Shown piece after piece: positions 1 through 64,000 of a stretch of DNA of 64,000 nucleotides. The translations under genes and the position numbers were made by a program. The notes under the pieces were generated by a model, which was given only the letters and a program-made list of their open reading frames with translations, had not been told where the DNA came from and ran no database searches. The stretch covers positions 124,001-188,000 of the forward strand of contig JAJYRN010000004.1 in the NCBI GenBank assembly GCA_021794095.1. Direction: 5' to 3'. This DNA is from Acidobacteriota bacterium (GTDB lineage: Bacteria; Acidobacteriota; Holophagae; Holophagales; Holophagaceae). The first letter of the stretch is position 1. Every line of letters starts with the position of its first letter.

Positions 1-2
1 CG

Positions 3-602
3 GAGGATCCGACGGCTCAGGCCTGCTTCCTTTTCGCGGAAGCCGGCGCCTCGGCCTATCGGCGGGCCGGGTTCCAGGATCGCCCGACCGGCTCCCTGGC
101 CTTTTCCGCCCGGCCGGGCGATGCGGCGTCGGTCGCGGATGGCCTGATCCATGAAACCGAACTCCCCAGCGCCGCGGCCGCCCTGGCCTGGCCCGGGGGC
201 CCCTTCGCCCTCCACCCGTCACCGGCCCAGCTGGACTGGCACCGGGAGCGCGAATGCATCCTCCTGGGCGTCACGGGCGGGGCGCCTCCCCCCCTGCGGG
301 GCGCCCGGGCGGGCCAGGGACTCGCCCTCTGGGTGGCGGATCCGACCCGCCAGGCTTTGACCTTCCTCTGCTTCCAGGCGCACACCGCCGCTGAAGCTTC
401 CGCCTTGCTGGAAACCGCGCGCCGCACCGCCGCCGCCTGCGGCCTGCCCCGGGTGCTGCTCTGGGATGCCACCGAGGCACCGGCCCCCCTCCGGGCCGAA
501 GGCACGGCGCTGGCCGACGCGCTGCATCCCATGCTCCACCCCCTGACGGGCGCCTTCCAGGCCGCCGACTGGGCCACGGTCACCGGAGCCGCCTGCATCT
601 GA
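3..602 (+). CDS. Partial unknown protein, possibly GNAT acetyltransferase-like
   Basis: An open frame enters from the left edge and ends at TGA 600-602, giving about 199 residues with no start visible. Near its beginning it reads AEAGASAYRRAGFQD, which resembles the late acetyl-CoA-binding segment of GNAT enzymes (a Tyr-x-x-x-Gly-Phe pattern), followed by a long C-terminal region with no recognised motif. GC-rich codon use matches the neighbours, so it is very likely a real gene. The acetyltransferase reading is only a guess from one short motif, and the N-terminal part that would settle it lies outside the window. Confidence 0.5.
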   Translation, partial: EDPTAQACFLFAEAGASAYRRAGFQDRPTGSLAFSARPGDAASVADGLIHETELPSAAAALAWPGGPFALHPSPAQLDWHRERECILLGVTGGAPPPLRGARAGQGLALWVADPTRQALTFLCFQAHTAAEASALLETARRTAAACGLPRVLLWDATEAPAPLRAEGTALADALHPMLHPLTGAFQAADWATVTGAACI

Positions 603-691
603 CCCTGGGACCGGCCTCCCCCGGGCGGTAGCATGGGGGCTTCGCCGCGGTCGCAGGTCGCGCCCGCGCACCGGTCCAGGAGCGTTCATCC

Positions 692-2806
692 ATGCCTACG
701 ATCCGTCCCCGTTCCATTCCCCTGGCCTGGGCGCTCTGCGCCTGCGCCTTCGCCTTTGCAGGCACCCCGCCCGGAGCCTCGTTCATGAAGCCGAGCCCCC
801 TGCCCTTCCATGCGCCCCAGTTCAACCGGATCCACGATGCGGACTTCCTGCCCGCCTTCGAGGCCGGGATGAAGGCCCATGACGCCGAGATCCAGACCAT
901 CGCCAACAACCCCGCCGCGCCGACCTTCGAGAACACGATCGTGGCCCTGGAGCGCTCGGGCGCGGAACTCACCCGCGTGGAGAAGGTCTTCTTCCACCTG
1001 GCCTCGGCCAACACCAACCCGGACCTCCAGAAGATCCAAGCTGAAGTGGCCCCCCAGCTGGCTGCCCACGGCGATGCGATCTCCATGAACGCCAAGCTCT
1101 TCCAGCGCATCAAGGCCATCTACGACCAGCGGGCGCACCTGAAGCTCGGACCGGAAGGCCAGGTTCTGGTGGCGCGCTACTACCAGGATTTCGTCCATGC
1201 CGGCGCCCAGCTGTCCGCAGCGGATCAGACCAAGCTTCGGGCCTTCAACCAGGAGGAATCCAAGCTCACCACCGAATTCCAGAACCGGCTTCTGGCCGGC
1301 ACCAAGGATGGCGCCCTGGTGCTGGATCGCCGGGAGGATCTGAAGGGCCTGTCCACAGGTGAAATCGAAGCCGCTGCCGCCGCGGCCAAGGCGCGCGGAC
1401 TGGAGGGCAAGTTCGTCCTGCCCCTCCAGAACACCACCCAGCAGCCGGCCCTCACCGACCTCGCGGACCGCGCCATCCGCGAACGCCTGTTCAAGGCCTC
1501 GGTGGACCGGTGCAGCCTAGGTAACGCCGACGACACCCGTGCCATCATCCTCGACCTCGCCCGGATCCGCGCCCAGAAGGCCGCCCTCTTCGGCTACAAG
1601 AATTTCGCCGGCTACGCCATGTACGACCAGATGGCGAAGACCCCCGAAGCCGCCGAGAAGCTGATGACCTCCCTGGTGCCCGCGGCCACCGCCAAGGCCC
1701 GCGCCGAGGCCGCGAAGATCCAGGCGCTCATTGACCAGCAGAAGGGCGGCTTCAAGCTCGCCCCCTGGGACTGGAACTTCTACGCCGAGCAGGTCCGCAA
1801 GGCCGAGTACAACCTGGACGATGCCCAGATCAAGCCCTACTTCGAGCTGAACCGGGTGCTTCAGGATGGCGTCTTCTACGCCGCCCACCAGCTCTACGGC
1901 CTCACCTTCAAGGAGCGCCACGACATCCCGGTCTACAACCCCGATGTGCGGGTGTTCGAGGTCTTCGACGCCGACAAGAAGCCCCTGGCCCTTTTCTACG
2001 CCGACTACTTCAAGCGCGACAACAAGGCTGGCGGCGCCTGGATGGACAGCTTCGTGGACCAGTCCGGCCTACTGAAGCTGAAGCCCGTGGTCTACAACGT
2101 CTGCAACTTCACCAAGCCCGCGCCGGGCCAGCCCGCGCTGCTGAGCTTCGACGATGTGACCACCATGTTCCATGAATTCGGCCACGCCTTGCACGGCATG
2201 CTCTCGAACGTGGAGTACCCGCGTCTCGCCGGTACGAACGTCCCCCGCGATTTCGTGGAGTTCCCCTCCCAGTTTAATGAGAACTGGGCCCTCCAGCCCC
2301 AGGTGTTCGCCCACTACGCCCGGAACTACAAGACCGGCGCCCCCATGCCCAAGGCGCTGGTGGAGAAGCTCCGCAAGGCCCGCACCTTCAACCAGGGCTA
2401 CGCCCTCACCGAGTACCTGGCCTCCGGCCTGCTCGACATGGCCTGGCACACCCTGCCCGCCACCGAGCACGTCAAGGATGTGCAGGCCTTCGAGGACCAA
2501 GCCCTCAAGCACTTCCACGTGGACCTGCCCCAGGTGCCGCCCCGCTACCACTCCCCCTACTTCGCCCATATCTGGTCCAACGGCTACTCGGCCGGCTACT
2601 ACGCCTATCTGTGGAGCGAGGTGCTGGATCATGACGCCTACGCCTGGTTCAAGACCCATGGCGGCCTCACCCGCGCCAATGGCGACCGCTTCCGCAAGAT
2701 GATCCTCTCCAAAGGCAGCACCGAGGACATGGCCACGATGTACCGCGCCTTCCGCGGCGCCGATCCCAGCGTCGTGCCCCTCGAGGTCGCCCGCGGGCTG
2801 AAATAA
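692..2806 (+). CDS. dcp: Exported M3-family zinc peptidase (peptidyl-dipeptidase Dcp-like)
   Basis: 704 residues, close to the usual length of Dcp and oligopeptidase A (about 680). The zinc-binding signature HEFGH lies at residues 494-498, inside the M3 form HEFGHALHG, with downstream FNENW and HSPYF stretches typical of the family. The region after the leader (FENTIVALERSG, then LASANTN) is Dcp-like. Residues 1-25 form a hydrophobic signal peptide ending near AFAG, so the enzyme probably degrades short peptides in the periplasm, whereas E. coli Dcp lacks this leader. AGGAG at 678-682 lies 9 nt before the ATG. It appears monocistronic, with a strong hairpin shortly after the stop. Dcp versus oligopeptidase A activity cannot be decided by eye. 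Confidence 0.92.
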   Translation: MPTIRPRSIPLAWALCACAFAFAGTPPGASFMKPSPLPFHAPQFNRIHDADFLPAFEAGMKAHDAEIQTIANNPAAPTFENTIVALERSGAELTRVEKVFFHLASANTNPDLQKIQAEVAPQLAAHGDAISMNAKLFQRIKAIYDQRAHLKLGPEGQVLVARYYQDFVHAGAQLSAADQTKLRAFNQEESKLTTEFQNRLLAGTKDGALVLDRREDLKGLSTGEIEAAAAAAKARGLEGKFVLPLQNTTQQPALTDLADRAIRERLFKASVDRCSLGNADDTRAIILDLARIRAQKAALFGYKNFAGYAMYDQMAKTPEAAEKLMTSLVPAATAKARAEAAKIQALIDQQKGGFKLAPWDWNFYAEQVRKAEYNLDDAQIKPYFELNRVLQDGVFYAAHQLYGLTFKERHDIPVYNPDVRVFEVFDADKKPLALFYADYFKRDNKAGGAWMDSFVDQSGLLKLKPVVYNVCNFTKPAPGQPALLSFDDVTTMFHEFGHALHGMLSNVEYPRLAGTNVPRDFVEFPSQFNENWALQPQVFAHYARNYKTGAPMPKALVEKLRKARTFNQGYALTEYLASGLLDMAWHTLPATEHVKDVQAFEDQALKHFHVDLPQVPPRYHSPYFAHIWSNGYSAGYYAYLWSEVLDHDAYAWFKTHGGLTRANGDRFRKMILSKGSTEDMATMYRAFRGADPSVVPLEVARGLK

Positions 2807-2821
2807 GCATCCCTGAAACCC

Positions 2822-2855
2822 CAAGCCAGGGGCCCACTCACGGACCCCTGGCTTG
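2822..2855 (+). terminator. Perfect 11-bp hairpin after the M3 peptidase
   Basis: CAAGCCAGGGG at 2822-2832 pairs perfectly with 2845-2855 around a 12-nt loop, 15 nt after the peptidase stop. No T-run follows, so it is either a 3'-end stabilising hairpin or an imperfect terminator, backed up by the canonical terminator at 2951. Confidence 0.5.
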
Positions 2856-2950
2856 AATGAAAGCCCGTTCAAGGTGCAGGGCTGTTGACGAGAGCACTGG
2901 CCTCCGTAGCCGAGCCATCAGTCCAAAGCCCCTCCCGCAATTCGGATCAA

Positions 2951-2979
2951 TCAGGTGCTAAAAGCACCTGATTTTTTTT
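2951..2979 (+). terminator. Rho-independent terminator
   Basis: TCAGGTGCT (2951-2959) and AGCACCTGA (2963-2971) form a perfect 9-bp stem with an AAA loop, followed at once by eight T residues (2972-2979). This is a textbook plus-strand intrinsic terminator. It either ends the M3 peptidase transcript or belongs to a small RNA starting in the preceding 100 bp. Confidence 0.85.
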
Positions 2980-3008
2980 GAACCCACAGAAGGGGTCATG
3001 CCCCCCAA

Positions 3009-3026
3009 GTTGACGCGGTTGACGCG
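3009..3026. repeat. Perfect tandem 9-bp repeat (2 copies)
   Basis: GTTGACGCG occurs twice head-to-tail at 3009-3017 and 3018-3026. Each copy contains a TTGAC core resembling a -35 hexamer, so it could be a regulator-binding site or duplicated promoter element. No matching -10 is obvious downstream. Confidence 0.6.
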
Positions 3027-3046
3027 AATCTGGCGGGAACCCCGAC

Positions 3047-3071
3047 AAAAGGGGGCGCCTCCCCCTTTTTT
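3047..3071 (+). terminator. Terminator-like hairpin with A and T tracts
   Basis: AAAAGGGGG (3047-3055) pairs with CCCCCTTTT (3061-3069) around a 5-nt loop, with the T-run continuing to 3071. A-rich and T-rich flanks make it potentially bidirectional. It lies only about 70 bp after another terminator, which suggests a short separate transcript between them or insulation of the downstream ATPase block. Confidence 0.65.
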
Positions 3072-3319
3072 CCCTTCTCCCCAGGCCCTGGCACGGCATT
3101 CTGGAACCTATCGCGAGGTTGTCGCATCTGATTCATGTCTGGCTCCACCACCTTTGGACGAGGAGAGTGGGAGTGGCTTGGACTCCAACCTCATGGGCCC
3201 GTTGTGATGGCTTCGAGATCCGGCGTCCCTGCGGCGGCAGCGTTCCGAGGTGGGTCCGGTGAGGCGCTGGCATAGCACATTCGAAGGCCATCATTTGAAG
3301 AATGCATAAGGGGATTCTG

Positions 3320-5794
3320 ATGGGTGACTTCTCCAACACCGTCGGACCGAAGGGAAATGACTCTGGAAAAGGGGGCACCGGCAGGGCGGATGGGCCCGGG
3401 GCTGAACCAGACCCGCTCACGCCACCCGATGGTCTGGGTGAAGCCGAAGTCAAGCAGCGGCTCGCCCAATTCGGTTTCAACGAGCTTCCCGAGAAGACGC
3501 GCAACCCAGTGGCCGAATTCCTCTCCCATTTCTGGGGGCCCATCCCGTGGATGATCGAGGCCGCGGTGATCCTGTCCGCAGTGCTGCGTCATTGGGCGGA
3601 CTTCTCGATCATCTTCCTGCTGCTCATGGCGAACGCCGTCATCGGTTTCTGGGAGGAATTCCAGGCCGGGAATGCCATCGCCGCGCTCAAGGCCAATCTC
3701 GCGCTCAAGGCCCGAGTCAGGCGCGATGGGCAGTGGCGAGAAGTCCTTTCCCGTGAGCTGGTGCCGGGGGATCTCATCCGGCTTCGCCTGGGGGACATCG
3801 TGCCCGCCGACGCGAGGCTGCTGGAGGGTGATCCGGTCGAGGTGGACCAATCCGCATTGACGGGAGAATCGCTTCCTGTCGCCCGTGGCCCTGGGGAGTC
3901 CGTCTATTCAGGCTCGATCCTGAAGCGAGGTGACATTGATGCGGTGGTCACCGCCACAGGGAAGGCCACCTATTTCGGCAAGACCGCGCAGCTGGTCGAG
4001 TCGGCCCATACCATCAGCCATTTCCAAAAGGCCGTGCTGAAGATCGGGGACTACCTGATCGTGATCGCAGTGGCCCTGGTCATCGTGATCATCGCGGTGG
4101 CCCTGTTCCGGGGTGACAGGTTCGCCACCACGCTCCAGTTTGCGTTGGTACTGACAATCGCAGCCATCCCGGTGGCCATGCCCACGGTGCTTTCGGTCAC
4201 CATGGCCGTCGGCGCGCGGCTCCTCGCCCAGAAGAAGGCCATTGTCAGCCGATTGGTCGCCATCGAGGAACTGGCAGGCATGGATGTGCTCTGCACCGAC
4301 AAGACGGGCACGCTGACCCAGAACAAGCTGGCGCTTGGTATCCCCTTCTGCATGAAGGACATTGCTCCAGGCGATGTGGTCCTTGCCGCGGCGCTGGCCT
4401 CCCACGCTGGATCGGGTGACGCCATTGATCAGGCGATCCTGGCCGGCTTGCAGAGCTCTGAGGTCATCCACGACTTCGAGGTTCTCCATTTCCAGCCCTT
4501 CGATCCCGTCGGCAAGCGCACAGAGACCTCTCTGCGGGGGCCCGATGGCGCGACCTTCAAGGTCAGCAAGGGGGCACCCCAGGTCATTCTCGCGCTGACG
4601 TCCGATCCGAGCGGAATCCAGGCACACGTGGAAAAGGTCATTGAGGACTTTGCATCGAGAGGGTTCCGTTCCCTGGGCGTCGCACGCACGGACGCCCAGG
4701 ATCAGTGGCAATTCCTGGGTGTACTGCCCCTCTCTGATCCACCGAGGGAGGATTCCGCCACCACCATCGCCAGCGCCATGGCGATGGGGGTACGGGTGAA
4801 GATGGTCACGGGTGATCAGGTCGCCATCGCCAAGGAAGTTGCAAAACAGGTTGGCCTGGGAACGAACATTCTGGATGCAGGCCTGTTCGCCGAGACCGCT
4901 CATCACCTCAGCGGGCAGCTGGATGCGGCCATTGAAAGCGCGGACGGCTTCGCCCAAGTCTTCCCCGAACACAAATACCACATTGTCGAGGTCTTCCAGA
5001 AGCACGGGCACATCACGGGCATGACCGGCGATGGTGTCAACGATGCGCCTGCGCTCAAGAAGGCCGATGCGGGCATCGCGGTCTCCGGCGCCACCGACGC
5101 AGCGCGTGCCGCGGCAGACATCGTGCTGCTCACACCGGGGCTCTCCGTCATCATTGATGCCATCAAAGAGAGCCGGAAAATCTTCCAGAGGATGAACAGT
5201 TACGCCATCTACCGTATCGCTGAGACGATCCGGGTGCTGCTGTTCATGACGCTGTCCATCCTGATTTTCAATTTCTATCCGGTGACGGCCGTGATGATCG
5301 TCCTGTTGGCGCTGCTGAATGACGGCGCCATCCTGACCATCGCCTATGACCGTGTGAACTATGCCAACAAGCCAGAGGCCTGGAACATGCCCCACGTGCT
5401 GGGCATCTCATCGGTCCTCGGTCTCGCAGGGGTTGTCGCATCCTTCGGCTTGTTCTATCTGGGTGAACGGGTGTTCCACCTGGACCGCAGCTCCATTCAG
5501 ACCCTGATCTATCTGAAACTTTCCGTGGCGGGACAGCTCACCATTTTCGTCACCCGGACCCGCGGCCACTTCTGGTCCACGCGCCCTGCAACGGTGCTGC
5601 TGGCCGCTGTCGCCGCCAATCAGCTCCTGGCCACCCTCATCGCGGTCTTTGGCCTGGGGCTTATGACTCCGATCGGATGGGGCTGGGCGCTGGCGGTCTG
5701 GGCTTACGCCCTGGCATGGCTCTTCATCAACGATTTCGTGAAGCTGGGAGCCTACCGAATCATGGATAGCAACCAACCTGTACTCGCCCACTGA
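3320..5794 (+). CDS. Plasma-membrane proton-pumping P-type ATPase (P3A)
   Basis: Predicted H+-exporting P-type ATPase using ATP to drive protons across the inner membrane. From ATG 3320 (824 residues) it has the actuator motif TGES (181-184), the phosphorylated Asp in CTDKTGTLT (D327), the nucleotide-domain KGAP motif, and the hinge GMTGDGVNDAPAL, with membrane helices on both sides and a C-terminal helix bundle. The length fits fungal/plant-type H+-ATPases and their bacterial relatives; the autoinhibitory tail is absent. An in-frame ATG at 3302 is possible, but AAGGGGA at 3308-3314 sits correctly only for ATG 3320. It heads a block with a kinase-like protein 15 bp downstream and an antiporter, which suggests pH or ion homeostasis. 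Codon use looks less extreme in GC3 than that of the flanking peptidase gene. Confidence 0.9.
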   Translation: MGDFSNTVGPKGNDSGKGGTGRADGPGAEPDPLTPPDGLGEAEVKQRLAQFGFNELPEKTRNPVAEFLSHFWGPIPWMIEAAVILSAVLRHWADFSIIFLLLMANAVIGFWEEFQAGNAIAALKANLALKARVRRDGQWREVLSRELVPGDLIRLRLGDIVPADARLLEGDPVEVDQSALTGESLPVARGPGESVYSGSILKRGDIDAVVTATGKATYFGKTAQLVESAHTISHFQKAVLKIGDYLIVIAVALVIVIIAVALFRGDRFATTLQFALVLTIAAIPVAMPTVLSVTMAVGARLLAQKKAIVSRLVAIEELAGMDVLCTDKTGTLTQNKLALGIPFCMKDIAPGDVVLAAALASHAGSGDAIDQAILAGLQSSEVIHDFEVLHFQPFDPVGKRTETSLRGPDGATFKVSKGAPQVILALTSDPSGIQAHVEKVIEDFASRGFRSLGVARTDAQDQWQFLGVLPLSDPPREDSATTIASAMAMGVRVKMVTGDQVAIAKEVAKQVGLGTNILDAGLFAETAHHLSGQLDAAIESADGFAQVFPEHKYHIVEVFQKHGHITGMTGDGVNDAPALKKADAGIAVSGATDAARAAADIVLLTPGLSVIIDAIKESRKIFQRMNSYAIYRIAETIRVLLFMTLSILIFNFYPVTAVMIVLLALLNDGAILTIAYDRVNYANKPEAWNMPHVLGISSVLGLAGVVASFGLFYLGERVFHLDRSSIQTLIYLKLSVAGQLTIFVTRTRGHFWSTRPATVLLAAVAANQLLATLIAVFGLGLMTPIGWGWALAVWAYALAWLFINDFVKLGAYRIMDSNQPVLAH

Positions 5795-5809
5795 AACGAA
5801 AGGGACAGC

Positions 5810-6559
5810 ATGCTCAGCGACCGATCTCTTGATGCCTTTTCGGGGAAGACCTTTCTTGACCGATGCCTCACGTACATGTCCACCCAGCTTGAAACGCACA
5901 ACCATCAGGGCGAGGTACTGGTGTCATCGCCCTCCGGCCCCGCCGTCACTATCTCCTATCAAGCAGGATCAGGCGCCCATGAAATCGCCATCCGGCTTGC
6001 GGAGCTTCTGGAAGCCAAGGCCCATCCGGGATCGGCACCATGGACGGTTTTTGATCGCCAACTGGTCGAGAAAGTTCTTGAGGATCATCACATGTCCCAG
6101 GCGCTGGCCAAGTTCATTCCCGAGGATCGCCAATCCTCGCTACGGCAGGCCATGGATACGATGTTCGGCGTGATTCCCTCCGCCTGGGATATGGTCCCTA
6201 AAATCGCCGAGACAGTGTTGAAATTGGCGGATGCCGGGCATGTCGTCCTGGTCGGGCGTGGCGCGAACTTCATCACCGCCTCAAGGCCGAACGTGTTCCA
6301 TGTCCGACTGATGGGATCGCTACCGAGGAGAATCCAGAGGATCCAGGACCGCGAGCAGCTCACGATCGAGATGGCCACAAGGTCGGTCACCGAAGAGGAC
6401 CGGGCGCGAGGGCGCTATGTGAAGGCCCACTTCGGAGAGGGCATCGAGGATGAACTCCTCTACCACATCGTCATCAACACGGATCGCGTTCCGCTCCCCG
6501 ATGCAGCGGGGCTGATCTCCGACGGGGCACGAAGGTGTTTCCCTGGCCTCTTCCCCTGA
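5810..6559 (+). CDS. Cytidylate kinase-like family protein
   Basis: 249 residues. After about 45 extra N-terminal residues comes a P-loop-like beginning (ISYQAGSGAHEIAIRLAELL), then FDRQLVEKVL, matching the cytidylate-kinase-like family (Pfam Cytidylate_kinase2), followed by LVGRGAN and an arginine-rich lid-like region. The Gly-rich loop lacks the usual GK[ST], as in many members of this family, so nucleotide kinase activity is uncertain. ATG 5810 follows AAAGGGA (5799-5805); a second in-frame ATG at 5876 would remove a weakly conserved N terminus. It is only 15 bp after the ATPase and almost certainly cotranscribed. A regulatory or energy-sensing role for the pump is inference from position only. 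Confidence 0.75.
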   Translation: MLSDRSLDAFSGKTFLDRCLTYMSTQLETHNHQGEVLVSSPSGPAVTISYQAGSGAHEIAIRLAELLEAKAHPGSAPWTVFDRQLVEKVLEDHHMSQALAKFIPEDRQSSLRQAMDTMFGVIPSAWDMVPKIAETVLKLADAGHVVLVGRGANFITASRPNVFHVRLMGSLPRRIQRIQDREQLTIEMATRSVTEEDRARGRYVKAHFGEGIEDELLYHIVINTDRVPLPDAAGLISDGARRCFPGLFP

Positions 6560-6688
6560 ATCAGTCCGTGGTCATCGAGGAAAGGAGATGCTGACTACCA
6601 CTCCAATTGGTTCAATCCCGATACCAATGCGTGCGGAACCGAAGCGGGTCGTTCACACTGATGGCGGAAACCACCTGCTGAGATCCCC

Positions 6689-7918
6689 ATGGTCAACGGC
6701 CACCTCTCCACCCCGCTGCTCGTCGCAGGATGCGGCCTCTTGTTCTTCATCGGCCATGCCTTTGAACAAGTGTTCCGCCGGTTCCGCATCCCGGATGTGC
6801 TCCTCCTGATTCTTCTGGGCCTGCTGCTCGGTCCCGTTTTCGGCTGGCTACGGCCGTCGGGCAACTCGCCCATCGAGCACCTGTTCGGACACATCGCCCT
6901 GATCATCATCCTCTTCCACGGAGGCCTTGACCTCAGCCTGCGTGATCTTCGGGCGCATGCCTTTTCCGCAGGCCGGCTGTCGCTTGGATTGCTGGGCGCC
7001 TCGACCCTCCTGATCGCCCTGCTTGCGCACCTCGGATTCGGGCGCCCCTGGCCTGCCTCCTGGCTGCTTGGGCTGGTCCTCTCTCCTGTGGCGGCGACGG
7101 TGGCGGTGCCCTTGCTGGAACACCTGCCCTTCTCCAGGCAAATGCGAAGCATCATCACCCTGGAATCGGCGATCGGCGATGTGACGGCCATCGTGGCGGT
7201 GCTGAGCCTCACCCAGGCCTTGACCCAACACGATGCCGGCCTGGGTCTATCCTTGGGCCGCTTCGTCGCGGCGATTGGAGGCGCGGCCATTCTGGGCGCA
7301 TCCGCCGGACTGCTTGGGGCCTTCATCCTTCGCAGGCTCCAGGCCTTCGCCAAGATGGGTTTTGCGTCGGAGGCCATGCTTTTGGTGGTGGCGGGCTTCA
7401 CAGAGTGGATGGGCTTCAGCGGGGCCATCGCGGCGCTGGCCTTTGGAATCGTCTTCCGGAACCTGGATGAGATTTCGCCCCGCCTGCTGCCTGCGCGTTT
7501 CCAGACGCCCGAGGGCCTTTCCCAGAATGAATCGGCCCTGCTCCACGAGGCCGTATTTATCTTGAAAGTGACCTTCTTCTGCTACCTGGGCACACTGCTC
7601 GGTATCCGGAATCCCCGAGTCCTTTGGGCCGGGGCTTTGGTGGCGATTCTGCTCCTGATTCTGAGGACGGTCTGGTTCCGGTGGGTCGCCCGTGGGAGCG
7701 GAAACGAGCGTGATCAATGGATGGCAGGTGTGCTCTGCGGCCGGGGCCTCAGCAGCGCCATTCTTGCTTCAATACCGCTGGAATTGGGAATCCCTGGTGG
7801 AGACTGGATCCGGGATGTGGCCTATGTCGTCATCCTCGCATCCAACATCCTGACGGGTCTCGGCGTGGTCGGGGTGATGCGCCGGTATCCACGCACAGAG
7901 CCCGAGGGGGCCGCCTGA
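6689..7918 (+). CDS. Cation/proton antiporter (CPA1, NhaP-like)
   Basis: 409 residues, almost entirely hydrophobic with about 12 predicted membrane helices. The N-terminal pattern (FRRFRIPDVLLLILLGLLLG), the middle GGLDLSL and SAIGDVTAIV stretches and the late GRGLSSAIL segment match Na+(K+)/H+ antiporters of the NhaP/CPA1 type. The Asp in GDVTA is in the region carrying the ion-binding acidic residues. It lies 129 bp after the kinase-like gene, probably in one transcription unit with the proton ATPase. The pump builds a proton gradient that the antiporter could use to expel Na+ or K+. The ribosome site before ATG 6689 is weak. Ion specificity cannot be read from sequence. Confidence 0.85.
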   Translation: MVNGHLSTPLLVAGCGLLFFIGHAFEQVFRRFRIPDVLLLILLGLLLGPVFGWLRPSGNSPIEHLFGHIALIIILFHGGLDLSLRDLRAHAFSAGRLSLGLLGASTLLIALLAHLGFGRPWPASWLLGLVLSPVAATVAVPLLEHLPFSRQMRSIITLESAIGDVTAIVAVLSLTQALTQHDAGLGLSLGRFVAAIGGAAILGASAGLLGAFILRRLQAFAKMGFASEAMLLVVAGFTEWMGFSGAIAALAFGIVFRNLDEISPRLLPARFQTPEGLSQNESALLHEAVFILKVTFFCYLGTLLGIRNPRVLWAGALVAILLLILRTVWFRWVARGSGNERDQWMAGVLCGRGLSSAILASIPLELGIPGGDWIRDVAYVVILASNILTGLGVVGVMRRYPRTEPEGAA

Positions 7919-8062
7919 TGGTGAATGGAGGCCTCCGTTTGGTTCAGGAGGTCGGTGGCGGGAAGGCGGCTTGCCAGGTGAATCCAGCGGCCTGAGGCGG
8001 AAGGAGGGCTCAGGTGCAGCCTCCCTTCGGCCAGGCAGGAAGGTTGCCTAGAGGGTCCAACC

Positions 8063-8099
8063 TTGACTCAAAATTAATTTCGATACAAACTATTTGTAT
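8063..8099 (+). promoter_or_regulatory. MarR promoter with inverted-repeat operator over the start
   Basis: TTGACT (8063-8068) is a good -35 hexamer. ATACAAA (8083-8089) and TTTGTAT (8093-8099) form a perfect 7-bp inverted repeat with a 3-bp centre, spanning the -10 zone and touching the ATG at 8098. This is the expected layout for an autoregulating MarR protein. The -10 is poor (TACAAA at 15-bp spacing, or AACTAT at 19). The start lies 35 bp from the -35, so a leaderless mRNA is plausible. Confidence 0.6.
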
Positions 8100-8589
8100 G
8101 CAAATCAACGAGACCCAGTCTCAGGAAAAACACCGCCACGCGGAGGAGGTGATGCAGAGCCTCCGGCGGGTGGTCAAAGCCCTGCATGAATACTCCACCT
8201 CCGTGGAAAAGCAGTTCGGCCTGACGGGTCCCCAGCTCTGGGCCCTGTGGGAGTTGAACCGGGCCGGTCATTTATCCCTGAAGGCCCTCTCAGCCCGGAT
8301 GCACTTGGATCCCAGCACCGTCACCGGGGTGGTGGACCGCCTCCAGAAACGCCGCCTCCTGGTGCGGGCCACGGATCCCAAGGATCGTCGCCGGGTGGTG
8401 CTTTCCCTCACCGCCGAGGGGATCCACCTGCTCAAGGAGGCGCCCCACCCGGCCCAGGGTCAGCTCCTCTACGCCCTGCACGGAATGGACCTGGAAGAGG
8501 TGGAGCAGCTGAACCAGACGCTCAAGCACCTGGCTTCCGTCATGGAGGTCGGCTCCGCCGAGGCCCGTTTCTTCTTCGCGGAGGGCTAG
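8098..8589 (+). CDS. MarR-family transcriptional regulator
   Basis: 163 residues from ATG 8098. The winged-helix core is clear: TGPQLWALWEL, then a recognition helix LDPSTVTGVVDRL, followed by the wing with DPKDRRRVVLSLT, the hallmark of MarR proteins. An alternative ATG at 8152 has a strong GGAGGAGG just upstream and would give 145 residues. The operator location and the similar start of the second MarR gene (35746) favour 8098, but both starts may be used. The stop is 1 bp before the HAD phosphatase start, so it likely controls itself and the osmolyte genes behind it. The ligand is unknown. Confidence 0.88.
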   Translation: MQINETQSQEKHRHAEEVMQSLRRVVKALHEYSTSVEKQFGLTGPQLWALWELNRAGHLSLKALSARMHLDPSTVTGVVDRLQKRRLLVRATDPKDRRRVVLSLTAEGIHLLKEAPHPAQGQLLYALHGMDLEEVEQLNQTLKHLASVMEVGSAEARFFFAEG

Positions 8590-8590
8590 G

Positions 8591-9361
8591 ATGGCCGGAT
8601 TCCATCTCGTCACCGACCTGGACGGAACCTGGCTTCCCGCGCCCGGACAGCGAGGCCAGCTTCGGGATCTGGAGAACGCCCTGCTCGCCCGGCCCGATGT
8701 GGTGCTCACCTTCGCCACGGGCCGCACGTTCACGTCGGCCCTTGAGGCCATGGATCGCTGGAGCCTGCGCCCCCCACACCACCTGATCACCGATGTGGGC
8801 ACGGCCATCTTCCATCGGACCCCAGAAGGCGTCTGGGACGAGGATCAAACCTGGGCCAGCCGCGTGACGGCCGCCTGGGATCACCTCGCAGCGGAGCGCC
8901 TCCTGAAGGCGGGGCTCCCCGACTCGGTCTGTCCTCAGCCCGGGGTGGTCCCCATCCGTCGCCTCGCCCTGCAGGCGCTGATTGGACGGGGCGACGCCGC
9001 GACGGGGCGGGAACTGGAGCGCGCCTGCACAGCCACCGGCCTATCCGCCGACATCCTGGCCTCGCACAACCTGTATTTCGATGTCCTGCCATCCGGCATA
9101 CACAAGGGCTCGGCCATGACCTTCCTCCAGGCTTCACTGGAACTGCCCCGCCCCGTCGTGGGATGCGGCGATTCGGCCAACGATCTGGGCCTCCTGGAGG
9201 CGTCGGACTACCCCGTCGTCATGCTCGGTGGGCTGGGGGACCAGGAAGCACCGGCCGAACTGATCCGGAGGGCTCACCGGACGGACGTTCCCGGTCCCCG
9301 AGGCATCCACCGGGCGCTCGTCGCCTTGGGTTTACTTGAGGAGGGCCCCCATGACCATTGA
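8591..9361 (+). CDS. HAD-IIB sugar-phosphate phosphatase
   Basis: 256 residues of the HAD superfamily, Cof/sucrose-phosphate-phosphatase type. Motif I is TDLDGT (nucleophile D9, acid/base D11), motif II lies in TFATGR, and motif IV is GCGDSANDLGLLE; the cap domain lies between II and IV. GGAGGG precedes ATG 8591. It overlaps the start of the GT20 synthase by 11 bp, the classic layout of a phosphatase that finishes the product of the adjoining synthase. It probably removes phosphate from glucosylglycerol-phosphate or trehalose-6-phosphate. Closest-looking families are sucrose-6-phosphate phosphatase and mannosyl-3-phosphoglycerate phosphatase, so the substrate is inferred from context. Confidence 0.82.
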   Translation: MAGFHLVTDLDGTWLPAPGQRGQLRDLENALLARPDVVLTFATGRTFTSALEAMDRWSLRPPHHLITDVGTAIFHRTPEGVWDEDQTWASRVTAAWDHLAAERLLKAGLPDSVCPQPGVVPIRRLALQALIGRGDAATGRELERACTATGLSADILASHNLYFDVLPSGIHKGSAMTFLQASLELPRPVVGCGDSANDLGLLEASDYPVVMLGGLGDQEAPAELIRRAHRTDVPGPRGIHRALVALGLLEEGPHDH

Positions 9362-10814
9362 CCTGGTTGCAGCCGAAAAGCAAGTGGCGGATCTCATCAT
9401 CGCTTCCCACCGTGGGCCCTTCGTCCAGCATTCTGAGGATGGGTGGCGCCGGCGCGTGAATGGCGTCTTCGGGGCCATGGAGCCCGTCATGCGAGTCACG
9501 GGGGGAACCTGGGTCTGTTGGGGGCTCCGGGAGGACGAAGAGCCCCTTTCCGAACGCCACCGGGCCGTGTTCGTAGATGACGACGAGAAGTTCCGGGTGC
9601 ATGAAGTGTTGCTGACGAAATCGGAGGCAAAGGAATTCTACGAGGGCTTCACCACGGAATCCCTTTGGCCGATCCTCTTCTGTTTCCCCAGCCGGCTCCA
9701 GTTCATGCCGGGCCTGTGGGATACCTACCGCATGGTGAACGAGCGCTTTGCGCAGGCCATCGCCCGCCTCGCGGCACCGAGAGCCACGGTCTGGGTCCAG
9801 GATTTTCACCTCATGCTGCTCCCCGCGATGTTGAGGAAATTGCGCCCCGACCTCAAGCTGGGCTTCTTCCTCCATACGGCCTTCCCGCCACCGGATGTGT
9901 TTGGCATCCTCCCCTGGCGAGAGGCCCTGCTCGACGGAGTGCTGGGCTGCGACCTGGTGGGCTTCCACATTCCGTTGTACGCCACCAATTTCGCCCGGAG
10001 CTGCGGCCGGTTCCTGGGGGCGAGGCCTCACTGGAAGCGGAGCAACCTCGAAAGCCACGCCTTGTCCCCAACCCTCGTCTGCGACTCCCTGGCTTACGGG
10101 AGTCGAACCGTACAACTCCTTGCACTGGGCATTGGAGCCAGCCGGGAAGATATCGAACACCTGGCCTTGGATGAGGCCACCCAGTCCTATGCCGCGGACC
10201 TGAAGGCACGCATGGGGGTCGAGCATCTGCTCCTTTCCGCCGAACGCCTGGACTATGTGAAGGGGCCGGTGGAACGGGTCAAATCCATGGAAGTGCTCTT
10301 CGACCGCCACCCGGAATGGATCGGACGGGTCTCCCTGCTTCAAGTCGCCGTACCCAGCCGGGAGGGCGTGCCCGAATTCGAGCGCCTCAAGGACCAGATG
10401 CACCAGGCCGTCGGGGAATTGAACAGTCGCCTGGGCTCACCGACCTGGCAGCCCATTGTCAACCTGAGCAAGACCCTGCCCCTTCAGGAACTGGTCGGGC
10501 TCTATCTGGCGGCCGATGTGTGCCTGGTGACCCCCCTCCGCGACGGCATGAACCTTGTGGCCAAGGAATACGTCCTCTGCCGGAACGATGGTTTGGTGGT
10601 GCTGTCGGAATTCGCGGGCGCCGCCTTCGATCTCCCAGGGGCCATCCTGGTGAATCCATTCTCCCCAGAGCATGTGGCCGAAGGCATCCACGCGGCCCTC
10701 GAGATGAAACCCAAGGAACGTAAACGCCGGTTCAGGGCCATGCACCGCGTCAGTCGAAGCCGGGATCTGACCTGGTGGAGGAAGGCGTTCATGGAACAGA
10801 TGGCCGCGATTTAG
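9351..10814 (+). CDS. GT20 synthase: glucosylglycerol-phosphate or trehalose-6-phosphate synthase
   Basis: 487 residues from ATG 9351, preceded by GAGGAGGG; a TTG at 9336 would add five residues. Family GT20 signatures are present: [29 protein letters not shown], and [13 protein letters not shown] near the C terminus, where the nucleotide-sugar is bound. YVKGP and MNLVAKEY, with GGTWVCWG near the N terminus, resemble cyanobacterial glucosylglycerol-phosphate synthase more than OtsA, which usually has YIKG and MNLVSYEF. The neighbouring HAD protein would be the phosphatase. Either way the product is a compatible solute, and the next gene is a mechanosensitive channel. ADP- versus UDP/GDP-sugar use cannot be told by eye. 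Confidence 0.82.
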
Positions 10815-10870
10815 AAGGTTCAGCCCTTGGCGGGTGCTTGCGCCCAACCAGAGGCTTGCAGGGGGCGGAG

Positions 10871-11302
10871 ATGAGAATTCGCAGGATCCTGGACGAGTTC
10901 GAGGCTTTCGCACTTCGGGGCAATGTTCTGGACTTCGTCATGGCCGTCGTCATCGGCGGCGCCATCGGGCGGATCATCACCGCCTGCGTGGATGGGTTGG
11001 TCATGCCCACCTTCGCCTACTGGCTGCGCGAGACCCAGTGGGAGAAGTGGACCTACTGGCAGTGGCGGATCGGCCCCGTGATTTCGGCGCTTCTGGATTT
11101 CTTCGCCAAGGCAGCGGTCATGTACCTCTTCATCATCAAGGGCGTCGGGTCGCTCACGAAGCGGGCCAGCAGCCAGAAGTCCAGCGCGCCTTTCCGCACC
11201 TGCCCCTTCTGCCGGGAGTCCATCCATCCAGAGGCCGTCCGTTGCAAGTACTGCGGAAGCGATGTTCCCACAGCCCAGACCGCGAGCCCTACCGCAGGAT
11301 GA
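10871..11302 (+). CDS. mscL: MscL-type mechanosensitive channel with C-terminal zinc ribbon
   Basis: 143 residues. The N-terminal part (DEFEAFALRGNVLDFVMAVVIGGAIGRI) is the conserved amphipathic helix plus TM1 of MscL, and TM2 is around residues 72-95 (ISALLDFFAKAAVMYLFIIK). The usual cytoplasmic helix is replaced by a zinc ribbon, CPFCRESIHPEAVRCKYCGS, with four Cys in CxxC...CxxC spacing. The channel would release solutes on hypo-osmotic shock, fitting its place behind the osmolyte synthase. I chose ATG 10871, directly after GGCGGAG, because the domain starts there; an upstream in-frame extension has no domain features. Confidence 0.85.
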   Translation: MRIRRILDEFEAFALRGNVLDFVMAVVIGGAIGRIITACVDGLVMPTFAYWLRETQWEKWTYWQWRIGPVISALLDFFAKAAVMYLFIIKGVGSLTKRASSQKSSAPFRTCPFCRESIHPEAVRCKYCGSDVPTAQTASPTAG

Positions 11303-11547
11303 GTGGATCCAGCCAAGGACATCCGAAGGTCCAAAAACACCTCAACCCCTCCGGCCTCGCCACCACGATGAGGTATGTCGAGGACTCCACGGCGGGCCTG
11401 CGCGAAGCCCAGGCCAAGGTGGCAGACGCCATGGGTCTCGGGGTATCCTTGGGGTCTGCCAGGATCTCCGCAACGTCTCCAAAAACAGGTTCCGGTGGTA
11501 AGAACGGTGGTGAGGCCAAAAAGTTGAACCCCCGAAAAAGCAAGTAA
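11299..11547 (+). pseudogene. 3' remnant of a tyrosine recombinase/integrase
   Basis: An 82-codon open piece overlapping the MscL stop. Its first half reads HLNPSGLATTMRYVEDS, which lines up with the C-terminal catalytic box of phage-type integrases (LGHSSxxTTxxY, including the nucleophilic Tyr), followed by a helix LREAQAKVADAMG as in integrase tails. The GH of the box is replaced by NP and the whole N-terminal part is missing, so it cannot be active. It stops 20 bp before tRNA-Arg, a preferred integration target. Interpretation as an integrase remnant rests on this one motif. Confidence 0.5.
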
Positions 11548-11567
11548 CCCAAGCAAGTGCAACACTA

Positions 11568-11644
11568 GTACCCGTAGCTCAGTTGGATAGAGCGTTGGCC
11601 TCCGAAGCCAAAGGTCGCTGGTTCGATTCCAGTCGGGTGCACCA
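11568..11644 (+). tRNA. tRNA-Arg (anticodon CCG)
   Basis: A complete cloverleaf: acceptor GTACCCG pairs with CGGGTGC (one T-G pair), D-arm GCTC/GAGC, anticodon stem TTGGC/GCCAA with loop CTCCGAA giving anticodon CCG at 11601-11603 (codon CGG), variable loop AGGTC, and T-arm GCTGG/CCAGT with loop TTCGATT. The discriminator is A and CCA is encoded at 11642-11644. A terminator follows 7 bp later. Confidence 0.97.
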
Positions 11645-11650
11645 GTCAAG

Positions 11651-11680
11651 CCCCTGAAACCCAACGGTTTCAGGGGTTTT
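11651..11680 (+). terminator. Rho-independent terminator of tRNA-Arg
   Basis: CCCCTGAAACC (11651-11661) and GGTTTCAGGGG (11666-11676) form a perfect 11-bp stem with loop CAAC, followed by TTTT. It lies between the tRNA and the convergent chemosensory operon. Confidence 0.88.
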
Positions 11681-11723
11681 CATGGTATTCGGGACATGGT
11701 GCCCGGGCGGGGGACGGGGACTC

Positions 11724-13388
11724 TCAAGCCAGCCCCGCTGGTGTGCGCACCTGGTTCCGCCCTTCCCGCTTCGCGGTGTAGAGGGCTTCATCCGCCGCCT
11801 GGCACAGCTGGTCCGCATCGTGGAATCGCTCGAAGGAGGCGATGCCACAACTGAACGAGGTCGAGAAGACCGCATCTCCCACGGTGAAGCGAATCCCGTT
11901 GAAACTCTCCCTCAGTTGATCGAGGCGGGCCACGGCCTCCTCAATGGGGCAGTCGGGCAGGATGACGGCGAACTCTTCGCCCCCGTAGCGCCCGATGAGA
12001 TCCGACTTGCGGAGGCGCTGCTTGAGCAGGCGCGCCAAGGCGACCAGCACCCGGTCACCCACGGAGTGGCCATAGGCGTCGTTGACCCTCTTGAACAAGT
12101 CCACATCAATCATCCCGAAACAGAGCGCGCCCCCGCTGCGGCGGGCCCGGTCCACCGCCTCCGCCAGCAGCGCCTTCGAGGTCGTATGGTTGTAGAGGCC
12201 GGTCATGCCATCCCGCACCATGAGGGAGCGCAGGAGCTTCATGCGCGCGGCCCGCACCGCCACCGCGGCCACCAGGTGATCAGGCCGGATCGGCTTGGTG
12301 AGGAATTCGTCGCCCCCCATCCGGCGGGCGTGAATCTGGAGATCCGGATCGGTCTCGGCAGACAGGAACACGATCGGGATGCTCAGGTAGCTGTCAATCT
12401 GCCGGATGGCCCGCGCCAGGTCCAGGCCGCTGCATCCTGGCATGTGCATATCCATGAGGATGAGGTCCGGCTTGAACGCCAGGAGGTCGGGTAGCACCCC
12501 GAGCGGGTCGTTCACCACCCGGGTGACCATGCCGGTCTCCTGGAGGGTGGTGGCATGCAACTCGGACAGGGCAGGATCGTCATCCACGATCAGGATGCGC
12601 GCGGGGTCGTCCTCATCCAGTTGGGTGAGGGCATGGAGGGTGCTGCTCAGGTCGGCGACATTCACCGGCTTCACGAAATAGGCAGACGCGCCCGCCCGAA
12701 CCGCGGCCAGGCGATTGGGGAGATCCCCGTGGACCGTGAGGAACACCGAAGGCGTGCCCTGCTTCTCCTGGAGTTCCAGGGCGATTTCCGCGCCCCCCGC
12801 GAGACGGTCCGGGAACGCCATGTCCATGACGAGGGCATCCGATGGACGGCGCAAAGCTGCCTCCCGGCACGCCTCCAGATCCTCGAAGGGCACCACCTCG
12901 AAGCCAAAACATTCAAGCTGGGTCGCCAGAACCCGGCACTGGAGGGCATCGTCATCGCAGACATAGACCGTTTTCTGGCGCGACTCTCCAGGAGCGGCCA
13001 TGGGCGGGGCGAGGTCCAGCGGCGGCGCGGGCCGGCCGGCCGGTCCGGCCGAACGGCGGACTTCCTGATCGAGGCGTTCCAGATACCCCTCGAGCCCGCA
13101 ACGCCCGAAGGTTTCGGGATCGCAACCACCATCCAGCACGGCCTTGAGGCTCTGTTCCCCCTCGGCGGCAATGGCCGCGAGGGTGGCGAAGCCGAAGGAG
13201 GCGCTGCCTCCCCGGAGGGTGTGGAAGCGGCGGTGCAGGTCCACGCAGGCTTTCCGTTCGATGGGTCCGGAGGCGAGGGTGGCGTACGCCTGGCGGAGCG
13301 CGTCGAGCTGGGTGGGCAGCTGCTGGAGATAGGTCGCCCTCAGCCGGGCCACCTTCTCTTCAAGCGAATCCGGGAGAGACATGGTCAC
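11724..13388 (-). CDS. Hpt-REC-REC-GGDEF diguanylate cyclase (chemosensory output)
   Basis: 554 residues. An N-terminal Hpt domain has the phospho-His H56 in HTLRGGSASFG. Two receiver domains follow, with phospho-Asp D189 (VMDMAFP) and D313 (LMDMHMP), the second with an intact DDD acidic pocket (ILIVDDDPA). A C-terminal GGDEF domain has GGEEF at 469-473 and an inhibitory-site RxxD (RKSD, 460-463), so it should be an active, product-inhibited diguanylate cyclase making c-di-GMP. It is the last gene of the minus-strand chemosensory operon, 11 bp after a single receiver. It plays the part of WspR in Wsp systems, though WspR has only one receiver and no Hpt. The Hpt may pass phosphate between receivers. 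Confidence 0.9.
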   Translation of the reverse strand: MTMSLPDSLEEKVARLRATYLQQLPTQLDALRQAYATLASGPIERKACVDLHRRFHTLRGGSASFGFATLAAIAAEGEQSLKAVLDGGCDPETFGRCGLEGYLERLDQEVRRSAGPAGRPAPPLDLAPPMAAPGESRQKTVYVCDDDALQCRVLATQLECFGFEVVPFEDLEACREAALRRPSDALVMDMAFPDRLAGGAEIALELQEKQGTPSVFLTVHGDLPNRLAAVRAGASAYFVKPVNVADLSSTLHALTQLDEDDPARILIVDDDPALSELHATTLQETGMVTRVVNDPLGVLPDLLAFKPDLILMDMHMPGCSGLDLARAIRQIDSYLSIPIVFLSAETDPDLQIHARRMGGDEFLTKPIRPDHLVAAVAVRAARMKLLRSLMVRDGMTGLYNHTTSKALLAEAVDRARRSGGALCFGMIDVDLFKRVNDAYGHSVGDRVLVALARLLKQRLRKSDLIGRYGGEEFAVILPDCPIEEAVARLDQLRESFNGIRFTVGDAVFSTSFSCGIASFERFHDADQLCQAADEALYTAKREGRNQVRTPAGLA

Positions 13389-13399
13389 CTCGCCTCTGA

Positions 13400-13792
13400 T
13401 CAGGAATCTGCTTCGGGGGGGGCGGCGGCGATGATCTCGCCAACCCGCTCCACCAGGGTCTGCATGCCCTGCCCCTTGAGGAGGTAGCCCGCCAGCTCAT
13501 AGTGCCCCAGGCGCTCGACCAGCTCCTCTTCGGAATGGGAACTAAGCACCAGGATCTTCATCGTACGGAAGGTGGGATCCTCCCGGATGGCTTGGATCAG
13601 GGATTCCCCACTGCAGTTGGGCATCCGGTAGTCGGTGATCACGAGATCTGGCGAGAACTCGTAGAGATGTTTCATCACCTCGAACAGGGAGGCCGGATCC
13701 ACCTGCTCCACCTGGTGGCCCGCTTCCACCAGGGGCGCGCTCGCCACCATGCGAAACATCTTGCTGTCGTCCACCACCATGATCTTGGCCAT
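13400..13792 (-). CDS. Single-domain response regulator (CheY-like)
   Basis: 130 residues, one receiver domain: acidic pair in VVDDSK, phospho-Asp D54 in ITDYRMP, the switch Ser/Thr region VLSSHS and the Lys in YLLKG. ATG 13792 has AAGGGG upstream; a GTG at 13801 would overlap the previous stop and add three residues. It lies between the REC-Hpt and Hpt-REC-REC-GGDEF genes, so it could be a phosphate sink or a shuttle between the Hpt domains, or act on a separate target. Confidence 0.88.
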   Translation of the reverse strand: MAKIMVVDDSKMFRMVASAPLVEAGHQVEQVDPASLFEVMKHLYEFSPDLVITDYRMPNCSGESLIQAIREDPTFRTMKILVLSSHSEEELVERLGHYELAGYLLKGQGMQTLVERVGEIIAAAPPEADS

Positions 13793-13797
13793 GTACT

Positions 13798-14562
13798 TCA
13801 CCCCTTCGGCTCGAACGCGCGGCTGTCCCGGATCCCCTGGAGCAGCTCCAGGAGAGCGTCTTCGAATTCACCCCATTCCCTGGAGGCAGGATGCAAGGCA
13901 GCCGGGGCCGCCTCCAGGGCCAGGATGGCCGCGGGCAGCCGCTTCGCGCCGAGCATGCCTGCCGAGCCCTTGAGGGTGTGAAGCCGCGCCAGGCATTCCT
14001 GGACTTCCCCATGGCCGCACAGGGCGCGACCATCCGCGGCAAAGCTCTGGTACTCCTCGCAGAAGGCATCCAGAAGCGTGCGCAGGGTGCCCCTGTTGCC
14101 ATTCAAGGCCTTCAGGGCCACCTGGACATCCAGTCCCGGCACGGACAGGATCGCTGCGGCATCCTCGGAGTGAGGTGGCTCGGCGCCGGTGGTCTCAGCC
14201 GGCCGCGCCCCGAGGAGCTCCCCCACCAGCCGGGGCAGCGCCTCCTGGAGGTGCTCGTCCTTGATCAGCATCCCGGCCATGCCGGGACAGGGATCCATCC
14301 CCTGGCCGGACAGCAGCACGAACGGCTGGCGGAAGCCCTGCTGGCGCAGCTCCTCGAACAGCTCGACGCCATCCATGATCGGCATGTTCATGTCCGAGAC
14401 CACCAACCGGATGGAAGGGTTCCCGGCCAGCTTCTCCAGGGCGTCGGGGCCGCCCTCTCCGATGAGGACGCCATAGCCCGCGGCTTCGAGGGACAGGCCC
14501 GTGAGCTCAGCGGTGAAGACATCGTCATCCACCACGAGGATCGTGACATCGGCTTCCGGCAT
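13798..14562 (-). CDS. REC-Hpt phosphotransfer protein
   Basis: 254 residues from ATG 14562 (GGGAGGT upstream; a TTG at 14580 is less likely). A receiver with D57 (VSDMNMP) and a DDD acidic pocket occupies residues 5-120, and an Hpt domain follows with phospho-His H195 in LHTLKGSAGMLG. This arrangement can accept phosphate on Asp and pass it via His to another receiver. The gene lies directly after the CheA-REC kinase, so it is a likely relay between the kinase and the downstream receiver and GGDEF proteins. Direction of flow is inference. Confidence 0.85.
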   Translation of the reverse strand: MPEADVTILVVDDDVFTAELTGLSLEAAGYGVLIGEGGPDALEKLAGNPSIRLVVSDMNMPIMDGVELFEELRQQGFRQPFVLLSGQGMDPCPGMAGMLIKDEHLQEALPRLVGELLGARPAETTGAEPPHSEDAAAILSVPGLDVQVALKALNGNRGTLRTLLDAFCEEYQSFAADGRALCGHGEVQECLARLHTLKGSAGMLGAKRLPAAILALEAAPAALHPASREWGEFEDALLELLQGIRDSRAFEPKG

Positions 14563-14576
14563 GGGACCTCCCTCAC

Positions 14577-16733
14577 TCAACCGATCAGGTTCTGGACGGT
14601 GCTCAGCAGGCTGGACTGATCGAAAGCGCCCTTGAGGATGTAGGCATCCGCGCCCACCTGGATGCCCCGCTTCCGATCCTCGTCCTTGGCCCGGGAGGTG
14701 ACGATGATGATGGGAACATGCCGGTAGCGGTCATCGGCCCGCAGCCGTTCGGTCAGGGAGAACCCATCCAGCCTTGGCATCTCCACATCGGTGATCACCA
14801 GGTCATAGAGGCGGCTGTGCGTCCGCTCGATCGCCGCAAGGCCATCCTCCGCCACATCCACTTCGTAGCCGTAGGCCTCGAGGATGCCCCGCTCGATCTC
14901 CCGGGTATTGAGCGAGTCATCCACCACCAGGATGCTGGCGCCCCGGATCTCTTCCACAGCAGGCGCCGCAGGTGTCCGCGCGTCCAGGTGGCGGGTCAGC
15001 TCCAGGAGTTCGGGGACATGGAGGACATTGATCACCCGGTTCCCCGCCCCCAGGGTCACGCCGGTCACCAGTTTCAGATCCTTGAGGTGGGCAGGGAGCG
15101 GTTTGACCACCATGTCGTCCTGCCCGAGGATGTCATCCACGATCAGGCCCAGCTTTTCCTCGCCGTTCTGGACGATGATGATCATCACCTCGCTGGTGGC
15201 CGGGGGCGCCGGCTCCCGCAGACCGAGCAGGAGGGCCAGATCTTCCACGGGGATGATCTGCTCCCGGAGGCGGACGGCCCGCTTGTCCATGATCTGGATG
15301 ATCTCGCCCGGCGCGAGGGTCAGCATCTCGACGATGGACGTGGCCGGTAGGGCGCAGGTCTTCTCCCCCACGGCGAGCAGGAAGAGGGGGAATACCGCCA
15401 GGTTGAGGGGCAGGCGCAGGAGGAAGGTCGTGCCGCGGCCTTCCTCCGTCTCGATGGTGATGGCGCCCCGGAGGTCGTCCACGATGTTTTTCCGGACCAC
15501 ATCCATGCCGACGCCACGCCCGGAGAGGTCCGTGATGATCGGGCTGGTGCTGAATCCGGGCAGGAAGATCAGGTTGAGCAGTTCGGCCCGCGACATCCGG
15601 GACAGGGTCTCCGCATCGAACAGCCGCTTCCCGAGGGCCTTCTCGCGGATCTTCTCCACCGGAATACCCCGGCCATCATCCCGGAGCATGAGCGTGACAC
15701 TTCCCCCCGCGTAGAAGGCCGACAGGACCAGGCTGCCCCGCAGCGGCTTGCCCGCGGCGGCTCGCTCCTCGGGCCCTTCGAGCCCGTGATCCAGCGCGTT
15801 GCGGATCATGTGGAGGATCGGATCGCCGATCCGCTCGATGATCTTGCGGTCCAGTTCGGTCTCGCCCCCCTCCACGAGGAATTCGATCTCCTTGCCGTGC
15901 TCATGGGCCAGATCCCGCACGGTCCTGCGCAGCGGCTCGAAGACGGTGGAAAGGGGCTGCATGCGCATCGTCAGGATGGAGGCCTGGAGTTCCACGATGC
16001 GGTAGTCCTGCATCAGCACGGCATCGGAAACGGATCGGACCGCCTGATGCAGCGCGGACCGCGTGGCCTCTGGATCCAATCCGCTCCGGAAGCCGGCCGC
16101 AGGCCCCAGGCACTGGGCCGCGGAGCGCTCCACCTCCCGCAGGTGGAGGATCTCCTTCCGGAACCGGGCGTGCTCCGAGACCATCTCGCCCATCAACTGG
16201 ACCAAATCATCCATCTTCCCGGCGTGGATCCGCAGGTACTCCGCCTTCCCCGGAGCGGCCACCGGCGCTTCCTTCCGCGGTTCAGGCGTTTGCAGCGCAG
16301 GCGCGGACGCATCAGGAAGGGGAGGCTCCGGTGCCACGGCTCCCTCCAGCTCTCCCGCCGCGATCCGGGCCAATTGCTGGCACAGGGGGGCTGGCGCCTC
16401 GAGGGGGTCGCCAGTGCCCACGCGATCCACCAGGCCCGACAGCGCGTCGGTGCCCCGGAAGAGGGCATCCGAAAGCGCCGGAGTGAAGGGGATCCGCCCC
16501 GTTCTCAGGGCATCCAGGACATCCTCCATGCTGTGGGCCAGCGTGGAGATCCCCGGCAGCTTCATCATCCGGGACGATCCCTTGAGGGTGTGGGCCGCGC
16601 GGAACAGGATCTGGATGGCTTCGGTCCGATCCTCGGCCTGCTCCAGGGTCAGCAGTCCGTCCGAGAGGCGGGCGCACTGTTCCCGCGCCTCTTCGACGAA
16701 CCGGACCAGGAATTTGGACAGGTCTAGGGCCAT
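14577..16733 (-). CDS. Hybrid chemotaxis kinase CheA-REC (WspE-like)
   Basis: 718 residues. Hpt (P1) domain with H48 in AAHTLKGSSRM; no clear CheY-binding P2 domain; dimerisation region around 170-260; HATPase domain with HMIRNALDHGLE (N box), DDGRGIP (G1) and SGRGVGMDVV (G2); CheW-like regulatory domain (about 440-570); C-terminal receiver with D649 in ITDVEMP. CheA fused to REC is the WspE/FrzE arrangement, used in chemosensory systems that control functions other than flagella. It phosphorylates its own receiver and probably the CheY-like, REC-Hpt and GGDEF partners encoded just downstream. Confidence 0.93.
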   Translation of the reverse strand: MALDLSKFLVRFVEEAREQCARLSDGLLTLEQAEDRTEAIQILFRAAHTLKGSSRMMKLPGISTLAHSMEDVLDALRTGRIPFTPALSDALFRGTDALSGLVDRVGTGDPLEAPAPLCQQLARIAAGELEGAVAPEPPLPDASAPALQTPEPRKEAPVAAPGKAEYLRIHAGKMDDLVQLMGEMVSEHARFRKEILHLREVERSAAQCLGPAAGFRSGLDPEATRSALHQAVRSVSDAVLMQDYRIVELQASILTMRMQPLSTVFEPLRRTVRDLAHEHGKEIEFLVEGGETELDRKIIERIGDPILHMIRNALDHGLEGPEERAAAGKPLRGSLVLSAFYAGGSVTLMLRDDGRGIPVEKIREKALGKRLFDAETLSRMSRAELLNLIFLPGFSTSPIITDLSGRGVGMDVVRKNIVDDLRGAITIETEEGRGTTFLLRLPLNLAVFPLFLLAVGEKTCALPATSIVEMLTLAPGEIIQIMDKRAVRLREQIIPVEDLALLLGLREPAPPATSEVMIIIVQNGEEKLGLIVDDILGQDDMVVKPLPAHLKDLKLVTGVTLGAGNRVINVLHVPELLELTRHLDARTPAAPAVEEIRGASILVVDDSLNTREIERGILEAYGYEVDVAEDGLAAIERTHSRLYDLVITDVEMPRLDGFSLTERLRADDRYRHVPIIIVTSRAKDEDRKRGIQVGADAYILKGAFDQSSLLSTVQNLIG

Positions 16734-16740
16734 GGCATTC

Positions 16741-18234
16741 CTAATGGATTTTCTTCATTAAAGCGAGCTTGTGCCTACAGATGGTGATGAACTGCTCGGC
16801 ATTGAAGGAGAGCGGGAAGAAGGCCTGTCCGCGCTCGCGGGAACATCCCTGCTCGAGCAGCCGCAGGGCGGTCTCGAAGCCGCTGCGGGCCCGCTTCCGG
16901 TCCCCCTGAAGGAAGAGGATGTTGGCCAGGCTGTAATGGGCGAGCCAGCAGAAGGCATCCAGGTAGATGGCCTCCCGGAACCGTCCGAGGGCCTCCTCCT
17001 GGGCCTCGTGATGGCTCGCGATGATCCCCAGCATCAGGCAGGCCTCCAGACAGAGCGGATCCAGCGCCAGGGCGCGGTCGCACATGGCCTTGGCTTCTTC
17101 GAAGCGGTCGAGGCTCAGGAAGATGCTGCCCTTCAGGGTGTGAGCCTTGACATGGGCGGGCTCTTCAGCAATCAGCGCGTCGAGGAGGAGCAGGGCTTCT
17201 TCCATGCGATGGGCCTGGGCAGCGGCGAGGGCATCGTCAAAATGCTTCCGGGTTTCCAGCGAGGGGCCCAGAGGCCCAGAAGCCGCTGCGACTGCGGCGG
17301 ACGGGGAGCCTTCTGGATGGCGGCCACGGGCGCGCAGCGCCGGCGGCCGCGCCAGAGGCACCGTTTCGGGCAGAGGCCTCCGGCTCTGGCGGCGATCCTC
17401 GATGGCGACAGGCGGCGCCTTCTGGAAGAGGTAGAGCCCGTCCCGGGCCACCAGGGTAAGCGCCCCAAAATCGTGGAAGAGGGTTTCCGTGGCGCCGACG
17501 ATGAGAAAGCCGCCCTCCTCGAGGAGCCCGGCCAGGCGGCGGAAGATGGCCTGTTGGGCCGGGGCGGAGAAATAGATGGAGACGTTGCGGTAGAGGATGA
17601 TGTCCGGCCGCTGCATCAGCTCTGGAAAGGTACCGCTCGCGAGATTGGCGGAGCCGAACGTGACCTTCCGTCGCAGGGGCTCCAGAACCCGGTGCTCCCC
17701 TGCGCCGCAGGGCTCGAAATGGCGGGCGAGGAGGGCGGGATCCATGCCCCGGAATGAATGCTTTCCGTAGACCGCGCGCTGGGCCTTGGCCAGGGCCCGG
17801 GCATCAATATCCACCCCCGTGATGACGCAGGGCGGCTGCTCCGCGCCATGGCGATCCCACAGCAGCATGGCCACGGAATAGGGTTCCTCCCCGGTGGAAC
17901 AGCCCGCGCAGAGAATGCTCACGGGGCGCTCCGGGTGGCTCGCATGGATTTCAGGTACCAGCTGCTCGACCAGGAGGTTGAGGTGCTCCGGTTCCCGGAG
18001 GAAGTACGTCTCGTTGACGGTCAGCAGCTCGATGAGGCGGTCCAGCTCCTCGGGATCCTGCCTCAACAGGTCCAGATAGGCCTTGAGGGAGGGGCTGCGC
18101 CGATGCCCCATCCGCCGCTCGACGCCGGATTGGAGGGTCCGCTCCCGCTCGTTCTCCAGACTGAAGCCGCAGCTCTGGAGCAGGAGTTCCTTGAACGGAA
18201 CGAGTTCGCGGCTGGAGAGGCCCGGCGGCACCAC
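16741..18234 (-). CDS. CheR methyltransferase with C-terminal TPRs (WspC-like)
   Basis: 497 residues. The N-terminal CheR helical domain (up to about 80) with NETYFLRE is followed by the SAM-binding domain, whose motif I is ILCAGCSTGEEPYS. The C-terminal third (about 330-490) has helical repeats such as AHVKAHTLKGSIFLSLDRFE matching TPRs. It methylates glutamates on the MCP to adapt signalling; the TPR tail is also found in WspC. Two GTG codons in tandem (18234, 18231) can serve as the start. Its start is 3 bp from the cheB stop. The spacing to cheA (7 bp) indicates one operon. Confidence 0.93.
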   Translation of the reverse strand: MVPPGLSSRELVPFKELLLQSCGFSLENERERTLQSGVERRMGHRRSPSLKAYLDLLRQDPEELDRLIELLTVNETYFLREPEHLNLLVEQLVPEIHASHPERPVSILCAGCSTGEEPYSVAMLLWDRHGAEQPPCVITGVDIDARALAKAQRAVYGKHSFRGMDPALLARHFEPCGAGEHRVLEPLRRKVTFGSANLASGTFPELMQRPDIILYRNVSIYFSAPAQQAIFRRLAGLLEEGGFLIVGATETLFHDFGALTLVARDGLYLFQKAPPVAIEDRRQSRRPLPETVPLARPPALRARGRHPEGSPSAAVAAASGPLGPSLETRKHFDDALAAAQAHRMEEALLLLDALIAEEPAHVKAHTLKGSIFLSLDRFEEAKAMCDRALALDPLCLEACLMLGIIASHHEAQEEALGRFREAIYLDAFCWLAHYSLANILFLQGDRKRARSGFETALRLLEQGCSRERGQAFFPLSFNAEQFITICRHKLALMKKIH

Positions 18235-18237
18235 GCG

Positions 18238-19290
18238 CTACCCCCGCCCGCTTACGGCCTGGCGGATCAGCTCGCCGGGGAGTTCGCCCAGGGGCAGCAC
18301 CTTGTCAATGCAGCCGGCTTCCACCGCCGCGCGGTTCATGCCGAACACGACGGAACTCTCCGCATCCTGAGCCAGGGTCAGGCCGCCCGCCGCCCGGATG
18401 GCCCGCATGCCGGCGGCGCCATCGCTGCCCATGCCGCTGAGGATGGCCGCCATCGCGCGCCCGCCGAAGGCCTTTGCGACTGACTTCAACAGGAAATCGC
18501 AGGACGGATGGTGAATCTGGCCGGGGGGTGGCGCCTCCAGATGGAGGATGTGCTGGGGCGTGACCGTCATGGACGCCTCCGCAGGGTTCAGATAGACGAT
18601 CCCCGGGCTAAGACGGTCCCCGTGCCGGGCTTCCGCGACGCGCAACGCGGTTCCGCCGTCCAGCCAATCCGCCATGCCCTTGGTGAACCCGAGGGCCATG
18701 TGCTGGGCCACGACGATGGGCAGCGGGAAGTCCGCCGGCAGCTGGGCCAGGATGGCCTGGATGGCCTGGGGGCCTCCCGTGGAGGCGGCAATGGCCACAA
18801 TCGCCGGAGCAGGCCTGTCCCGCCCCTCAGCCCCATCCTGCGGCGCCCGGACCGCCCCGGGATCGGGTGGGAGCGGCTTGACGGAGGGGTGGGTGTGGAG
18901 GTTCATCTGCGCGAGAAGCTTCACCCGCTTGACCAGTTCCGCGCGGCTGGCGGAATCCGCTCCTGGCTTCACGACCACATCCATGGCGCCCCGGGTCATG
19001 GCGTCGAAGGCGGTGCGAACGCCCGTCGCGGAAGTAACGACGAGGATCGGCACCGGATGCTGGGCCATGATCCGGTCAATGGCTTCGAGTCCGCCCAGGA
19101 CGGGCATCTCGAGATCCATGGTGACCACATCGGGTTGAAGCGAAGCCACCAGCGTCAGGGCTTCCAGCCCGTTGACCGCCTCCCCCGCGATGACGATGCG
19201 AGGATCGGAGGCCAGGATGGTGGTGATGGCTTTCCGTGCGGAAAGGCTGTCATCCACCACGAGAACCCGGATGGGAGGCCGCTGCAACAT
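18238..19290 (-). CDS. cheB: CheB protein-glutamate methylesterase (WspF-like)
   Basis: 350 residues. Receiver domain with D59 in TMDLEMP, a linker, then the methylesterase domain with catalytic triad S170 (AASTGGP), H197 (AQHM) and D290 (GMGSDGAAG). It removes methyl groups from (or deamidates) the MCP when its receiver is phosphorylated by CheA, opposing the CheR encoded next. It lies 6 bp after the MCP gene. In Wsp systems, loss of this protein locks the pathway on. Confidence 0.95.
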   Translation of the reverse strand: MLQRPPIRVLVVDDSLSARKAITTILASDPRIVIAGEAVNGLEALTLVASLQPDVVTMDLEMPVLGGLEAIDRIMAQHPVPILVVTSATGVRTAFDAMTRGAMDVVVKPGADSASRAELVKRVKLLAQMNLHTHPSVKPLPPDPGAVRAPQDGAEGRDRPAPAIVAIAASTGGPQAIQAILAQLPADFPLPIVVAQHMALGFTKGMADWLDGGTALRVAEARHGDRLSPGIVYLNPAEASMTVTPQHILHLEAPPPGQIHHPSCDFLLKSVAKAFGGRAMAAILSGMGSDGAAGMRAIRAAGGLTLAQDAESSVVFGMNRAAVEAGCIDKVLPLGELPGELIRQAVSGRG

Positions 19291-19296
19291 GGGGGG

Positions 19297-20979
19297 CTAG
19301 CCCTGGCTGGAGGAGCCGGGCTCCGGATCTTCCGGGCCGAGCTTGAAGGTGTTGACGAGGGCCTTGAGCTTTTCAGCCATCTCGGCGAACTCGGCCGTCA
19401 CCTGGTTCATGTGCTCGATGGCATCCACGGAATGGCCCATCCCCTTCTCGATGTCCTTGATGGCCAGCACCACCTGATTGCTGGCGATCTGCTGCTGCTG
19501 GGTGGACAGGGAGATCTGGCGGGCGGCATCGGTGGATTCCTCCACCTTGTCCACGATGTTGGCCAGCATGGAGACGGTATGGGCAGCGTATTCCTGGCCT
19601 TCCACGATCCGGTGGGTGGTGCGTTCCGAGGACATCACCAGGCGGTTCACCGTGTCGAGGATCTCGGCGATGCGGCCCTCGATCTCGCCCGTGGACTCGA
19701 CCACATTGTCCGCCAGCCGCCGGATCTCCACCGCGACCACTCCGAACCGCTTGCCGGACTCGCCGGCGCTGGCCGCTTCCAGGGCCGCGTTGAAGGCGAT
19801 CAGCTTGGTCTGGTTGGCGATGTTGTTGATGATCTCCATGACCTTGTTGATCTCCTTGGATTTCCGGCCCAGCTCGACGATCGCGGCCAGGTTGGCCTGG
19901 ATTTCCTCGCTGATGTCATTGATCCGGGCGGTGAGATCCTCCACCTCCTTCGCGCCCTGCCGGGAGTCCACGAGCGCCTGGTCCGCGCGCGTCACGACGC
20001 CCTGGCTGTGCTGGGCGATCTGGCTGGCGCTGGAGGACAGCTCTTCCATGGTGGAGGCGATCTCAGCCACAGAGCCCGAGAGCTCGGCCGTCGAGGCGGA
20101 CTGCTGGTTCACAGCGCCCGTGAAGCCCTCCGCATGGGTGTGCAGGTCGGTGGTCACCCGGGCCACCAGGCGGATATTCTCGCGCAGGGCGTGGATGTGC
20201 TGGTTGATCCAGAGGGCCAGCTCGCCCACCTCGTCATGGGTGGTGACGGCGATCTGGGTGGTGAGGTCGTTGTTGAAACCCTTCATCGTCCGGGTGATGG
20301 CCTCGACGGGCCCGGTGATCTGACGCCGCACGATCACCGTGGCGACCAGGAGAAGAGCGCCGGTGAGGAGGATGGACACCAGCAGATACTCCCCGATCGT
20401 CACGGAGACCTCGTGCCGGATCTTCGCCTGTTCCGCCGCCACCAACGTGTCCAGGTCATCAATGTAGACGCCGGTGGTCAGCACCCACTGCCGCGCGGGG
20501 ATCGCCTTGGTGAAGGAGAGCTTCGGCCGAGGCGTCTTCTGGCCAAGGGTGGACCACTCGTAGTTCAGATAGCCCTCTCCCTGCTCGCGGGCGATCTTCG
20601 TGAGCCCCTGGACGATGTAGACCCCGTTGGGATCCTTCAGGTCGGTCTGGTCGGACTGGTCCAGGCGGGGGTCGGGATGGGCGATGAAATAGTTGTTGTA
20701 GTTGTGGAGCGACACGTAGCCGTTGGTGCCGTACCGCATGGCCAGGACGATCTTGCGCGCCTGGTCCACGGGCAGATCCTTGATGACGTTGGCCGCCAGG
20801 GTGACGATGTTCTTGCTCTGGAGCTTCTTCTGTTCCAGCAGCTCCCGACGGAAGGAGACCACGCGCGCGCGCCCCCGGGAGATGATGTTCACGATGGAGA
20901 TGGTCGTGAGGATCGAGGCCGTCAACACCACGGCCAGGATGATGAGTCCGAGGACTTTTCGTCGGAGGGTCAGCTTCAT
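19297..20979 (-). CDS. Methyl-accepting chemotaxis protein with periplasmic Cache domain
   Basis: 560 residues from ATG 20979 (GGAG upstream; ATGA overlap with the preceding CheW gene). TM1 is at about 8-30, a periplasmic single-Cache domain at about 40-190 (GTNGYVSLHNYNNYFIAHP, a Cache_2 pattern), TM2 at about 196-216, then HAMP and a long coiled signalling domain. The hairpin tip reads IANQTKLIAFNAALEAASAGE, a variant of the usual IANQTNLLALNAAIEAARAGE. It is the only receptor in the operon, so it is probably the dedicated input. Cache domains of this type often bind small organic acids, but the ligand cannot be predicted here. Confidence 0.93.
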   Translation of the reverse strand: MKLTLRRKVLGLIILAVVLTASILTTISIVNIISRGRARVVSFRRELLEQKKLQSKNIVTLAANVIKDLPVDQARKIVLAMRYGTNGYVSLHNYNNYFIAHPDPRLDQSDQTDLKDPNGVYIVQGLTKIAREQGEGYLNYEWSTLGQKTPRPKLSFTKAIPARQWVLTTGVYIDDLDTLVAAEQAKIRHEVSVTIGEYLLVSILLTGALLLVATVIVRRQITGPVEAITRTMKGFNNDLTTQIAVTTHDEVGELALWINQHIHALRENIRLVARVTTDLHTHAEGFTGAVNQQSASTAELSGSVAEIASTMEELSSSASQIAQHSQGVVTRADQALVDSRQGAKEVEDLTARINDISEEIQANLAAIVELGRKSKEINKVMEIINNIANQTKLIAFNAALEAASAGESGKRFGVVAVEIRRLADNVVESTGEIEGRIAEILDTVNRLVMSSERTTHRIVEGQEYAAHTVSMLANIVDKVEESTDAARQISLSTQQQQIASNQVVLAIKDIEKGMGHSVDAIEHMNQVTAEFAEMAEKLKALVNTFKLGPEDPEPGSSSQG

Positions 20980-21434
20980 GGCAAGCTCCTCGATGCGGAT
21001 GCGGATTCGGAGGCGGCACCCCCGGGGCAGGCCGGGGCGAGCAGCCGCCGCAGGTCCACCAGCAGGACCGTCTGGCGGCCACGGGGCAGGACGCCCCACA
21101 GCCCCTTGCGGAGCGCAAAGGGTTCAATCAGGGGTGGGAAGGGTTGGATCTCATCGAGGCCGACGTCCAGTAGCTCGTCCAAGGCATCCATGACCAGCTG
21201 GCGTGGAGGCCCTTCCTCCACGGGAACCACCGCCAGGACCGGGGCGCGGTAGGTCGGGGTCTCGGCGTACTCCAGGGCCTGATGGAACCAGGAGGCGGAC
21301 GATCCTCCGGGGCCGGGGAAAGGCAGCAGGGCCGCGATCTGGGAGGACTCCACGGCGAAGCACGCTCCACCGACCTCGAAGCGCAGCAGGTTGAGCGTGC
21401 GAGGTCGCCCAGGCGCTTCCCCCAGACCGCTCAC
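20976..21434 (-). CDS. CheW-like adaptor, divergent
   Basis: 152 residues with GTG start. The CheW fold is recognisable from the beginning (LLRFEVGGACFAVESSQIAALLPF) and the final strand (RQTVLLVDLRRLL), but the middle is poorly conserved. It overlaps the upstream CheW gene by GTGA and the MCP gene by ATGA, so all three are translationally coupled. Wsp systems also carry two unequal CheW proteins. A specialised scaffolding role is possible. Confidence 0.78.
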   Translation of the reverse strand: MSGLGEAPGRPRTLNLLRFEVGGACFAVESSQIAALLPFPGPGGSSASWFHQALEYAETPTYRAPVLAVVPVEEGPPRQLVMDALDELLDVGLDEIQPFPPLIEPFALRKGLWGVLPRGRQTVLLVDLRRLLAPACPGGAASESASASRSLP

Positions 21435-21949
21435 AACGTGACCTTCACGGCCAGCTTGTCGAGATCCAGGAGCGGAATCACCGATCCGCCCAGATCAATC
21501 TCGGCCGAAACCAGATCCCGGGCCGCGCCGCCGAGGGTGGACAGGGGGGGCTTGAGGGCGCTCAAGGGGATATCGGCCACATCCTCCACCGCATCCACCC
21601 GGATCCCCGACCGGAAGTCCCCCTTGACGGCCAGGAGGACCAGACCGCCTCCGGGTTGCGTGCCCTCGCCGCCCAGGAAATAGCGGATATCAATCACCGA
21701 CTCGATGTCCCCCCGGATATGGATCAGGCCCGGGAGAAAGGCGGGGAGGTTCGGCACCCAGGCGATCTCGTGGCCGCTGAGGATTTCCTTGATGGTTTCT
21801 CCGGGGAAGGCGTAGAGGCCTGCGCCCGCGCGGAACAGGACCACCTTGATCCGGCCTTCATCCACATCCACCACGTCCTTCCGGCGCTGGTAGAGCTTCA
21901 CCTCCTCGAGGAGCTGCTCGCTGGCTGGCGACCTTCCCGGAAGATTCAC
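21431..21949 (-). CDS. CheW adaptor protein
   Basis: 172 residues with GTG start after GGGAG. The body matches CheW: VVLFRAGAGLYAFPGETIKEIL, then NLPAFLPGLIHIRGDIESVIDIRYFL, the typical CheW core coupling receptor to CheA. It is the first gene of the continuous chemosensory operon (21949 down to 11724). No clear promoter was found in the 118 bp upstream, though a small hairpin (GGGCC/GGCCC at 22029-22044) may end the preceding receiver gene. Confidence 0.85.
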   Translation of the reverse strand: MNLPGRSPASEQLLEEVKLYQRRKDVVDVDEGRIKVVLFRAGAGLYAFPGETIKEILSGHEIAWVPNLPAFLPGLIHIRGDIESVIDIRYFLGGEGTQPGGGLVLLAVKGDFRSGIRVDAVEDVADIPLSALKPPLSTLGGAARDLVSAEIDLGGSVIPLLDLDKLAVKVTL

Positions 21950-22067
21950 ACGGCGCTCCCTCGCATGCGGCTGCTGATGAAAGACCTTTCGTCACATGCC
22001 TGTCTGGAATGAAGTTTTGGCGAAATCCGGGCCAGGAGAGGCCCGAACAGGCGCGGCCGGCGGGAGA

Positions 22068-22862
22068 TCATCCCTGCGGCAGGCGGGCCAGGTTCAGCAG
22101 AAGGCCCATCCGGTGCCGGTTTCCCCTGGCGACCAGGGGTTTGTATTGGGCATCGTGAACATCCACCTCGACGGAGGCCAAAAAATCCTCTTCACCCTTG
22201 GCCAGCAGCAACTGGATCTGGGTCCGGCCCGGCGCGCGGCGGATCTGCTGGATCAGATCCCGGGTGGCGGTTTCGCCGAGCCCAAGATCCAGCACCGCCA
22301 CCTCCGGCACCGAGCGTGTCAGCAGGCTCGCGGCTTCGCGGGCGCTGTTCGCGGCCACGACCCGGACCCCGAGGGGGGCCAGATGGACGGCGCTGAGCGA
22401 CTGGATGGTGCTGGAATTCGAGACCACCAGCACCGACGCGCCTGCATGCGTCGCACAAAGGCAGGAGGTTCCTCCCGGGGCCATGCCCACGCGCAGATAC
22501 TGGCGGGCCCGCAGGCGGAGGATCGCCTCATCGTCGCCCTTTGAAAGCAGATCGTCCGCTCCCGCGTCCAGGCTCCGGGCAGGCATGTCGCGGCTGAGGG
22601 AGGTGAGCAGCAGGAACGGGATGTGCCGGTAGGAATCCTCGCCTTTCACCCGCTGGCACAAGGCGAACCCGTCCAGGCCCGGCATCACGGCATCGCTGAG
22701 GATGAGGTGGGGCGGGTTCTGGGCCAGCATCCCGAAGGCCTCCTCGGCATGGGCGGCCGTCTCCACGGTAATATCCATGGACTCGAACACCGACGCCAGG
22801 ACCGTCCGCGAGAAGCGGTCGTCATCCACAAGCAGAATGCGGGCCTGCACTGAATCCGGCAT
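22068..22862 (-). CDS. Tandem receiver protein REC-REC (second degenerate)
   Basis: 264 residues from ATG 22862 with AAGGTGG upstream. The first receiver is intact (LVDDDRFS, phospho-Asp D57 in LSDAVMP, Lys in LLSKGD). The second has VVSNSS where the acidic pair should be, but keeps an Asp in VLDLGLG, so it may bind or dimerise rather than accept phosphate. It lies 118 bp upstream of the CheW/MCP operon on the same strand and probably feeds into it. TATGAT read on the minus strand (22907-22902) is a possible -10 element. Confidence 0.85.
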   Translation of the reverse strand: MPDSVQARILLVDDDRFSRTVLASVFESMDITVETAAHAEEAFGMLAQNPPHLILSDAVMPGLDGFALCQRVKGEDSYRHIPFLLLTSLSRDMPARSLDAGADDLLSKGDDEAILRLRARQYLRVGMAPGGTSCLCATHAGASVLVVSNSSTIQSLSAVHLAPLGVRVVAANSAREAASLLTRSVPEVAVLDLGLGETATRDLIQQIRRAPGRTQIQLLLAKGEEDFLASVEVDVHDAQYKPLVARGNRHRMGLLLNLARLPQG

Positions 22863-22974
22863 CGGACCACCTTTCGGATGGATGAAATTCAACCTACATG
22901 AATCATAAGCCGATGCAGGTACCGGATGGGCAGGTTGCTTATGAACAGCTGATGCGCAGCCAAGGGGGCGCAGG

Positions 22975-23979
22975 ATGGCGGCGGGAAAACCCAAATTGGC
23001 CATGTACTGGGCGGCCTCCTGCGGGGGCTGCGAGATCGCGCTCGCGAACATCCACGAAGCCCTGCTGGAGGTGGACGCCCATTTCGATTTCATGTTCTGC
23101 CCCTGCCTCCTCGACACCAAGCGCCACCACATCGAGGCCCTGGAGGACGGTGAGATCTTCCTGACCTTCTTCAACGGCGCCCTGCGCACCACCGAAAACC
23201 TCGAAATGGCCGAGCTGCTCCGCCGGAAATCCAAGCTGCTGATCGCGTTCGGTTCGTGCGCGGCGCATGGCGGCATCCCGGCCCTGGCCAATGCCCGGGG
23301 CCTCCAGGATGTCCTGGAGACGGCCTTTCTCAAGGCCCCGGGACTCCACAATCCCGACGGCATCATCCCGTCGCCCTGCACCTCCGTGCCCGACGGCGAG
23401 CTGCATCTGCCCGCCTTCCTGGAACGGGTGCTGCCCCTGGCTGGCGCGGTCGAGGTGGACTACACCCTGCCGGGCTGCCCGCCGGAGCCCGAGCAGATTC
23501 TGGCCGTGGTCCGCCATGTGGCCTCCGGGGCGGCCCTGCCCCCCCGCGGCGCCCTGCTGGGCTGCACGGACCGCGCGGTCTGCGACGAATGTGGGCGCGA
23601 GAAGCGGGGCGTCCTGGCGGAACGTCTCCTGCGTCCCTTCCAAGCCATTCCCGAACCCGGCTGGTGTCTTCTCGAGCAGGGGTTCCTGTGCGTGGGGAAC
23701 GCCACCCGGGGCGGCTGCAAGGCCCTCTGCCCCTCCGTGGCGATGCCCTGCACCGGCTGCTACGGCGCACTGGACCCGGATGGAGATCCGGGTGCCATGA
23801 CGCTGGCGGGCATGGCTGCGGCCCTGGCGCCCGGCGCGCCTCAGGGGAAAGACGAAGCCGCCCTCCATACCCGCCTGCGGGAGGCCCTGTCCGGCGTGGC
23901 CGACCCCCTCGGCACCTTCTACCGGTACTCCCTGGCCGATTCGGTGATCCAGACCCCTGGCGACGGAGGACGGCCATGA
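22975..23979 (+). CDS. mvhG: [NiFe]-hydrogenase small subunit, MvhG-like (group 3c)
   Basis: 334 residues, cytoplasmic (no Tat leader). It carries the Cys of the electron-transfer clusters: C16/C19 in ASCGGCE, then GSCAAHGGIP and YTLPGCPPEP for the proximal cluster, and additional Cys-rich segments (CTDRAVCDECGREKRG, CVGNATRGGCKALCPS, CTGCYG) for two further clusters. This extended C terminus is typical of F420-non-reducing (Mvh) small subunits and passes electrons to MvhD/HdrA. AAGGGGG at 22962-22968 precedes the ATG. First gene of a six-gene unit, divergent from the receiver gene. Confidence 0.92.
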   Translation: MAAGKPKLAMYWAASCGGCEIALANIHEALLEVDAHFDFMFCPCLLDTKRHHIEALEDGEIFLTFFNGALRTTENLEMAELLRRKSKLLIAFGSCAAHGGIPALANARGLQDVLETAFLKAPGLHNPDGIIPSPCTSVPDGELHLPAFLERVLPLAGAVEVDYTLPGCPPEPEQILAVVRHVASGAALPPRGALLGCTDRAVCDECGREKRGVLAERLLRPFQAIPEPGWCLLEQGFLCVGNATRGGCKALCPSVAMPCTGCYGALDPDGDPGAMTLAGMAAALAPGAPQGKDEAALHTRLREALSGVADPLGTFYRYSLADSVIQTPGDGGRP

Positions 23980-25466
23980 CGCGCCGGATCACCATTGACC
24001 CGATCACCCGCCTGGAGGGCCACGGCAAGATCGAGATCTTCCTGGACGATGCAGGGGAAGTTTCCTCCGCCTACTTCCAGATCCCGGAGCTGCGGGGTTT
24101 CGAATCCTTCTGCGTGGGGCGCCATGCCGAGGAGATGCCCAGCATCACCAACCGGATCTGCGGGGTGTGCCCCGAAGCCCACCACATGGCCGCCGCCAAG
24201 GCCCTCGACAACCTGTTCGGCGTACCCTGCCTGCCCGCCGCTGCCCGGATCCGCGAGCTGCTCTACTGCGCCTTCTTCGTCACAGATCACACCACGCACT
24301 TCTACTGCCTGGGCGGTCCCGATTTCATCGTGGGCCCCGACGCCCCGAAGGAGGAGCGCAACATCCTCGGCGTGATCCGCAAGGTCGGGCTGGATGTCGG
24401 CAAGGCCGTGATCGCCTGCCGGGCCCGGAACCATGACTTGATCAAGAAGCTGGGAGGTCGCGGGATCCATCTCTGCGGCGCCGTGCCCGGGGGCTGGAGC
24501 ATACCGGTCACTCCCGAGCTGGCCGCCGAAGCCCGGGCCGCCGCCCAGGAGAACGTCGCCTTCGCCCGCTTCTCGCTGGAGGCCTTCCATCGCATCGTGC
24601 TGGACGATCCCGCCCATCGCGATCTGCTGCTGGGCGACCTCTACCTGCACCGCACCTACAGCATGGGGACCGTGGACCCCCGGGGCGCGCTGAGCCTCTA
24701 TGACGGCCGGATCCGCGTGGTGGATCCCGAAGGCCAGGAGTTCGCCCGCTACGACGCGAAGGATTATCTGGACCACGTGGCCGAGCATGTCGAGCCCTGG
24801 AGCTACCTGAAGTTCCCGTTCCTGAAGAACGTGGGCTGGAAGGGGTTCGTGGACGGCGCGGCCAGCGGCGTGTACCAGGCCACGCCCCTCGCCCGCCTCA
24901 ACGTGGCCGACCGGATGGCCACACCCCTGGCCCAGGAGGAATTCGAGCGGTTCTACGCGGCGTTCGGGAACCTCGGCACGGGCCCCGGCGGCCGCAACGC
25001 GCCGGTGCACCACCGTCTGGCCACCCACTGGGCCCGCCTGATCGAACTGCTCTATGCCGCCGAGCGGATGGAGGAACTGGCGCACCACCCGGAGCTCTGC
25101 GATCCCCAGGTCCGGCCGGTGGTGGAGCTTCGGGCCGGGGAGGGCGTCGGCTCCGTGGAAGCGCCCCGGGGCACCCTCACCCACCACTACCGCTGCGACG
25201 ACCGCGGCCTGCTCACCATGGTCAACCTGGTGGTGGGCACCACGAACAACAATGCGCCCATGGGCATGTCCATCGCCCGCGCCGCCCAGGGCCTCATCCA
25301 CGGCGGCCAGGCTTCCGAAGGCATCCTGAACCGGATCGAGATGGCCTTCCGTCTGTACGATCCCTGCTGTTCCTGCGCCACCCACGCCATCGGCCAGGCC
25401 CCCCTCGATCTGCGGATCCGGCGCGCCTCGGACGGGGCCGTGCTGGACCGCGTGGTGAGGGACTAG
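23976..25466 (+). CDS. mvhA: [NiFe]-hydrogenase large subunit, MvhA-like (group 3c)
   Basis: 496 residues; binds the NiFe(CN)2CO centre and splits or forms H2. The N-terminal ligand pair is C62/C65 in RICGVCPEAHH and the C-terminal pair C464/C467 in DPCCSCATH. About 26 residues follow H470, which the maturation protease encoded next should remove. Overlaps mvhG by ATGA. Sequence pattern resembles Mvh/Vhu rather than Hox or membrane-bound types. The extra Cys between the two C-terminal ligands is unremarkable. Confidence 0.94.
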   Translation: MTRRITIDPITRLEGHGKIEIFLDDAGEVSSAYFQIPELRGFESFCVGRHAEEMPSITNRICGVCPEAHHMAAAKALDNLFGVPCLPAAARIRELLYCAFFVTDHTTHFYCLGGPDFIVGPDAPKEERNILGVIRKVGLDVGKAVIACRARNHDLIKKLGGRGIHLCGAVPGGWSIPVTPELAAEARAAAQENVAFARFSLEAFHRIVLDDPAHRDLLLGDLYLHRTYSMGTVDPRGALSLYDGRIRVVDPEGQEFARYDAKDYLDHVAEHVEPWSYLKFPFLKNVGWKGFVDGAASGVYQATPLARLNVADRMATPLAQEEFERFYAAFGNLGTGPGGRNAPVHHRLATHWARLIELLYAAERMEELAHHPELCDPQVRPVVELRAGEGVGSVEAPRGTLTHHYRCDDRGLLTMVNLVVGTTNNNAPMGMSIARAAQGLIHGGQASEGILNRIEMAFRLYDPCCSCATHAIGQAPLDLRIRRASDGAVLDRVVRD

Positions 25467-25468
25467 TG

Positions 25469-25945
25469 ATGGTCGTCATCGGCCTGGGTTCCCCGTTCCT
25501 CACGGATGACGCCGTGGGGCCCCGGGTCGTCCGCGAGTTGGCCCGCCAGGGCGGGTTTCCGGGCCGGCTGGCCGAAGCCCACGCCGGTGGCCTGCTGCTG
25601 CTGGAGGAGCTGGAGGGCGAAGAGGGCGCGGTCATCGTGGACGCGGTGCTGGATCCCGGGCGCCCCCCCGGACAGGTGCTCGTGGGCGGCCTCGGCGGCG
25701 CCTCCCACAATGCCGCCTGCGCCCATGATTGCGATCTGCCCCAGGCGCTGGCCATGGGCCGGGCGCTGGGCATGCGCCTGCCCGCCGAGGCGGCCATCCA
25801 CGTGGTCGGCATCGTCGCCGGGGATGTGGCCACCTTCAGCGAGCGCCTCACCCCAGCCGTCGAGGCCGCGCTGGGTGAAGCCTGCGCCGCCGTGCGGGCC
25901 TGCCTCCCGGTACCCTCCACCACCCCCATCCCGGAGCCGTCATGA
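25469..25945 (+). CDS. Hydrogenase maturation endopeptidase
   Basis: 158 residues from ATG 25469 (a GTG at 25466 is also possible). The start IGLGSPFLTDDAVGPRVVREL is the family signature; the acidic residues in DDAVG and the later Asp in VIVDAVLDPG, with the His region, bind the nickel of the precursor. It clips the C-terminal extension of the large subunit after nickel insertion. Its place directly between mvhA and hdrA marks MvhA as the substrate. A second, separate protease for HoxH lies at 63663. Confidence 0.88.
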   Translation: MVVIGLGSPFLTDDAVGPRVVRELARQGGFPGRLAEAHAGGLLLLEELEGEEGAVIVDAVLDPGRPPGQVLVGGLGGASHNAACAHDCDLPQALAMGRALGMRLPAEAAIHVVGIVAGDVATFSERLTPAVEAALGEACAAVRACLPVPSTTPIPEPS

Positions 25946-27885
25946 GCGCCAACGACCGCGCGGGCCGGACCGCGACGATCCTGTGCAACTGCAGCGGCAT
26001 CATCTCCGGCCAGATCGCCTGGGATCAAGTGCAGGACCATCTGGCCGAGCATCCCTCCCGACCCCTGTTCCGCGTGGACGACCTGGCCTGCGGCCAGGAC
26101 AACCTCGAGGCCCTCGCGGAATGGCTCAGGGCCGAACAGCCCGCGCGCGTGGTGGTGGCGGCCTGCTCTCCCCGGGAGCACCTGGAGACCTTCCGGGGCA
26201 TGATGCGCAAGGCGGGCCTGAATCCCTACCTCCTGCAGATGGTCAATGTCCGGGAACAGGTCTCCTGGGTCACCCCCGATCCCGCCGAGGCCACCGAGAA
26301 AGCGGAACGCCTGGTCCGGGGCGCCCTGGAACGGGTCCAGCTGCACACGCCCCTGGCGGAACGCAGCGTGCCCGTCCAGACGCGGGTCGCGGTCATCGGC
26401 GCGGGGCCCGCAGGCATGCAGGCCGCCCTCACCCTCGCCCGGGCGGGCCGCGAAGTGGTGCTGATCGAGCGCGAATCCTTCCTCGGCGGCCTCCCGGTGC
26501 GCTTCGAAGAACTGTTTCCCCACCTGGAATGCGGCCCCTGCCTGCTGGAACCTTTGATGGGGGACATCCTGCACGGCGCCCTCAGCGAACGGATTCGCCT
26601 CCTGGACCTCTCCGAAGTAGCCCAGGTGAAGGGCGCCTTCGGGAACTACATCCTCTCCGTACAGCGGCGCCCCCGGTACGTCACCGAGCAGTGCATCGGG
26701 TGCATGGAATGTTCGGCCGCCTGCCCGGGCCGACGCCCCGATCCCTGGAATACCCGCGGGGAACTGGCCGCCATCCAGGTGCCCTTCAGCGGCGCCCTGC
26801 CCAGCATCCCCCACATTGATGCCGCCTCCTGCCTCCACCTCCAGGGAGGGACCTGCGATGCCTGCGTGCAAGCCTGCCCGGTGGAGGGGGCCATCACCCT
26901 GGACCAGGCTCCAGAACGGCTGGAGGTCGAGGTGGGCGCCATCATCCTCGCCACGGGCGCCCTCGAGAAAGAGGGGGTTCCGGCCGCCTTCGCCGGCCTC
27001 CCGGACACGCTTTCCGCCTATGCCATGGAGCGCCTGCTGGCCAGCAACGGGCCCACCGAGGGCCGGATCGAGACACCCGAGGGCCGGCCGCCCGCCTCCG
27101 TCGCCATCGTCCAGTGCGCCGGCTCCCTGGATCCAGCCGAGGCCGCCTACTGCTCGGGAACCTGCTGCCAGGCGGCCCTGAAATACGAGCACATGCTCCA
27201 CCAGAAGGAGCCCGCCCTGCCGGTCACGCGGCTGGTCCGCGAGCAGGTGGCCCCGGGCCTGGACGCCGCGCACCTGGCCGCCCACGGGAGTGTGCCCGTG
27301 CGCTATGCCGGCCCTTCCGACTTGAGCGTCGAGGGTGCCGGAGACAGCCGGTTGATCCGGGTGACCAGCACCGGAGCCACGGTGCCTGCGGAGCTGATCG
27401 TGCTGTGCCGGCCCATCGTGCCCGGAGCGGGAACCCCGGCCGCCGCCCACACCTTCGAGGTCGGCACCACCCCGGAAGGGTTCCTGGCCCCCCGGCATGG
27501 CCTCTCCGCCCCCTGCACCAGCCTGCGCATGGGGATCTACCTCGCGGGCTCCGCCCGTGGCCCCGGAGATCTCCGGGAAGCCTTCGCCTCCGGCACCGCC
27601 GCCGCGGGACTGGCCCTGTCCGATCTGGTGGAGGGCCGGGATCTGGCCATCTCCCCGGAGCGGGCGGAGGTGCGCGAGACTGACTGCTCCGGGTGCCAGA
27701 CCTGCCTGCCCGTATGCCCTTACTCCGCCCTCACCTGGGACGCGGATCTCCGGGTGGCCCGGGTGGCCGATCTGCTCTGCATGAGCTGCGGCACCTGCGT
27801 CGCCGCCTGTCCTTCGGGCGCGATCACGGGCCATGGCTTCACCCGCGACATGCTGCGGCACGAACTGGAGGGGGTGCTGGCATGA
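25942..27885 (+). CDS. hdrA: HdrA-like FAD/iron-sulfur electron-bifurcating subunit
   Basis: 647 residues, overlapping the protease gene by ATGA. N-terminal HdrA region (CNCSGIIS at about 15-22), then the FAD site VAVIGAGPAGMQAA (about 149-162), ferredoxin motifs CIGCMECSAACPG (about 251-263) and CDACVQACP, a Cys-rich block (IVQCAGSLD, YCSGTCCQAALKY), and two C-terminal [4Fe-4S] motifs CSGCQTCLPVCP and CMSCGTCVAACPS. In methanogens and sulfate reducers HdrA takes electrons from MvhD and splits them between ferredoxin and HdrBC. Here HdrBC genes are absent, so the second acceptor must be encoded elsewhere or be different. Confidence 0.93.
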   Translation: MSANDRAGRTATILCNCSGIISGQIAWDQVQDHLAEHPSRPLFRVDDLACGQDNLEALAEWLRAEQPARVVVAACSPREHLETFRGMMRKAGLNPYLLQMVNVREQVSWVTPDPAEATEKAERLVRGALERVQLHTPLAERSVPVQTRVAVIGAGPAGMQAALTLARAGREVVLIERESFLGGLPVRFEELFPHLECGPCLLEPLMGDILHGALSERIRLLDLSEVAQVKGAFGNYILSVQRRPRYVTEQCIGCMECSAACPGRRPDPWNTRGELAAIQVPFSGALPSIPHIDAASCLHLQGGTCDACVQACPVEGAITLDQAPERLEVEVGAIILATGALEKEGVPAAFAGLPDTLSAYAMERLLASNGPTEGRIETPEGRPPASVAIVQCAGSLDPAEAAYCSGTCCQAALKYEHMLHQKEPALPVTRLVREQVAPGLDAAHLAAHGSVPVRYAGPSDLSVEGAGDSRLIRVTSTGATVPAELIVLCRPIVPGAGTPAAAHTFEVGTTPEGFLAPRHGLSAPCTSLRMGIYLAGSARGPGDLREAFASGTAAAGLALSDLVEGRDLAISPERAEVRETDCSGCQTCLPVCPYSALTWDADLRVARVADLLCMSCGTCVAACPSGAITGHGFTRDMLRHELEGVLA

Positions 27886-28331
27886 CTTCGGTGATATCCC
27901 CCGAGGCCACAGGCTCCATCGCGCGGCCGCCCATGCTCAAGGTGGTCGCCTTCCTGTGCAACTGGTGTTCCTATGCCGGAGCCGACAAGGCGGGCACCAA
28001 CCAGCTCGCGATCCCCCCCGAACTCTCGGTGGTGCGGGTGATGTGCTCGGGGCGGGTGGAGCCCACGCTGATCCTCGAAGCCTTCCAGAAAGGCGCGGAC
28101 GGCGTGATGGTGCTCGCCTGCCATCCGGGCGACTGCCATTACAAAGAGGGAAATCTGCGGGCCTTCTGCCGGGCCGAACTGCTGGAGCGCCTCATCCCCC
28201 AGCTGGGGGTGGACCCCCTCCGCTTCAGGTTCGATTACATCTCCGCGGCAGAGAGCGATAAATTTGCACAGATCACCCGCAGCTTTGTGGATGGACTCAG
28301 CCGGATTCAGAAGACCGCTGCCGCGAGGTAG
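27882..28331 (+). CDS. mvhD: MvhD-like [2Fe-2S] subunit linking hydrogenase to HdrA
   Basis: 149 residues, overlapping hdrA by ATGA. Family features are FLCNWCSYAGADKAG, RVMCSGRVEPTLILEAF and VMVLACHPGDCHYKEGN, whose Cys residues bind the [2Fe-2S] cluster. It carries electrons from MvhGA to HdrA. Order mvhG-mvhA-protease-hdrA-mvhD makes a complete MvhAGD-HdrA unit. Confidence 0.93.
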   Translation: MTSVISPEATGSIARPPMLKVVAFLCNWCSYAGADKAGTNQLAIPPELSVVRVMCSGRVEPTLILEAFQKGADGVMVLACHPGDCHYKEGNLRAFCRAELLERLIPQLGVDPLRFRFDYISAAESDKFAQITRSFVDGLSRIQKTAAAR

Positions 28332-28346
28332 CGCAGGGAGGAAGAC

Positions 28347-28568
28347 ATGACCACACAAACCCTGGACTGCAAGGGACTGAAATGTCCCCACCCCGTCCTC
28401 CAGGTCCGGCTCACCGCCACGCGCCTGAAGGCGGGCGATCTCATCGAGGTGGTGGCGGATTGCTCGACCTTCGAGAAGGATCTGAGGGACTACTGCGCCC
28501 AGGCCAAGCGCACGCTCCTGTGGATCCGCCAGGAAGGCACGGCCCAGAGGGCCCAGGTCAAACTGTAG
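28347..28568 (+). CDS. tusA: TusA-like sulfur carrier protein
   Basis: 73 residues with GGGAGGA before ATG 28347. The CPxP motif is C13-P14-H15-P16 in LKCPHPVLQV, with Cys13 the persulfide carrier, and the rest fits the small TusA fold. It is 15 bp after mvhD, so it belongs to the hydrogenase/HdrA operon. TusA proteins also accompany sulfur-oxidising Hdr-like complexes, which hints that a sulfur-bearing carrier may be the partner of this HdrA. Alternatively it serves tRNA or selenium chemistry unrelated to the hydrogenase. Confidence 0.85.
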   Translation: MTTQTLDCKGLKCPHPVLQVRLTATRLKAGDLIEVVADCSTFEKDLRDYCAQAKRTLLWIRQEGTAQRAQVKL

Positions 28569-28586
28569 ACGCGGGGCGGGCGCGCC

Positions 28587-29513
28587 TCACCACTGGCGCT
28601 GGGTGGCGGGAGAGCAGGCCACCAGGGAACCCCCCTCGCCGTGGACGGGTTCAAAGGCCGACATGAGGGCCACGCGGCCGGGGCCCTGGAGCCGCAGCCA
28701 GGTGTAGCGCTGGGCCCAGGCGCCATAGGCGCTCCAGGTGGTGGCCGGATGCTCGAAGTGGAGCTGCATGCCGACCGCCGGATCCTTGTAGAGCAGCGCC
28801 GTGGGCTTGACCAGGATGAACTGGCCCTCGGCCAGGTTCCGGACGAAGACGTTGCCCGACGCGTGGAGCACCAGGAGGCCGGGCCGAGAACCTGCGGAGA
28901 AGCGGTCCATGAACAGCCCCAGGGGGCGGTGGATCTCTGTTTCCCGGTCGTTGCCCCGCTGGGTCTGGACCTTGTACCAGATGTCGGTCTGGAACCAGTC
29001 GTAGGCCACGGCGTCCGTGGCGAAGACCAGCAGGTGCTCCCGCACGTCCACGACCTCGCCCGGCTGGAGGGGCAGGGCCAGCAGCTCGCCCGGCGCGTCC
29101 CGCGAGAAGGCGATGCGGCCGGGGCCCTTGGCTTCGGCCATGACGATGGGCATCCCCGCCAGCACCCGCTTGAAGGCGCCCTTCATGGACATGGCCCCCA
29201 CGTGGAGGCCCGGCTCCATCCAGAGGAGCATGTGGTGCGCGAAATAGACCCCGTCCCCGGCCGCCAGATCCGCCTTCACCGCCGGCACGTACGATCCCGA
29301 AATACGGCAGTGCGAACCGCCGAACTGGACCTTGGCCTCTCCCTTCTGGCCGGGCACTTCGGCCCACCGCGCCGGGGAGACGAGGGCCCGGACATCCACC
29401 GGACCGCCGCACTGGGGGCAGGTGCCGGAACGCCCGTCGCTCTTGAGGGCGCAGTAGGGACAGGTGTAGCGGGGGGCGTCCCCGGAAGGGGCCTGCGGGC
29501 TGCGAATCTCCAT
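28587..29513 (-). CDS. AIM24-family protein with N-terminal zinc ribbon (copy 1)
   Basis: 308 residues. A zinc ribbon (CPYCALKSDGRSGTCPQCG, about 19-37) precedes an AIM24/TIGR00266-type beta-rich domain with MKGAFKRVLAGMP, GRIAFSRDAPGELLALPLQPGE and LFMDRFSAGSRPGLLVLHASGNVF. Function of this family in bacteria is unknown; the fungal namesake is mitochondrial. It follows the second copy (29523-30377) by 9 bp and is clearly paralogous, so they probably arose by tandem duplication and act together. Convergent with tusA, 18 bp apart. Confidence 0.8.
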   Translation of the reverse strand: MEIRSPQAPSGDAPRYTCPYCALKSDGRSGTCPQCGGPVDVRALVSPARWAEVPGQKGEAKVQFGGSHCRISGSYVPAVKADLAAGDGVYFAHHMLLWMEPGLHVGAMSMKGAFKRVLAGMPIVMAEAKGPGRIAFSRDAPGELLALPLQPGEVVDVREHLLVFATDAVAYDWFQTDIWYKVQTQRGNDRETEIHRPLGLFMDRFSAGSRPGLLVLHASGNVFVRNLAEGQFILVKPTALLYKDPAVGMQLHFEHPATTWSAYGAWAQRYTWLRLQGPGRVALMSAFEPVHGEGGSLVACSPATQRQW

Positions 29514-29522
29514 GGCGCCCTC

Positions 29523-30377
29523 CTACTCCCCGGTGGCGTGGTGGACGTACATGGACTGGATGCCGACCCGGCCCGGGCCGGTCATCCGCGCCAGGCTCAT
29601 CCCGAAGCCGCCCAGCAACCCGGAGGTGAGCTTCTGGCGCTGCACCTCCATGGTCACGCTGGCGTCCTTGTACAGGAAGGCACCCGGCTCGACAAGGATG
29701 CTCTCGCCCGCTTTCAGGGTCCGCTCGAACACGTTGCCGTAGCCGTGGAGGACGAGCAGGCCCGGAACCTGGCTCGTGACGAAGCGGTCCATGAACATGC
29801 CCTGCCCGCCGAAGAGGATGTTGGCCAGGCCCTTGATGCGCACGTAGGAGTACTGGATGGTGTGCGAAGCCAGCAGGAACGCGTGCTCCCGCACATCCAT
29901 CTCCATCCCGGGGTGGAGCGGCAGAACCACCAGCTCGCCCGTGGCATCCCGCGAGAAGGCGATGCGGCCTTCCCCGGAGGCCACACTGATGATGAAGGGC
30001 ATGCCCGCCAGTGCCCGCTTGAGGCCCCCGGGCAGTTGCAACGTGGTCAGCGGCACGGCCTCGTCCTTCCAGAGCATGACGTGGTGCTCGAAATAGACCG
30101 AATCGCCCCGGCCGAGGTGGATCTCGGCCACCGGCACGATTTCGCCCTCCACCTGGCAGGTGCTCTGGCCGAAGTGGATCTCGGTCATGTCCCGCAGACG
30201 GGGCGCCTCGCGCCAGCCCGATTCGCTCACCAGGTTGCGGAGGTCCAGCGGCGCCCCGCAGGACTGGCAGTTCCGGGCATCCTTCGGGTTCTGCCCCTGG
30301 CACCAGGTGCATTGGATCCGCTCCAGGGGAGCCGACGGGGCCCCTCCTTCCGACGGGCTGTGGAGACCTTCCATCAT
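29523..30377 (-). CDS. AIM24-family protein with N-terminal zinc ribbon (copy 2)
   Basis: 284 residues; ATG 30377 or 30374 follows GGAGGAGGTG. The zinc ribbon CTWCQGQNPKDARNCQSCG (about 23-41) is followed by an AIM24 domain (LKRALAGMPFI, GRIAFSRDATGELVVLPLHPG, MFMDRFVTSQVPGLLVLHGYGNVF). Shares long blocks with copy 1 but is diverged overall. Likely transcribed first in a two-gene operon. No membrane segment is evident. Function unknown. Confidence 0.8.
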   Translation of the reverse strand: MMEGLHSPSEGGAPSAPLERIQCTWCQGQNPKDARNCQSCGAPLDLRNLVSESGWREAPRLRDMTEIHFGQSTCQVEGEIVPVAEIHLGRGDSVYFEHHVMLWKDEAVPLTTLQLPGGLKRALAGMPFIISVASGEGRIAFSRDATGELVVLPLHPGMEMDVREHAFLLASHTIQYSYVRIKGLANILFGGQGMFMDRFVTSQVPGLLVLHGYGNVFERTLKAGESILVEPGAFLYKDASVTMEVQRQKLTSGLLGGFGMSLARMTGPGRVGIQSMYVHHATGE

Positions 30378-30454
30378 CCGGCACCTCCTCCAGGGTTATC
30401 CCGATCTGGCAAAGTGCCCAAGACTAAGACGAAGTCGCAGTGTTTGCCTACTGG

Positions 30455-30478
30455 AAAACAGCCAGGCAGGCGCCTGGC
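30455..30478 (-). terminator. Intrinsic terminator of the amidase gene
   Basis: On the minus strand, directly after the TAG stop, GCCAGGC and GCCTGGC (30478-30472 and 30467-30461) form a 7-bp stem with a 4-nt loop, followed by TGTTTTCC. A short but plausible factor-independent terminator separating the amidase from the AIM24 pair. Confidence 0.6.
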
Positions 30479-31264
30479 CTATCTCGGCCCCTCGATCGCA
30501 CGCCGGCGCACGGTGCCATTGCCCGCGGCGATGTAGCGGCGGATGCCCTGGACGATGGCATCCGCCACCCGAGCCACGAACCTGGGGTTCCGGAGCTTCC
30601 GCTCCTCCCGGGGGTTGGAGATGAAGGCGACCTCCACGAGGACGGCCGGCATGGCGGCGCCCCGCAGGACGATGAAGGGCGCCTGTTTGACACCCCGCTC
30701 CTTGATGCCCGCCAGGCGGTTGAGCGCGTTCTGGATGTCCACCGCCAGGCGCTCGGAATCCTGGAGGTAGGCCTGCTGGGCCAGGTCATCCAGGATGCTG
30801 GCCACCACGCCATCGGAACCGGAGGCCGGTTTCGCGCCGGCGCTCGCGTTCTCCTCGGCCGCCAGTTCATCGTTGTCGCCCTGGCCCAGGCTGAGGAAGT
30901 AGACCTCCGATCCCCGGGCGGACCGGGCCCGTGCGGCGTTCAGATGGAGGCTGATGAACAGATCGTCGCCATCCTCGTTGGCTTTCTTGGCCCGGTCCCA
31001 GAGGGGGATGAAGGTGTCATTGTCCCGGGTGTAGTCCACCCGGAACCCCGCGGCCTTGAGCCGGGCACCCACGTCCAGGGCGATCTTGAGGGCCGCGCGC
31101 TTCTCCAGCAGCCCCCGGGGCCCGTGGGCCCCCTGGTCCTGGCCGCCGTGGCCAGGATCCAGCATGATCCGGAAGGGGCGCGGGCGGGGATGGACCGGCT
31201 TGGGAGGATGGCCCCATGCCAGTAGGCTGAAGGTGGCGGGCAGAATGCCCGGGAGTCGGATCAT
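30479..31264 (-). CDS. N-acetylmuramoyl-L-alanine amidase (Amidase_3)
   Basis: 261 residues from ATG 31264. Cleaves the amide between muramic acid and the peptide in peptidoglycan. Zinc ligands are the His in MLDPGHGG, the Glu in LLEKRAAL and the His in FISLHLNA; the catalytic Glu lies in LVEVAFISN. Residues 1-18 look like a signal peptide (IRLPGILPATFSLLAWG), so it acts in the periplasm. A longer start at 31285 is possible. The chosen start codon shares bases with the divergent hisS start in CATG at 31262-31265. No SD is visible. Confidence 0.87.
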   Translation of the reverse strand: MIRLPGILPATFSLLAWGHPPKPVHPRPRPFRIMLDPGHGGQDQGAHGPRGLLEKRAALKIALDVGARLKAAGFRVDYTRDNDTFIPLWDRAKKANEDGDDLFISLHLNAARARSARGSEVYFLSLGQGDNDELAAEENASAGAKPASGSDGVVASILDDLAQQAYLQDSERLAVDIQNALNRLAGIKERGVKQAPFIVLRGAAMPAVLVEVAFISNPREERKLRNPRFVARVADAIVQGIRRYIAAGNGTVRRRAIEGPR

Positions 31265-32510
31265 GGCCCAGTCGGTGAAAGGCATGCGGGATCTTTTTGG
31301 AGCGGAGCTCCGCTGGTTCCAGCATATCGAGGATGCGGCCCGCCGCGTGTTCGGCCGTCACGGCTATGGGGAGATCCGCACCCCCATCCTGGAGGAGCTG
31401 GAGGTCTTCAAGCGCAGCGTGGGCGAAAGCTCCGACATCGTGAACAAGGAGATGTACGAGTTCACGGACAAGGGCGGCCGTCAGGTGGTCATGCGCCCGG
31501 AGAACACCGCCGGCGTGGTGCGGGCCGCCATCCAGCACAAACTGCTGGCCTCGAGCGATCCCGTCCTGTTCTATTACATCGGCCCGCAGTTCCGCTACGA
31601 GCGCATGCAGACCGGCCGCTACCGCCAGTTCTGGCAGATCGGCGCCGAGAGCTTCGGCGTGGCCACGCCCGAAAGCGAGGCCGAATCCCTGCTCATGCTC
31701 CACGGCTTCCTCACGGAACTGGGCCTCAAGCACCTGGTCTTCTCCATCAACTCCGTGGGCACGCCCGAATCCAGGCCCGCCTTCCACGCGGCCTTCCGGG
31801 CCTTCTTCGCGGCACGGGAAGATCAGTTCTGTTCCGATTGTCATCGGCGCATTGAATCCAATCCGCTGCGCGTGCTGGATTGCAAGAATGAAAAATGCCA
31901 AATGGCGCTGGAGGGGCACCCGGTCATCACCGATCACCTGGATGAGGCCTCGGCCAAGCACCACGCCCGCCTCAAGGCCCTGCTGACCGAGCTGGCGATC
32001 CCCTTCGAGGAGAACCCGCGCCTGGTGCGCGGGCTGGACTACTACACCCGCACCGCCTTCGAGGTGCTCAGTTCCGACCTGGGCGCCCAGAGCGCCCTGT
32101 TGGGCGGCGGGCGCTATGACGGCCTGGTGAAGCAGTTGGGCGGCCCCGAGGTGCCCGCCTTCGGGTGGGCCATCGGCCTGGACCGCCTGGCCATGGTGCT
32201 TCAGCAGGTGCGCGGCGAGGCCCCCTTCGCACCACCGGCCCTGCTCATCCCCCTGGGCGAGCGGGCCGCCACGGAGGCCCTGAAGCTGGCCCGCACCCTC
32301 TGGGAGGCCGGCCTTCCCGTCCAACTTGAGACCCGCGGCGGCGCCCTCAAGAAGGCCCTGGCCACGGCGAACCGGACGGGGGTGCAGACGGTCCTGATCC
32401 TGGGCGAGGGCGAACTGGACAGCGGCACCCTCACCGTCAAGCACATGGCGACGGGCGCGCAGGAGACCTGGCCCCTGACTGAAACCGCCTCTCGGTTGAA
32501 GGCCCTCTAA
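31263..32510 (+). CDS. hisS: Histidyl-tRNA synthetase
   Basis: 415 residues, class II synthetase charging tRNA-His. N-terminal VKGMRDLFG is characteristic. Motif 2 is QFRYERMQTGRYRQFWQIG, the histidine A motif is LVRGLDYYTRTAFEV and motif 3 lies in AFGWAIGLDRLAM; the C-terminal anticodon domain is present. ATG 31263 was chosen because the conserved N terminus begins there; GGGAG lies about 10 bp upstream. Its start overlaps that of the divergent amidase. Confidence 0.96.
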   Translation: MAQSVKGMRDLFGAELRWFQHIEDAARRVFGRHGYGEIRTPILEELEVFKRSVGESSDIVNKEMYEFTDKGGRQVVMRPENTAGVVRAAIQHKLLASSDPVLFYYIGPQFRYERMQTGRYRQFWQIGAESFGVATPESEAESLLMLHGFLTELGLKHLVFSINSVGTPESRPAFHAAFRAFFAAREDQFCSDCHRRIESNPLRVLDCKNEKCQMALEGHPVITDHLDEASAKHHARLKALLTELAIPFEENPRLVRGLDYYTRTAFEVLSSDLGAQSALLGGGRYDGLVKQLGGPEVPAFGWAIGLDRLAMVLQQVRGEAPFAPPALLIPLGERAATEALKLARTLWEAGLPVQLETRGGALKKALATANRTGVQTVLILGEGELDSGTLTVKHMATGAQETWPLTETASRLKAL

Positions 32511-32528
32511 GGAGCTGGAAGGGGCCGA

Positions 32529-33230
32529 TCAGGAACCCGTGGTGGATTCCGACTTGGTCGGGCCCTTCTCCTTTTTCTCCGGCGCCGGGGCTGGAGCCGG
32601 GATGGGATGGAGCGGCTCATCATAAACGCGCTGAAGGCACTGGGCGAGTTCGCCGGGCTTGAATCCGAAACTCCTCGCCGCCACGCGCCCCTCGCGGTCC
32701 AGGATGAAGAAGGTGGGGAGCGCCGGGACGACCTTCATGAGCAGATAGACCCCATCCGGCCCCTTGTCTGGCGTGTACACCTGCACCCCGGCCATGGCCT
32801 GTCGCACCCGCTGTTGATTCAGGAAGGGTTCAATGGTCTGCCAGCGCTCCGCATCGAAGTTGACCGGAAAGACCGCGAATCCGAACTGGGCCGTCTTGTG
32901 CCACAACTGGGCCATCTCGCTGAGCAGGAACAATGACGGCTCGCAGTGGGTGCTCCACAGGCCGATCACGATGGGCTTTCCCTTCAGTTGGCTCATTACA
33001 GTGGGCTTGTTCTCCTTGTCGAAGACCTTGAAGGTGCTCGCGTCCTTGCGCTGCCCCACCGGGAAGAACTCCGTGCCCGTCTGCCAGGTCACCCGGCTGG
33101 TCGGCTGAAAGGGGGAGGACCCGCGCTGATCCTGTCTGGGACAGAAATTCCAGGTCTTGTTGTACGTGACGTAGCGGTCCTGGGCCATCAGGCCCACGGC
33201 GCAGAACAATATGAACAGCGCGCGCTTCAT
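32529..33230 (-). CDS. Exported thioredoxin-fold (TlpA-like) protein, one active Cys
   Basis: 233 residues from ATG 33230 with AGGAG upstream. Signal peptide at residues 1-16 (ALFILFCAVGLMAQ), then a thioredoxin-like domain (SQLKGKPIVIGLWSTHCEPS, FFILDREGRVAARSFGF). The usual CxxC has become C96-E-P-S99, so only the nucleophilic Cys remains; it cannot work as a normal disulfide reductase but could form mixed disulfides or act structurally. Two other Cys (10 and 30) are N-terminal. The Pro/Lys-rich tail is low complexity. Convergent with hisS, 18 bp apart. Confidence 0.8.
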   Translation of the reverse strand: MKRALFILFCAVGLMAQDRYVTYNKTWNFCPRQDQRGSSPFQPTSRVTWQTGTEFFPVGQRKDASTFKVFDKENKPTVMSQLKGKPIVIGLWSTHCEPSLFLLSEMAQLWHKTAQFGFAVFPVNFDAERWQTIEPFLNQQRVRQAMAGVQVYTPDKGPDGVYLLMKVVPALPTFFILDREGRVAARSFGFKPGELAQCLQRVYDEPLHPIPAPAPAPEKKEKGPTKSESTTGS

Positions 33231-33497
33231 GGCTGCACTCCTAGTTTGGTATGGGGAATGAAGGCCGAATTTTAACCTGAGTCGCAGGCTAAGGGCAAAC
33301 GGGGATGCGTGCCCATGGGCAGGAGCCCACATCCCGACAAAAATCCCCAAATGCCAGACTTATCCGGTAAACTATTTTTCTTCGTGATCGCAGGCGACCG
33401 CCGGTCTCCGCCTCTTTTCAGTCCGAACGTCCTCTTCATGCCCTGACCGGGCCCCCGAAACCCTGATTCCGCGGGCGGGCCCCACCAGGAGCACCTG

Positions 33498-34772
33498 ATG
33501 TCCTTCGAATCCCTCGGGCTGATGCCCGAGCTTCTGCGCGCCGTACGCGAGCAGGGCTACGAAACCCCCACCCCCATCCAGGCCCAGGCCATTCCCATCG
33601 TGCTGGAAGGCCGCGACCTCATGGGCCGCGCCCAGACCGGCACCGGCAAGACGGCCGGCTTCACCCTGCCCATGCTGCAGCGGCTGGCGCACCATGCCAG
33701 CACCTCGACCTCACCGGCGCGCCACCCCATTCGCGCCCTCATCCTCACCCCCACCCGCGAGCTGGCCATGCAGGTGGAGGAGAGCGTCCGCACCTACGGC
33801 CGCCACATCCCCCTGCGTTCCACCACCATCTTCGGCGGCGTGAACATCAATCCCCAGACCAAGGCTCTGCGGGCCGGGGTCGAGATCCTCGTGGCCACGC
33901 CCGGCCGCCTGCTGGACCACCAGCAGCAGGGCAACCTCAACTTCAGCCAGCTGGAAGTCGTGGTCCTTGACGAGGCCGACCGGATGCTCGACATGGGTTT
34001 CATCCGCGACATCCGCAAGATCATCGGCCTGCTGCCCGCCCAGCGGCAGACCCTTCTGTTCTCAGCCACCTTCACGGACGAGATCAAGCAACTGGCCAGC
34101 GCCTTCCTGAAGAATCCCGCCCTGGTGGAAGTCACCCCGCGCAACTCGGCGGCGGAGTTGGTTCACCAGGTGGTGCATCCCGTGGACCGCGAGCGCAAGC
34201 GTGCCCTGCTGGCCCACCTCATCCAAAGCCGCGGGCTGGAGCAGGTGCTGGTCTTCACCCGCACCAAGCACGGCGCCAACCGGCTTTCGGAACAGCTCGA
34301 CAAGGATGGCATCAGCTCCATGGCCATCCACGGCAACAAGAGCCAGCCCCAGCGCATCAAGGCTCTGGCCGATTTCAAGAAGGGCGCCGTCCGGGTGCTC
34401 GTGGCCACGGACATCGCCGCCCGGGGCCTGGACATTGACCAGTTGCCCCATGTGGTGAACTACGAGCTGCCCCAGGTGCCCGAGGACTACATCCACCGCA
34501 TCGGCCGCACGGGCCGCGCGGGGAGCGAGGGCGAGGCCCTCTCGCTCGTCTGCGTGGATGAGCAGCGGCTGCTCAAGGACATCGAGAAGCTGCTCCGCAA
34601 GGATCTGCCGAAGCAGGTGGTGACGGGTTACGCGCCGGATCCCAGCATTCCAGCGGAACCCATCGAGAACGGCCGGAGATCCAGCCGGCCTGCGGGCGGA
34701 CGCCCTGCCGGACGCCCCGGCGGCCGCGCCTCCGCGCCCCGGCCGCGACGCTCCGGTGGCCGGGCGGAATAA
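33498..34772 (+). CDS. rhlE: DEAD-box RNA helicase (RhlE-like)
   Basis: 424 residues. Q motif and [14 protein letters not shown] at the N terminus, Walker A AQTGTGKT (45-52), PTRELA, DEAD in [14 protein letters not shown] (about 153-167), SAT, then the helicase C motifs [13 protein letters not shown] and [10 protein letters not shown]. The C-terminal tail is Arg/Gly/Pro-rich ([13 protein letters not shown]), typical of RNA-binding tails in RhlE. AGGAG lies close upstream of ATG 33498. The 267-bp divergent gap upstream (33231-33497) probably contains its promoter; TAAACT at 33368-33373 is a weak -10 candidate. Role: ribosome assembly or RNA turnover, often cold-induced. Confidence 0.92.
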
Positions 34773-34814
34773 CGCCCCCCAACCTCCGGTATCATCAGGA
34801 TTCCCGGAGTCCAG

Positions 34815-35690
34815 ATGCGTGTACTCTTATCCGCCCTTCTTCTGCTCGGTTGTCTGACGCTCTCGGCGGCGCCTCCGCCCCTGCCGATCAGCCCCTCGGA
34901 CGACTACGTATTCCCCCAGATGAGCCCCTGGGCCAGTGTCCAGCAGACCATCGGCACCACCGTCATCGCCATTGACTACCACCGGCCCGCGGTGCGGGGC
35001 CGCCAGATCTGGGGCAAGCTCGTCCCCTACAACCAGGTGTGGCGCGCGGGCGCCAATGAGGCGACCACCATCCGCTTCAGTGATCCCGTGCGGATCGGAA
35101 ACCACCAGGTGAAGGCCGGTACCTATGCCCTGTTCATGCTGCCCCGCCAGGGCGCCTGGACCGTGATCCTGAACCGGCGCGCCAAGCAGTGGGGCGCCTT
35201 CGAATATGATCCACGCCTGGATGTCCTGCGCCTCGATGTCCAGCCCCGCACCACCCCCTACACCGAGTGGCTCACCTACGCGCTGGATCCCACCAGTGAT
35301 TCCACCGCGTACGTGGAGCTGCTCTGGGACCGGTTGAGGGTGAGCTTCCTCGTGGAAGTGGATGTGGAAGGCATGGCTGCCGCCCGCATGAAGAAGCTTT
35401 TCGCCAAGCATCCCAACGACTGGCGGGTGTACGCCGAAGCTGCGGACTACGGCCTCCAGCAGACGGTGCCCCTCCGTCAGGCCATCGGCTGGGCAGACCA
35501 CTCCCTGGCCCTCCAGGTGAATCCCACCAACCTGGCCGTCAAGGCGCGCCTGCTCCACGAGGCCGGGCAGAAGGCCGAGTCCCAGGCCCTGATGGAACGC
35601 GCCCTGCGCCTGGCCCAGTCCCGCAAGGCCCCCCCCACGGTCACGGGCCCCCTCGAAAAAGACCTTTCTTACTGGAAACAGGGAGGATGA
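34815..35690 (+). CDS. Exported DUF2911 protein
   Basis: 291 residues with a hydrophobic leader (LLSALLLLGCLTLSAA); LLGC could be a lipobox or a plain signal. The DUF2911 core spans about 35-180 (YHRPAVRGRQIWGKLVPYNQVWRAGANEATTI, then AGTYALFMLP), a beta-rich domain of unknown function common in Bacteroidetes and Acidobacteria. The C-terminal third has helical repeat character (YAEAADYGLQQ, LAVKARLLHEAGQKAESQALMERAL), probably TPR-like. It lies 42 bp after the helicase; GGTATCAT just upstream resembles a -10. Confidence 0.75.
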   Translation: MRVLLSALLLLGCLTLSAAPPPLPISPSDDYVFPQMSPWASVQQTIGTTVIAIDYHRPAVRGRQIWGKLVPYNQVWRAGANEATTIRFSDPVRIGNHQVKAGTYALFMLPRQGAWTVILNRRAKQWGAFEYDPRLDVLRLDVQPRTTPYTEWLTYALDPTSDSTAYVELLWDRLRVSFLVEVDVEGMAAARMKKLFAKHPNDWRVYAEAADYGLQQTVPLRQAIGWADHSLALQVNPTNLAVKARLLHEAGQKAESQALMERALRLAQSRKAPPTVTGPLEKDLSYWKQGG

Positions 35691-35709
35691 ACATTATCCC
35701 CAATCAGGA

Positions 35710-35752
35710 TTGACAGGACACTGGTTGCATCGCACCTTATTGCTTATGCAAC
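35710..35752 (+). promoter_or_regulatory. Promoter and inverted-repeat operator of the efflux MarR gene
   Basis: A perfect TTGACA (35710-35715), then GTTGCAT (35724-35730) and ATGCAAC (35746-35752), a 7-bp inverted repeat 15 bp apart. TTATTG (35737-35742) is a weak -10 at 21-bp spacing. The right arm contains the ATG of the MarR gene at 35746, 36 bp from the -35, so a leaderless transcript repressed by its own product is likely. Confidence 0.6.
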
Positions 35753-36252
35753 AAGATGATTCGGCTCCCGTCCCCGCTGTCGGACTCGGCTTCCTGATCG
35801 CAGCGGCCCGTCGCCGCCTCAAGCAGGTGATGTGGGTTCGTCTGCAGCCCTTCCACCTCACGCCCCAGCATGTCTGGGTGCTGATGCTCATCCAGCAGCG
35901 GGGGCCGGTCTCCCTGCACGCCCTGGCCCAGGAAGCCTGGATGGACGATCCCACCGCCAGCCGGGTGGTGAAACTGCTTGCCGGCCGGGGCCTGCTCCGC
36001 AGTGAGACCGATCCGGCCCACGGCCGGCGCATCCTCATCCGCCTGACCCCGGAGGGTCGCCATGTCCTCCGCCAGGTGGAGACCCTGAGTGGGGAGATCA
36101 GCGAGCACCTGGTGGCCGGCGTGGCCCCGGGAGATCAGGAGGTGTTCCGGGAGGCCCTCAACCGGATGATCCTGAACCTGGAAACCCTGGCCGGCCAGTC
36201 CCCCCGGCCGCAACGCCTCCCCGTGCGGCGGCTCAAGGTCAGCAGCCTCTAG
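35746..36252 (+). CDS. MarR-family regulator of the RND efflux operon
   Basis: 168 residues from ATG 35746. Winged-helix pattern: LTPQHVWVLMLIQQRG, recognition helix DDPTASRVVKLLAGRGLL, wing SETDPAHGRRILIRLT. It precedes the membrane-fusion and RND genes by 120 bp on the same strand, the usual position of an efflux repressor that responds to a toxic compound. A TTG further upstream (35710) belongs to the -35 element and is not a likely start. Confidence 0.87.
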   Translation: MQQDDSAPVPAVGLGFLIAAARRRLKQVMWVRLQPFHLTPQHVWVLMLIQQRGPVSLHALAQEAWMDDPTASRVVKLLAGRGLLRSETDPAHGRRILIRLTPEGRHVLRQVETLSGEISEHLVAGVAPGDQEVFREALNRMILNLETLAGQSPRPQRLPVRRLKVSSL

Positions 36253-36322
36253 CCGGAACCGGGGCAGGGGCCCTGCGTAGGCGTTCTCTGCTCATGTGCC
36301 TCAAATAGCGATACTCTTGGTT

Positions 36323-36337
36323 GCGGAACGCTTCCGC
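36323..36337. promoter_or_regulatory. Inverted repeat upstream of the efflux operon
   Basis: GCGGAA and TTCCGC form a perfect 6-bp inverted repeat with a CGC centre, 35 bp before the membrane-fusion gene. It differs from the MarR operator at 35724, so it could be a second regulator's site or a small RNA hairpin. Confidence 0.35.
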
Positions 36338-36371
36338 GTATCTTTGTCTCCCCCTTCGCTCTGGAACGCCC

Positions 36372-37577
36372 ATGGATCCCCTGCATCCCGCTTCTTCGTT
36401 GCCCCAGGAGGATGTTGCGCAGAACGGAGGCGCCCGGCGCCCGGCTTGGCCCTGGGTCGTGGGCCTGGGTCTTGGTCTCGTGGTGCTGTGGACCTGCGCC
36501 CGCGGGGGCCGGGACACGAAACCGGGCCCCAAGGGGGCGGGGCGCCCCGTGCCGGTGCTGGCCGTGGCGGCGCACACCGGCGACATGGCCCTGAGCCTCA
36601 CGGGCCTAGGCACCGTCACGCCCCTGAGCACCGTTACGGTCCGCAGCCGGGTGGATGGCCAGCTGGTCCAAGTGGCCTTCAAGGAAGGGCAGGAAGTCCA
36701 GCAGGGCCAGCTGCTCGCGCAGATTGATCCCCGCCCCTTCCAGGTCCAGCTCATGCAGGCGGAGGGGCAACTTGCGAAGGACCAGGCCGCCCTCAAGAAC
36801 GCCAGCCTGGATCTGGCGCGGTTCAAGGATCTGGCCCGCCAGGGCATCCTGGCCCAGCAGCAGCTGGACGCCCAGACCTCCCTGGTGAACCAGGGCCAGG
36901 CCTCCATCCAGGCGGATCAGGCCCAGGTGGCCAGCGCCCGGCTGAACCTCACCTACAGCCGCATCACCGCGCCGATCTCCGGCCGGGTGGGCCTGCGCCT
37001 GGTGGATCCCGGCAACATGGTGCACGCCACGGATACCGGCGGGCTGGCGGTCATCACGCCCCTGAATCCCATCAATGTGGTGTTCACCATCCCCGCCGAC
37101 AGCATCCAGCGGGTGCTGGCCCGCAGCCGCAAAGAGCCCCATCTGCCCGTGGATGCCTACGACCGGGACATGACGCAACGGCTCGCCCAGGGGGAACTGG
37201 ACGCCATGGACAACCAGGTGGATCCCGCCACCGGAACGGTGAAGCTGAAAGCCCGGTTCCCAAACAAGGACCACGCCCTGTTCCCCAACCAGTTCGTGAA
37301 CGCCAAGCTGTTTGTGGACACGCTCCACCAGGCGGTCCTCATCCCCACCGCCGCCCTTCAGCGAGGCCCCCAGGGCATCTACGTCTACGTGGTGAAGCCG
37401 GATCACACCGTCGAGCTGCGCCCGGTGGCCGTTCAGGCCACCGAAGGGGATGCCACGGCCATCCAGTCGGGCCTGAAGGCCGGCGACGTGGTGGTCACGG
37501 ACGGCATGGAAAAGCTGCGGCCCGGCAGCACTGTGAGCCTCGCGAAGCCGGACGCGCCCGCCAGCGCCAGGCACTGA
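36372..37577 (+). CDS. mdtA: RND efflux periplasmic adaptor (MdtA-like)
   Basis: 401 residues. TM/signal anchor at about 28-43 ([18 protein letters not shown]), then the lipoyl half-motifs [29 protein letters not shown] and [20 protein letters not shown] flanking a coiled-coil hairpin rich in Gln/Ala/Leu ([22 protein letters not shown]), followed by beta-barrel and membrane-proximal domains. It links the two inner-membrane RND pumps encoded next to an outer-membrane channel, not found in this window. ATG 36372 fits the anchor start; the SD is weak. Confidence 0.92.
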
Positions 37578-37590
37578 CGCGGGGGTCCGG

Positions 37591-40500
37591 TTGAATCCCT
37601 CCCGACCCTTCATCCTCCGGCCCATCGCGACGTCGCTGCTGATGTTCGGCCTGCTGCTCGTGGGCGCCCTGGCGTTCCGCCAGCTTCCGGTGTCCGCCCT
37701 GCCCCAGGTGGACTACCCCACCATCCAGGTGCTGACGTTCTACCCCGGCGCCAGCCCGGATGTGATGGCCTCGGCCATCACCGCGCCCCTGGAGCGCCAG
37801 TTCGGCCAGTTGCCGGGGCTGAACCGCATGTCCTCCAACAGCTCGAATGGCTGTTCGGTCATCACCCTCCAGTTCGTGCTGGACCTGAACATTGATGTGG
37901 CCGAGCAGCAGGTCCAGGCGGCGGTGAACGCGGCGGGCAGCTACCTGCCGGCGGATCTGCCGAATCCGCCCATCTACAGCAAGATCAACCCCGCGGATTC
38001 GCCCATCCTTACCCTGGCGCTGACTTCGGATTCCCTGCCGCTCCCCAAGGTCGAGGATTTCGCCGATACCCGCCTCGCCCAGAAGATCTCCCAGCTGCCT
38101 GGCGTGGGGCTGGTCAGCATCAGCGGCGGCCAGAAGCCGGCGGTGCGCATCCAGGCCAACCCGGCGCAGCTGGCTTCCTATGGCCTCACCCTCGACGATA
38201 TCCGCAGCATCGTCGGCGCCAGCAATGTGAACCAAGCCAAGGGCAGCTTCGACGGGAAGCGCCAGGCCTACGCCATCGGCGCCAACGACCAGCTGCTCAC
38301 CAGCCAGCAGTACCAGCCCCTGGTGATCGCCTACAAGAACGGCGCGCCTGTGCGGCTTTCCGATGTCGCCACCGTGGTGGATGGCGTGGAGAACGCCCGG
38401 CAGGCCGCGTGGAAGAACGAGGTTCCGGCCGTCATCCTCAACATCCAGCGGCAGCCCGGCGCCAACATCATCGCCGTCGCCGACCGCATCAAGACCCTGC
38501 TGCCCCAGCTCCAGGCCTCCCTTCCCGCCGCCATCCACGTCTCCATCCTCACGGACCGCACCACCACCATCCGCGCCTCCGTGGCGGATGTGGAGTTCGA
38601 GTTGATGCTCACCATCGCGCTGGTGGTGATGGTGATCTTCCTGTTCCTGCGCACGCTCGCCGCCACCGTGATCCCGAGCGTGGCCGTGCCCCTGTCCCTG
38701 GTGGGCACCTTCGGGGTGATGTACCTGCTGGGCTACAGCCTGAACAACCTCACCCTCATGGCGCTGACCATCTCCACCGGCTTCGTGGTGGACGACGCGA
38801 TCGTGATGATCGAGAACATCATGCGCTACATCGAGGAGGGCCTGTCTCCGCTCGAAGCGGCGCTGAAGGGCTCGGGGCAGATCGGCTTCACCATCCTCTC
38901 CCTCACGGTCTCGCTCATCGCCGTGCTCATCCCGCTGCTCTTCATGGGCGATATCGTGGGCCGCCTGTTCCGGGAATTCGCGGTGACCCTGAGCGTGACC
39001 ATCCTCGTGTCCGCCGTGGTGTCGCTCACCCTCACACCGATGATGTGTTCGCGCCTGCTGCGCCACCGGAAGCCCGAGGAGCAGGGCCGCTTCTACGTGG
39101 CCTCGGAGCGCGTCTTCCAGCGGATCATCGCCTTCTACGGCCGCACGCTCAGCTGGGTGCTCGACCATCAGACGGCCACGCTGATCGTGGCTGCGGCCAC
39201 CCTCGCCTCCACCGTGCTGCTCTACGTGGCCATTCCCAAGGGCTTCTTCCCGGTGCAGGACACGGGTGTGATCCTCGGCATCTCCGAGGCATCGCAATCC
39301 ATCTCGTTCCCCGCCATGGCCCAGGAACAGCAGGCCCTGGCCAAGGTGATCCTCCAGGATCCCGCCGTGGAAAGCCTCTCGTCGTTCATCGGCGTGGACG
39401 GCACGAACACCACGCTCAACAGCGGACGCATCCAGATCAACCTCAAGCCCCTGGAGGAACGCCACATCAGCGCCTCCGACGTCATCCGGCGGCTCCAGCC
39501 CAGACTGGCTCACGTCGAGGGAATCAAGCTCTTCATGCAGCCGGTGCAGGATCTCACCGTGGAGGATCGCGTCAGCCGCACGCAGTACCAATACACCCTC
39601 GAGGATGCGGACCCGAAGGAACTGGCGGAGTGGACGCCCCGCTTCCTCGATCGCTTCCAGGCCATCCCCGTGCTGCGGGATGTGGCCAGCGATCAGCAGA
39701 ATTCCGGGCTCCAGGCCCGTCTGATCCTTGACCGCACGACCGCCGCGCGCCTGGGCGTCACGCCCCAGATGCTGGATGACGCCCTGTACGACGCCTTCGG
39801 CCAGCGGCAGGTCTCCACCATGTTCACCCAGCTGAACCAGTACCGCGTGGTGCTGGAAGCCACGCCCGGCCTGCAACAGCATCCCGAGGACCTCCAGAAC
39901 ATCTATGTGAAATCCAGCTCTGGCAAGGCCGTGCCCCTCAGCGCCTTCACGCGCCTGGAGATGGGCACCGCTCCGCTCTCCATCAACCATCAGGGGCAGT
40001 TCCCGACCGTCACCCTGTCCTTCAACCTGGCTCCGGGCGCCTCCCTGGGCGATGCGGTGAAGGCCATCGAAGGCGCCCAGCGGGAACTCGATCCCCCGGC
40101 CAGCCTTCAGACCGGATTCCAGGGCACGGCCCAGGCGTTCGGAGCGTCCCTGGCCAACACGCCCTTCCTCATCCTTGCCGCCGTGCTCACGGTGTACATC
40201 CTGCTGGGCGTGCTCTACGAGAGCTACATCCACCCCATCACGATCCTCTCGACCCTGCCTTCGGCCGGCGTGGGCGCCCTGCTCTCGCTGATGGTGTGCC
40301 GGACCGATTTCAGCGTCATCGCCCTCATCGGCATCATCCTGCTCATCGGCATCGTCGAGAAGAACGCCATCATGATGATTGACTTCGCCCTCGATGCGGA
40401 ACGGAAGGAGGGGCGGCCGCCGGCGGAAGCCATCTTCCAGGCCGCCCTGCTGCGCTTCCGGCCCATCATCATGACCACCCTGGCCGCGCTGCTCGGTGGC

Positions 40501-40677
40501 GTGCCCCTGGCCCTGGGCACCGGCGTTGGTTCCGAGCTGCGCCGGCCCCTCGGCATCGCCATCGTGGGCGGGCTCATCTTCAGCCAGGTGCTGACGCTCT
40601 ACACGACGCCCGTGATCTACCTGGCCTTCGACCGGCTCGCGCACCGCCTGCGCGGCGCCCGCCAGGCCCGCCCGTGA
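37591..40677 (+). CDS. mdtB: RND efflux transporter (MdtB-like)
   Basis: 1028 residues with TTG start after a GGGGG stretch. RND hallmarks: N-terminal TM1 followed by [16 protein letters not shown], two large periplasmic loops, TM4 with the proton-relay Asp pair in [16 protein letters not shown], and TM10-12 with [16 protein letters not shown] proton/drug antiporter. MdtB and MdtC form a mixed trimer; the neighbouring gene is a close paralogue, and their end/start overlap by GTGA shows coupled translation. Confidence 0.93.
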
Positions 40678-43600
40678 GCCTCTCGGCCCCGTTCATCCGC
40701 CGGCCCATCGCCACCACACTGCTGACGGTGGCCCTGGCCCTGCTGGGGGGCATCGCCTACCAGTTCCTCCCGGTCGCCTCCCTGCCCCAGGTGGACTTCC
40801 CCACCATCAATGTCTCGGCGGGGCTGCCCGGTGCCAGCCCGGACACCATGGCCTCCTCCGTTGCCACCCCCCTGGAGCGCCAGTTCAGCCGCATCGCGGG
40901 CATCACGGAGATGACCTCCACCAGCTCCCTGGGCTCCACCAACATCACCCTCCAGTTCGACCTGGACCGCAACATTGACGCCGCCGCCCGGGATGTCCAG
41001 GCCGCCATCAATGCCGCCCGGGGCGACCTGCCGGCCAACCTGCCGAGCAACCCGTCGTACCGCAAGGTGAACCCGGCGGACGCGCCCATCCTCATGCTGT
41101 CCCTCACCTCCAACGTGGTGCCCCGGGAGAAGATGTACGATCTCGCCTCCTCGGTGCTCCAGCAGAAGCTGTCCCAGGTACCAGGTGTGGGCCAGGTGTT
41201 CGTCTGGGGCGGCGCCCTCCCGGCCGTGCGGGTGGATGTGGACCCCGCGGCGCTCAACAGCCACGGGCTGAGCCTGGAGGATGTCCGCCAGACCCTCGCC
41301 AGCGCCAATGTCAACCATCCCAAGGGCGACCTCGCCAGCCCGCGCCGCACCTGGTCCATCAGCACTACGGATCAGCTCATGTCCGCCAGCGCCTACCGTC
41401 CCCTGGTCCTGGCCTACGACAAGGGCGCGGCCCTCCGGCTCGATGAGGTGGCGAAGGTCGCGGATTCGGTGGAGAACATCCACAACCTGGGGCTCTCGAA
41501 CGGCGTCCCCGCCGTGATCATCCCGATCTTCCGCCAGCCCGGCGCCAATGTCCTCGAGACCGTGGACCAGGTCCAGGCGCTCCTCCCCCAGCTGAAAGCC
41601 TCCCTGCCGCCCACCACGAGCCTGAATGTCCTCATTGACACCACACGCACCATCCGCTCCTCCGTGCGCGATGTGCAGGCCTCCCTCCTCATCTCCATCC
41701 TGCTGGTCATCCTGGTGGTCTTCCTCTTCCTGCGAAGCCCCCGGTCCACCCTGATCCCCAGCGTGGCGGTGCCCATCTCGCTCATCGGCACCTTCGGGGC
41801 CATGTACCTGCTGGGCTACACCATTGACAACCTGTCGCTCATGGCGCTCACCGTGGCCACCGGTTTCGTGGTGGATGACGCCATCGTGGTGGTGGAGAAC
41901 ATCACGCGGCACGTCGAAGGCGGCATGAGCCCCATGGAAGCGGCCCTCTTCGGCGCCAAGGAGATCGGCTTCACCGTGATCTCCATCAGCATCTCCCTCA
42001 TCGCCGTCTTCATCCCCATCCTGCTCATGGGCGGCCTCGTGGGGCGCCTGTTCCGGGAGTTCGCCGTCACCCTCTCCGTGGCCATCGTGGTGTCCATGGT
42101 GGTCTCCCTCACGACCACGCCCATGATGTGCTCACGCCTGCTGCGACCCCACGGCGAGAAGCACCACGGCCGCCTCTTCCAGGCCAGCGAGCGGGCCTTC
42201 CAGTGGATCATCGGGCGCTACGAGCGCTCCCTCGCCTGGGTACTGCGCCACGCCTTCGGCACGCTCATGGTGTTCCTGGCCACGGTGGTCACCACCGGGG
42301 CGCTCTACTACGCCATCCCCAAGGGATTCTTCCCCCAGCAGGACTCGGGCCGGATCATGGGCTCCATCGTGGCCCCCCAGGACATCTCCTTCCAGGGCAT
42401 GGAAACCCTGCTGCGCGAATACGTGGCCATTGTCCAGAAGGATCCCGCCCTGGAGAACGTCACCGGCTTCGTGGGCGGGGGCAACACGGGCCGCATCTTC
42501 TGCAGCCTGAAGCCCGTGGGCCAGCGGCCAGGGCACGTGACGCCGGACCAGATCATCGCCCGGCTGCGGGCGAAGACCGCCCACATCCCGGGCGCCGCGC
42601 TCTACATGCAGCCCGTCCAGGAACTCCGCGTCGGCGGACGGCCCAGCAGCGCCCAGTACCAGTACACCCTCCAGGGCGACGATGCCCAGGAGCTGTTCGA
42701 TTGGACCCCGAAGGTGGTCCAGCGCCTGCGCGCGCTTCCCCAGCTCGCGGACGTCAATTCCGACCTCCAGAACCAGGGGCTCGAATCCACCGTGGTCATT
42801 GACCGGGCGACCGCCTCCCGGCTCGGCGTCTCGCCCCGGGCCATTGACGCCACGCTCTACGACGCCTTCGGCCAGCGCTTCGTGTCCACCACCTACACCC
42901 AGCTGAACCAGTACCACGTGGTGATGGAGGTGGATCCGCACTACACCCAGACCCCGGACGGCCTGAAGGCCATCTATGTGCGATCCAGCACCGGCTCCCT
43001 GGTGCCCCTCAGCGCCTTCGCCCACTTCGAGCGCCGGAACACGACCCTATCCGTCAATCACCAGGGCCAGGCCCCGGCTGTCACGATCTCCTTCAACCTG
43101 CCCGTCGGAGTGGCGCTCAGTCAGGCCGTGGACGCCATTGACAAGGCCGAGGCGGAGATCCGCCTGCCGGGCAGCATCCACGGCAGCTTCATGGGCACCG
43201 CCCAGGCCTTCAAGGCCTCGCTCTCGAACATGCCCCTGCTCGTCATCGCCGCCATCCTGGCGGTCTACATCGTCCTGGGCGTGCTCTACGAGAGCCTGCT
43301 GCATCCCCTGACGATCCTGTCCACCATCCCCAGCGCCGGCGTGGGCGCCCTGCTGGCCCTTTTCGCCTTCCACATGGATCTCAGCGTGATCGCCATCATC
43401 GGGATCATCCTGCTCATCGGCATCGTGAAGAAGAACGCCATCCTCATGATTGATTTCGCCATCGAGGTGGAACGGCGGGAGGGCGTCACCCCCGAGCGGG
43501 CCATCTTCCAGGCGGCCCTGCTGCGCTTCCGCCCCATCACCATGACCACCCTGGCGGCCCTGCTGGGCGGCCTGCCCCTGGCCATCGGCATGGGCACCGG

Positions 43601-43766
43601 CTCCGAGCTGCGCCGTCCCCTCGGCGTCGCCATCGTGGGCGGCCTGATCTTCAGCCAGCTCCTGACCCTCTACACCACCCCCGTCATCTACCTCTACATG
43701 GACCGCCTGCACCTGTGGTGGGTCCGGATCCGGGGCGCCCGCAGGACCGTGGCCCTCCCGGAGTAG
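40674..43766 (+). CDS. mdtC: RND efflux transporter (MdtC-like)
   Basis: 1030 residues, GTG start inside the mdtB stop. Same topology: [22 protein letters not shown] after TM1, TM4 relay [18 protein letters not shown]10-11 [16 protein letters not shown]. Closely resembles the preceding pump throughout, consistent with MdtBC heterotrimers that expel bile salts, novobiocin-like compounds and metals in enterics. Substrates here are unknown. Gene order adaptor-pump-pump matches mdtABC but lacks baeSR; the local regulator is MarR type. Confidence 0.93.
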
Positions 43767-43826
43767 AGAGGCGATCCGGAAGGCCCGGCTTGAGCGCAGC
43801 CCCCCCGGGTGCGATCCTGGAAGGCT

Positions 43827-45809
<1,983 letters not shown>

Positions 45810-45924
45810 GCGCCCCCAGCCCGTCCGGCGGCACTTCTCAAGGGCCGGGCTCATATGATGGAAGACTAGGCCTGCCCGATCCATCCTTGGCTAGACTGCA
45901 GGGCCCTCACTACCGGGAGATTCA

Positions 45925-47286
45925 ATGTCCGTGGAGTCCATTCGTCCGAAGCACCTGCACACCGGCTGGATTGGCCTGATCCTGGCTTGGCTGCGCCCGC
46001 TGCGGAACCCCGTGCTGGTCCTGCTGGCGCCCCTGGTCCTGGCCACCCTGGCCTGCTCAGGGCACCACAAGGATTCCGCCCCGGCCATCACCACCCAGCC
46101 CCAGAGCGCCACCGTGGTATCAGGACGGCCCATCACCCTCAGCGTTTCGGCCACGGGATCCGGCGACCTCACCTACCAGTGGGCCAAGGACAGCCAAGCC
46201 ATCCTGGGCGCCCAGAGTTCCAGCCTGACCATCTACAACCCGAGTATCTCGGATTCCGGCAGCTACACCGTCACCATCACCAATACCCTTGGCACGATCG
46301 TCAGCGCCCCCGCCACGCTCACCGTATCCGCCGCGTTGGCCTTCACGGCGCCCTACGGAGTCGTCTCTGATGCCGCCGGAAACCTTTATGTGGCGGATGG
46401 CGGCAGCCATGTCATCTGGAAGGTGGATGCCACGGGCCACAAGACCCTCCTGGCGGGAACTCCGGGTGTGCCCGGGGCCACGGACGGCCCTGGCCTCAGC
46501 GCGCAGTTCCGCTATCCCGGTGGCCTCGGCCTCGATCCGGCGGGGAACCTCCTGGTGGCCGACACGGGCAATGACACCATCCGCCGCATCGCCCCCGATG
46601 GCACGGTGACCACCCTGGCCGGCACCGCGGGGGTGCCCGGTTCCGCCGATGGCCCCGGGGGGACCGCCACCTTCAATGCTCCGGTGGGCATCGTGGTGGA
46701 TGCCACCGGCGCCGCCTTCATCGCGGATTCCCAGAACCACGTGATCCGCCGCCTGGCCGCCGATGGCACCGTGTCCACCGTCGCCGGCGTCAAAGGCCAG
46801 CCCGGATTCCAGAATGGGGCGGCGGCGAGCGCGCTCTTCAACCAGCCCAATGGCCTGGCCCTCAAGGCCGACGGCACCCTGGTCATCGCCGACTATGGCA
46901 ATTCCTGCATCCGGCTTCTCACCCCGGCGGGCCAGGTGGTCACCCTGGCGGGCCAGACCACCCATGGATTCGCCGATGGCAGTCCTTCGACGGCCCTCTT
47001 CCACTGGCCGGTCGGCGTGGCGGTGGATGCTTCCGGCGTGGTCTGGGTGGCGGACACCTTCAATGACGCCATCCGCAAGATCCAGGCGGATGGCACCGTG
47101 AACACCGTCGCCGGTTCCGGGGGCAACACCGGCAACGTGGATGGTACCGGCACCGCCGCCCTCTTCAACCAGCCCGGCGGCATCGCGGTGACGCCCTCGG
47201 GCAACCTGGTCATCGCCGACACTGGCAATCACCTGCTCCGGCTGCTCACCCCCGCAGGGGTCGTCACGACCTTCACGGAACCTTGA
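45925..47286 (+). CDS. Lipoprotein with Ig-like domain and NHL repeats
   Basis: 453 residues. Residues 1-45 carry a leader ending at a lipobox-like LATLAC, so it is probably a lipoprotein. An Ig-like domain (about 54-130, ITTQPQSATVVSGRPITLSVSA to SGSYTVTITNTLG) is followed by about five NHL repeats of roughly 55 residues, each with a pattern such as YPGGLGLDPAGNLLVADTGNDTIRRIAPDG, forming a beta-propeller. Such proteins serve in surface binding or as secreted sensors; no enzyme active site is seen. GGGAG precedes the ATG. Confidence 0.85.
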   Translation: MSVESIRPKHLHTGWIGLILAWLRPLRNPVLVLLAPLVLATLACSGHHKDSAPAITTQPQSATVVSGRPITLSVSATGSGDLTYQWAKDSQAILGAQSSSLTIYNPSISDSGSYTVTITNTLGTIVSAPATLTVSAALAFTAPYGVVSDAAGNLYVADGGSHVIWKVDATGHKTLLAGTPGVPGATDGPGLSAQFRYPGGLGLDPAGNLLVADTGNDTIRRIAPDGTVTTLAGTAGVPGSADGPGGTATFNAPVGIVVDATGAAFIADSQNHVIRRLAADGTVSTVAGVKGQPGFQNGAAASALFNQPNGLALKADGTLVIADYGNSCIRLLTPAGQVVTLAGQTTHGFADGSPSTALFHWPVGVAVDASGVVWVADTFNDAIRKIQADGTVNTVAGSGGNTGNVDGTGTAALFNQPGGIAVTPSGNLVIADTGNHLLRLLTPAGVVTTFTEP

Positions 47287-47333
47287 CACCCAGCGCAGGA
47301 CAGGCGCAGACGGTCCGACCCTCAGGAGCTTCC

Positions 47334-47906
47334 ATGGCAGCACGGCCCGAACAGCCCCCGAAGAAACCGAAGCAGAAGCGGCAGACGCCCGAAGAGCGCC
47401 GCGAGGCCCTCCGGTACAACCACATGATGTACGGCCCCACCGCGGGCGAGCGGCGACCGGCCGCCAAGCGGATGCTCCACGGCACCGCCTACCTCGAACA
47501 TCCCAAGTTCCAACAGCTGATGGCCGCCTTCAAGCAGGGCGCCGCCGCCAAATTCGAGGTCACCGACAAGGGGCGGACCTTCACGATCTCGACCCAGGAT
47601 GCGCAGATCAGCTTCGATGGCAAGGTGGTCTTCTACGCCCGCCCCGTGAACCGCTACGAATCCAACCTCCTCCTGGACCGCGCCGCCGCCGTCTCCTGCC
47701 AGGCCATCAGCGCCTTCGCGCACCTGGTGTTCGCGGTCTTCCGCAGCCTGCCGGAGATCGAGCCCCCAGCTTTGTCCTACCTTCAGAACCAGTTCTACCT
47801 CGCCGGGGAAACCCTGGATGTGGGTATCGCCGAACAGGGCCCGAACCTGCTGCTGGGCTCGTTTCGGACCGCCACCGCCAAGCCGCTGGACCGCCCCCGG
47901 ACCTAG
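47334..47906 (+). CDS. Conserved-looking hypothetical protein
   Basis: 190 residues from ATG 47334 with AGGAG at 47323-47327. A basic, Pro/Lys-rich N terminus (KKPKQKRQTPEERREA) is followed by an alpha/beta region with no motif I recognise. No membrane segment or signal peptide. It probably formed an operon with the original SprT-like gene, whose likely GTG start lies 5 bp after its stop (47912). Function unknown. Confidence 0.7.
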   Translation: MAARPEQPPKKPKQKRQTPEERREALRYNHMMYGPTAGERRPAAKRMLHGTAYLEHPKFQQLMAAFKQGAAAKFEVTDKGRTFTISTQDAQISFDGKVVFYARPVNRYESNLLLDRAAAVSCQAISAFAHLVFAVFRSLPEIEPPALSYLQNQFYLAGETLDVGIAEQGPNLLLGSFRTATAKPLDRPRT

Positions 47907-47911
47907 CCCGC

Positions 47912-47991
47912 GTGAGCCAGGAAGCCCCTCGCCCACCCCAGGATGGAAACCGGCCCGTCACCCTCCGCCAGCGGGCCCAGGCCATCCTCTC
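47912..47991 (+). pseudogene. Orphaned 5' end of the SprT-like gene
   Basis: A GTG 5 bp after the previous stop opens a frame whose codons 16-26 read VTLRQRAQAIL, the same as residues 3-13 of the SprT-like protein at 49227, from an identical 32-bp DNA segment in the same frame. After the repeat the frame runs into unrelated sequence and ends at 48205. Best read as the original start of that gene, separated from its body by a 1.28-kb insertion. Confidence 0.55.
47958..47989 (+). repeat. 32-bp direct repeat, left copy
   Basis: Exact copy of 49234-49265. Both copies lie at the start of a SprT-like coding sequence and bracket the methyltransferase gene, like the duplicated target of an insertion or a product of illegitimate recombination. 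Confidence 0.9.
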
Positions 47992-48110
47992 CAGTCTGGC
48001 ATTCCTTGTGGCTTCCATCGAATATCAGCTGTCGAAGCAGCCGAACCGACAGTCGTCCCCTCCCGACACCGTGGACGTGGCATGGAGGGGACGACCTTTG
48101 TCCAGGTGGA

Positions 48111-48875
48111 TCAGGGTTTCTGGAGAACGTAGAAGACGTAACCATAGCTGGACCCCGTTCGACGGTAGAGGTCCATCTCGGCCTTTTGACCCTCGATCAG
48201 GCTGACCATACTTTCATCGGTTTCAAACGGCTGGAACTGTGCTGCCACCAAGTTGTAGTAGTCCCACCAGTCCCGGCTGGGAAGCCTGAAGTGGCCGAGC
48301 ACCTTCCAACCGGCCTCCTGGGCTACCTGGAGGTTCTCGGCTTCGGTCCCCATGGTCGGATACCACTCAGCCCAGGCGCGTCTGGCTTCCTCCGGTGGGT
48401 CGGTGTCGAACCACGTGGCATCTGTGAGGGCCATCACGCCACCGGAGCAGAGGAGGCCCTGCCAGATGCGGAGCCCCTCCGCCCACCCCAGATGGGTCAC
48501 GGCCCCTTCAGACCAGATGAGGTCGAGGCTCTCCGGGGTCAAACCGGGGTTCGCCATGTCACCAGGACAAGGCTTCACCAGATGAAGCAGCCCACGGGTT
48601 CGGGCTGATTCCCACAGGTCATCCAAGGCAGTTCCATCGGCATCCAGGGCCAGCACGGGCACCTGTAGTCTGCGGGCGAGCAGCAAGGTCGAAGCCCCGG
48701 AGCCGCAGCCGAAGTCAGCCACACGGGGTTGGGCAGGGAGCGGACACAGGGACAGGGCGCGGAGCGTCGAAGCTTCGCTGCCGGGGCCTTTGCGCGACAG
48801 GCCCTTGAACAGGCGCAACAGGGGTTCCCAGGCAGCCATGAATGGCTGGGTGGGAAAGGGGGGATGCAGCTTCAT
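48111..48875 (-). CDS. SAM-dependent methyltransferase
   Basis: 254 residues from ATG 48875 with GGAG upstream (TTG 48887 is an alternative). Class I Rossmann methyltransferase: motif I VADFGCGSGAST, motif II acidic end in LALDADG, motif III-like LDLIWSEGAVTHLG; the aromatic-rich C terminus may form the acceptor pocket. Substrate unknown. It lies antisense within a segment bracketed by exact 32-bp direct repeats, so it was probably inserted here as a unit. Confidence 0.85.
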   Translation of the reverse strand: MKLHPPFPTQPFMAAWEPLLRLFKGLSRKGPGSEASTLRALSLCPLPAQPRVADFGCGSGASTLLLARRLQVPVLALDADGTALDDLWESARTRGLLHLVKPCPGDMANPGLTPESLDLIWSEGAVTHLGWAEGLRIWQGLLCSGGVMALTDATWFDTDPPEEARRAWAEWYPTMGTEAENLQVAQEAGWKVLGHFRLPSRDWWDYYNLVAAQFQPFETDESMVSLIEGQKAEMDLYRRTGSSYGYVFYVLQKP

Positions 48876-49226
48876 TGGAATCTCCAAAGGAACATATCAA
48901 AGCAAGGGCCCACCGGGCCCAAGGTAGGAGGTCAGTCATCCGCTTCGCTCACGAAGCGGCCGGCACCGGCTCCTTGCTGACAATGTTCTTCGAAGACATC
49001 CAGACTCCGAGGTCAGATTAGCCAAAAGATCCATGCAAGTGAAGGAACCTAGGCGCAGGATCCTGTTCTGCGAAATCCCGAAGCCTGCGAGGGAGCCGGC
49101 CCTCTCGGTGAGGTCAACATGGGGGCCCCGCCCCTGCCCTCGATGACAGATTCGATTCCATGCTCAACTGCTGACCCACGGCCCGGCCATGACCCAACCG
49201 GATCTGGATTCCGCCAAAATGGCTGA
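48876..49226. other. Noncoding part of the inserted segment
   Basis: 351 bp between the methyltransferase start and the SprT-like gene. No gene is seen. It contains GGGCCC twice around ACC (48906-48920), a perfect 8-bp hairpin CCGCTTCG/CGAAGCGG with loop CTCA (48940-48959), and CCGG-rich sequence. Composition is a little less GC-rich than the flanks. The methyltransferase promoter must lie here, but none is convincing. Confidence 0.55.
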
Positions 49227-49622
49227 ATGATCATCACCCTCCGCCAGCGGGCCCAGGCCATCCTCGACGCAGTGAACTGGAAGATCCCGGCGCCGCCGGT
49301 GGTGTGGTCGCCACGGATGGCGCGGTGCGCGGGGCTCTTCGTGATCGAGAAGGATTTCCGGGGCAAGTGGCACCCGGAGATCCGCCTCAGCATCCCCCTG
49401 CTCCGCCGCCGGGACTGGCCCTGGCCCCAGCCGGTCTGCGGCATGCGCTGCCACGACCCCGAACAGGTGCAGCGCCGCATCCTCGAGCACGAACTCATCC
49501 ACTACAAGCTCTGGATGGACCGGGAGCGGGACTGGGGCCACACCGAACGCTTCCGGCGCCTGGCCCTGGAGGCCTTCGGGCACCAGAGCATCACCCACGG
49601 CATCGGTACGGAAGGGGAATGA
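49227..49622 (+). CDS. SprT-like zinc metalloprotease-fold protein
   Basis: 131 residues. HELIH at residues 88-92 with a third His in DWGHTERF (H105) is the SprT/HExxH zinc pattern, followed by a helix of the kind seen in SprT-like proteins. The start is odd: ATG 49227 lies just before a 32-bp segment identical to one at 47958, and no SD is seen, so the current start was probably improvised after an insertion cut off the original 5' end. Function in bacteria unknown; eukaryotic relatives (Spartan) act on DNA-protein crosslinks. Confidence 0.75.
   Translation: MIITLRQRAQAILDAVNWKIPAPPVVWSPRMARCAGLFVIEKDFRGKWHPEIRLSIPLLRRRDWPWPQPVCGMRCHDPEQVQRRILEHELIHYKLWMDRERDWGHTERFRRLALEAFGHQSITHGIGTEGE
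49234..49265 (+). repeat. 32-bp direct repeat, right copy
   Basis: Identical to 47958-47989; 1276 bp apart. Forms codons 3-13 of the SprT-like gene. Confidence 0.9.
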
Positions 49623-49695
49623 TCCCGCGCGCGGCCTCGGCCTGACTCGCTTCCTGTCTTCGTGGTGAATCGTTTGTTTTGATTGCCAATGGCTA

Positions 49696-49965
49696 TCAGA
49701 GTTGCATGACAACACCGGGCAGCTTCTGGATGGCTTCGCGCAGCGGCGCCTCAGCCTGGCCATGGGGCAGCGTCACCCAGAAGGTGTAGCTAATGAAAGC
49801 CCCTTTGCAGTTGGCCTGGTGCTGCTCATCGCCTTCAGCCTGGGGCCCCAGGTGGGCCAGGATCAGCTCGGCCACCATGCCGGGACGGAGTTCCTCCACC
49901 CGCCCGATGACCTTCAGGGGAATGCGCGTGGGATAGGTGACTTCGGGGCGGCGGCAGGCGTCCAT
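49696..49965 (-). CDS. DUF493/YbeD-family protein
   Basis: 89 residues from ATG 49965 (92 from ATG 49974). The core YPTRIPLKVIGR, the strand KGAFISYTFWVTL and the ending LPGVVMQL match the small ferredoxin-like fold of YbeD (DUF493). These proteins are thought to be regulatory, but no function is established. Divergent from the agmatinase gene, with starts only 37-46 bp apart. Confidence 0.82.
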   Translation of the reverse strand: MDACRRPEVTYPTRIPLKVIGRVEELRPGMVAELILAHLGPQAEGDEQHQANCKGAFISYTFWVTLPHGQAEAPLREAIQKLPGVVMQL

Positions 49966-50011
49966 GGGATCCATTGTACCGTTTGCTACCCTGGAAGGCT
50001 CGAGGTCCGCC

Positions 50012-50872
50012 ATGGCACATGAGTTCGTCACCCCCTTCTTCCTGGGCTCCTGCGAGCCCGAGGAAGCCGACATCGCCCTCTTCGGTGTCTGCTGGGACGG
50101 TACGTCCTCCTTCAAGGCGGGCAGCCGCTTCGCGGGTTTCGCCGTGCGGGAGGCCTCGTTCGGCATGGAGGAGTTCAGCTTCTACCAGCAGGCCTCCCTG
50201 CTGGACATCAAGTATGCGGACTACGGCGACCTGTTCCTCCCGCCCGGCCAGAAGGCCCGTGTGCTGGACGACATCACCTCCGCCGTGCGGGAAATCCGCG
50301 AGAAGGGCCAGTTCCCCATCGCCTTCGGCGGCGAGCACCTGCTGGCCTATCCGCTGATCATGGAGGCCCACGCGGACCACCCGGACCTGGCCGTGATCCA
50401 CTTCGACGCCCACGCGGACCTCCGCCCCGACCTCTGGGGCGACGAATGGACCCATGCGACCTTCCTCGGCCGCGTGGCCGACCGCATCGGCTACGGGAAC
50501 CTCAAGCAGTTCGGCATCCGGTCGGGCTCCAAGGAGGAGTGGGAACTGGCGCGGACCCACGACACCCTGCGCCCCTTCACCGTGGAGGCCCTGCGGGCCC
50601 ACCTGGACAGCCTGGGCGACCGGCCCATCTACCTCACCCTGGACATGGACGTGCTGGACCCCAGCCTCTACCCCGGCACCGGGACACCCGAGCCCGGCGG
50701 CATCACCTGGGATCTGCTCATCGCCGGGCTGAAGCTGTTCAAGGGCCGCCGCCTGGTGGGGATGGACTGCCTGGAGCTGGCGCCCCACTACGACCCCACC
50801 GGCGTCTCGGCCATCACCATGGCCAAGACCCTGCGGGAGCTGATCATCCTGGCCAGTGGCCGGCAGCGGTAG
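50012..50872 (+). CDS. speB: Agmatinase/arginase-family ureohydrolase
   Basis: 286 residues from ATG 50012. Manganese-binding motifs are intact: GGEH, IHFDAHADLRPD and LTLDMDVLDPS, plus the Glu in CLELAPHYDPTGVSA. Agmatinases convert agmatine to putrescine and urea, which leads to polyamines. The divergent upstream gap has TACCCT (49987-49992), a possible -10. A PLP-dependent decarboxylase overlaps or abuts its end. Arginase or another ureohydrolase activity cannot be excluded by eye. Confidence 0.85.
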   Translation: MAHEFVTPFFLGSCEPEEADIALFGVCWDGTSSFKAGSRFAGFAVREASFGMEEFSFYQQASLLDIKYADYGDLFLPPGQKARVLDDITSAVREIREKGQFPIAFGGEHLLAYPLIMEAHADHPDLAVIHFDAHADLRPDLWGDEWTHATFLGRVADRIGYGNLKQFGIRSGSKEEWELARTHDTLRPFTVEALRAHLDSLGDRPIYLTLDMDVLDPSLYPGTGTPEPGGITWDLLIAGLKLFKGRRLVGMDCLELAPHYDPTGVSAITMAKTLRELIILASGRQR

Positions 50873-52316
50873 CCCGGCCGTGTTCGCCCACCTGAAGGAA
50901 CTCGAAGCGCGCAGCCGGACGCTGGATCCCGGCCCCGAAAGCCGGGCGGCGCTGTGGGATGCCACCCGCGACTACGGAGAGGCCTTCCTGCGGGCCCTGC
51001 CCGAGGCCCCGGCCTTCCTCCTGAAGGACCGGCCCGGGGCCGGCCTCGCGGATGTGCCCATCTCCGAAGCGGGCCGGGCCTTTCCGGATCTCCTGGCGGC
51101 CTTGGCTGAGCACGTGGACGGCGTGGGCGCGAATGGCGCCTCCGGGCGGCATCTGGCCTTCATTCCGCCCTCGTCCCTGTTCGCAGGGGCCTTGGGGGAT
51201 CTGCTGGCGGCGATCACCAACCGTTACGCGGGCTACTTCTTCGCGGGCCCGGGCGCCGTGCGCATGGAGAACCAGATCCTCAGCTGGCTGGCCCGGGAGA
51301 TGGGCCTGCCGGAGGGCAGTTCCGGCAACCTGGCGGCCGGGGGCAGCATGGCCCACCTGATCGGCGTCTGTGCGGCCCGGGAGGCGGCGGGGCTGCGGGC
51401 CGCGGATTACCCCAAAGCCTGCGTGTACCTCTCGGACCAGGCCCACCACTGCATCGTCAAAGCCCTGCGCGTGGCTGGCCTGGGCGAAGCACCGGTGCGG
51501 AGCATCCCCGTGGATGCGGACTACCGCCTTCGGCCCGAGGCGCTGGAGGCCGCGATCCAGGCGGATCAGCGGGCGGGCCTCCGCCCCTGGCTGCTGGTGC
51601 CCACGGCGGGCACCACCAACACCGGCGCCGTGGATCCCCTGGAGGCCTGCGCCGATCTCGCCGTGCGGTATGGCCTATGGATGCACACCGACGGCGCCTA
51701 CGGGGCGGCCTTCGCGCTGACGGTCCCCGGCAAGACCGCCCTGAAGGGGCTGGAACGGAGCGACAGCCTCGTGGTGGATCCCCACAAGGGGCTGTTCACC
51801 CCCCTGGGCCTCGGCGCCGTGCTGGTGCGGCACCTGGAGCCGCTGCGGAAGGCCCATGCCTTCCAGGCCGACTACCTCCCGTCGCCGCCCGAGGATCTCG
51901 AAGAGATGAGCCCCTCGGAGACGACGCTGGAATTCAGCAAGCACGCCCGGGCCCTGCGCCTGTGGCTGCCGCTCCAGTTCCACGGGGCGGCGGCCTTCCG
52001 GGCGGCCCTGGAGGAGAAGCTGCTCCTGGCCCGTTACGCCTACGACCGGCTGCTGCACATGCCGGGGATGGAGGCCGGACCTGCCCCCCAGCTCAGCATC
52101 CTGGCCTTCCGGTTCCAGCCTCCGGCCGGGGATGCCGACGCTTTCAACCAGGCCATCCTCCAGCGGCTGACCTCGGAAGGGCGGGTCTTCCTTAGCGGGA
52201 CGCGCCTGAACGGCGCCTTCCACCTGCGTCTGGCCATCCTCGCGGCCCGGACCCATCGGGTCGAGGTGGACGAAGCCCTTGAGGCGCTTGCGCAGGCAGC
52301 TGCGGAGCTGGCCTAG
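50856..52316 (+). CDS. PLP-dependent decarboxylase, group II
   Basis: 486 residues from GTG 50856, overlapping the agmatinase end; GTG 50880 is an alternative. Fold-type I PLP enzyme: AAGGSMAHLIG around the cofactor phosphate, the Asp in HTDGAYGA, and the Schiff-base Lys in VVDPHKGLF (K311). This matches aromatic-L-amino-acid/glutamate decarboxylases. Substrate unknown: coupling to agmatinase hints at an amine-producing pathway, but nothing in the pocket is diagnostic. Ends 2 bp from the convergent HU gene. Confidence 0.83.
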   Translation: MAGSGSPAVFAHLKELEARSRTLDPGPESRAALWDATRDYGEAFLRALPEAPAFLLKDRPGAGLADVPISEAGRAFPDLLAALAEHVDGVGANGASGRHLAFIPPSSLFAGALGDLLAAITNRYAGYFFAGPGAVRMENQILSWLAREMGLPEGSSGNLAAGGSMAHLIGVCAAREAAGLRAADYPKACVYLSDQAHHCIVKALRVAGLGEAPVRSIPVDADYRLRPEALEAAIQADQRAGLRPWLLVPTAGTTNTGAVDPLEACADLAVRYGLWMHTDGAYGAAFALTVPGKTALKGLERSDSLVVDPHKGLFTPLGLGAVLVRHLEPLRKAHAFQADYLPSPPEDLEEMSPSETTLEFSKHARALRLWLPLQFHGAAAFRAALEEKLLLARYAYDRLLHMPGMEAGPAPQLSILAFRFQPPAGDADAFNQAILQRLTSEGRVFLSGTRLNGAFHLRLAILAARTHRVEVDEALEALAQAAAELA

Positions 52317-52318
52317 CC

Positions 52319-52594
52319 CTACTTCACTTCGATCGCGCGCAGATCCTTGCCCGGCTTGAAGCGGATGCTCTTCCCCTTGGGGATCTGCACACTGGCACCG
52401 GTCTTGATGTTCCGGCCCATGCCTCGCTTCCGGGGCCGCGGCTCGAACACGCCGAAGCCGCGAATCTCGATGCGATGCCCGTTGAGGAGCGCATCCTTCA
52501 GCCGCTCCGTCAGGAGGTCCACCACCTGGAGGGCGGTGGCGCGGGAACAGGGATACACCTTCATCAACGCGTTGGCGATGTCGATCTTGATCAT
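52319..52594 (-). CDS. HU/IHF-family DNA-binding protein
   Basis: 91 residues. The family pattern is clear: early helices, then IEIRGFGVFEPRPRKRGMGRNIKTG and IPKGKSIRFKPGKDL, which form the DNA-bending beta-arms. IRGFGVF with RNIKTG resembles IHF alpha/beta as much as HU. Compacts or bends DNA. Lies 50 bp after pilT on the same strand. Confidence 0.9.
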   Translation of the reverse strand: MIKIDIANALMKVYPCSRATALQVVDLLTERLKDALLNGHRIEIRGFGVFEPRPRKRGMGRNIKTGASVQIPKGKSIRFKPGKDLRAIEVK

Positions 52595-52644
52595 CGGCGG
52601 ACCTCGGGAGCAGGGACGGGAGAGCCAGAATAGAGGAAGGACCC

Positions 52645-53895
52645 CTAGCGTGCCAGGGTGATTTTCACGTCCGTGGGCGGCGACATGGGCATGGGCATGC
52701 CGGGGGCCGGCGGATGGATGGAGGGAGCAGGCGCCGCCGGCTGGGCCGGGGCCCCTTCCCGCCCCTGGCCCTGGGCGATGGACATGCCCCGTTCCATGTT
52801 GGTCTTGGACATGTCCGATGTGGCCATGACGCCCTCCAGCCGGAGCTTGAACTCACCGACGTTGGAGGCGCGCAGCAGGGCCTCCTCCTCGGTGATGAGG
52901 CCCTGGCGCAGCAGGAAGAAGAGGCTCTGGTCGAACGTCTGCATCCCGTACTGGGCGGTGCCCGACGCGATGACATCCCGGAGCATCTTGGTCTTTTCCT
53001 TGTCCTCGATGCAGGACCGGACGGTCTCCGTGGCCACCATGACCTCCACGGCGGGCACTCGGCCCTGGCCATCAGCCCGGGGCACGAGGCGCTGGGAAAT
53101 GACCCCCTTGAGCACACCGGACAGCTGAAGGCGGATCTGCTTCTGGTGGTGGGGCGGGAAGACGGAAATGACGCGGTTGATGGTTTCCGTGGCATCCAGC
53201 GTATGCAGGGTGCTGAACACCAGGTGCCCCGTCTCCGCCGCATGGAGGGCCGTCTCGATGGTCTCCAGGTCGCGCATCTCGCCCACGAGGATCACATCGG
53301 GATCCTGGCGGAGCGCGGCCCTGAGGGCGGTGGCGAAGCTCCGGCAGTCGGCCTCCACCTCGCGCTGGTTGATGATGCTCAGGTTGTCCCGGTGCAGATA
53401 CTCGATCGGATCCTCGATGGTGAGGATGTGCTCCGTGCGGGTGGCGTTGATCAGGTCAATCATGGCCGCGAGGGTGGTGGATTTGCCCGAGCCGGTGGTG
53501 CCCGTCACGAGCACCAGCCCCCGCTGCTCCTGGCAGATGGTCTTCAGGGCCTTCGGCAGCATCAGGTCGTCAATGGTGTAGATCTTCCGGGGGATCACGC
53601 GCAGCACCAGGCCCACAGTGCCGCGCTGGTTGAAGATGTTGCAGCGGAAGCGGCCCAGGGACGGCACCGAGTAGGCCAGATCGAGGTCCAGGTTCTCCTT
53701 GAATTTGGCCTTCTGCTTGTCGCTGGCCATGATCGCGTAGGCCATGGCGATGGTGTCTTCCTGCACCAGCCGCTTGAACTGGGTGAGGGGCGTGAGCTTG
53801 CCCCGGATGCGGGCAATGGGGTGGTTGCCGACCTTCAGGTGGAGGTCGCTGGCGCCCTGCTCGCAGACCACGGTGAGCAGTTCATTGATGTGCAT
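52645..53895 (-). CDS. pilT: Type IV pilus retraction ATPase PilT
   Basis: 416 residues. N-terminal PAS-like domain (LTVVCEQGASDLHLKVG), Walker A GTTGSGKST (132-140), the Asp box ILTIEDPIEYLH, Walker B in DPDVILVGEMRD, and the AIRNLIRE-like C-terminal part. The final 45 residues are Pro/Met-rich and longer than usual. PilT retracts type IV pili for twitching motility, adhesion and DNA uptake. No other pilus genes are in the window. It is a plausible motor target of the chemosensory operon, but nothing here shows the link directly. Confidence 0.94.
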   Translation of the reverse strand: MHINELLTVVCEQGASDLHLKVGNHPIARIRGKLTPLTQFKRLVQEDTIAMAYAIMASDKQKAKFKENLDLDLAYSVPSLGRFRCNIFNQRGTVGLVLRVIPRKIYTIDDLMLPKALKTICQEQRGLVLVTGTTGSGKSTTLAAMIDLINATRTEHILTIEDPIEYLHRDNLSIINQREVEADCRSFATALRAALRQDPDVILVGEMRDLETIETALHAAETGHLVFSTLHTLDATETINRVISVFPPHHQKQIRLQLSGVLKGVISQRLVPRADGQGRVPAVEVMVATETVRSCIEDKEKTKMLRDVIASGTAQYGMQTFDQSLFFLLRQGLITEEEALLRASNVGEFKLRLEGVMATSDMSKTNMERGMSIAQGQGREGAPAQPAAPAPSIHPPAPGMPMPMSPPTDVKITLAR

Positions 53896-53993
53896 GACGT
53901 TCTCCCGGGGAGGGTTCGACCATCATACGCCCCGCGGCGGGGTGGGCGAGGGATAACCCACGATTTCACCTCGGAAATGGGCGGGGATTCATG

Positions 53994-53999
53994 TAAAAT
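53994..53999 (+). promoter_or_regulatory. Possible -10 element of typA
   Basis: TAAAAT lies 45 bp before the typA ATG in the divergent gap with pilT. No good -35 is found at 16-18 bp, so support is weak. Confidence 0.3.
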
Positions 54000-54043
54000 C
54001 GAGGGTTCTGCCCGGCCCGTGCCTGGGCCGCCCCGGGAGCCCG

Positions 54044-55870
<1,827 letters not shown>

Positions 55871-55888
55871 CGCTGGCATGATGCCGGG

Positions 55889-56590
55889 GTGACCGAAGCC
55901 CTCCCCTACACCGCGCCGCCCCGCTCGACCTTCTGGCAGAAGCTCGGGCCGGGCGGGCTTGCGTCCTTCCTGCTGGCGGCGGGCGGAAGCCTCCTGCTGC
56001 TGGGCCTGCCCGTCGGGTGGCGGCTGCGCCGGGTTCTGCGGGAAGCCACCGGGGATCCCCTCGAACCCGCCGATGCCATCCTCGTGCTGGGCCGGCGGCT
56101 CCAGGCGGACCGCCCTACGGTGGTGTTCGAAGCGCGCCTGGCCCACGCCGCCGACCTCTGGCGCCGCGGCCTGGCCCCCCGGATCCTCGTGGCAGGCGGC
56201 ATCACGGGTGGGGCATCGCGCAGCGAGGCCGAAGCCGGACGCGCCTGGCTCCTGGAGCACGGCCTCCCGGCCGGATCGGTACAAACGGAAGACCAGAGCC
56301 AGCACACCCTGGAGAACCTTTTCCTGCTCCGGCAGACCCTCCGGGAGGAAGGCTGCCACCAGGTCATCCTGGTCTCCGATGGGCTCCACCTCGCCCGGGC
56401 CGGAGCCCTGGCCAAAGGGCTGGGCCTGGAGGTCCGCTGCAGCGCTGCTCCGGGTTGCCCGCCAACGCCGGGGTCCCTGGCCTGGTACCGGCGGGCGGTG
56501 GTCGAGGCCTTCTTCCTGCACTGGTACCACACCGGCCTGGCCTACAGCCGGGCCATCCGGTCCCGCAGGCAACTAGAGCGGGTGACCTGA
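55889..56590 (+). CDS. YdcF/ElyC-like DUF218 membrane protein
   Basis: 233 residues from GTG 55889. An N-terminal TM (GGLASFLLAAGGSLLLLGL, about 20-42) is followed by a DUF218 domain: DAILVLGRRL, RGLAPRILVAGG, the region HTLENLFLLRQ and VILVSDGLHLARA. ElyC-type proteins act in envelope polysaccharide handling, but activity is unproven. Lies 18 bp after typA. Confidence 0.8.
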   Translation: MTEALPYTAPPRSTFWQKLGPGGLASFLLAAGGSLLLLGLPVGWRLRRVLREATGDPLEPADAILVLGRRLQADRPTVVFEARLAHAADLWRRGLAPRILVAGGITGGASRSEAEAGRAWLLEHGLPAGSVQTEDQSQHTLENLFLLRQTLREEGCHQVILVSDGLHLARAGALAKGLGLEVRCSAAPGCPPTPGSLAWYRRAVVEAFFLHWYHTGLAYSRAIRSRRQLERVT

Positions 56591-56662
56591 AGAATCCGCG
56601 CCCATCCACGGGAGTCATCCTCGCTCCCGGGACCGCCGAAAGAGTAGGCACCGGAGGCCTGC

Positions 56663-57757
56663 GTGCCCGCTCCCCAGCCCACCCGGCGGTTCGTCCGCCG
56701 TTCCCCGAAGGCCCAGGCCAGCCTGGATCGCCTCGCGGATGCGATCCACACCCTGCATCAGGCCAGCGCCGCAGGGGATCCGCTCCTGATCGCCCGGGGT
56801 CTGGAGGTGCTGGCGGAGCACCTGGGAGGCAGCCTGGCCACCCTGGTCACCATTGCCGGCACCACCATGGATACCCGCTGGTGGCATCCCGAATCACCGG
56901 AGGCCACGGCGCCGGAGCCCATCCGCCCCCTCTGCGAGTGGCTGGCCGGGCATCCGGACCGCATGTTGGTGATCCAGGACATGGAAGACGGACCCCACCT
57001 GAAGGATGGCGCGGACCTTCGCCTGCTCGCCCACCGGGCCGCCCTGGCCAGCACCCTCCACCAGAACGGCGGCATCCAGGCGCTCCTGTTCGTCTTCTTC
57101 GACCAGCCCCGCGCCTTCACCCGCATGGATTTCGCCCTGCTGGAAACCGTCGGCGGCTTCCTCGGGCGGATGCTGGAATCCGAGGATCTGAAGCAGTCCG
57201 TCGCCCGCCTCGAGGATGCCCTGGCGATCACCCAGGCGGTCATGCAGGACAGCGCCACCCGGGATCCGGACACCGACTTGCCCAACCGGCACTACCTGGA
57301 GATCTGGGAGAAGGCGCTGCTGGGCCTGGAGGACCGTCCCGCCAGCCTGGTGGTGGCGGAATGCCGCTTCCGTCTCGACGACGGAAACGCGCGCACCCGG
57401 CTCCGGCAGGCGGCCGAAAGCGTGCGGGCGAGCGATCTGGTGGTGCGCATGGGCCAGGACCGCTTCCAGGTAATCCTCCGTCAGACGCCGCGGCATCGCG
57501 CGGATCTCCAGTTACATCGCTTCCTGAGCCACCTCGGGGGCGCTCCCATGGGCGCCACCCTGTGGATCCCGGGCCCGAAAGGGCTGCCCCTCGCCTCCTG
57601 CAACGCGCTGCTCCAGGAGGCCCTCGAGGACAGCCTGCGCATGGTGATTCCGAACCTGGTCTGGCGCCTGCCAGCCCTCGCAGCGGAAGCGCCGGTCCCG
57701 CCGGATCCGTCCGGAAAACCGCGCCCCTGGCAGCCACCCGTGCTCCGGCGGACCTGA
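56663..57757 (+). CDS. GAF domain with catalytically degenerate GGDEF
   Basis: 364 residues from GTG 56663 with GGAGG at 56653-56657. A GAF-like domain covers about 20-170 (AEHLGGSLATLVTIAG, GIQALLFVFFDQPRAFTRMDFALLETVGGFLG). A GGDEF-like domain begins at DPDTDLPNRHYLEIWEKAL, but the active loop is RMGQDRFQVIL, so GG(D/E)EF has become GQDRF and cyclase activity is not expected. It may bind nucleotide or c-di-GMP as a receptor, or be a former cyclase. Between the DUF218 gene and rsmI on the same strand. Confidence 0.78.
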   Translation: MPAPQPTRRFVRRSPKAQASLDRLADAIHTLHQASAAGDPLLIARGLEVLAEHLGGSLATLVTIAGTTMDTRWWHPESPEATAPEPIRPLCEWLAGHPDRMLVIQDMEDGPHLKDGADLRLLAHRAALASTLHQNGGIQALLFVFFDQPRAFTRMDFALLETVGGFLGRMLESEDLKQSVARLEDALAITQAVMQDSATRDPDTDLPNRHYLEIWEKALLGLEDRPASLVVAECRFRLDDGNARTRLRQAAESVRASDLVVRMGQDRFQVILRQTPRHRADLQLHRFLSHLGGAPMGATLWIPGPKGLPLASCNALLQEALEDSLRMVIPNLVWRLPALAAEAPVPPDPSGKPRPWQPPVLRRT

Positions 57758-57779
57758 GGGCTGCCAGACTGGAAGCACC

Positions 57780-58631
57780 ATGACTGGCCACTTGATCCTT
57801 GTCCCCACGCCCATCGGGAACCTCGGCGACCTCACACACCGGGCGGAGGAGGCCCTCGCCCAGGCGGACCTGGTGGCCTGCGAGGACACGCGCCGCACCG
57901 GGAAGCTGCTGGCGCACCTGGAGCTGGAGAAGCCACTGCTGCGCTTCGATGACCACGCGGGCACGGAAGCCTTCGGCCGGCTCGCCGCCGAACTGGCCGC
58001 CGGCCGCACCGTGGCCTACTGCAGCGATGCCGGGATGCCCGGCATCAACGATCCCGGCTTCGAGATTGCCCGGGCCGCCCGGGCCCAGGGGGCCGAGGTT
58101 ACGGTGCTGCCCGGCGCCTCCGCGGTCCTCCTGGCGGTGGTGGCTTCGGGCCTGCCCACCCATGCCTTCAGCTTCTGGGGCTACCTCCCGAACCGCGGCG
58201 AACCGCGGCGAACCCTTCTGAAAAAGCTGGGCGCCGAAGAGGAAACGGTGGTGGTCTTCGAGACACCCCACCGCATCCGCGAAACCCTGGCGGACCTGGA
58301 CGCCCTGCTGCCCGACCGGGAGATCGCCCTCGGGCGCGAACTCACCAAGCTCCATGAGACGTGGTACCGCGGCACGCCGTCGCAGGTGCGGACGCAGCTC
58401 GGCTCTGAGGACCGGGGCGAGCTGGTGCTGGTCCTGGCCGGGGCCGGCGCCAAGCGGCTGGTGACGGAGGCCGCCGCTGCCTTTGATGGCGCCACCCTGC
58501 CGGACTGGGCCCGCGCCTACCTGAGCGCCGCGCGCGAGGGTGGCATGACCCTCCGCGAAGCCGTGAAGCCCCTCGCCCGGCACCTGGGCGTCAGCGCCTC
58601 GGACCTCTACCGGCTGGCTGCCGGGGAGTGA
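57780..58631 (+). CDS. rsmI: 16S rRNA 2'-O-methyltransferase RsmI
   Basis: 283 residues. LILVPTPIGNLGDLTHRA and CEDTRRTGKLLAH are the hallmark N-terminal motifs, with SDAGMPGINDPG, LPGASAVLLAV and FWGYLPNRGEPRR following. Methylates C1402 of 16S rRNA. The coding region has a perfect 10-bp tandem duplication at 58191-58210 (AACCGCGGCG twice), which adds no frameshift and encodes part of NRGEPRR. Confidence 0.95.
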   Translation: MTGHLILVPTPIGNLGDLTHRAEEALAQADLVACEDTRRTGKLLAHLELEKPLLRFDDHAGTEAFGRLAAELAAGRTVAYCSDAGMPGINDPGFEIARAARAQGAEVTVLPGASAVLLAVVASGLPTHAFSFWGYLPNRGEPRRTLLKKLGAEEETVVVFETPHRIRETLADLDALLPDREIALGRELTKLHETWYRGTPSQVRTQLGSEDRGELVLVLAGAGAKRLVTEAAAAFDGATLPDWARAYLSAAREGGMTLREAVKPLARHLGVSASDLYRLAAGE

Positions 58632-58913
58632 TTTGCCGGTTTGTCAAGTCAAGGACTCAGGATCGGAACCGGGCCAGAGGGCACCGGATTCCCTGCCGGC
58701 GCTGGTTTTGCCGGTGATGGCCGGCCTCTATTCATCATTCCACCCACGGGTCATCAACGTGCGTTCATCACAAAAAAACCCCTGCTTGTTGTGGGCAAGG
58801 ATTCCGGAGCGTAGATTGCCGATGCCTCGGTAATCTTTGAATTCATCCCTTGTCCAGGATCCCGAGGCGCATCGCCCAACCGCGATGCCCGCCCTGGCCC
58901 AAGGGAGGTGTCC
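58632..58913. promoter_or_regulatory. Upstream region of the hox hydrogenase operon
   Basis: 282 bp between rsmI and hoxF. A plausible promoter is TTGTGG (58789-58794), a 17-bp spacer and TAGATT (58812-58817), placing transcription about 90 bp before hoxF. No sigma-54 (GG-N10-GC) site and no clear hairpin terminator was seen, though GCCGG repeats (58697-58727) could fold. Confidence 0.4.
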
Positions 58914-60776
58914 ATGCCCCACGCCCTGCTCGCCCCGCCCCAGGTGGCGGTCCAGCCGATCCTCGACCGCCATGCCCGCGATCCGCAGGAACTGCTCCAG
59001 ATCCTCGTGGAGGTGCAACACGCCCTCCACGGCATTCCCCCGGAAGCGGTGGACTTGGTGGCAGCGCACGTCGGAGCCACCCGTGCCCACGTCCGCGGCG
59101 TGGTGGGTTTCTACACCTTCCTCAGCCCCTCCTACCTGGGCGACTACGCCATCTACCTGTCGGACAACATCACCGACCGCATGTTCGGGAACCGCGAACT
59201 GGGCGAGTACCTGTGCAGCCGCCTGGGTGTGAAACTGGGCAAGGTCCGGGCGGATGGCCGCGTCAGCGTGCGCTTCACCTCCTGCACCGGCCTGTGCGAT
59301 CAGGGCCCGGCAGCCCTGGTGAACGGCCTGCCCGTCACGCGGCTCACGCGGGAGCGGGTGGACCGCATGGTGGAACTCATCACCGCCCGGAAGCCCGTAT
59401 CGGAGTGGCCCCGGGAGTTCTTCCAGGTGGAGGACAACTTCCGGCGTTCCGATGTGCTGTTCCGGCGCCCCTTCGAGCCCGGCGCGGCCTTGAAGGCCGC
59501 CATGGTGCGCGGCGGGGACGAGACGCTCAAGGACATCCAGCAGGAAGAGGCGCTGGATCCCGCCTCCGGCACCCTCTGGAAGCGGGGCGCCGACGAGACC
59601 CTGAAGGAGCTCTACCGCTCGGATCTCCGGGGCCGGGGCGGCGCCGGCTTCAAGGCGGCCATCAAGTGGGAGACCTGCCGCGACACGCCGGGGGGCGACC
59701 GCTACGTGGTCTGCAACGCCGACGAGGGCGAACCGGGCACCTTCAAGGACCGCGTCCTGCTCACCAGCTACGCCGACATGGTCATCGAGGGCATGACGGT
59801 CTGCGGCTACGTGGTGGGCAGCAGCCGGGGCATTCTCTACATCCGCCAGGAGTACTGGTATCTCAAGGCCCACCTGGAGGCCGTGCTGGCCCGCCGCCGG
59901 GAAGCCGGGCTCCTCGGCAAGAACATCCTCGGCACCGGCTTCGCGTTCGACATTGACATCCACTGGGGTGCCGGCGCCTACATCTGCGGCATGGAATCCG
60001 CGATGATCGAATCCATCGAGGGCCGGCGCGGCAAGCCCCGCAAGCGTTGGCCCCTGCCCGTGGTGGCAGGCGTGGAACGATCCCCCACGGTGGTGAACAA
60101 CGTGGAGACCTTCGCCGCCGCGGGCATGATCGCCCTCAAGGGCGGCGCCTGGTTCGCCGCCCACGGCACCATGCATTCCACCGGCACCAAGCTGTTCTGC
60201 GTGTCGGGCGACTGCGAGCGCCCCGGCATCTACGAGTACCCCTTCGGCGTGAGTGTCCGCGAGGTGCTCCGCGACTGCGGCGCCTGCGGCGCCCAGGCGG
60301 TCCAGGTGAGCGGGCCCTCGGGCACCACCATCACGCCGCCGGAGTTCGACCGCATCCTGGCCTTCGAGGATCTGGCCACGGTCGGCACCATGATGGTCTT
60401 CGGGCCGGACCGCGACCTGTTCGAGGCCGTCGAGAACTTCTCCCACTTCTTCCAGCACGAGAGCTGCGGCCTCTGCACGCCCTGCCGCGTGGGCACGAGC
60501 CTGCTGGTGAACCTCGTGGACAAGGTGGCCGCCGGCAAGGGCAGCCCGCTGGATCTCATCGAGATCCAGAAGCTCAGCCAGATCATGAAGACCACCGCCC
60601 ACTGCGGCCTCGGCCAGACCGCGCCCAACCACCTGCTGGACAGCATCGCCAAGTTCCGGCCGGCCTGGGACGCCCGGATGATGACCCGCGAATTCGAACC
60701 CGCCTTCGACCTCGACGCCGCGTTGGATGAGGCCCGCCAGCTCACCGGACGCGACGACGCCGCGGCCCACCTGTGA
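58914..60776 (+). CDS. hoxF: NAD(H)-binding diaphorase subunit HoxF (NuoE-NuoF type)
   Basis: 620 residues from ATG 58914 with GGGAGG at 58903-58908. An N-terminal NuoE-like domain (about 1-165) is joined to a NuoF-like domain, as in HoxF of NAD-reducing hydrogenases. NuoF features: RGRGGAGFKAAIKWE (NADH/FMN site), NADEGEPGTFKDR and the [4Fe-4S] Cys in SCGLCTPCRVG. In the NuoE part only C124/C128 (SCTGLC) are visible; the first pair is replaced by SDNITDRM, so the N-terminal cluster may be absent. Transfers electrons between FMN/NAD and HoxU. Confidence 0.93.
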   Translation: MPHALLAPPQVAVQPILDRHARDPQELLQILVEVQHALHGIPPEAVDLVAAHVGATRAHVRGVVGFYTFLSPSYLGDYAIYLSDNITDRMFGNRELGEYLCSRLGVKLGKVRADGRVSVRFTSCTGLCDQGPAALVNGLPVTRLTRERVDRMVELITARKPVSEWPREFFQVEDNFRRSDVLFRRPFEPGAALKAAMVRGGDETLKDIQQEEALDPASGTLWKRGADETLKELYRSDLRGRGGAGFKAAIKWETCRDTPGGDRYVVCNADEGEPGTFKDRVLLTSYADMVIEGMTVCGYVVGSSRGILYIRQEYWYLKAHLEAVLARRREAGLLGKNILGTGFAFDIDIHWGAGAYICGMESAMIESIEGRRGKPRKRWPLPVVAGVERSPTVVNNVETFAAAGMIALKGGAWFAAHGTMHSTGTKLFCVSGDCERPGIYEYPFGVSVREVLRDCGACGAQAVQVSGPSGTTITPPEFDRILAFEDLATVGTMMVFGPDRDLFEAVENFSHFFQHESCGLCTPCRVGTSLLVNLVDKVAAGKGSPLDLIEIQKLSQIMKTTAHCGLGQTAPNHLLDSIAKFRPAWDARMMTREFEPAFDLDAALDEARQLTGRDDAAAHL

Positions 60777-60786
60777 GGGGATGACC

Positions 60787-61521
60787 ATGGACCACACCAA
60801 GACCTTCTTCCTCGATGGCCGCGAGATCCCCTTCCGGGATGGCCAGACCGTCTTCGACGCGACCATGGCGGCCGGGGTCTACATCCCCCACCTCTGCCAC
60901 AACCCCGCCTACGAGCCCCACAGCAGCTGCCGCCTCTGCACGGTGATCGTCAACGGGCGCCCCTTCGCCGCCTGCACCCAGCCGGCCGTGGCCGGGCAGA
61001 TGATCCAGAACGACACGCCCGAGCTGAAGGAGATGCGCCGGACCCTCACCCAGATGCTCTTCGTGGAGGGGAACCACTACTGCCCCACCTGCGAGAAGAG
61101 CGGCAGTTGCAAGCTCCAGGCCACGGCCTACGACCTGGGCCTCCAGGACAACCATTTCCCTCAGTTCTTCCAGCGCCGGGAGGTGGACGCCTCCCACCCG
61201 GACTTCGTCTTCGACCGCGACCGCTGCATCCTCTGCGGCCATTGCCTGCGGGTGAGCCGGGATGTGGACAAGAAGAACGTCTTCGCCATGGACCACCGGG
61301 GCATCAAGACCGAGATCGTGGTGGACTCTCCCACGGGGCTGCTCAGGGACAGCCGGCTGAGCGTGGAGGACGAGGCGGCCCATGTGTGCCCCGTGGGGGC
61401 CCTCATGCTGAAACGAACAGGCTTCCAGGTGCCCATCGGCTCGCGCACCTACGACAAGACCCCCATCCGGGTGGATTCCGTGCAGAACTTCAAAGCCCGG
61501 GAGGAGCGCCGCCATGGCTGA
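60787..61521 (+). CDS. hoxU: Diaphorase iron-sulfur subunit HoxU
   Basis: 244 residues from ATG 60787 (GAGGGG 60775-60780; ATG 60781 is too close to it). N-terminal [2Fe-2S] ligands in CHNPAYEPHSSCRLC and AACTQP, a His-Cys3 cluster in HYCPTCEKSGSCKLQ, then CILCGHCLRVSRD and CPVGAL. Similar to the N-terminal part of NuoG. Wires HoxY to HoxF. Overlaps hoxY by 8 bp. Confidence 0.93.
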   Translation: MDHTKTFFLDGREIPFRDGQTVFDATMAAGVYIPHLCHNPAYEPHSSCRLCTVIVNGRPFAACTQPAVAGQMIQNDTPELKEMRRTLTQMLFVEGNHYCPTCEKSGSCKLQATAYDLGLQDNHFPQFFQRREVDASHPDFVFDRDRCILCGHCLRVSRDVDKKNVFAMDHRGIKTEIVVDSPTGLLRDSRLSVEDEAAHVCPVGALMLKRTGFQVPIGSRTYDKTPIRVDSVQNFKAREERRHG

Positions 61522-62056
61522 GAAACTGAAGGTCGCCACCTGCTCGCTCGCCGGCTGCTTCGGCTGCCACATGAGCCTCCTCGACATTGACGAGCGCCTG
61601 CTGGACCTCCTCGAAGTCATCCAGTTCGACCGGAGCCCCATCAACGACATCAAGGAGATCGAGGGGCTGGTGGACCTCGGCCTCATCGAGGGTGGGGTCT
61701 GCAACGCCGAGAATGTCCATGTGCTCAGGCACTTTCGCGAACACTGCCGCATCCTCGTGTCCGTGGGTGAATGCGCTATCACCGGCGGCATCCCCTCCAT
61801 TCGGAATCACTACAGCCTGAAGGAGTGCCTGGAGGAGGCCTACATCCGCGGTGTGGCCCTGGAGAACGCCCAGATCCCCTCGGATCCCGAGCTGCCGCTG
61901 CTATTGGACAAGCTCCGGCCCATCCACGAAGTGGTGAAGGTGGACTACCACCTGCCCGGCTGTCCGCCCTCCGCCGATGCCTTCTGGCACTTCCTCACCG
62001 AACTCATCGCGGGCCGGGATCCCAGCCTGCCCCTCCAGCTCCTCCGCTACGACTGA
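61514..62056 (+). CDS. hoxY: [NiFe]-hydrogenase small subunit HoxY (group 3d)
   Basis: 180 residues, the short, leaderless type with a single [4Fe-4S] cluster: C15/C18 in SLAGCFGCHMSL, the Cys in SVGECAITGG and in LPGCPPSADA. Cytoplasmic partner of HoxH, passing electrons to HoxU. Contrast MvhG (22975), which carries extra clusters. Confidence 0.93.
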   Translation: MAEKLKVATCSLAGCFGCHMSLLDIDERLLDLLEVIQFDRSPINDIKEIEGLVDLGLIEGGVCNAENVHVLRHFREHCRILVSVGECAITGGIPSIRNHYSLKECLEEAYIRGVALENAQIPSDPELPLLLDKLRPIHEVVKVDYHLPGCPPSADAFWHFLTELIAGRDPSLPLQLLRYD

Positions 62057-62064
62057 CATGAACA

Positions 62065-62107
62065 AGGGGGGACCGCCTGCTCACCTTCGGTTCGCGATGT
62101 CCCCCCT
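62065..62107 (+). other. Intercistronic hairpin between hoxY and hoxH
   Basis: AGGGGGGAC (62065-62073) pairs perfectly with GTCCCCCCT (62099-62107) around 25 nt, 9 bp after the hoxY stop. With no T-run, it is more likely an mRNA stabiliser or processing site that adjusts HoxH output relative to HoxFUY than a terminator. Confidence 0.55.
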
Positions 62108-62170
62108 CGTGCGCCCCCACGGAGTACCCCGGCCGAGCCGGGACACCCCGTCTGATCCCGAGGACACCCC

Positions 62171-63655
62171 ATGAGCCGAACCCTGGAAACCGCCTCCGAT
62201 CCTTCCGGCCTGAAGCGCGTGGTCATCGAACCAGTGACCCGGGTGGAAGGCCATGGCAAAGTCACCCTCCTCCTTGATGACCAGAACCGGGTCCAGCAGG
62301 CGCGCCTGCACATCGTGGAGTTCCGGGGCTTCGAGAAGTTCATCCAGGGCCGCCCCTACTGGGAGGCCCCGGTGATGGTCCAGCGCCTCTGTGGCATCTG
62401 CCCCGTGAGCCACCACCTCGCCGCCGCCAAGGCCGTGGATGTGCTGGTGGGCGCCCGACACCTCACCCCCACCGCCGAGAAGCTGCGCCGCCTACTGCAC
62501 GTGGGTCAGATGCTCCAGTCCCACGCCCTCCACTTCTTCCATCTCTCCAGCCCGGACCTGCTTTTCGGGTTCGGTTCCGATGTGGCCCAGCGGAACATCA
62601 TCGGCGTGATCGGCGCCCATCCCGATCTGGCAGTTCAGGGCGTCAAGCTCCGCAAGTACGGCCAGGAGGTGATTCGTTGCATCGCCGGAAAGCGCGTCCA
62701 CGGCGTCGCTGCCATCCCCGGCGGCATGAACAAGGCCCTGACCGTCGAGGAGCGCGACACCCTGCTCCGGGAGATCCCCCAGATCATCGCGTGGAGCCGG
62801 GCGTCCGTGGCCCTGAGCCGCAACGTCTTCGAATCCAGCGAGGAGAACCGCCGGGACTTCGGCGTGTTCCCCTCCAACTTCATGAGCCTCGTCGGCCCCG
62901 GCGGCGAACTGGACTTCTACGACGGCGCCCTCCGGGCCCTGGACGCCCAGGGCGAGCCCATCTTCGACCAGGTGGACTACAGCCTCTACAACCGCTTCAT
63001 CCACGAGGAAGTGAAGGCCTGGTCCTACATGAAGTTCCCCTTCATCCTCAGCGAAGGCAGCGAGACCGGCTGGTACCGCGTCGGCCCCCTCGCCCGCGTG
63101 AACAACTCCGACCGCATCACCACGCCCCTGGCGGAAGCGGAGCGGACGCGTTTCAAGGAGGCCGTCGGAGGCGGAATGCAGCACGCGACCCTGGCCTACC
63201 ACTGGGCCCGGATGATCGAGATGCTGCACGCGGCCGAGGAGATCCAGCGGCTGCTCGAGGATCCCGAGATCCTGGGTACCGATCTCGTCACGAAGGGCGA
63301 GCGGGCCCTGGAAGGCATCGGTGTGATCGAGGCCCCGCGGGGCACCCTCTTCCACCACTACAAAGTGAACGAGCACGATGTCATCGAGAAGGCCAACCTC
63401 ATCGTCTCCACCACCCACAACAACACCGCCATGAACCGGGCCGTGCGGGATGTGGCCGCCCACTACCTGGACGGCCAGGAACTCACCGAGGGCCTGCTCA
63501 ACCACATCGAGGTGGCCATCCGCGCCTACGATCCCTGCCTCTCCTGCGCGACCCACGCCCTGGGCCGGATGCCGCTCCAGGTCGAGCTGCTGGACGCGGA
63601 AGGCACCCGGGTGGACCGTCTCGTGAAGGACGCCGACGGCGCCCTGCGGCGCTGA
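62171..63655 (+). CDS. hoxH: [NiFe]-hydrogenase large subunit HoxH (group 3d)
   Basis: 494 residues. NiFe ligands are C74/C77 (RLCGICPVSHH) and C456/C459 (DPCLSCATH). A 32-residue tail after H462 must be cut off by HoxW, encoded next. VEGHGKVTLLLDD near the N terminus is typical. Forms the H2-activating module with HoxY. Separated from hoxY by 114 bp containing a strong hairpin, while the rest of the operon is nearly gapless. Confidence 0.95.
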   Translation: MSRTLETASDPSGLKRVVIEPVTRVEGHGKVTLLLDDQNRVQQARLHIVEFRGFEKFIQGRPYWEAPVMVQRLCGICPVSHHLAAAKAVDVLVGARHLTPTAEKLRRLLHVGQMLQSHALHFFHLSSPDLLFGFGSDVAQRNIIGVIGAHPDLAVQGVKLRKYGQEVIRCIAGKRVHGVAAIPGGMNKALTVEERDTLLREIPQIIAWSRASVALSRNVFESSEENRRDFGVFPSNFMSLVGPGGELDFYDGALRALDAQGEPIFDQVDYSLYNRFIHEEVKAWSYMKFPFILSEGSETGWYRVGPLARVNNSDRITTPLAEAERTRFKEAVGGGMQHATLAYHWARMIEMLHAAEEIQRLLEDPEILGTDLVTKGERALEGIGVIEAPRGTLFHHYKVNEHDVIEKANLIVSTTHNNTAMNRAVRDVAAHYLDGQELTEGLLNHIEVAIRAYDPCLSCATHALGRMPLQVELLDAEGTRVDRLVKDADGALRR

Positions 63656-63662
63656 GGCGGCC

Positions 63663-64000
63663 ATGGGCGCGGTCCTCCTCGGCTACGGGAATCCCAGCCG
63701 CGGCGACGATGCGCTGGGGCCCAGGCTCCTGGAACGGGCCGAGGCGTGGCTCGCGGAACACCCCGGGCTGGACGTGGCCACGGTCACGGACTTCCAGCTC
63801 CAGATCGAGCACGCACTGGACCTGAAGGGCCGGGAGCTCGCCCTCTTCCTCGATGCCGATGCGGCCTGCCCTGGCGCCTATGCCTTCGCGCAGGTGGCCC
63901 CGGCCCGGGACGACAGCTACACCACCCATGAGTTGAGCCCGGGCGCCGTGCTCCAGGTCTTCCAGCAGGTGGAGGGAGCGGCCCCGCCTCCCGCCTACAT
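63663..64000 (+). CDS. hoxW: Hydrogenase maturation protease HoxW (3' end outside window)
   Basis: Partial, at least 112 codons, running off the right edge. The start LLGYGNPSRGDDALGPRLLE is the maturation protease signature; DFQLQIEHALDL and FLDADA carry further nickel-binding residues, and the Asp in DADA aligns with the invariant acidic residue. It lies 7 bp after hoxH and processes its tail. More distant from the protease at 25469 than expected for duplicates, so each hydrogenase has its own. Confidence 0.9.
   Translation, partial: MGAVLLGYGNPSRGDDALGPRLLERAEAWLAEHPGLDVATVTDFQLQIEHALDLKGRELALFLDADAACPGAYAFAQVAPARDDSYTTHELSPGAVLQVFQQVEGAAPPPAY

Follow-up and report, generated by a model that had tools for sequence, protein, structure and literature searches.

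The window analysed here, a 64 kb stretch from a Holophagaceae genome of 2.99 Mb that is 99% complete, contains a MarR-family regulator gene followed by genes for a HAD phosphatase, a GT20 glucosyltransferase and an MscL-like mechanosensitive channel (Table 1). The MarR and HAD genes are 1 base apart, the HAD and GT20 genes overlap by 11 bases (9351-9361), the GT20 gene starting at the ATG at 9351, and 56 bases separate the GT20 and MscL-like genes. These tight spacings on the + strand suggest that the four genes are likely to form one operon. For the MarR gene the ATG at 8098 is a likelier start than the GTG at 8014 of the longest ORF. The first-pass annotation had described two overlapping genes, encoding a GT20 enzyme and a HAD phosphatase, and the ORFs, their strand and their overlap bear this out; its description of an osmolyte-type synthase-phosphatase pair in separate genes behind a MarR gene also agrees with the gene order and the protein families. 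The MscL-like protein scores above the Pfam MscL gathering cut-off and below that of TIGR00220 (52.7 vs 71 bits). It has a zinc-ribbon-like C-terminal tail with two CxxC pairs, and the same gene, tail included, is found in the related loci L029, L030 and L032.

Table 1. Genes and sequence features of the MarR-HAD-GT20 region, in window coordinates
Feature	Position	Strand	Evidence
Na+/H+ exchanger gene, upstream of MarR	6689-7918		within window
TTGACT, possible -35 box of MarR promoter	8063..8068	+	
Palindrome ATACAAA-CTA-TTTGTAT over MarR start codon, candidate MarR operator	8083..8099	.	
MarR-family regulator, 163 aa	8098..8589	+	PF12802 55.5 bits, PF01047 52.2 bits, both over cut-offs
HAD-IIB phosphatase, sucrose-phosphatase (S6PP) type, 256 aa	8591..9361	+	PF05116 (S6PP) 102 bits (cut-off 20.3); tree
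GT20 glucosyltransferase, 487 aa, third lineage by sequence	9351..10814	+	PF00982 (Glyco_transf_20) 407 bits (cut-off 32.5); NCBIfam; trees; residues
MscL-like mechanosensitive channel	10871..11302	+	PF01741 62.6 bits (cut-off 27.4)

When a module is counted as a GT20 of at least 57% identity with adjoining HAD and MarR genes, MarR-HAD-GT20 is present in 6 of 77 Holophagaceae genomes: that of the window, four of the same genus (G006, G010, G020, G424) and one of another genus (G426). The MscL gene lies downstream of the GT20 gene in four copies (the window, L029, L030 and L032); none was seen after the G426 copy, and the G424 contig stops about 250 bases beyond the GT20 gene. The flanking genes are not the same in the window, L029 and L030, which suggests that MarR-HAD-GT20 is the conserved unit. 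The closest GT20 orthologues in named genomes are 88% (L029), 81% (L030, Geothrix sp. SG200), 79% (L031) and 71% (L032) identical and sit in records that carry the names Geothrix, Holophagaceae and 'Acidobacteria bacterium', which makes the source a Geothrix or near kin of that genus. When two short peptides were scanned against 84,980 species genomes, a search that reaches close relatives only, four relatives came back. Among 396 genomes of the phylum, four have GT20 matches at E 1e-95 or better, namely the genome of the window, one genus mate and two with 39% identity (L027 and L028). Both of the latter are followed by phosphatase-like sequence, as judged by eye, and that of L027 matches the OtsB part of an OtsAB fusion in G432. 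The HAD and GT20 genes are under purifying constraint: between the window and L029 or L030, respectively, dN is 0.07 and 0.13 against dS of 0.71 and 0.99 for GT20, and 0.26 and 0.27 against 1.30 and 1.00 for HAD.

In the other five copies of the module the MarR orthologue is 53-83% identical to that of the window, and relatives with 48-83% identity were listed at 31 places in 24 of the 77 Holophagaceae genomes, the window's own included. At thirty MarR loci (two pairs of which overlap) we looked for any of 11 other reference proteins up to about 1.5 kb away; HAD-GT20 lies beside 6 of the 30, and 20 have none of the 11 within that distance. The G432 MarR gene is divergent from the OtsAB fusion (PRK14501 884, T6PP 107, both over cut-off), downstream of which is a GH15 gene identified by BLAST. 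A second MarR copy in G006 has downstream a GH15 gene with a trehalase-like N-terminal domain, that of G152 is followed by a GT4 gene that stays below the TIGR02472 cut-off (191) and by an S6PP-invertase fusion, and that of G430 by a HAD-like ORF that does not reach Pfam at 1e-5. In the wider neighbourhoods, read for 14 regions, Pfam identifies ClC chloride channel genes beside three MarR genes (L029, L146, L147) and a Na+/H+ exchanger near one relative (L105). By association, the ClC, exchanger and osmolyte neighbours point to a regulator of osmotic or ionic stress. MarR-type repressors of compatible-solute operons, EctR1 and CosR, have been described (PMC7876524); these control ectoine and betaine, and the module resembles them in theme, as a MarR regulator beside osmolyte genes.

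The palindrome over the MarR start codon has a 7-3-7 form and is the only match within the window. L029 has a perfect 7-3-7 palindrome in which both arms are altered together (ATGCAAACTATTTGCAT), while in L030 two positions are unpaired and in L031 the outermost one. Folded as DNA, the palindrome of the window gives a z of -2.78. The exact palindrome occurs in 10 of 151 loci, each of which is a copy either of the window region or of L031/G424. A search for 6-4-6 palindromes (at most 1 mismatch) gave 0 matches because the real spacer is 3. Sites by other MarR genes resemble the palindrome by eye. In L029 and L030, too, a TTGAC box is present 5' of the MarR start; scanning 7850-11700 for consensus promoters gave 0 sites, so the possible -35 box is a weak one.

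The first-pass annotation had suggested that the GT20 might be a glucosylglycerol-phosphate synthase (GgpS) rather than OtsA. The protein falls below the cut-offs of TIGR02398 (GgpS; 381 vs 569 bits), TIGR02400 (OtsA; 437.6 vs 564.85 bits) and PRK14501 (463 vs 634 bits). As controls, Dinoroseobacter GgpS scores 658 bits on TIGR02398 and 412 on TIGR02400, and Falsirhodobacter GgpS is over the TIGR02398 cut-off at 597 bits. We rejected the TIGR02398 score as evidence for GgpS, since Acidobacteriota GT20 sequences reach 342-372 and the true OtsAB fusion of G432 reaches 389; the latter passes TIGR02400 at 570.5. The L027 GT20, which adjoins an OtsB-like ORF, scores 372 on TIGR02398 and 527 on TIGR02400, short of the OtsA cut-off.

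In a first maximum likelihood tree of 41 sequences, three groups are joined at one node: the lineage of the window GT20 (5 sequences), GgpS with actinomycete fused HAD-GT20 proteins (7 sequences, 100/98) and OtsA-labelled sequences (29, 100/98). The OtsA label was in many cases given to unannotated Acidobacteriota proteins by exclusion, the phosphatase motif having been sought in part only. GgpS is represented by alphaproteobacterial sequences only, three in all; two are annotated ggpS and the third (Tistrella) is labelled by 53% identity to the first. A second tree of 42 sequences, from which L031, L015 and L035 were dropped and to which the G426 copy and three Holophagaceae OtsAB fusions were added, recovers the same three groups, and the GT20 lies outside the OtsA group at 100/98 in both trees. 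With constraint groups picked after the first tree, AU tests on the second tree rejected a clade of this lineage with the three Holophagaceae OtsAB fusions (p 0.000124) and a clade with the three GgpS alone (p 0.0029). Of the sequences outside the lineage, Dinoroseobacter GgpS comes nearest by path in the first tree and, in the second, an Acidobacteriota OtsAB. Both trees are unrooted, and it depends on the root which of GgpS (plus fused sequences) and OtsA is sister to the lineage; several sequences have an unusual letter make-up and the branch to the fused sequences is long. Judged by these sequence comparisons, the GT20 is a third lineage that fits neither known bacterial type. The phylogeny against GgpS and OtsA that the first-pass annotation had suggested did not place the GT20 among OtsA, the outcome that would have refuted its proposal, nor inside GgpS; with the GgpS cut-off missed and Arg337 kept (see below), the assignment to GgpS itself is not supported.

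The same annotation had considered the motifs YVKGP and MNLVAKEY closer to GgpS than to OtsA. Both are present, at residues 302-306 and 400-407. We discarded them as marks of GgpS because MNLVAKEY occurs in OtsA-labelled sequences (13 of 32) and is absent from the GgpS (0/3) and fused (0/4) ones, and by its distribution it would, if anywhere, point away from GgpS. YVKGP is found in five of the six sequences of the GT20 lineage (the sixth, L032, is gapped there) and in none of 39 others; together with NGV and TTE it is a signature of this lineage.

Published OtsA residues (lists from PMC1769515 and PMC6879718) were mapped onto the alignment. All 11 of the substrate residues listed in PMC1769515 are present in the GT20, both those for glucose 6-phosphate (R21, W57, Y97, W106, R337) and those for the donor, published for UDP-glucose (G38, D151, H175, R299, D398, E406). 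Position 337 is R in the lineage and in 29/29 OtsA-labelled sequences, against N, N and A in the three GgpS and E in all four fused proteins, and position 153 (H or Q in 29/29 OtsA-labelled, N in all seven GgpS and fused sequences) is also OtsA-like in the lineage, as His153. At position 20 the lineage has a GgpS-like His (Asn in 28 of the 29 OtsA-labelled sequences), at 37 an Asn shared with all seven GgpS and fused sequences (Gly or Ser in 29/29 OtsA-labelled) and at 102 a Thr, where the OtsA-labelled sequences have Asn (29/29) and the GgpS and fused ones Lys (7/7). Eight columns separate OtsA from GgpS plus fused sequences, and in these the lineage is Ggp-like in four, OtsA-like in two and neither in two; when OtsA is set against the three GgpS alone, 12 columns separate the two, and in these the GT20 (P0001) is OtsA-like in six, GgpS-like in four and neither in two. 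As read from the alignment, the active site is mixed, combining the glucose-6-phosphate residues of OtsA with a GgpS-like N-terminal loop (His20, Asn37). The acceptor residues are not decisive, because the red-alga PhTPS1 is reported to keep the R, Y, W and R of the glucose-6-phosphate site and yet to make (iso)floridoside phosphate (PMC6642608), a product from which its acceptor would be glycerol phosphate.

The best solved relative of the HAD protein is Synechocystis sucrose-phosphate phosphatase (SPP; E 5e-17), whose phosphate-binding Asp9, Thr41, Gly42 and Lys163 (PMC5113954) align with Asp9, Thr43, Gly44 and Lys172. The HAD is over the Pfam S6PP cut-off, keeps the HAD phosphate-site residues and falls below the TIGR01485 SPP cut-off (71.7 vs 183.65 bits); on this profile a Holophagaceae HAD beside a true sucrose-phosphate synthase (SPS) is also short, at 52.8, and a GgpP scores 82.5. 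In a tree of 37 sequences the HAD and its Geothrix orthologues group with two Holophagaceae HADs, L087 and L088 (100/99). L087 is 46% identical to the HAD and lies immediately 5' of a true SPS gene (TIGR02472 603, cut-off 576), and L088 adjoins an MscS channel gene. Synechocystis SPP is next to join, at 93/89, short of the mark for strong support. A separate group (99/96) unites three alphaproteobacterial GgpP with the HADs of five actinomycete fusions, and the module HAD (P0002) lies outside it, so that its earlier identification as the phosphatase of a glucosylglycerol pathway finds no support here. Two HADs from Acidobacteriota, including the S6PP-GH100 invertase fusion of G152, join the GgpP group (98/94), which suggests that it is not purely GgpP. 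Grouping with an SPS-adjoining relative and apart from GgpP, the module phosphatase looks, by its phylogeny, as if recruited from the sucrose side. The synthase-phosphatase pair of the Holophagaceae genome G134 has a phosphatase of the same clade in first place, but its synthase is an SPS of family GT4 instead of a GT20.

The genome of the window has one GT20 and one S6PP, the latter being the HAD of the module. No OtsB family match was found in it and no SPS over the cut-off, the best TIGR02472 match being 40 vs 576 bits. Two GlgC are over the cut-off, which makes ADP-glucose a plausible donor. One other contig carries a cluster of three matches to the alpha-amylase family (PF00128), and trehalose might also be made by another route, such as TreY-TreZ or TreS.

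From the gene order, conservation, protein families, trees and residues observed for the module, and from the missing OtsB match, we infer a pathway that runs from co-transcription and repression through donor, acceptor and product to an osmotic role. At low osmolarity MarR would repress by sitting on the palindrome over its own start codon; salt or another signal would free it, and GT20 and HAD would be made together. The GT20 would move glucose from a nucleotide-glucose, plausibly ADP-glucose, onto a phosphorylated acceptor, most likely a hexose 6-phosphate with glucose 6-phosphate first among them, and the sucrose-phosphatase-type HAD would strip the phosphate from the phosphorylated glucoside. 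MscL would serve as an emergency valve on hypo-osmotic shock, protecting the cell when osmolarity falls.

Because the GT20 is of neither type and the phosphatase of the sucrose kind, the product is not readable from sequence. We tentatively favour a two-step pathway under MarR control that makes a compatible solute of the glucoside type. Its product would most likely be trehalose or a hexose glucoside like it, and trehalose would arise by an OtsA-like step with the SPP-type HAD replacing OtsB. Like the OtsA-OtsB pathway, the module has a GT20 with all 11 published residues, R337 and H153 being OtsA-like, and a genome with one GT20, no OtsB match, no SPS over cut-off and two GlgC fits this reading. 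So do the strong grouping of the HAD with a relative that adjoins a true SPS and the MarR relatives beside OtsAB, trehalase-like GH15 and GT4 with S6PP-invertase (one locus each), although 20 of the 30 MarR loci lack any of the reference proteins. The module differs from OtsA-OtsB in that its genome has no OtsB match and the GT20 misses the OtsA cut-off, lies outside the OtsA group and carries changes at T102, H20 and N37 that are hardly or never seen in OtsA-labelled sequences; PhTPS1, moreover, shows that acceptor residues can be kept by an enzyme with a different product. In Geothrix sp. SG200 (G006) a separate OtsA-group GT20 exists alongside the module, which argues for a different module product there. 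According to PMC5113954, SPP acts specifically on sucrose 6-phosphate, and PMC4081830 reports a trehalose-6-phosphate phosphatase that has no action on this substrate, which suggests that the two phosphatase classes differ in recognition.

Next in order we place a different glucoside, a reading we regard as rather unlikely: sucrose 6-phosphate, with fructose 6-phosphate as the acceptor, or another glucosyl-polyol or sugar phosphate, the HAD still acting on the substrate class of its ancestors. In a family relative a HAD of this type comes before SPS, and GT20 takes the second place here, in a genome with no SPS over cut-off, and the GT20 is of a third lineage with its own signatures. We know of no sucrose-making GT20 enzyme, which counts against the sucrose version, and structure predictions from four-sequence alignments are both poor (pLDDT 59 for GT20 and 43 for HAD). 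Fructose 6-phosphate is reported to fit the acceptor site of MtrOtsA, but without turnover (PMC6879718).

Glucosylglycerol, with the GT20 taking glycerol 3-phosphate and ADP-glucose and the HAD acting as GgpP, we consider unlikely. The HAD directly precedes the GT20 in separate genes, as in the alphaproteobacterial gpsA-HAD-ggpS operon (Dinoroseobacter shibae pDSHI02, Falsirhodobacter algicola); the loop residues H20 and N37 are common to alphaproteobacterial GgpS and the module GT20, half of the eight separating columns are Ggp-like, two GlgC genes are present, and Dinoroseobacter GgpS is the nearest outside sequence in the first tree. The GT20 is, however, only 38% (D. shibae) and 35% (Falsirhodobacter) identical to these GgpS over the BLAST-aligned part, misses TIGR02398 with a score close to those of Acidobacteriota GT20s and the family OtsAB fusion, and keeps Arg337; its HAD is of another branch, and the module has MscL downstream and, unlike both alphaproteobacterial operons, no glycerol-3-phosphate dehydrogenase gene upstream. 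Against the three GgpS alone, half of the 12 columns are OtsA-like, the GgpS-alone clade is rejected (p 0.003), and OtsAB is the nearest outside sequence in the second tree. Fused HAD-GT20 proteins of actinomycetes (Kitasatospora, Streptomyces and Embleya plasmids) have the same two domains in the same order, and the Kitasatospora HAD is the best-identity plasmid match of the module HAD (34.8%); they differ in being fused, in the E at the Arg337 position and in a HAD of the GgpP branch, and the two scanned, with 324 and 292 bits, do not reach the cut-off of TIGR02398 either. The pseudomonad fusion of both glucosylglycerol activities to which the first-pass annotation referred is in print, with the phosphatase N-terminal, and separate genes are reported from nearly all glucosylglycerol-making cyanobacteria (PMC10873239); as Dinoroseobacter and Falsirhodobacter also illustrate, separate genes are not unusual. 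In the open-licence literature we found no joint mention of glucosylglycerol and Geothrix, while Geothrix and compatible solute co-occur in one paper.

A non-osmolyte role, in which the pair makes a signal or cell-envelope precursor or the GT20 is inactive, is very improbable: the osmotic role does rest on neighbours, but all donor residues are kept, dN is low, MscL and a Na+/H+ exchanger are neighbours, and MarR relatives lie beside OtsAB, ClC and antiporter genes.

Beyond the favoured two-step synthesis of a trehalose-like solute, we also entertain a bolder possibility, doubtful as it is, that the GT20 represents a third functional class, a mixed-site osmolyte synthase that makes a glucoside neither trehalose nor glucosylglycerol with a recruited sucrose phosphatase, and that this MarR subfamily has become attached in Holophagaceae to whichever sugar-osmolyte module is present, of the trehalose type, the sucrose type or this one. 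Whether a GT20 enzyme leads to trehalose, glucosylglycerol or a related solute is set by its acceptor specificity, which is not reliably readable from sequence. A GT20 lineage with mixed markers, paired with a phosphatase from a third pathway, is a natural test of the residues that set the acceptor, and Geothrix gains a candidate osmolyte operon and a candidate regulator for it.

Fusions of a HAD domain and a GT20 domain, which the operon encodes as separate proteins, are carried on actinomycete plasmids (loci L025, L024, L046, L047 and L086). In all four of those aligned, the arginine that binds phosphate in OtsA (position 337 of the window GT20 protein) is replaced by glutamate, and both of the fusions that were scanned (L024 and L025) missed the GgpS cut-off (TIGR02398, 569 bits).

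Some homologues of the MarR regulator in other Holophagaceae are found beside different sugar modules. At locus L138 (genome G152, 1682-5234) such a relative lies in a run on one strand with a GT4 gene and a sucrose phosphatase-GH100 invertase-like fusion. At L104 (genome G432, 1849-6384) an OtsA-OtsB fusion, from which the MarR relative is divergent, is followed by a GH15 gene. A GNAT-like and carbon-nitrogen-hydrolase-like gene pair also recurs near MarR relatives, assigned through Pfam at L139 and only through look-alike N-terminal sequence at L144, L148 and L149.

Features in and around the probable operon in the window
Feature	Position	Strand	Remarks
Plasma-membrane type proton P-type ATPase	within 3302-7918	operon's	TIGR01647, 1049 bits (cut-off 615.5)
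Cytidylate-kinase-like protein	within 3302-7918	operon's	upstream
Na+/H+ exchanger	within 3302-7918	operon's	upstream
MscL-like channel	10871-11302	+	C-terminal tail with two CxxC pairs, zinc-ribbon-like
tRNA-Arg (ccg)	11568-11644		shortly 3' of operon

The two-CxxC tail of the MscL-like channel is conserved in the orthologous loci L029, L030 (Geothrix sp. SG200) and L032. The tRNA-Arg gene is a possible integration site. Together with the genes upstream, the operon looks like part of a neighbourhood for ion and osmotic stress.

Follow-up and report, generated by a model that had tools for sequence, protein, structure and literature searches.

A probable relic of a site-specific genomic island in the SprT-like gene of a Geothrix genome

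The window analyzed here is a stretch of 64,000 nucleotides from contig JAJYRN010000004.1 of assembly GCA_021794095.1 (positions 124,001 to 188,000, forward strand). Its genome belongs to Geothrix, and the relatives of the locus under study were found in Geothrix and the Holophagaceae. At this locus a truncated and an intact copy of a SprT-like gene (sprT) flank an antisense methyltransferase gene, and the following features were assigned.

47334..47906, + strand: upstream gene (UP), 190 aa, which natively adjoins sprT on its left side in many Geothrix genomes
47912..47989, + strand: truncated native sprT N-terminus with a GTG start; homology stops at codon 13; includes the left repeat
47990..48051, no strand: left junction, a presumed deletion scar
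48052..48095, no strand: strong inverted repeat, a terminator-like hairpin at the 3' end of the methyltransferase gene (z = -3.7)
48111..48872, - strand: methyltransferase (MT), antisense cargo, 253 aa, class-I SAM-dependent (PF13649/PF08241)
49132..49229, + strand: island right end (RE), from nhmmer (E = 8e-18) and pattern search
49227..49622, + strand: intact SprT-like gene, 131 aa (PF10263, E = 3.4e-10)

The segments 47958-47989 and 49234-49265 are identical across 32 bp in direct orientation. They are the sole two matches in the window at up to three mismatches, with none in 100 shuffles, and translate to VTLRQRAQAIL on the left and ITLRQRAQAIL on the right. An earlier interpretation made from the letters alone, hereafter the sequence-only reading, had described them as exact repeats in frame with the sprT N-terminus, and their identity and uniqueness bear this out. 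It was equally right about the natural start of the left copy, which is in frame with the GTG at 47912, right behind the UP stop at 47906. The right repeat corresponds to codons 3-13 of the intact gene, whose ATG lies at 49227. UP gave no Pfam match; it adjoins sprT in L033, L006, L009 and other loci.

The 1.24 kb between the repeats holds, as had been noted, an antisense methyltransferase, and neither a transposase nor another recombinase was found in the insert. The suggestion that further copies of this unit might be sought elsewhere led nowhere in the window's own genome, where a genome-wide search returned a single copy. MT is not an exclusive marker of the islands, since four genomes have it on other contigs as well. 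The first 53 bp behind the left copy (47990-48042) matched none of the fetched loci, and sequence resembling that of genome G028 begins at 48043. No match to an integrase remnant was obtained in 47990-48051. The hairpin at 48052-48095 is conserved in G028, where it lies between an integrase remnant and MT.

Uninterrupted genes were present in relatives, as the sequence-only reading had anticipated for an insertion. In G. rubra (L033) the site is empty, with about 27 nt between the UP stop and the sprT ATG. The loci L062 and L042 carry an uninterrupted sprT with an in-frame GTG right behind the UP stop, as in the left copy of the window, and in L034 sprT directly follows an NHL-repeat gene. From these empty sites it follows that the left copy represents the native N-terminus and that the stretch separating it from the right copy was inserted.

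Many Geothrix genomes have a repeat of the sprT 3' tail (beginning ACCCACGGCATCGG) about 120 bp downstream, around a strong GC-rich palindrome (GGGGCCCCGCTCC..CAGGCTCCCCCGGAGCCTG). Such units were seen at L033:5367-5517, L036:5367-5523 and L046:2223-2374 and also in L032, L034, L037, L045 and L053; in L036 the unit starts a second repeat. The unit resembles a REP-type palindromic element linked to the tail of sprT. It is absent from the window.

The right end of the insertion is a conserved element of about 100 bp that runs into the ATG of intact sprT. A nhmmer profile built from ten other sequences, with the window left out, hit 49132-49229 in the window (E = 8e-18); at E <= 2e-5, it placed RE ahead of the intact sprT of 11 genomes. 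In the window, RE contains a motif beginning TGACAGATTCGATT at 49144-49167. A pattern search of 41 genomes found RE only before sprT copies; by inspection and with the profile, it was also found right after the gene of a tyrosine recombinase (INT) at another gene, mfd. Because RE sits either before sprT copies or right after INT at mfd, it is interpreted as an island end and not merely as the sprT promoter. The right-hand ATG had been called improvised, a description that does not hold: the same start position and upstream region of about 100 bp recur at island-bearing sprT genes of other species. We presume that 49132-49229 includes the promoter region and the ATG given to sprT; a scan with the sigma-70 consensus found no promoter. 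Likewise, the 5' part of the intact gene is presumably island-supplied and its 3' part resident. Codons 14-95 of this gene diverge from those of close relatives no more than codons 96-131, so the comparison gave no sign that the 5' part is of foreign origin.

Several Geothrix genomes contain partial sprT copies, spanning codons 1-95 or so, besides the intact gene. The islands of G. limicola (27 kb, between G061:C8:46766 and 73975), G. terrae (about 12.4 kb) and G. oryzisoli (4.8 kb) share one layout, with a truncated sprT (codons 1-95/97) and a left end (LE) on the left and RE with intact sprT on the right. Wherever the left end in sprT is preserved, the truncated copy stops after codon 95-97, right behind a HELIHYK motif, and is followed by the conserved LE. 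LE and RE share GACAG-type repeats. The TGACAG motif resembles TnsB-type sites, a likeness that was set aside in view of the tyrosine recombinase. In G. fermentans, pieces of the island lie at contig ends and contigs begin or end inside sprT copies, as would be expected of tandem islands. The duplicated stretch ranges from 32 to about 285 bp across genomes.

In G. limicola and G. terrae, the left and right sprT copies are divergent over most of codons 1-85, and the final 24-40 bp or so up to the junction are identical; the two G. oryzisoli copies match along their whole length. Judged from these alignments, divergence of the copies together with identity near the junction is the signature expected when an integrase recombines the resident sprT with a 5' sprT segment brought by the island. 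The pattern in G. limicola and G. terrae thus fits site-specific recombination between two alleles, not target-site duplication. At an unrelated locus, G007:C3:491055 (L114), LE was seen carrying some 36 bp of the sprT core (CGCATCCTCGAGCACGAGCTGATCCACTACAA); this is likely a secondary integration site and helps to delimit the att core. In the window, the att ends do not lie at one conserved core: the left copy ends at codon 13, and the profile search found no LE. The stretch 47912..47989 is presumed to be what remains of the attL-side sprT fragment.

The G. limicola island carries, upstream of RE and sprT, genes for a VapE-like helicase (PF05272), a 534-aa protein and INT, which matches PF00589 (E = 4e-18) and has the HxxR and RHS..Y motifs. 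INT and VapE also lie upstream of RE and sprT in G. fermentans. INT homologues with 80-82% identity are found at the corresponding position in G. fermentans and G016, and so is a 93% identical INT fragment in G068. Remnants of INT occur in G007 and G028, and a C-terminal remnant in G. oryzisoli. No full INT was found between the ends of the 12-kb G. terrae and 4.8-kb G. oryzisoli islands. In the window's own genome no INT of the island subfamily was found, the best match being 31%. In G063 and G027, an INT of the same subfamily (70-71%) was found with the same RE at the 3' end of a gene that we take to be mfd from its translated sequence. The G063 island has a duplicated mfd 3' end: a 368-bp copy stands before LE and shares 95% identity with the intact gene to the right.

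Integrases of this subfamily (64-72%) were also observed in another genus of the family (L170 in G090, L171 in G092), and RE was not detected in these integrase loci. At G031:C43:528-1877 (L156/L166), an integrase remnant (88%) adjoins a 68% identical MT gene; the relative orientation of the two is unlike that in the window and in G028. Viral contigs yielded no relative of sprT or INT, and phage records only distant integrases, with 20-30% identity among the matches listed.

The closest counterpart of the window in content is G028, in which the stretch of MT, RE and sprT aligns at 81% over 1593 bp. There, a decayed INT lies directly to the left of MT, whose protein is 88% identical to that of the window and occupies the same place. 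Shortened left copies were seen in further genomes: the copy is cut near codon 18 in G027, where RE is present and the cargo differs from that of the window, and at codon 56 in G016. Genome G067 holds an island of about 1.27 kb with one gene and no INT, which has LE (E = 3e-11), a faint RE and intact sprT. These three genomes form a decay series and support a deletion in the window.

The cargo of related islands includes matches to models of defence genes, namely a Drt8 reverse transcriptase (E = 2e-157), an ApeA-type HEPN protein / PDC-S58, a HEC-04 ATPase (E = 3e-222) and a PDC-S06 ATPase. The defence-type genes are located at L127:9348-10907, L127:15978-17498, L128:7781-9277 and L088:8322-10592. 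Giant Rhs/YD-repeat or Ig/Kelch-repeat proteins were observed toward the left end of most intact islands, antisense to sprT (a 3246-aa ORF in L093, 1807 aa in L092, 1547 aa in L088 and 1749 aa in L127).

The locus is very probably what decay has left of a genomic island that integrated site-specifically, with sprT as its attachment site. A truncated native 5' fragment lies on one side and the intact re-formed gene on the other, and the target receives its start codon and the region ahead of it from the island end matched by the RE profile. Against a relic speak the lack of LE and INT in the window, a left copy that reaches codon 13 rather than 95, the unmatched 53 bp at 47990-48042, and an intact gene whose 5' part shows no foreign signature. 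The proposal of the sequence-only reading, insertion with target duplication, survives as to the insertion. Its transposon-type duplication is contradicted by the intact relatives, which duplicate about 285 bp (codons 1-95), have defined ends and in several cases carry a tyrosine recombinase. A foreign-looking unit between direct repeats could have been left by a transposon that has since lost its transposase, and we regard this as extremely improbable, given borders without terminal inverted repeats, a duplicated length that varies between genomes, a right copy with a complete gene start behind upstream sequence specific to the island, and the tyrosine recombinase of related units. A single Campbell-type crossover, by which host homologous recombination would have integrated circular DNA bearing a sprT 5' fragment and no dedicated integrase, might be invoked for duplicated fragments as long as those of sprT (285 bp) and mfd (368 bp), and for G. 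oryzisoli copies that are identical over the full duplicated length. It is very unlikely in view of a sprT junction always at codon 95-97 where LE is present, conserved ends with shared GACAG-type repeats, the proximity to RE, in intact islands, of an INT from a single subfamily, and the recurrence of the same ends at other genes in G063 and at G007:C3:491055.

More weight, although we still consider it rather unlikely, attaches to a small non-autonomous cassette of one or two kb (LE, cargo, RE and sprT 5' segment) that was moved in trans by an INT encoded elsewhere, entered sprT as one unit, and later lost no more than LE and part of the left copy. The G067 island, which keeps LE and intact sprT around its one gene, and the G. 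terrae and G. oryzisoli islands without a full INT between their ends speak for such cassettes. The INT remnant beside the same cargo in G028 nevertheless favours shrinkage of a larger island, and the C-terminal remnant in G. oryzisoli points to loss of INT after integration. A broader idea that we hold with considerable doubt is that one Geothrix island family switches targets by swapping the fragment it carries (sprT 5' or mfd 3') while keeping its ends and related integrases; INT-less single-gene units like those of G067 and the window would then be trans-mobilised mini-cassettes that repeatedly load sprT with defence- or toxin-like cargo.

As a decayed island, the window copy would have originated from an element with INT and a VapE-like helicase/primase, seated in sprT at codon 95-97 as seen in related genomes. 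The island's own sprT codons 1-95 behind RE would have re-formed a complete gene on the right, an arrangement also seen in those genomes, leaving the native sprT 5' fragment stranded on the left beside LE. A later deletion between codon 13 and the hairpin may then have taken LE, INT, other genes and most of the stranded fragment, so that 13 native codons, one cargo gene (MT) and RE with the replacement sprT start would remain. Expression of sprT would now start from island-derived sequence, uncoupled from UP. The relic would be unable to move by itself and, because no INT of the subfamily was found in its genome, is presumably fixed. For a stranded copy under no selection to match exactly over 32 bp, the insertion must be recent or the match preserved by chance. 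Since the window copy is without INT, and intact relatives in sprT encode one, it is classed as a relic and not as a functional member.

By itself, the window copy is an ordinary relic. Its relatives mark sprT as an integration hotspot in Geothrix, the appearance of the island ends is now defined, and the islands explain partial sprT copies and contig breaks in several assemblies. Since intact islands carry a Drt8-type reverse transcriptase and other defence-type genes, alongside Rhs/Kelch giants, the hotspot is a place to seek new phage-defence genes.

No report of sprT as an integration target was found in the literature searched, which largely left out subscription journals. The mode of integration is that of dusA islands, in which a tyrosine integrase inserts in the 5' part of a conserved gene, strands the original 5' end and supplies new 5' coding sequence with a promoter; other genes are also hit (Farrugia et al. 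2015, PMC4482086; IMEVchUSA3, PMC8409611). Whereas those islands target dusA in Proteobacteria, the Geothrix islands target sprT at codon 95 or the mfd 3' end in Acidobacteriota and so fall outside the dusA family; they have a VapE-like helicase module, and the window copy appears to have lost its integrase. The mode likewise matches that of prfC-targeting islands such as the SXT/R391 ICE; SXT is conjugative, whereas no conjugation genes were recognised among the Geothrix island genes examined. In tDNA-type islands, according to the Islander paper (PMC4383910), the regenerated target and the displaced fragment mark the island ends, and to that extent the sprT islands resemble them. In the window, unlike in tDNA-type islands, it is the 5' end of a protein gene that is restored, and erosion would have left the displaced fragment with an exact match of 32 bp.
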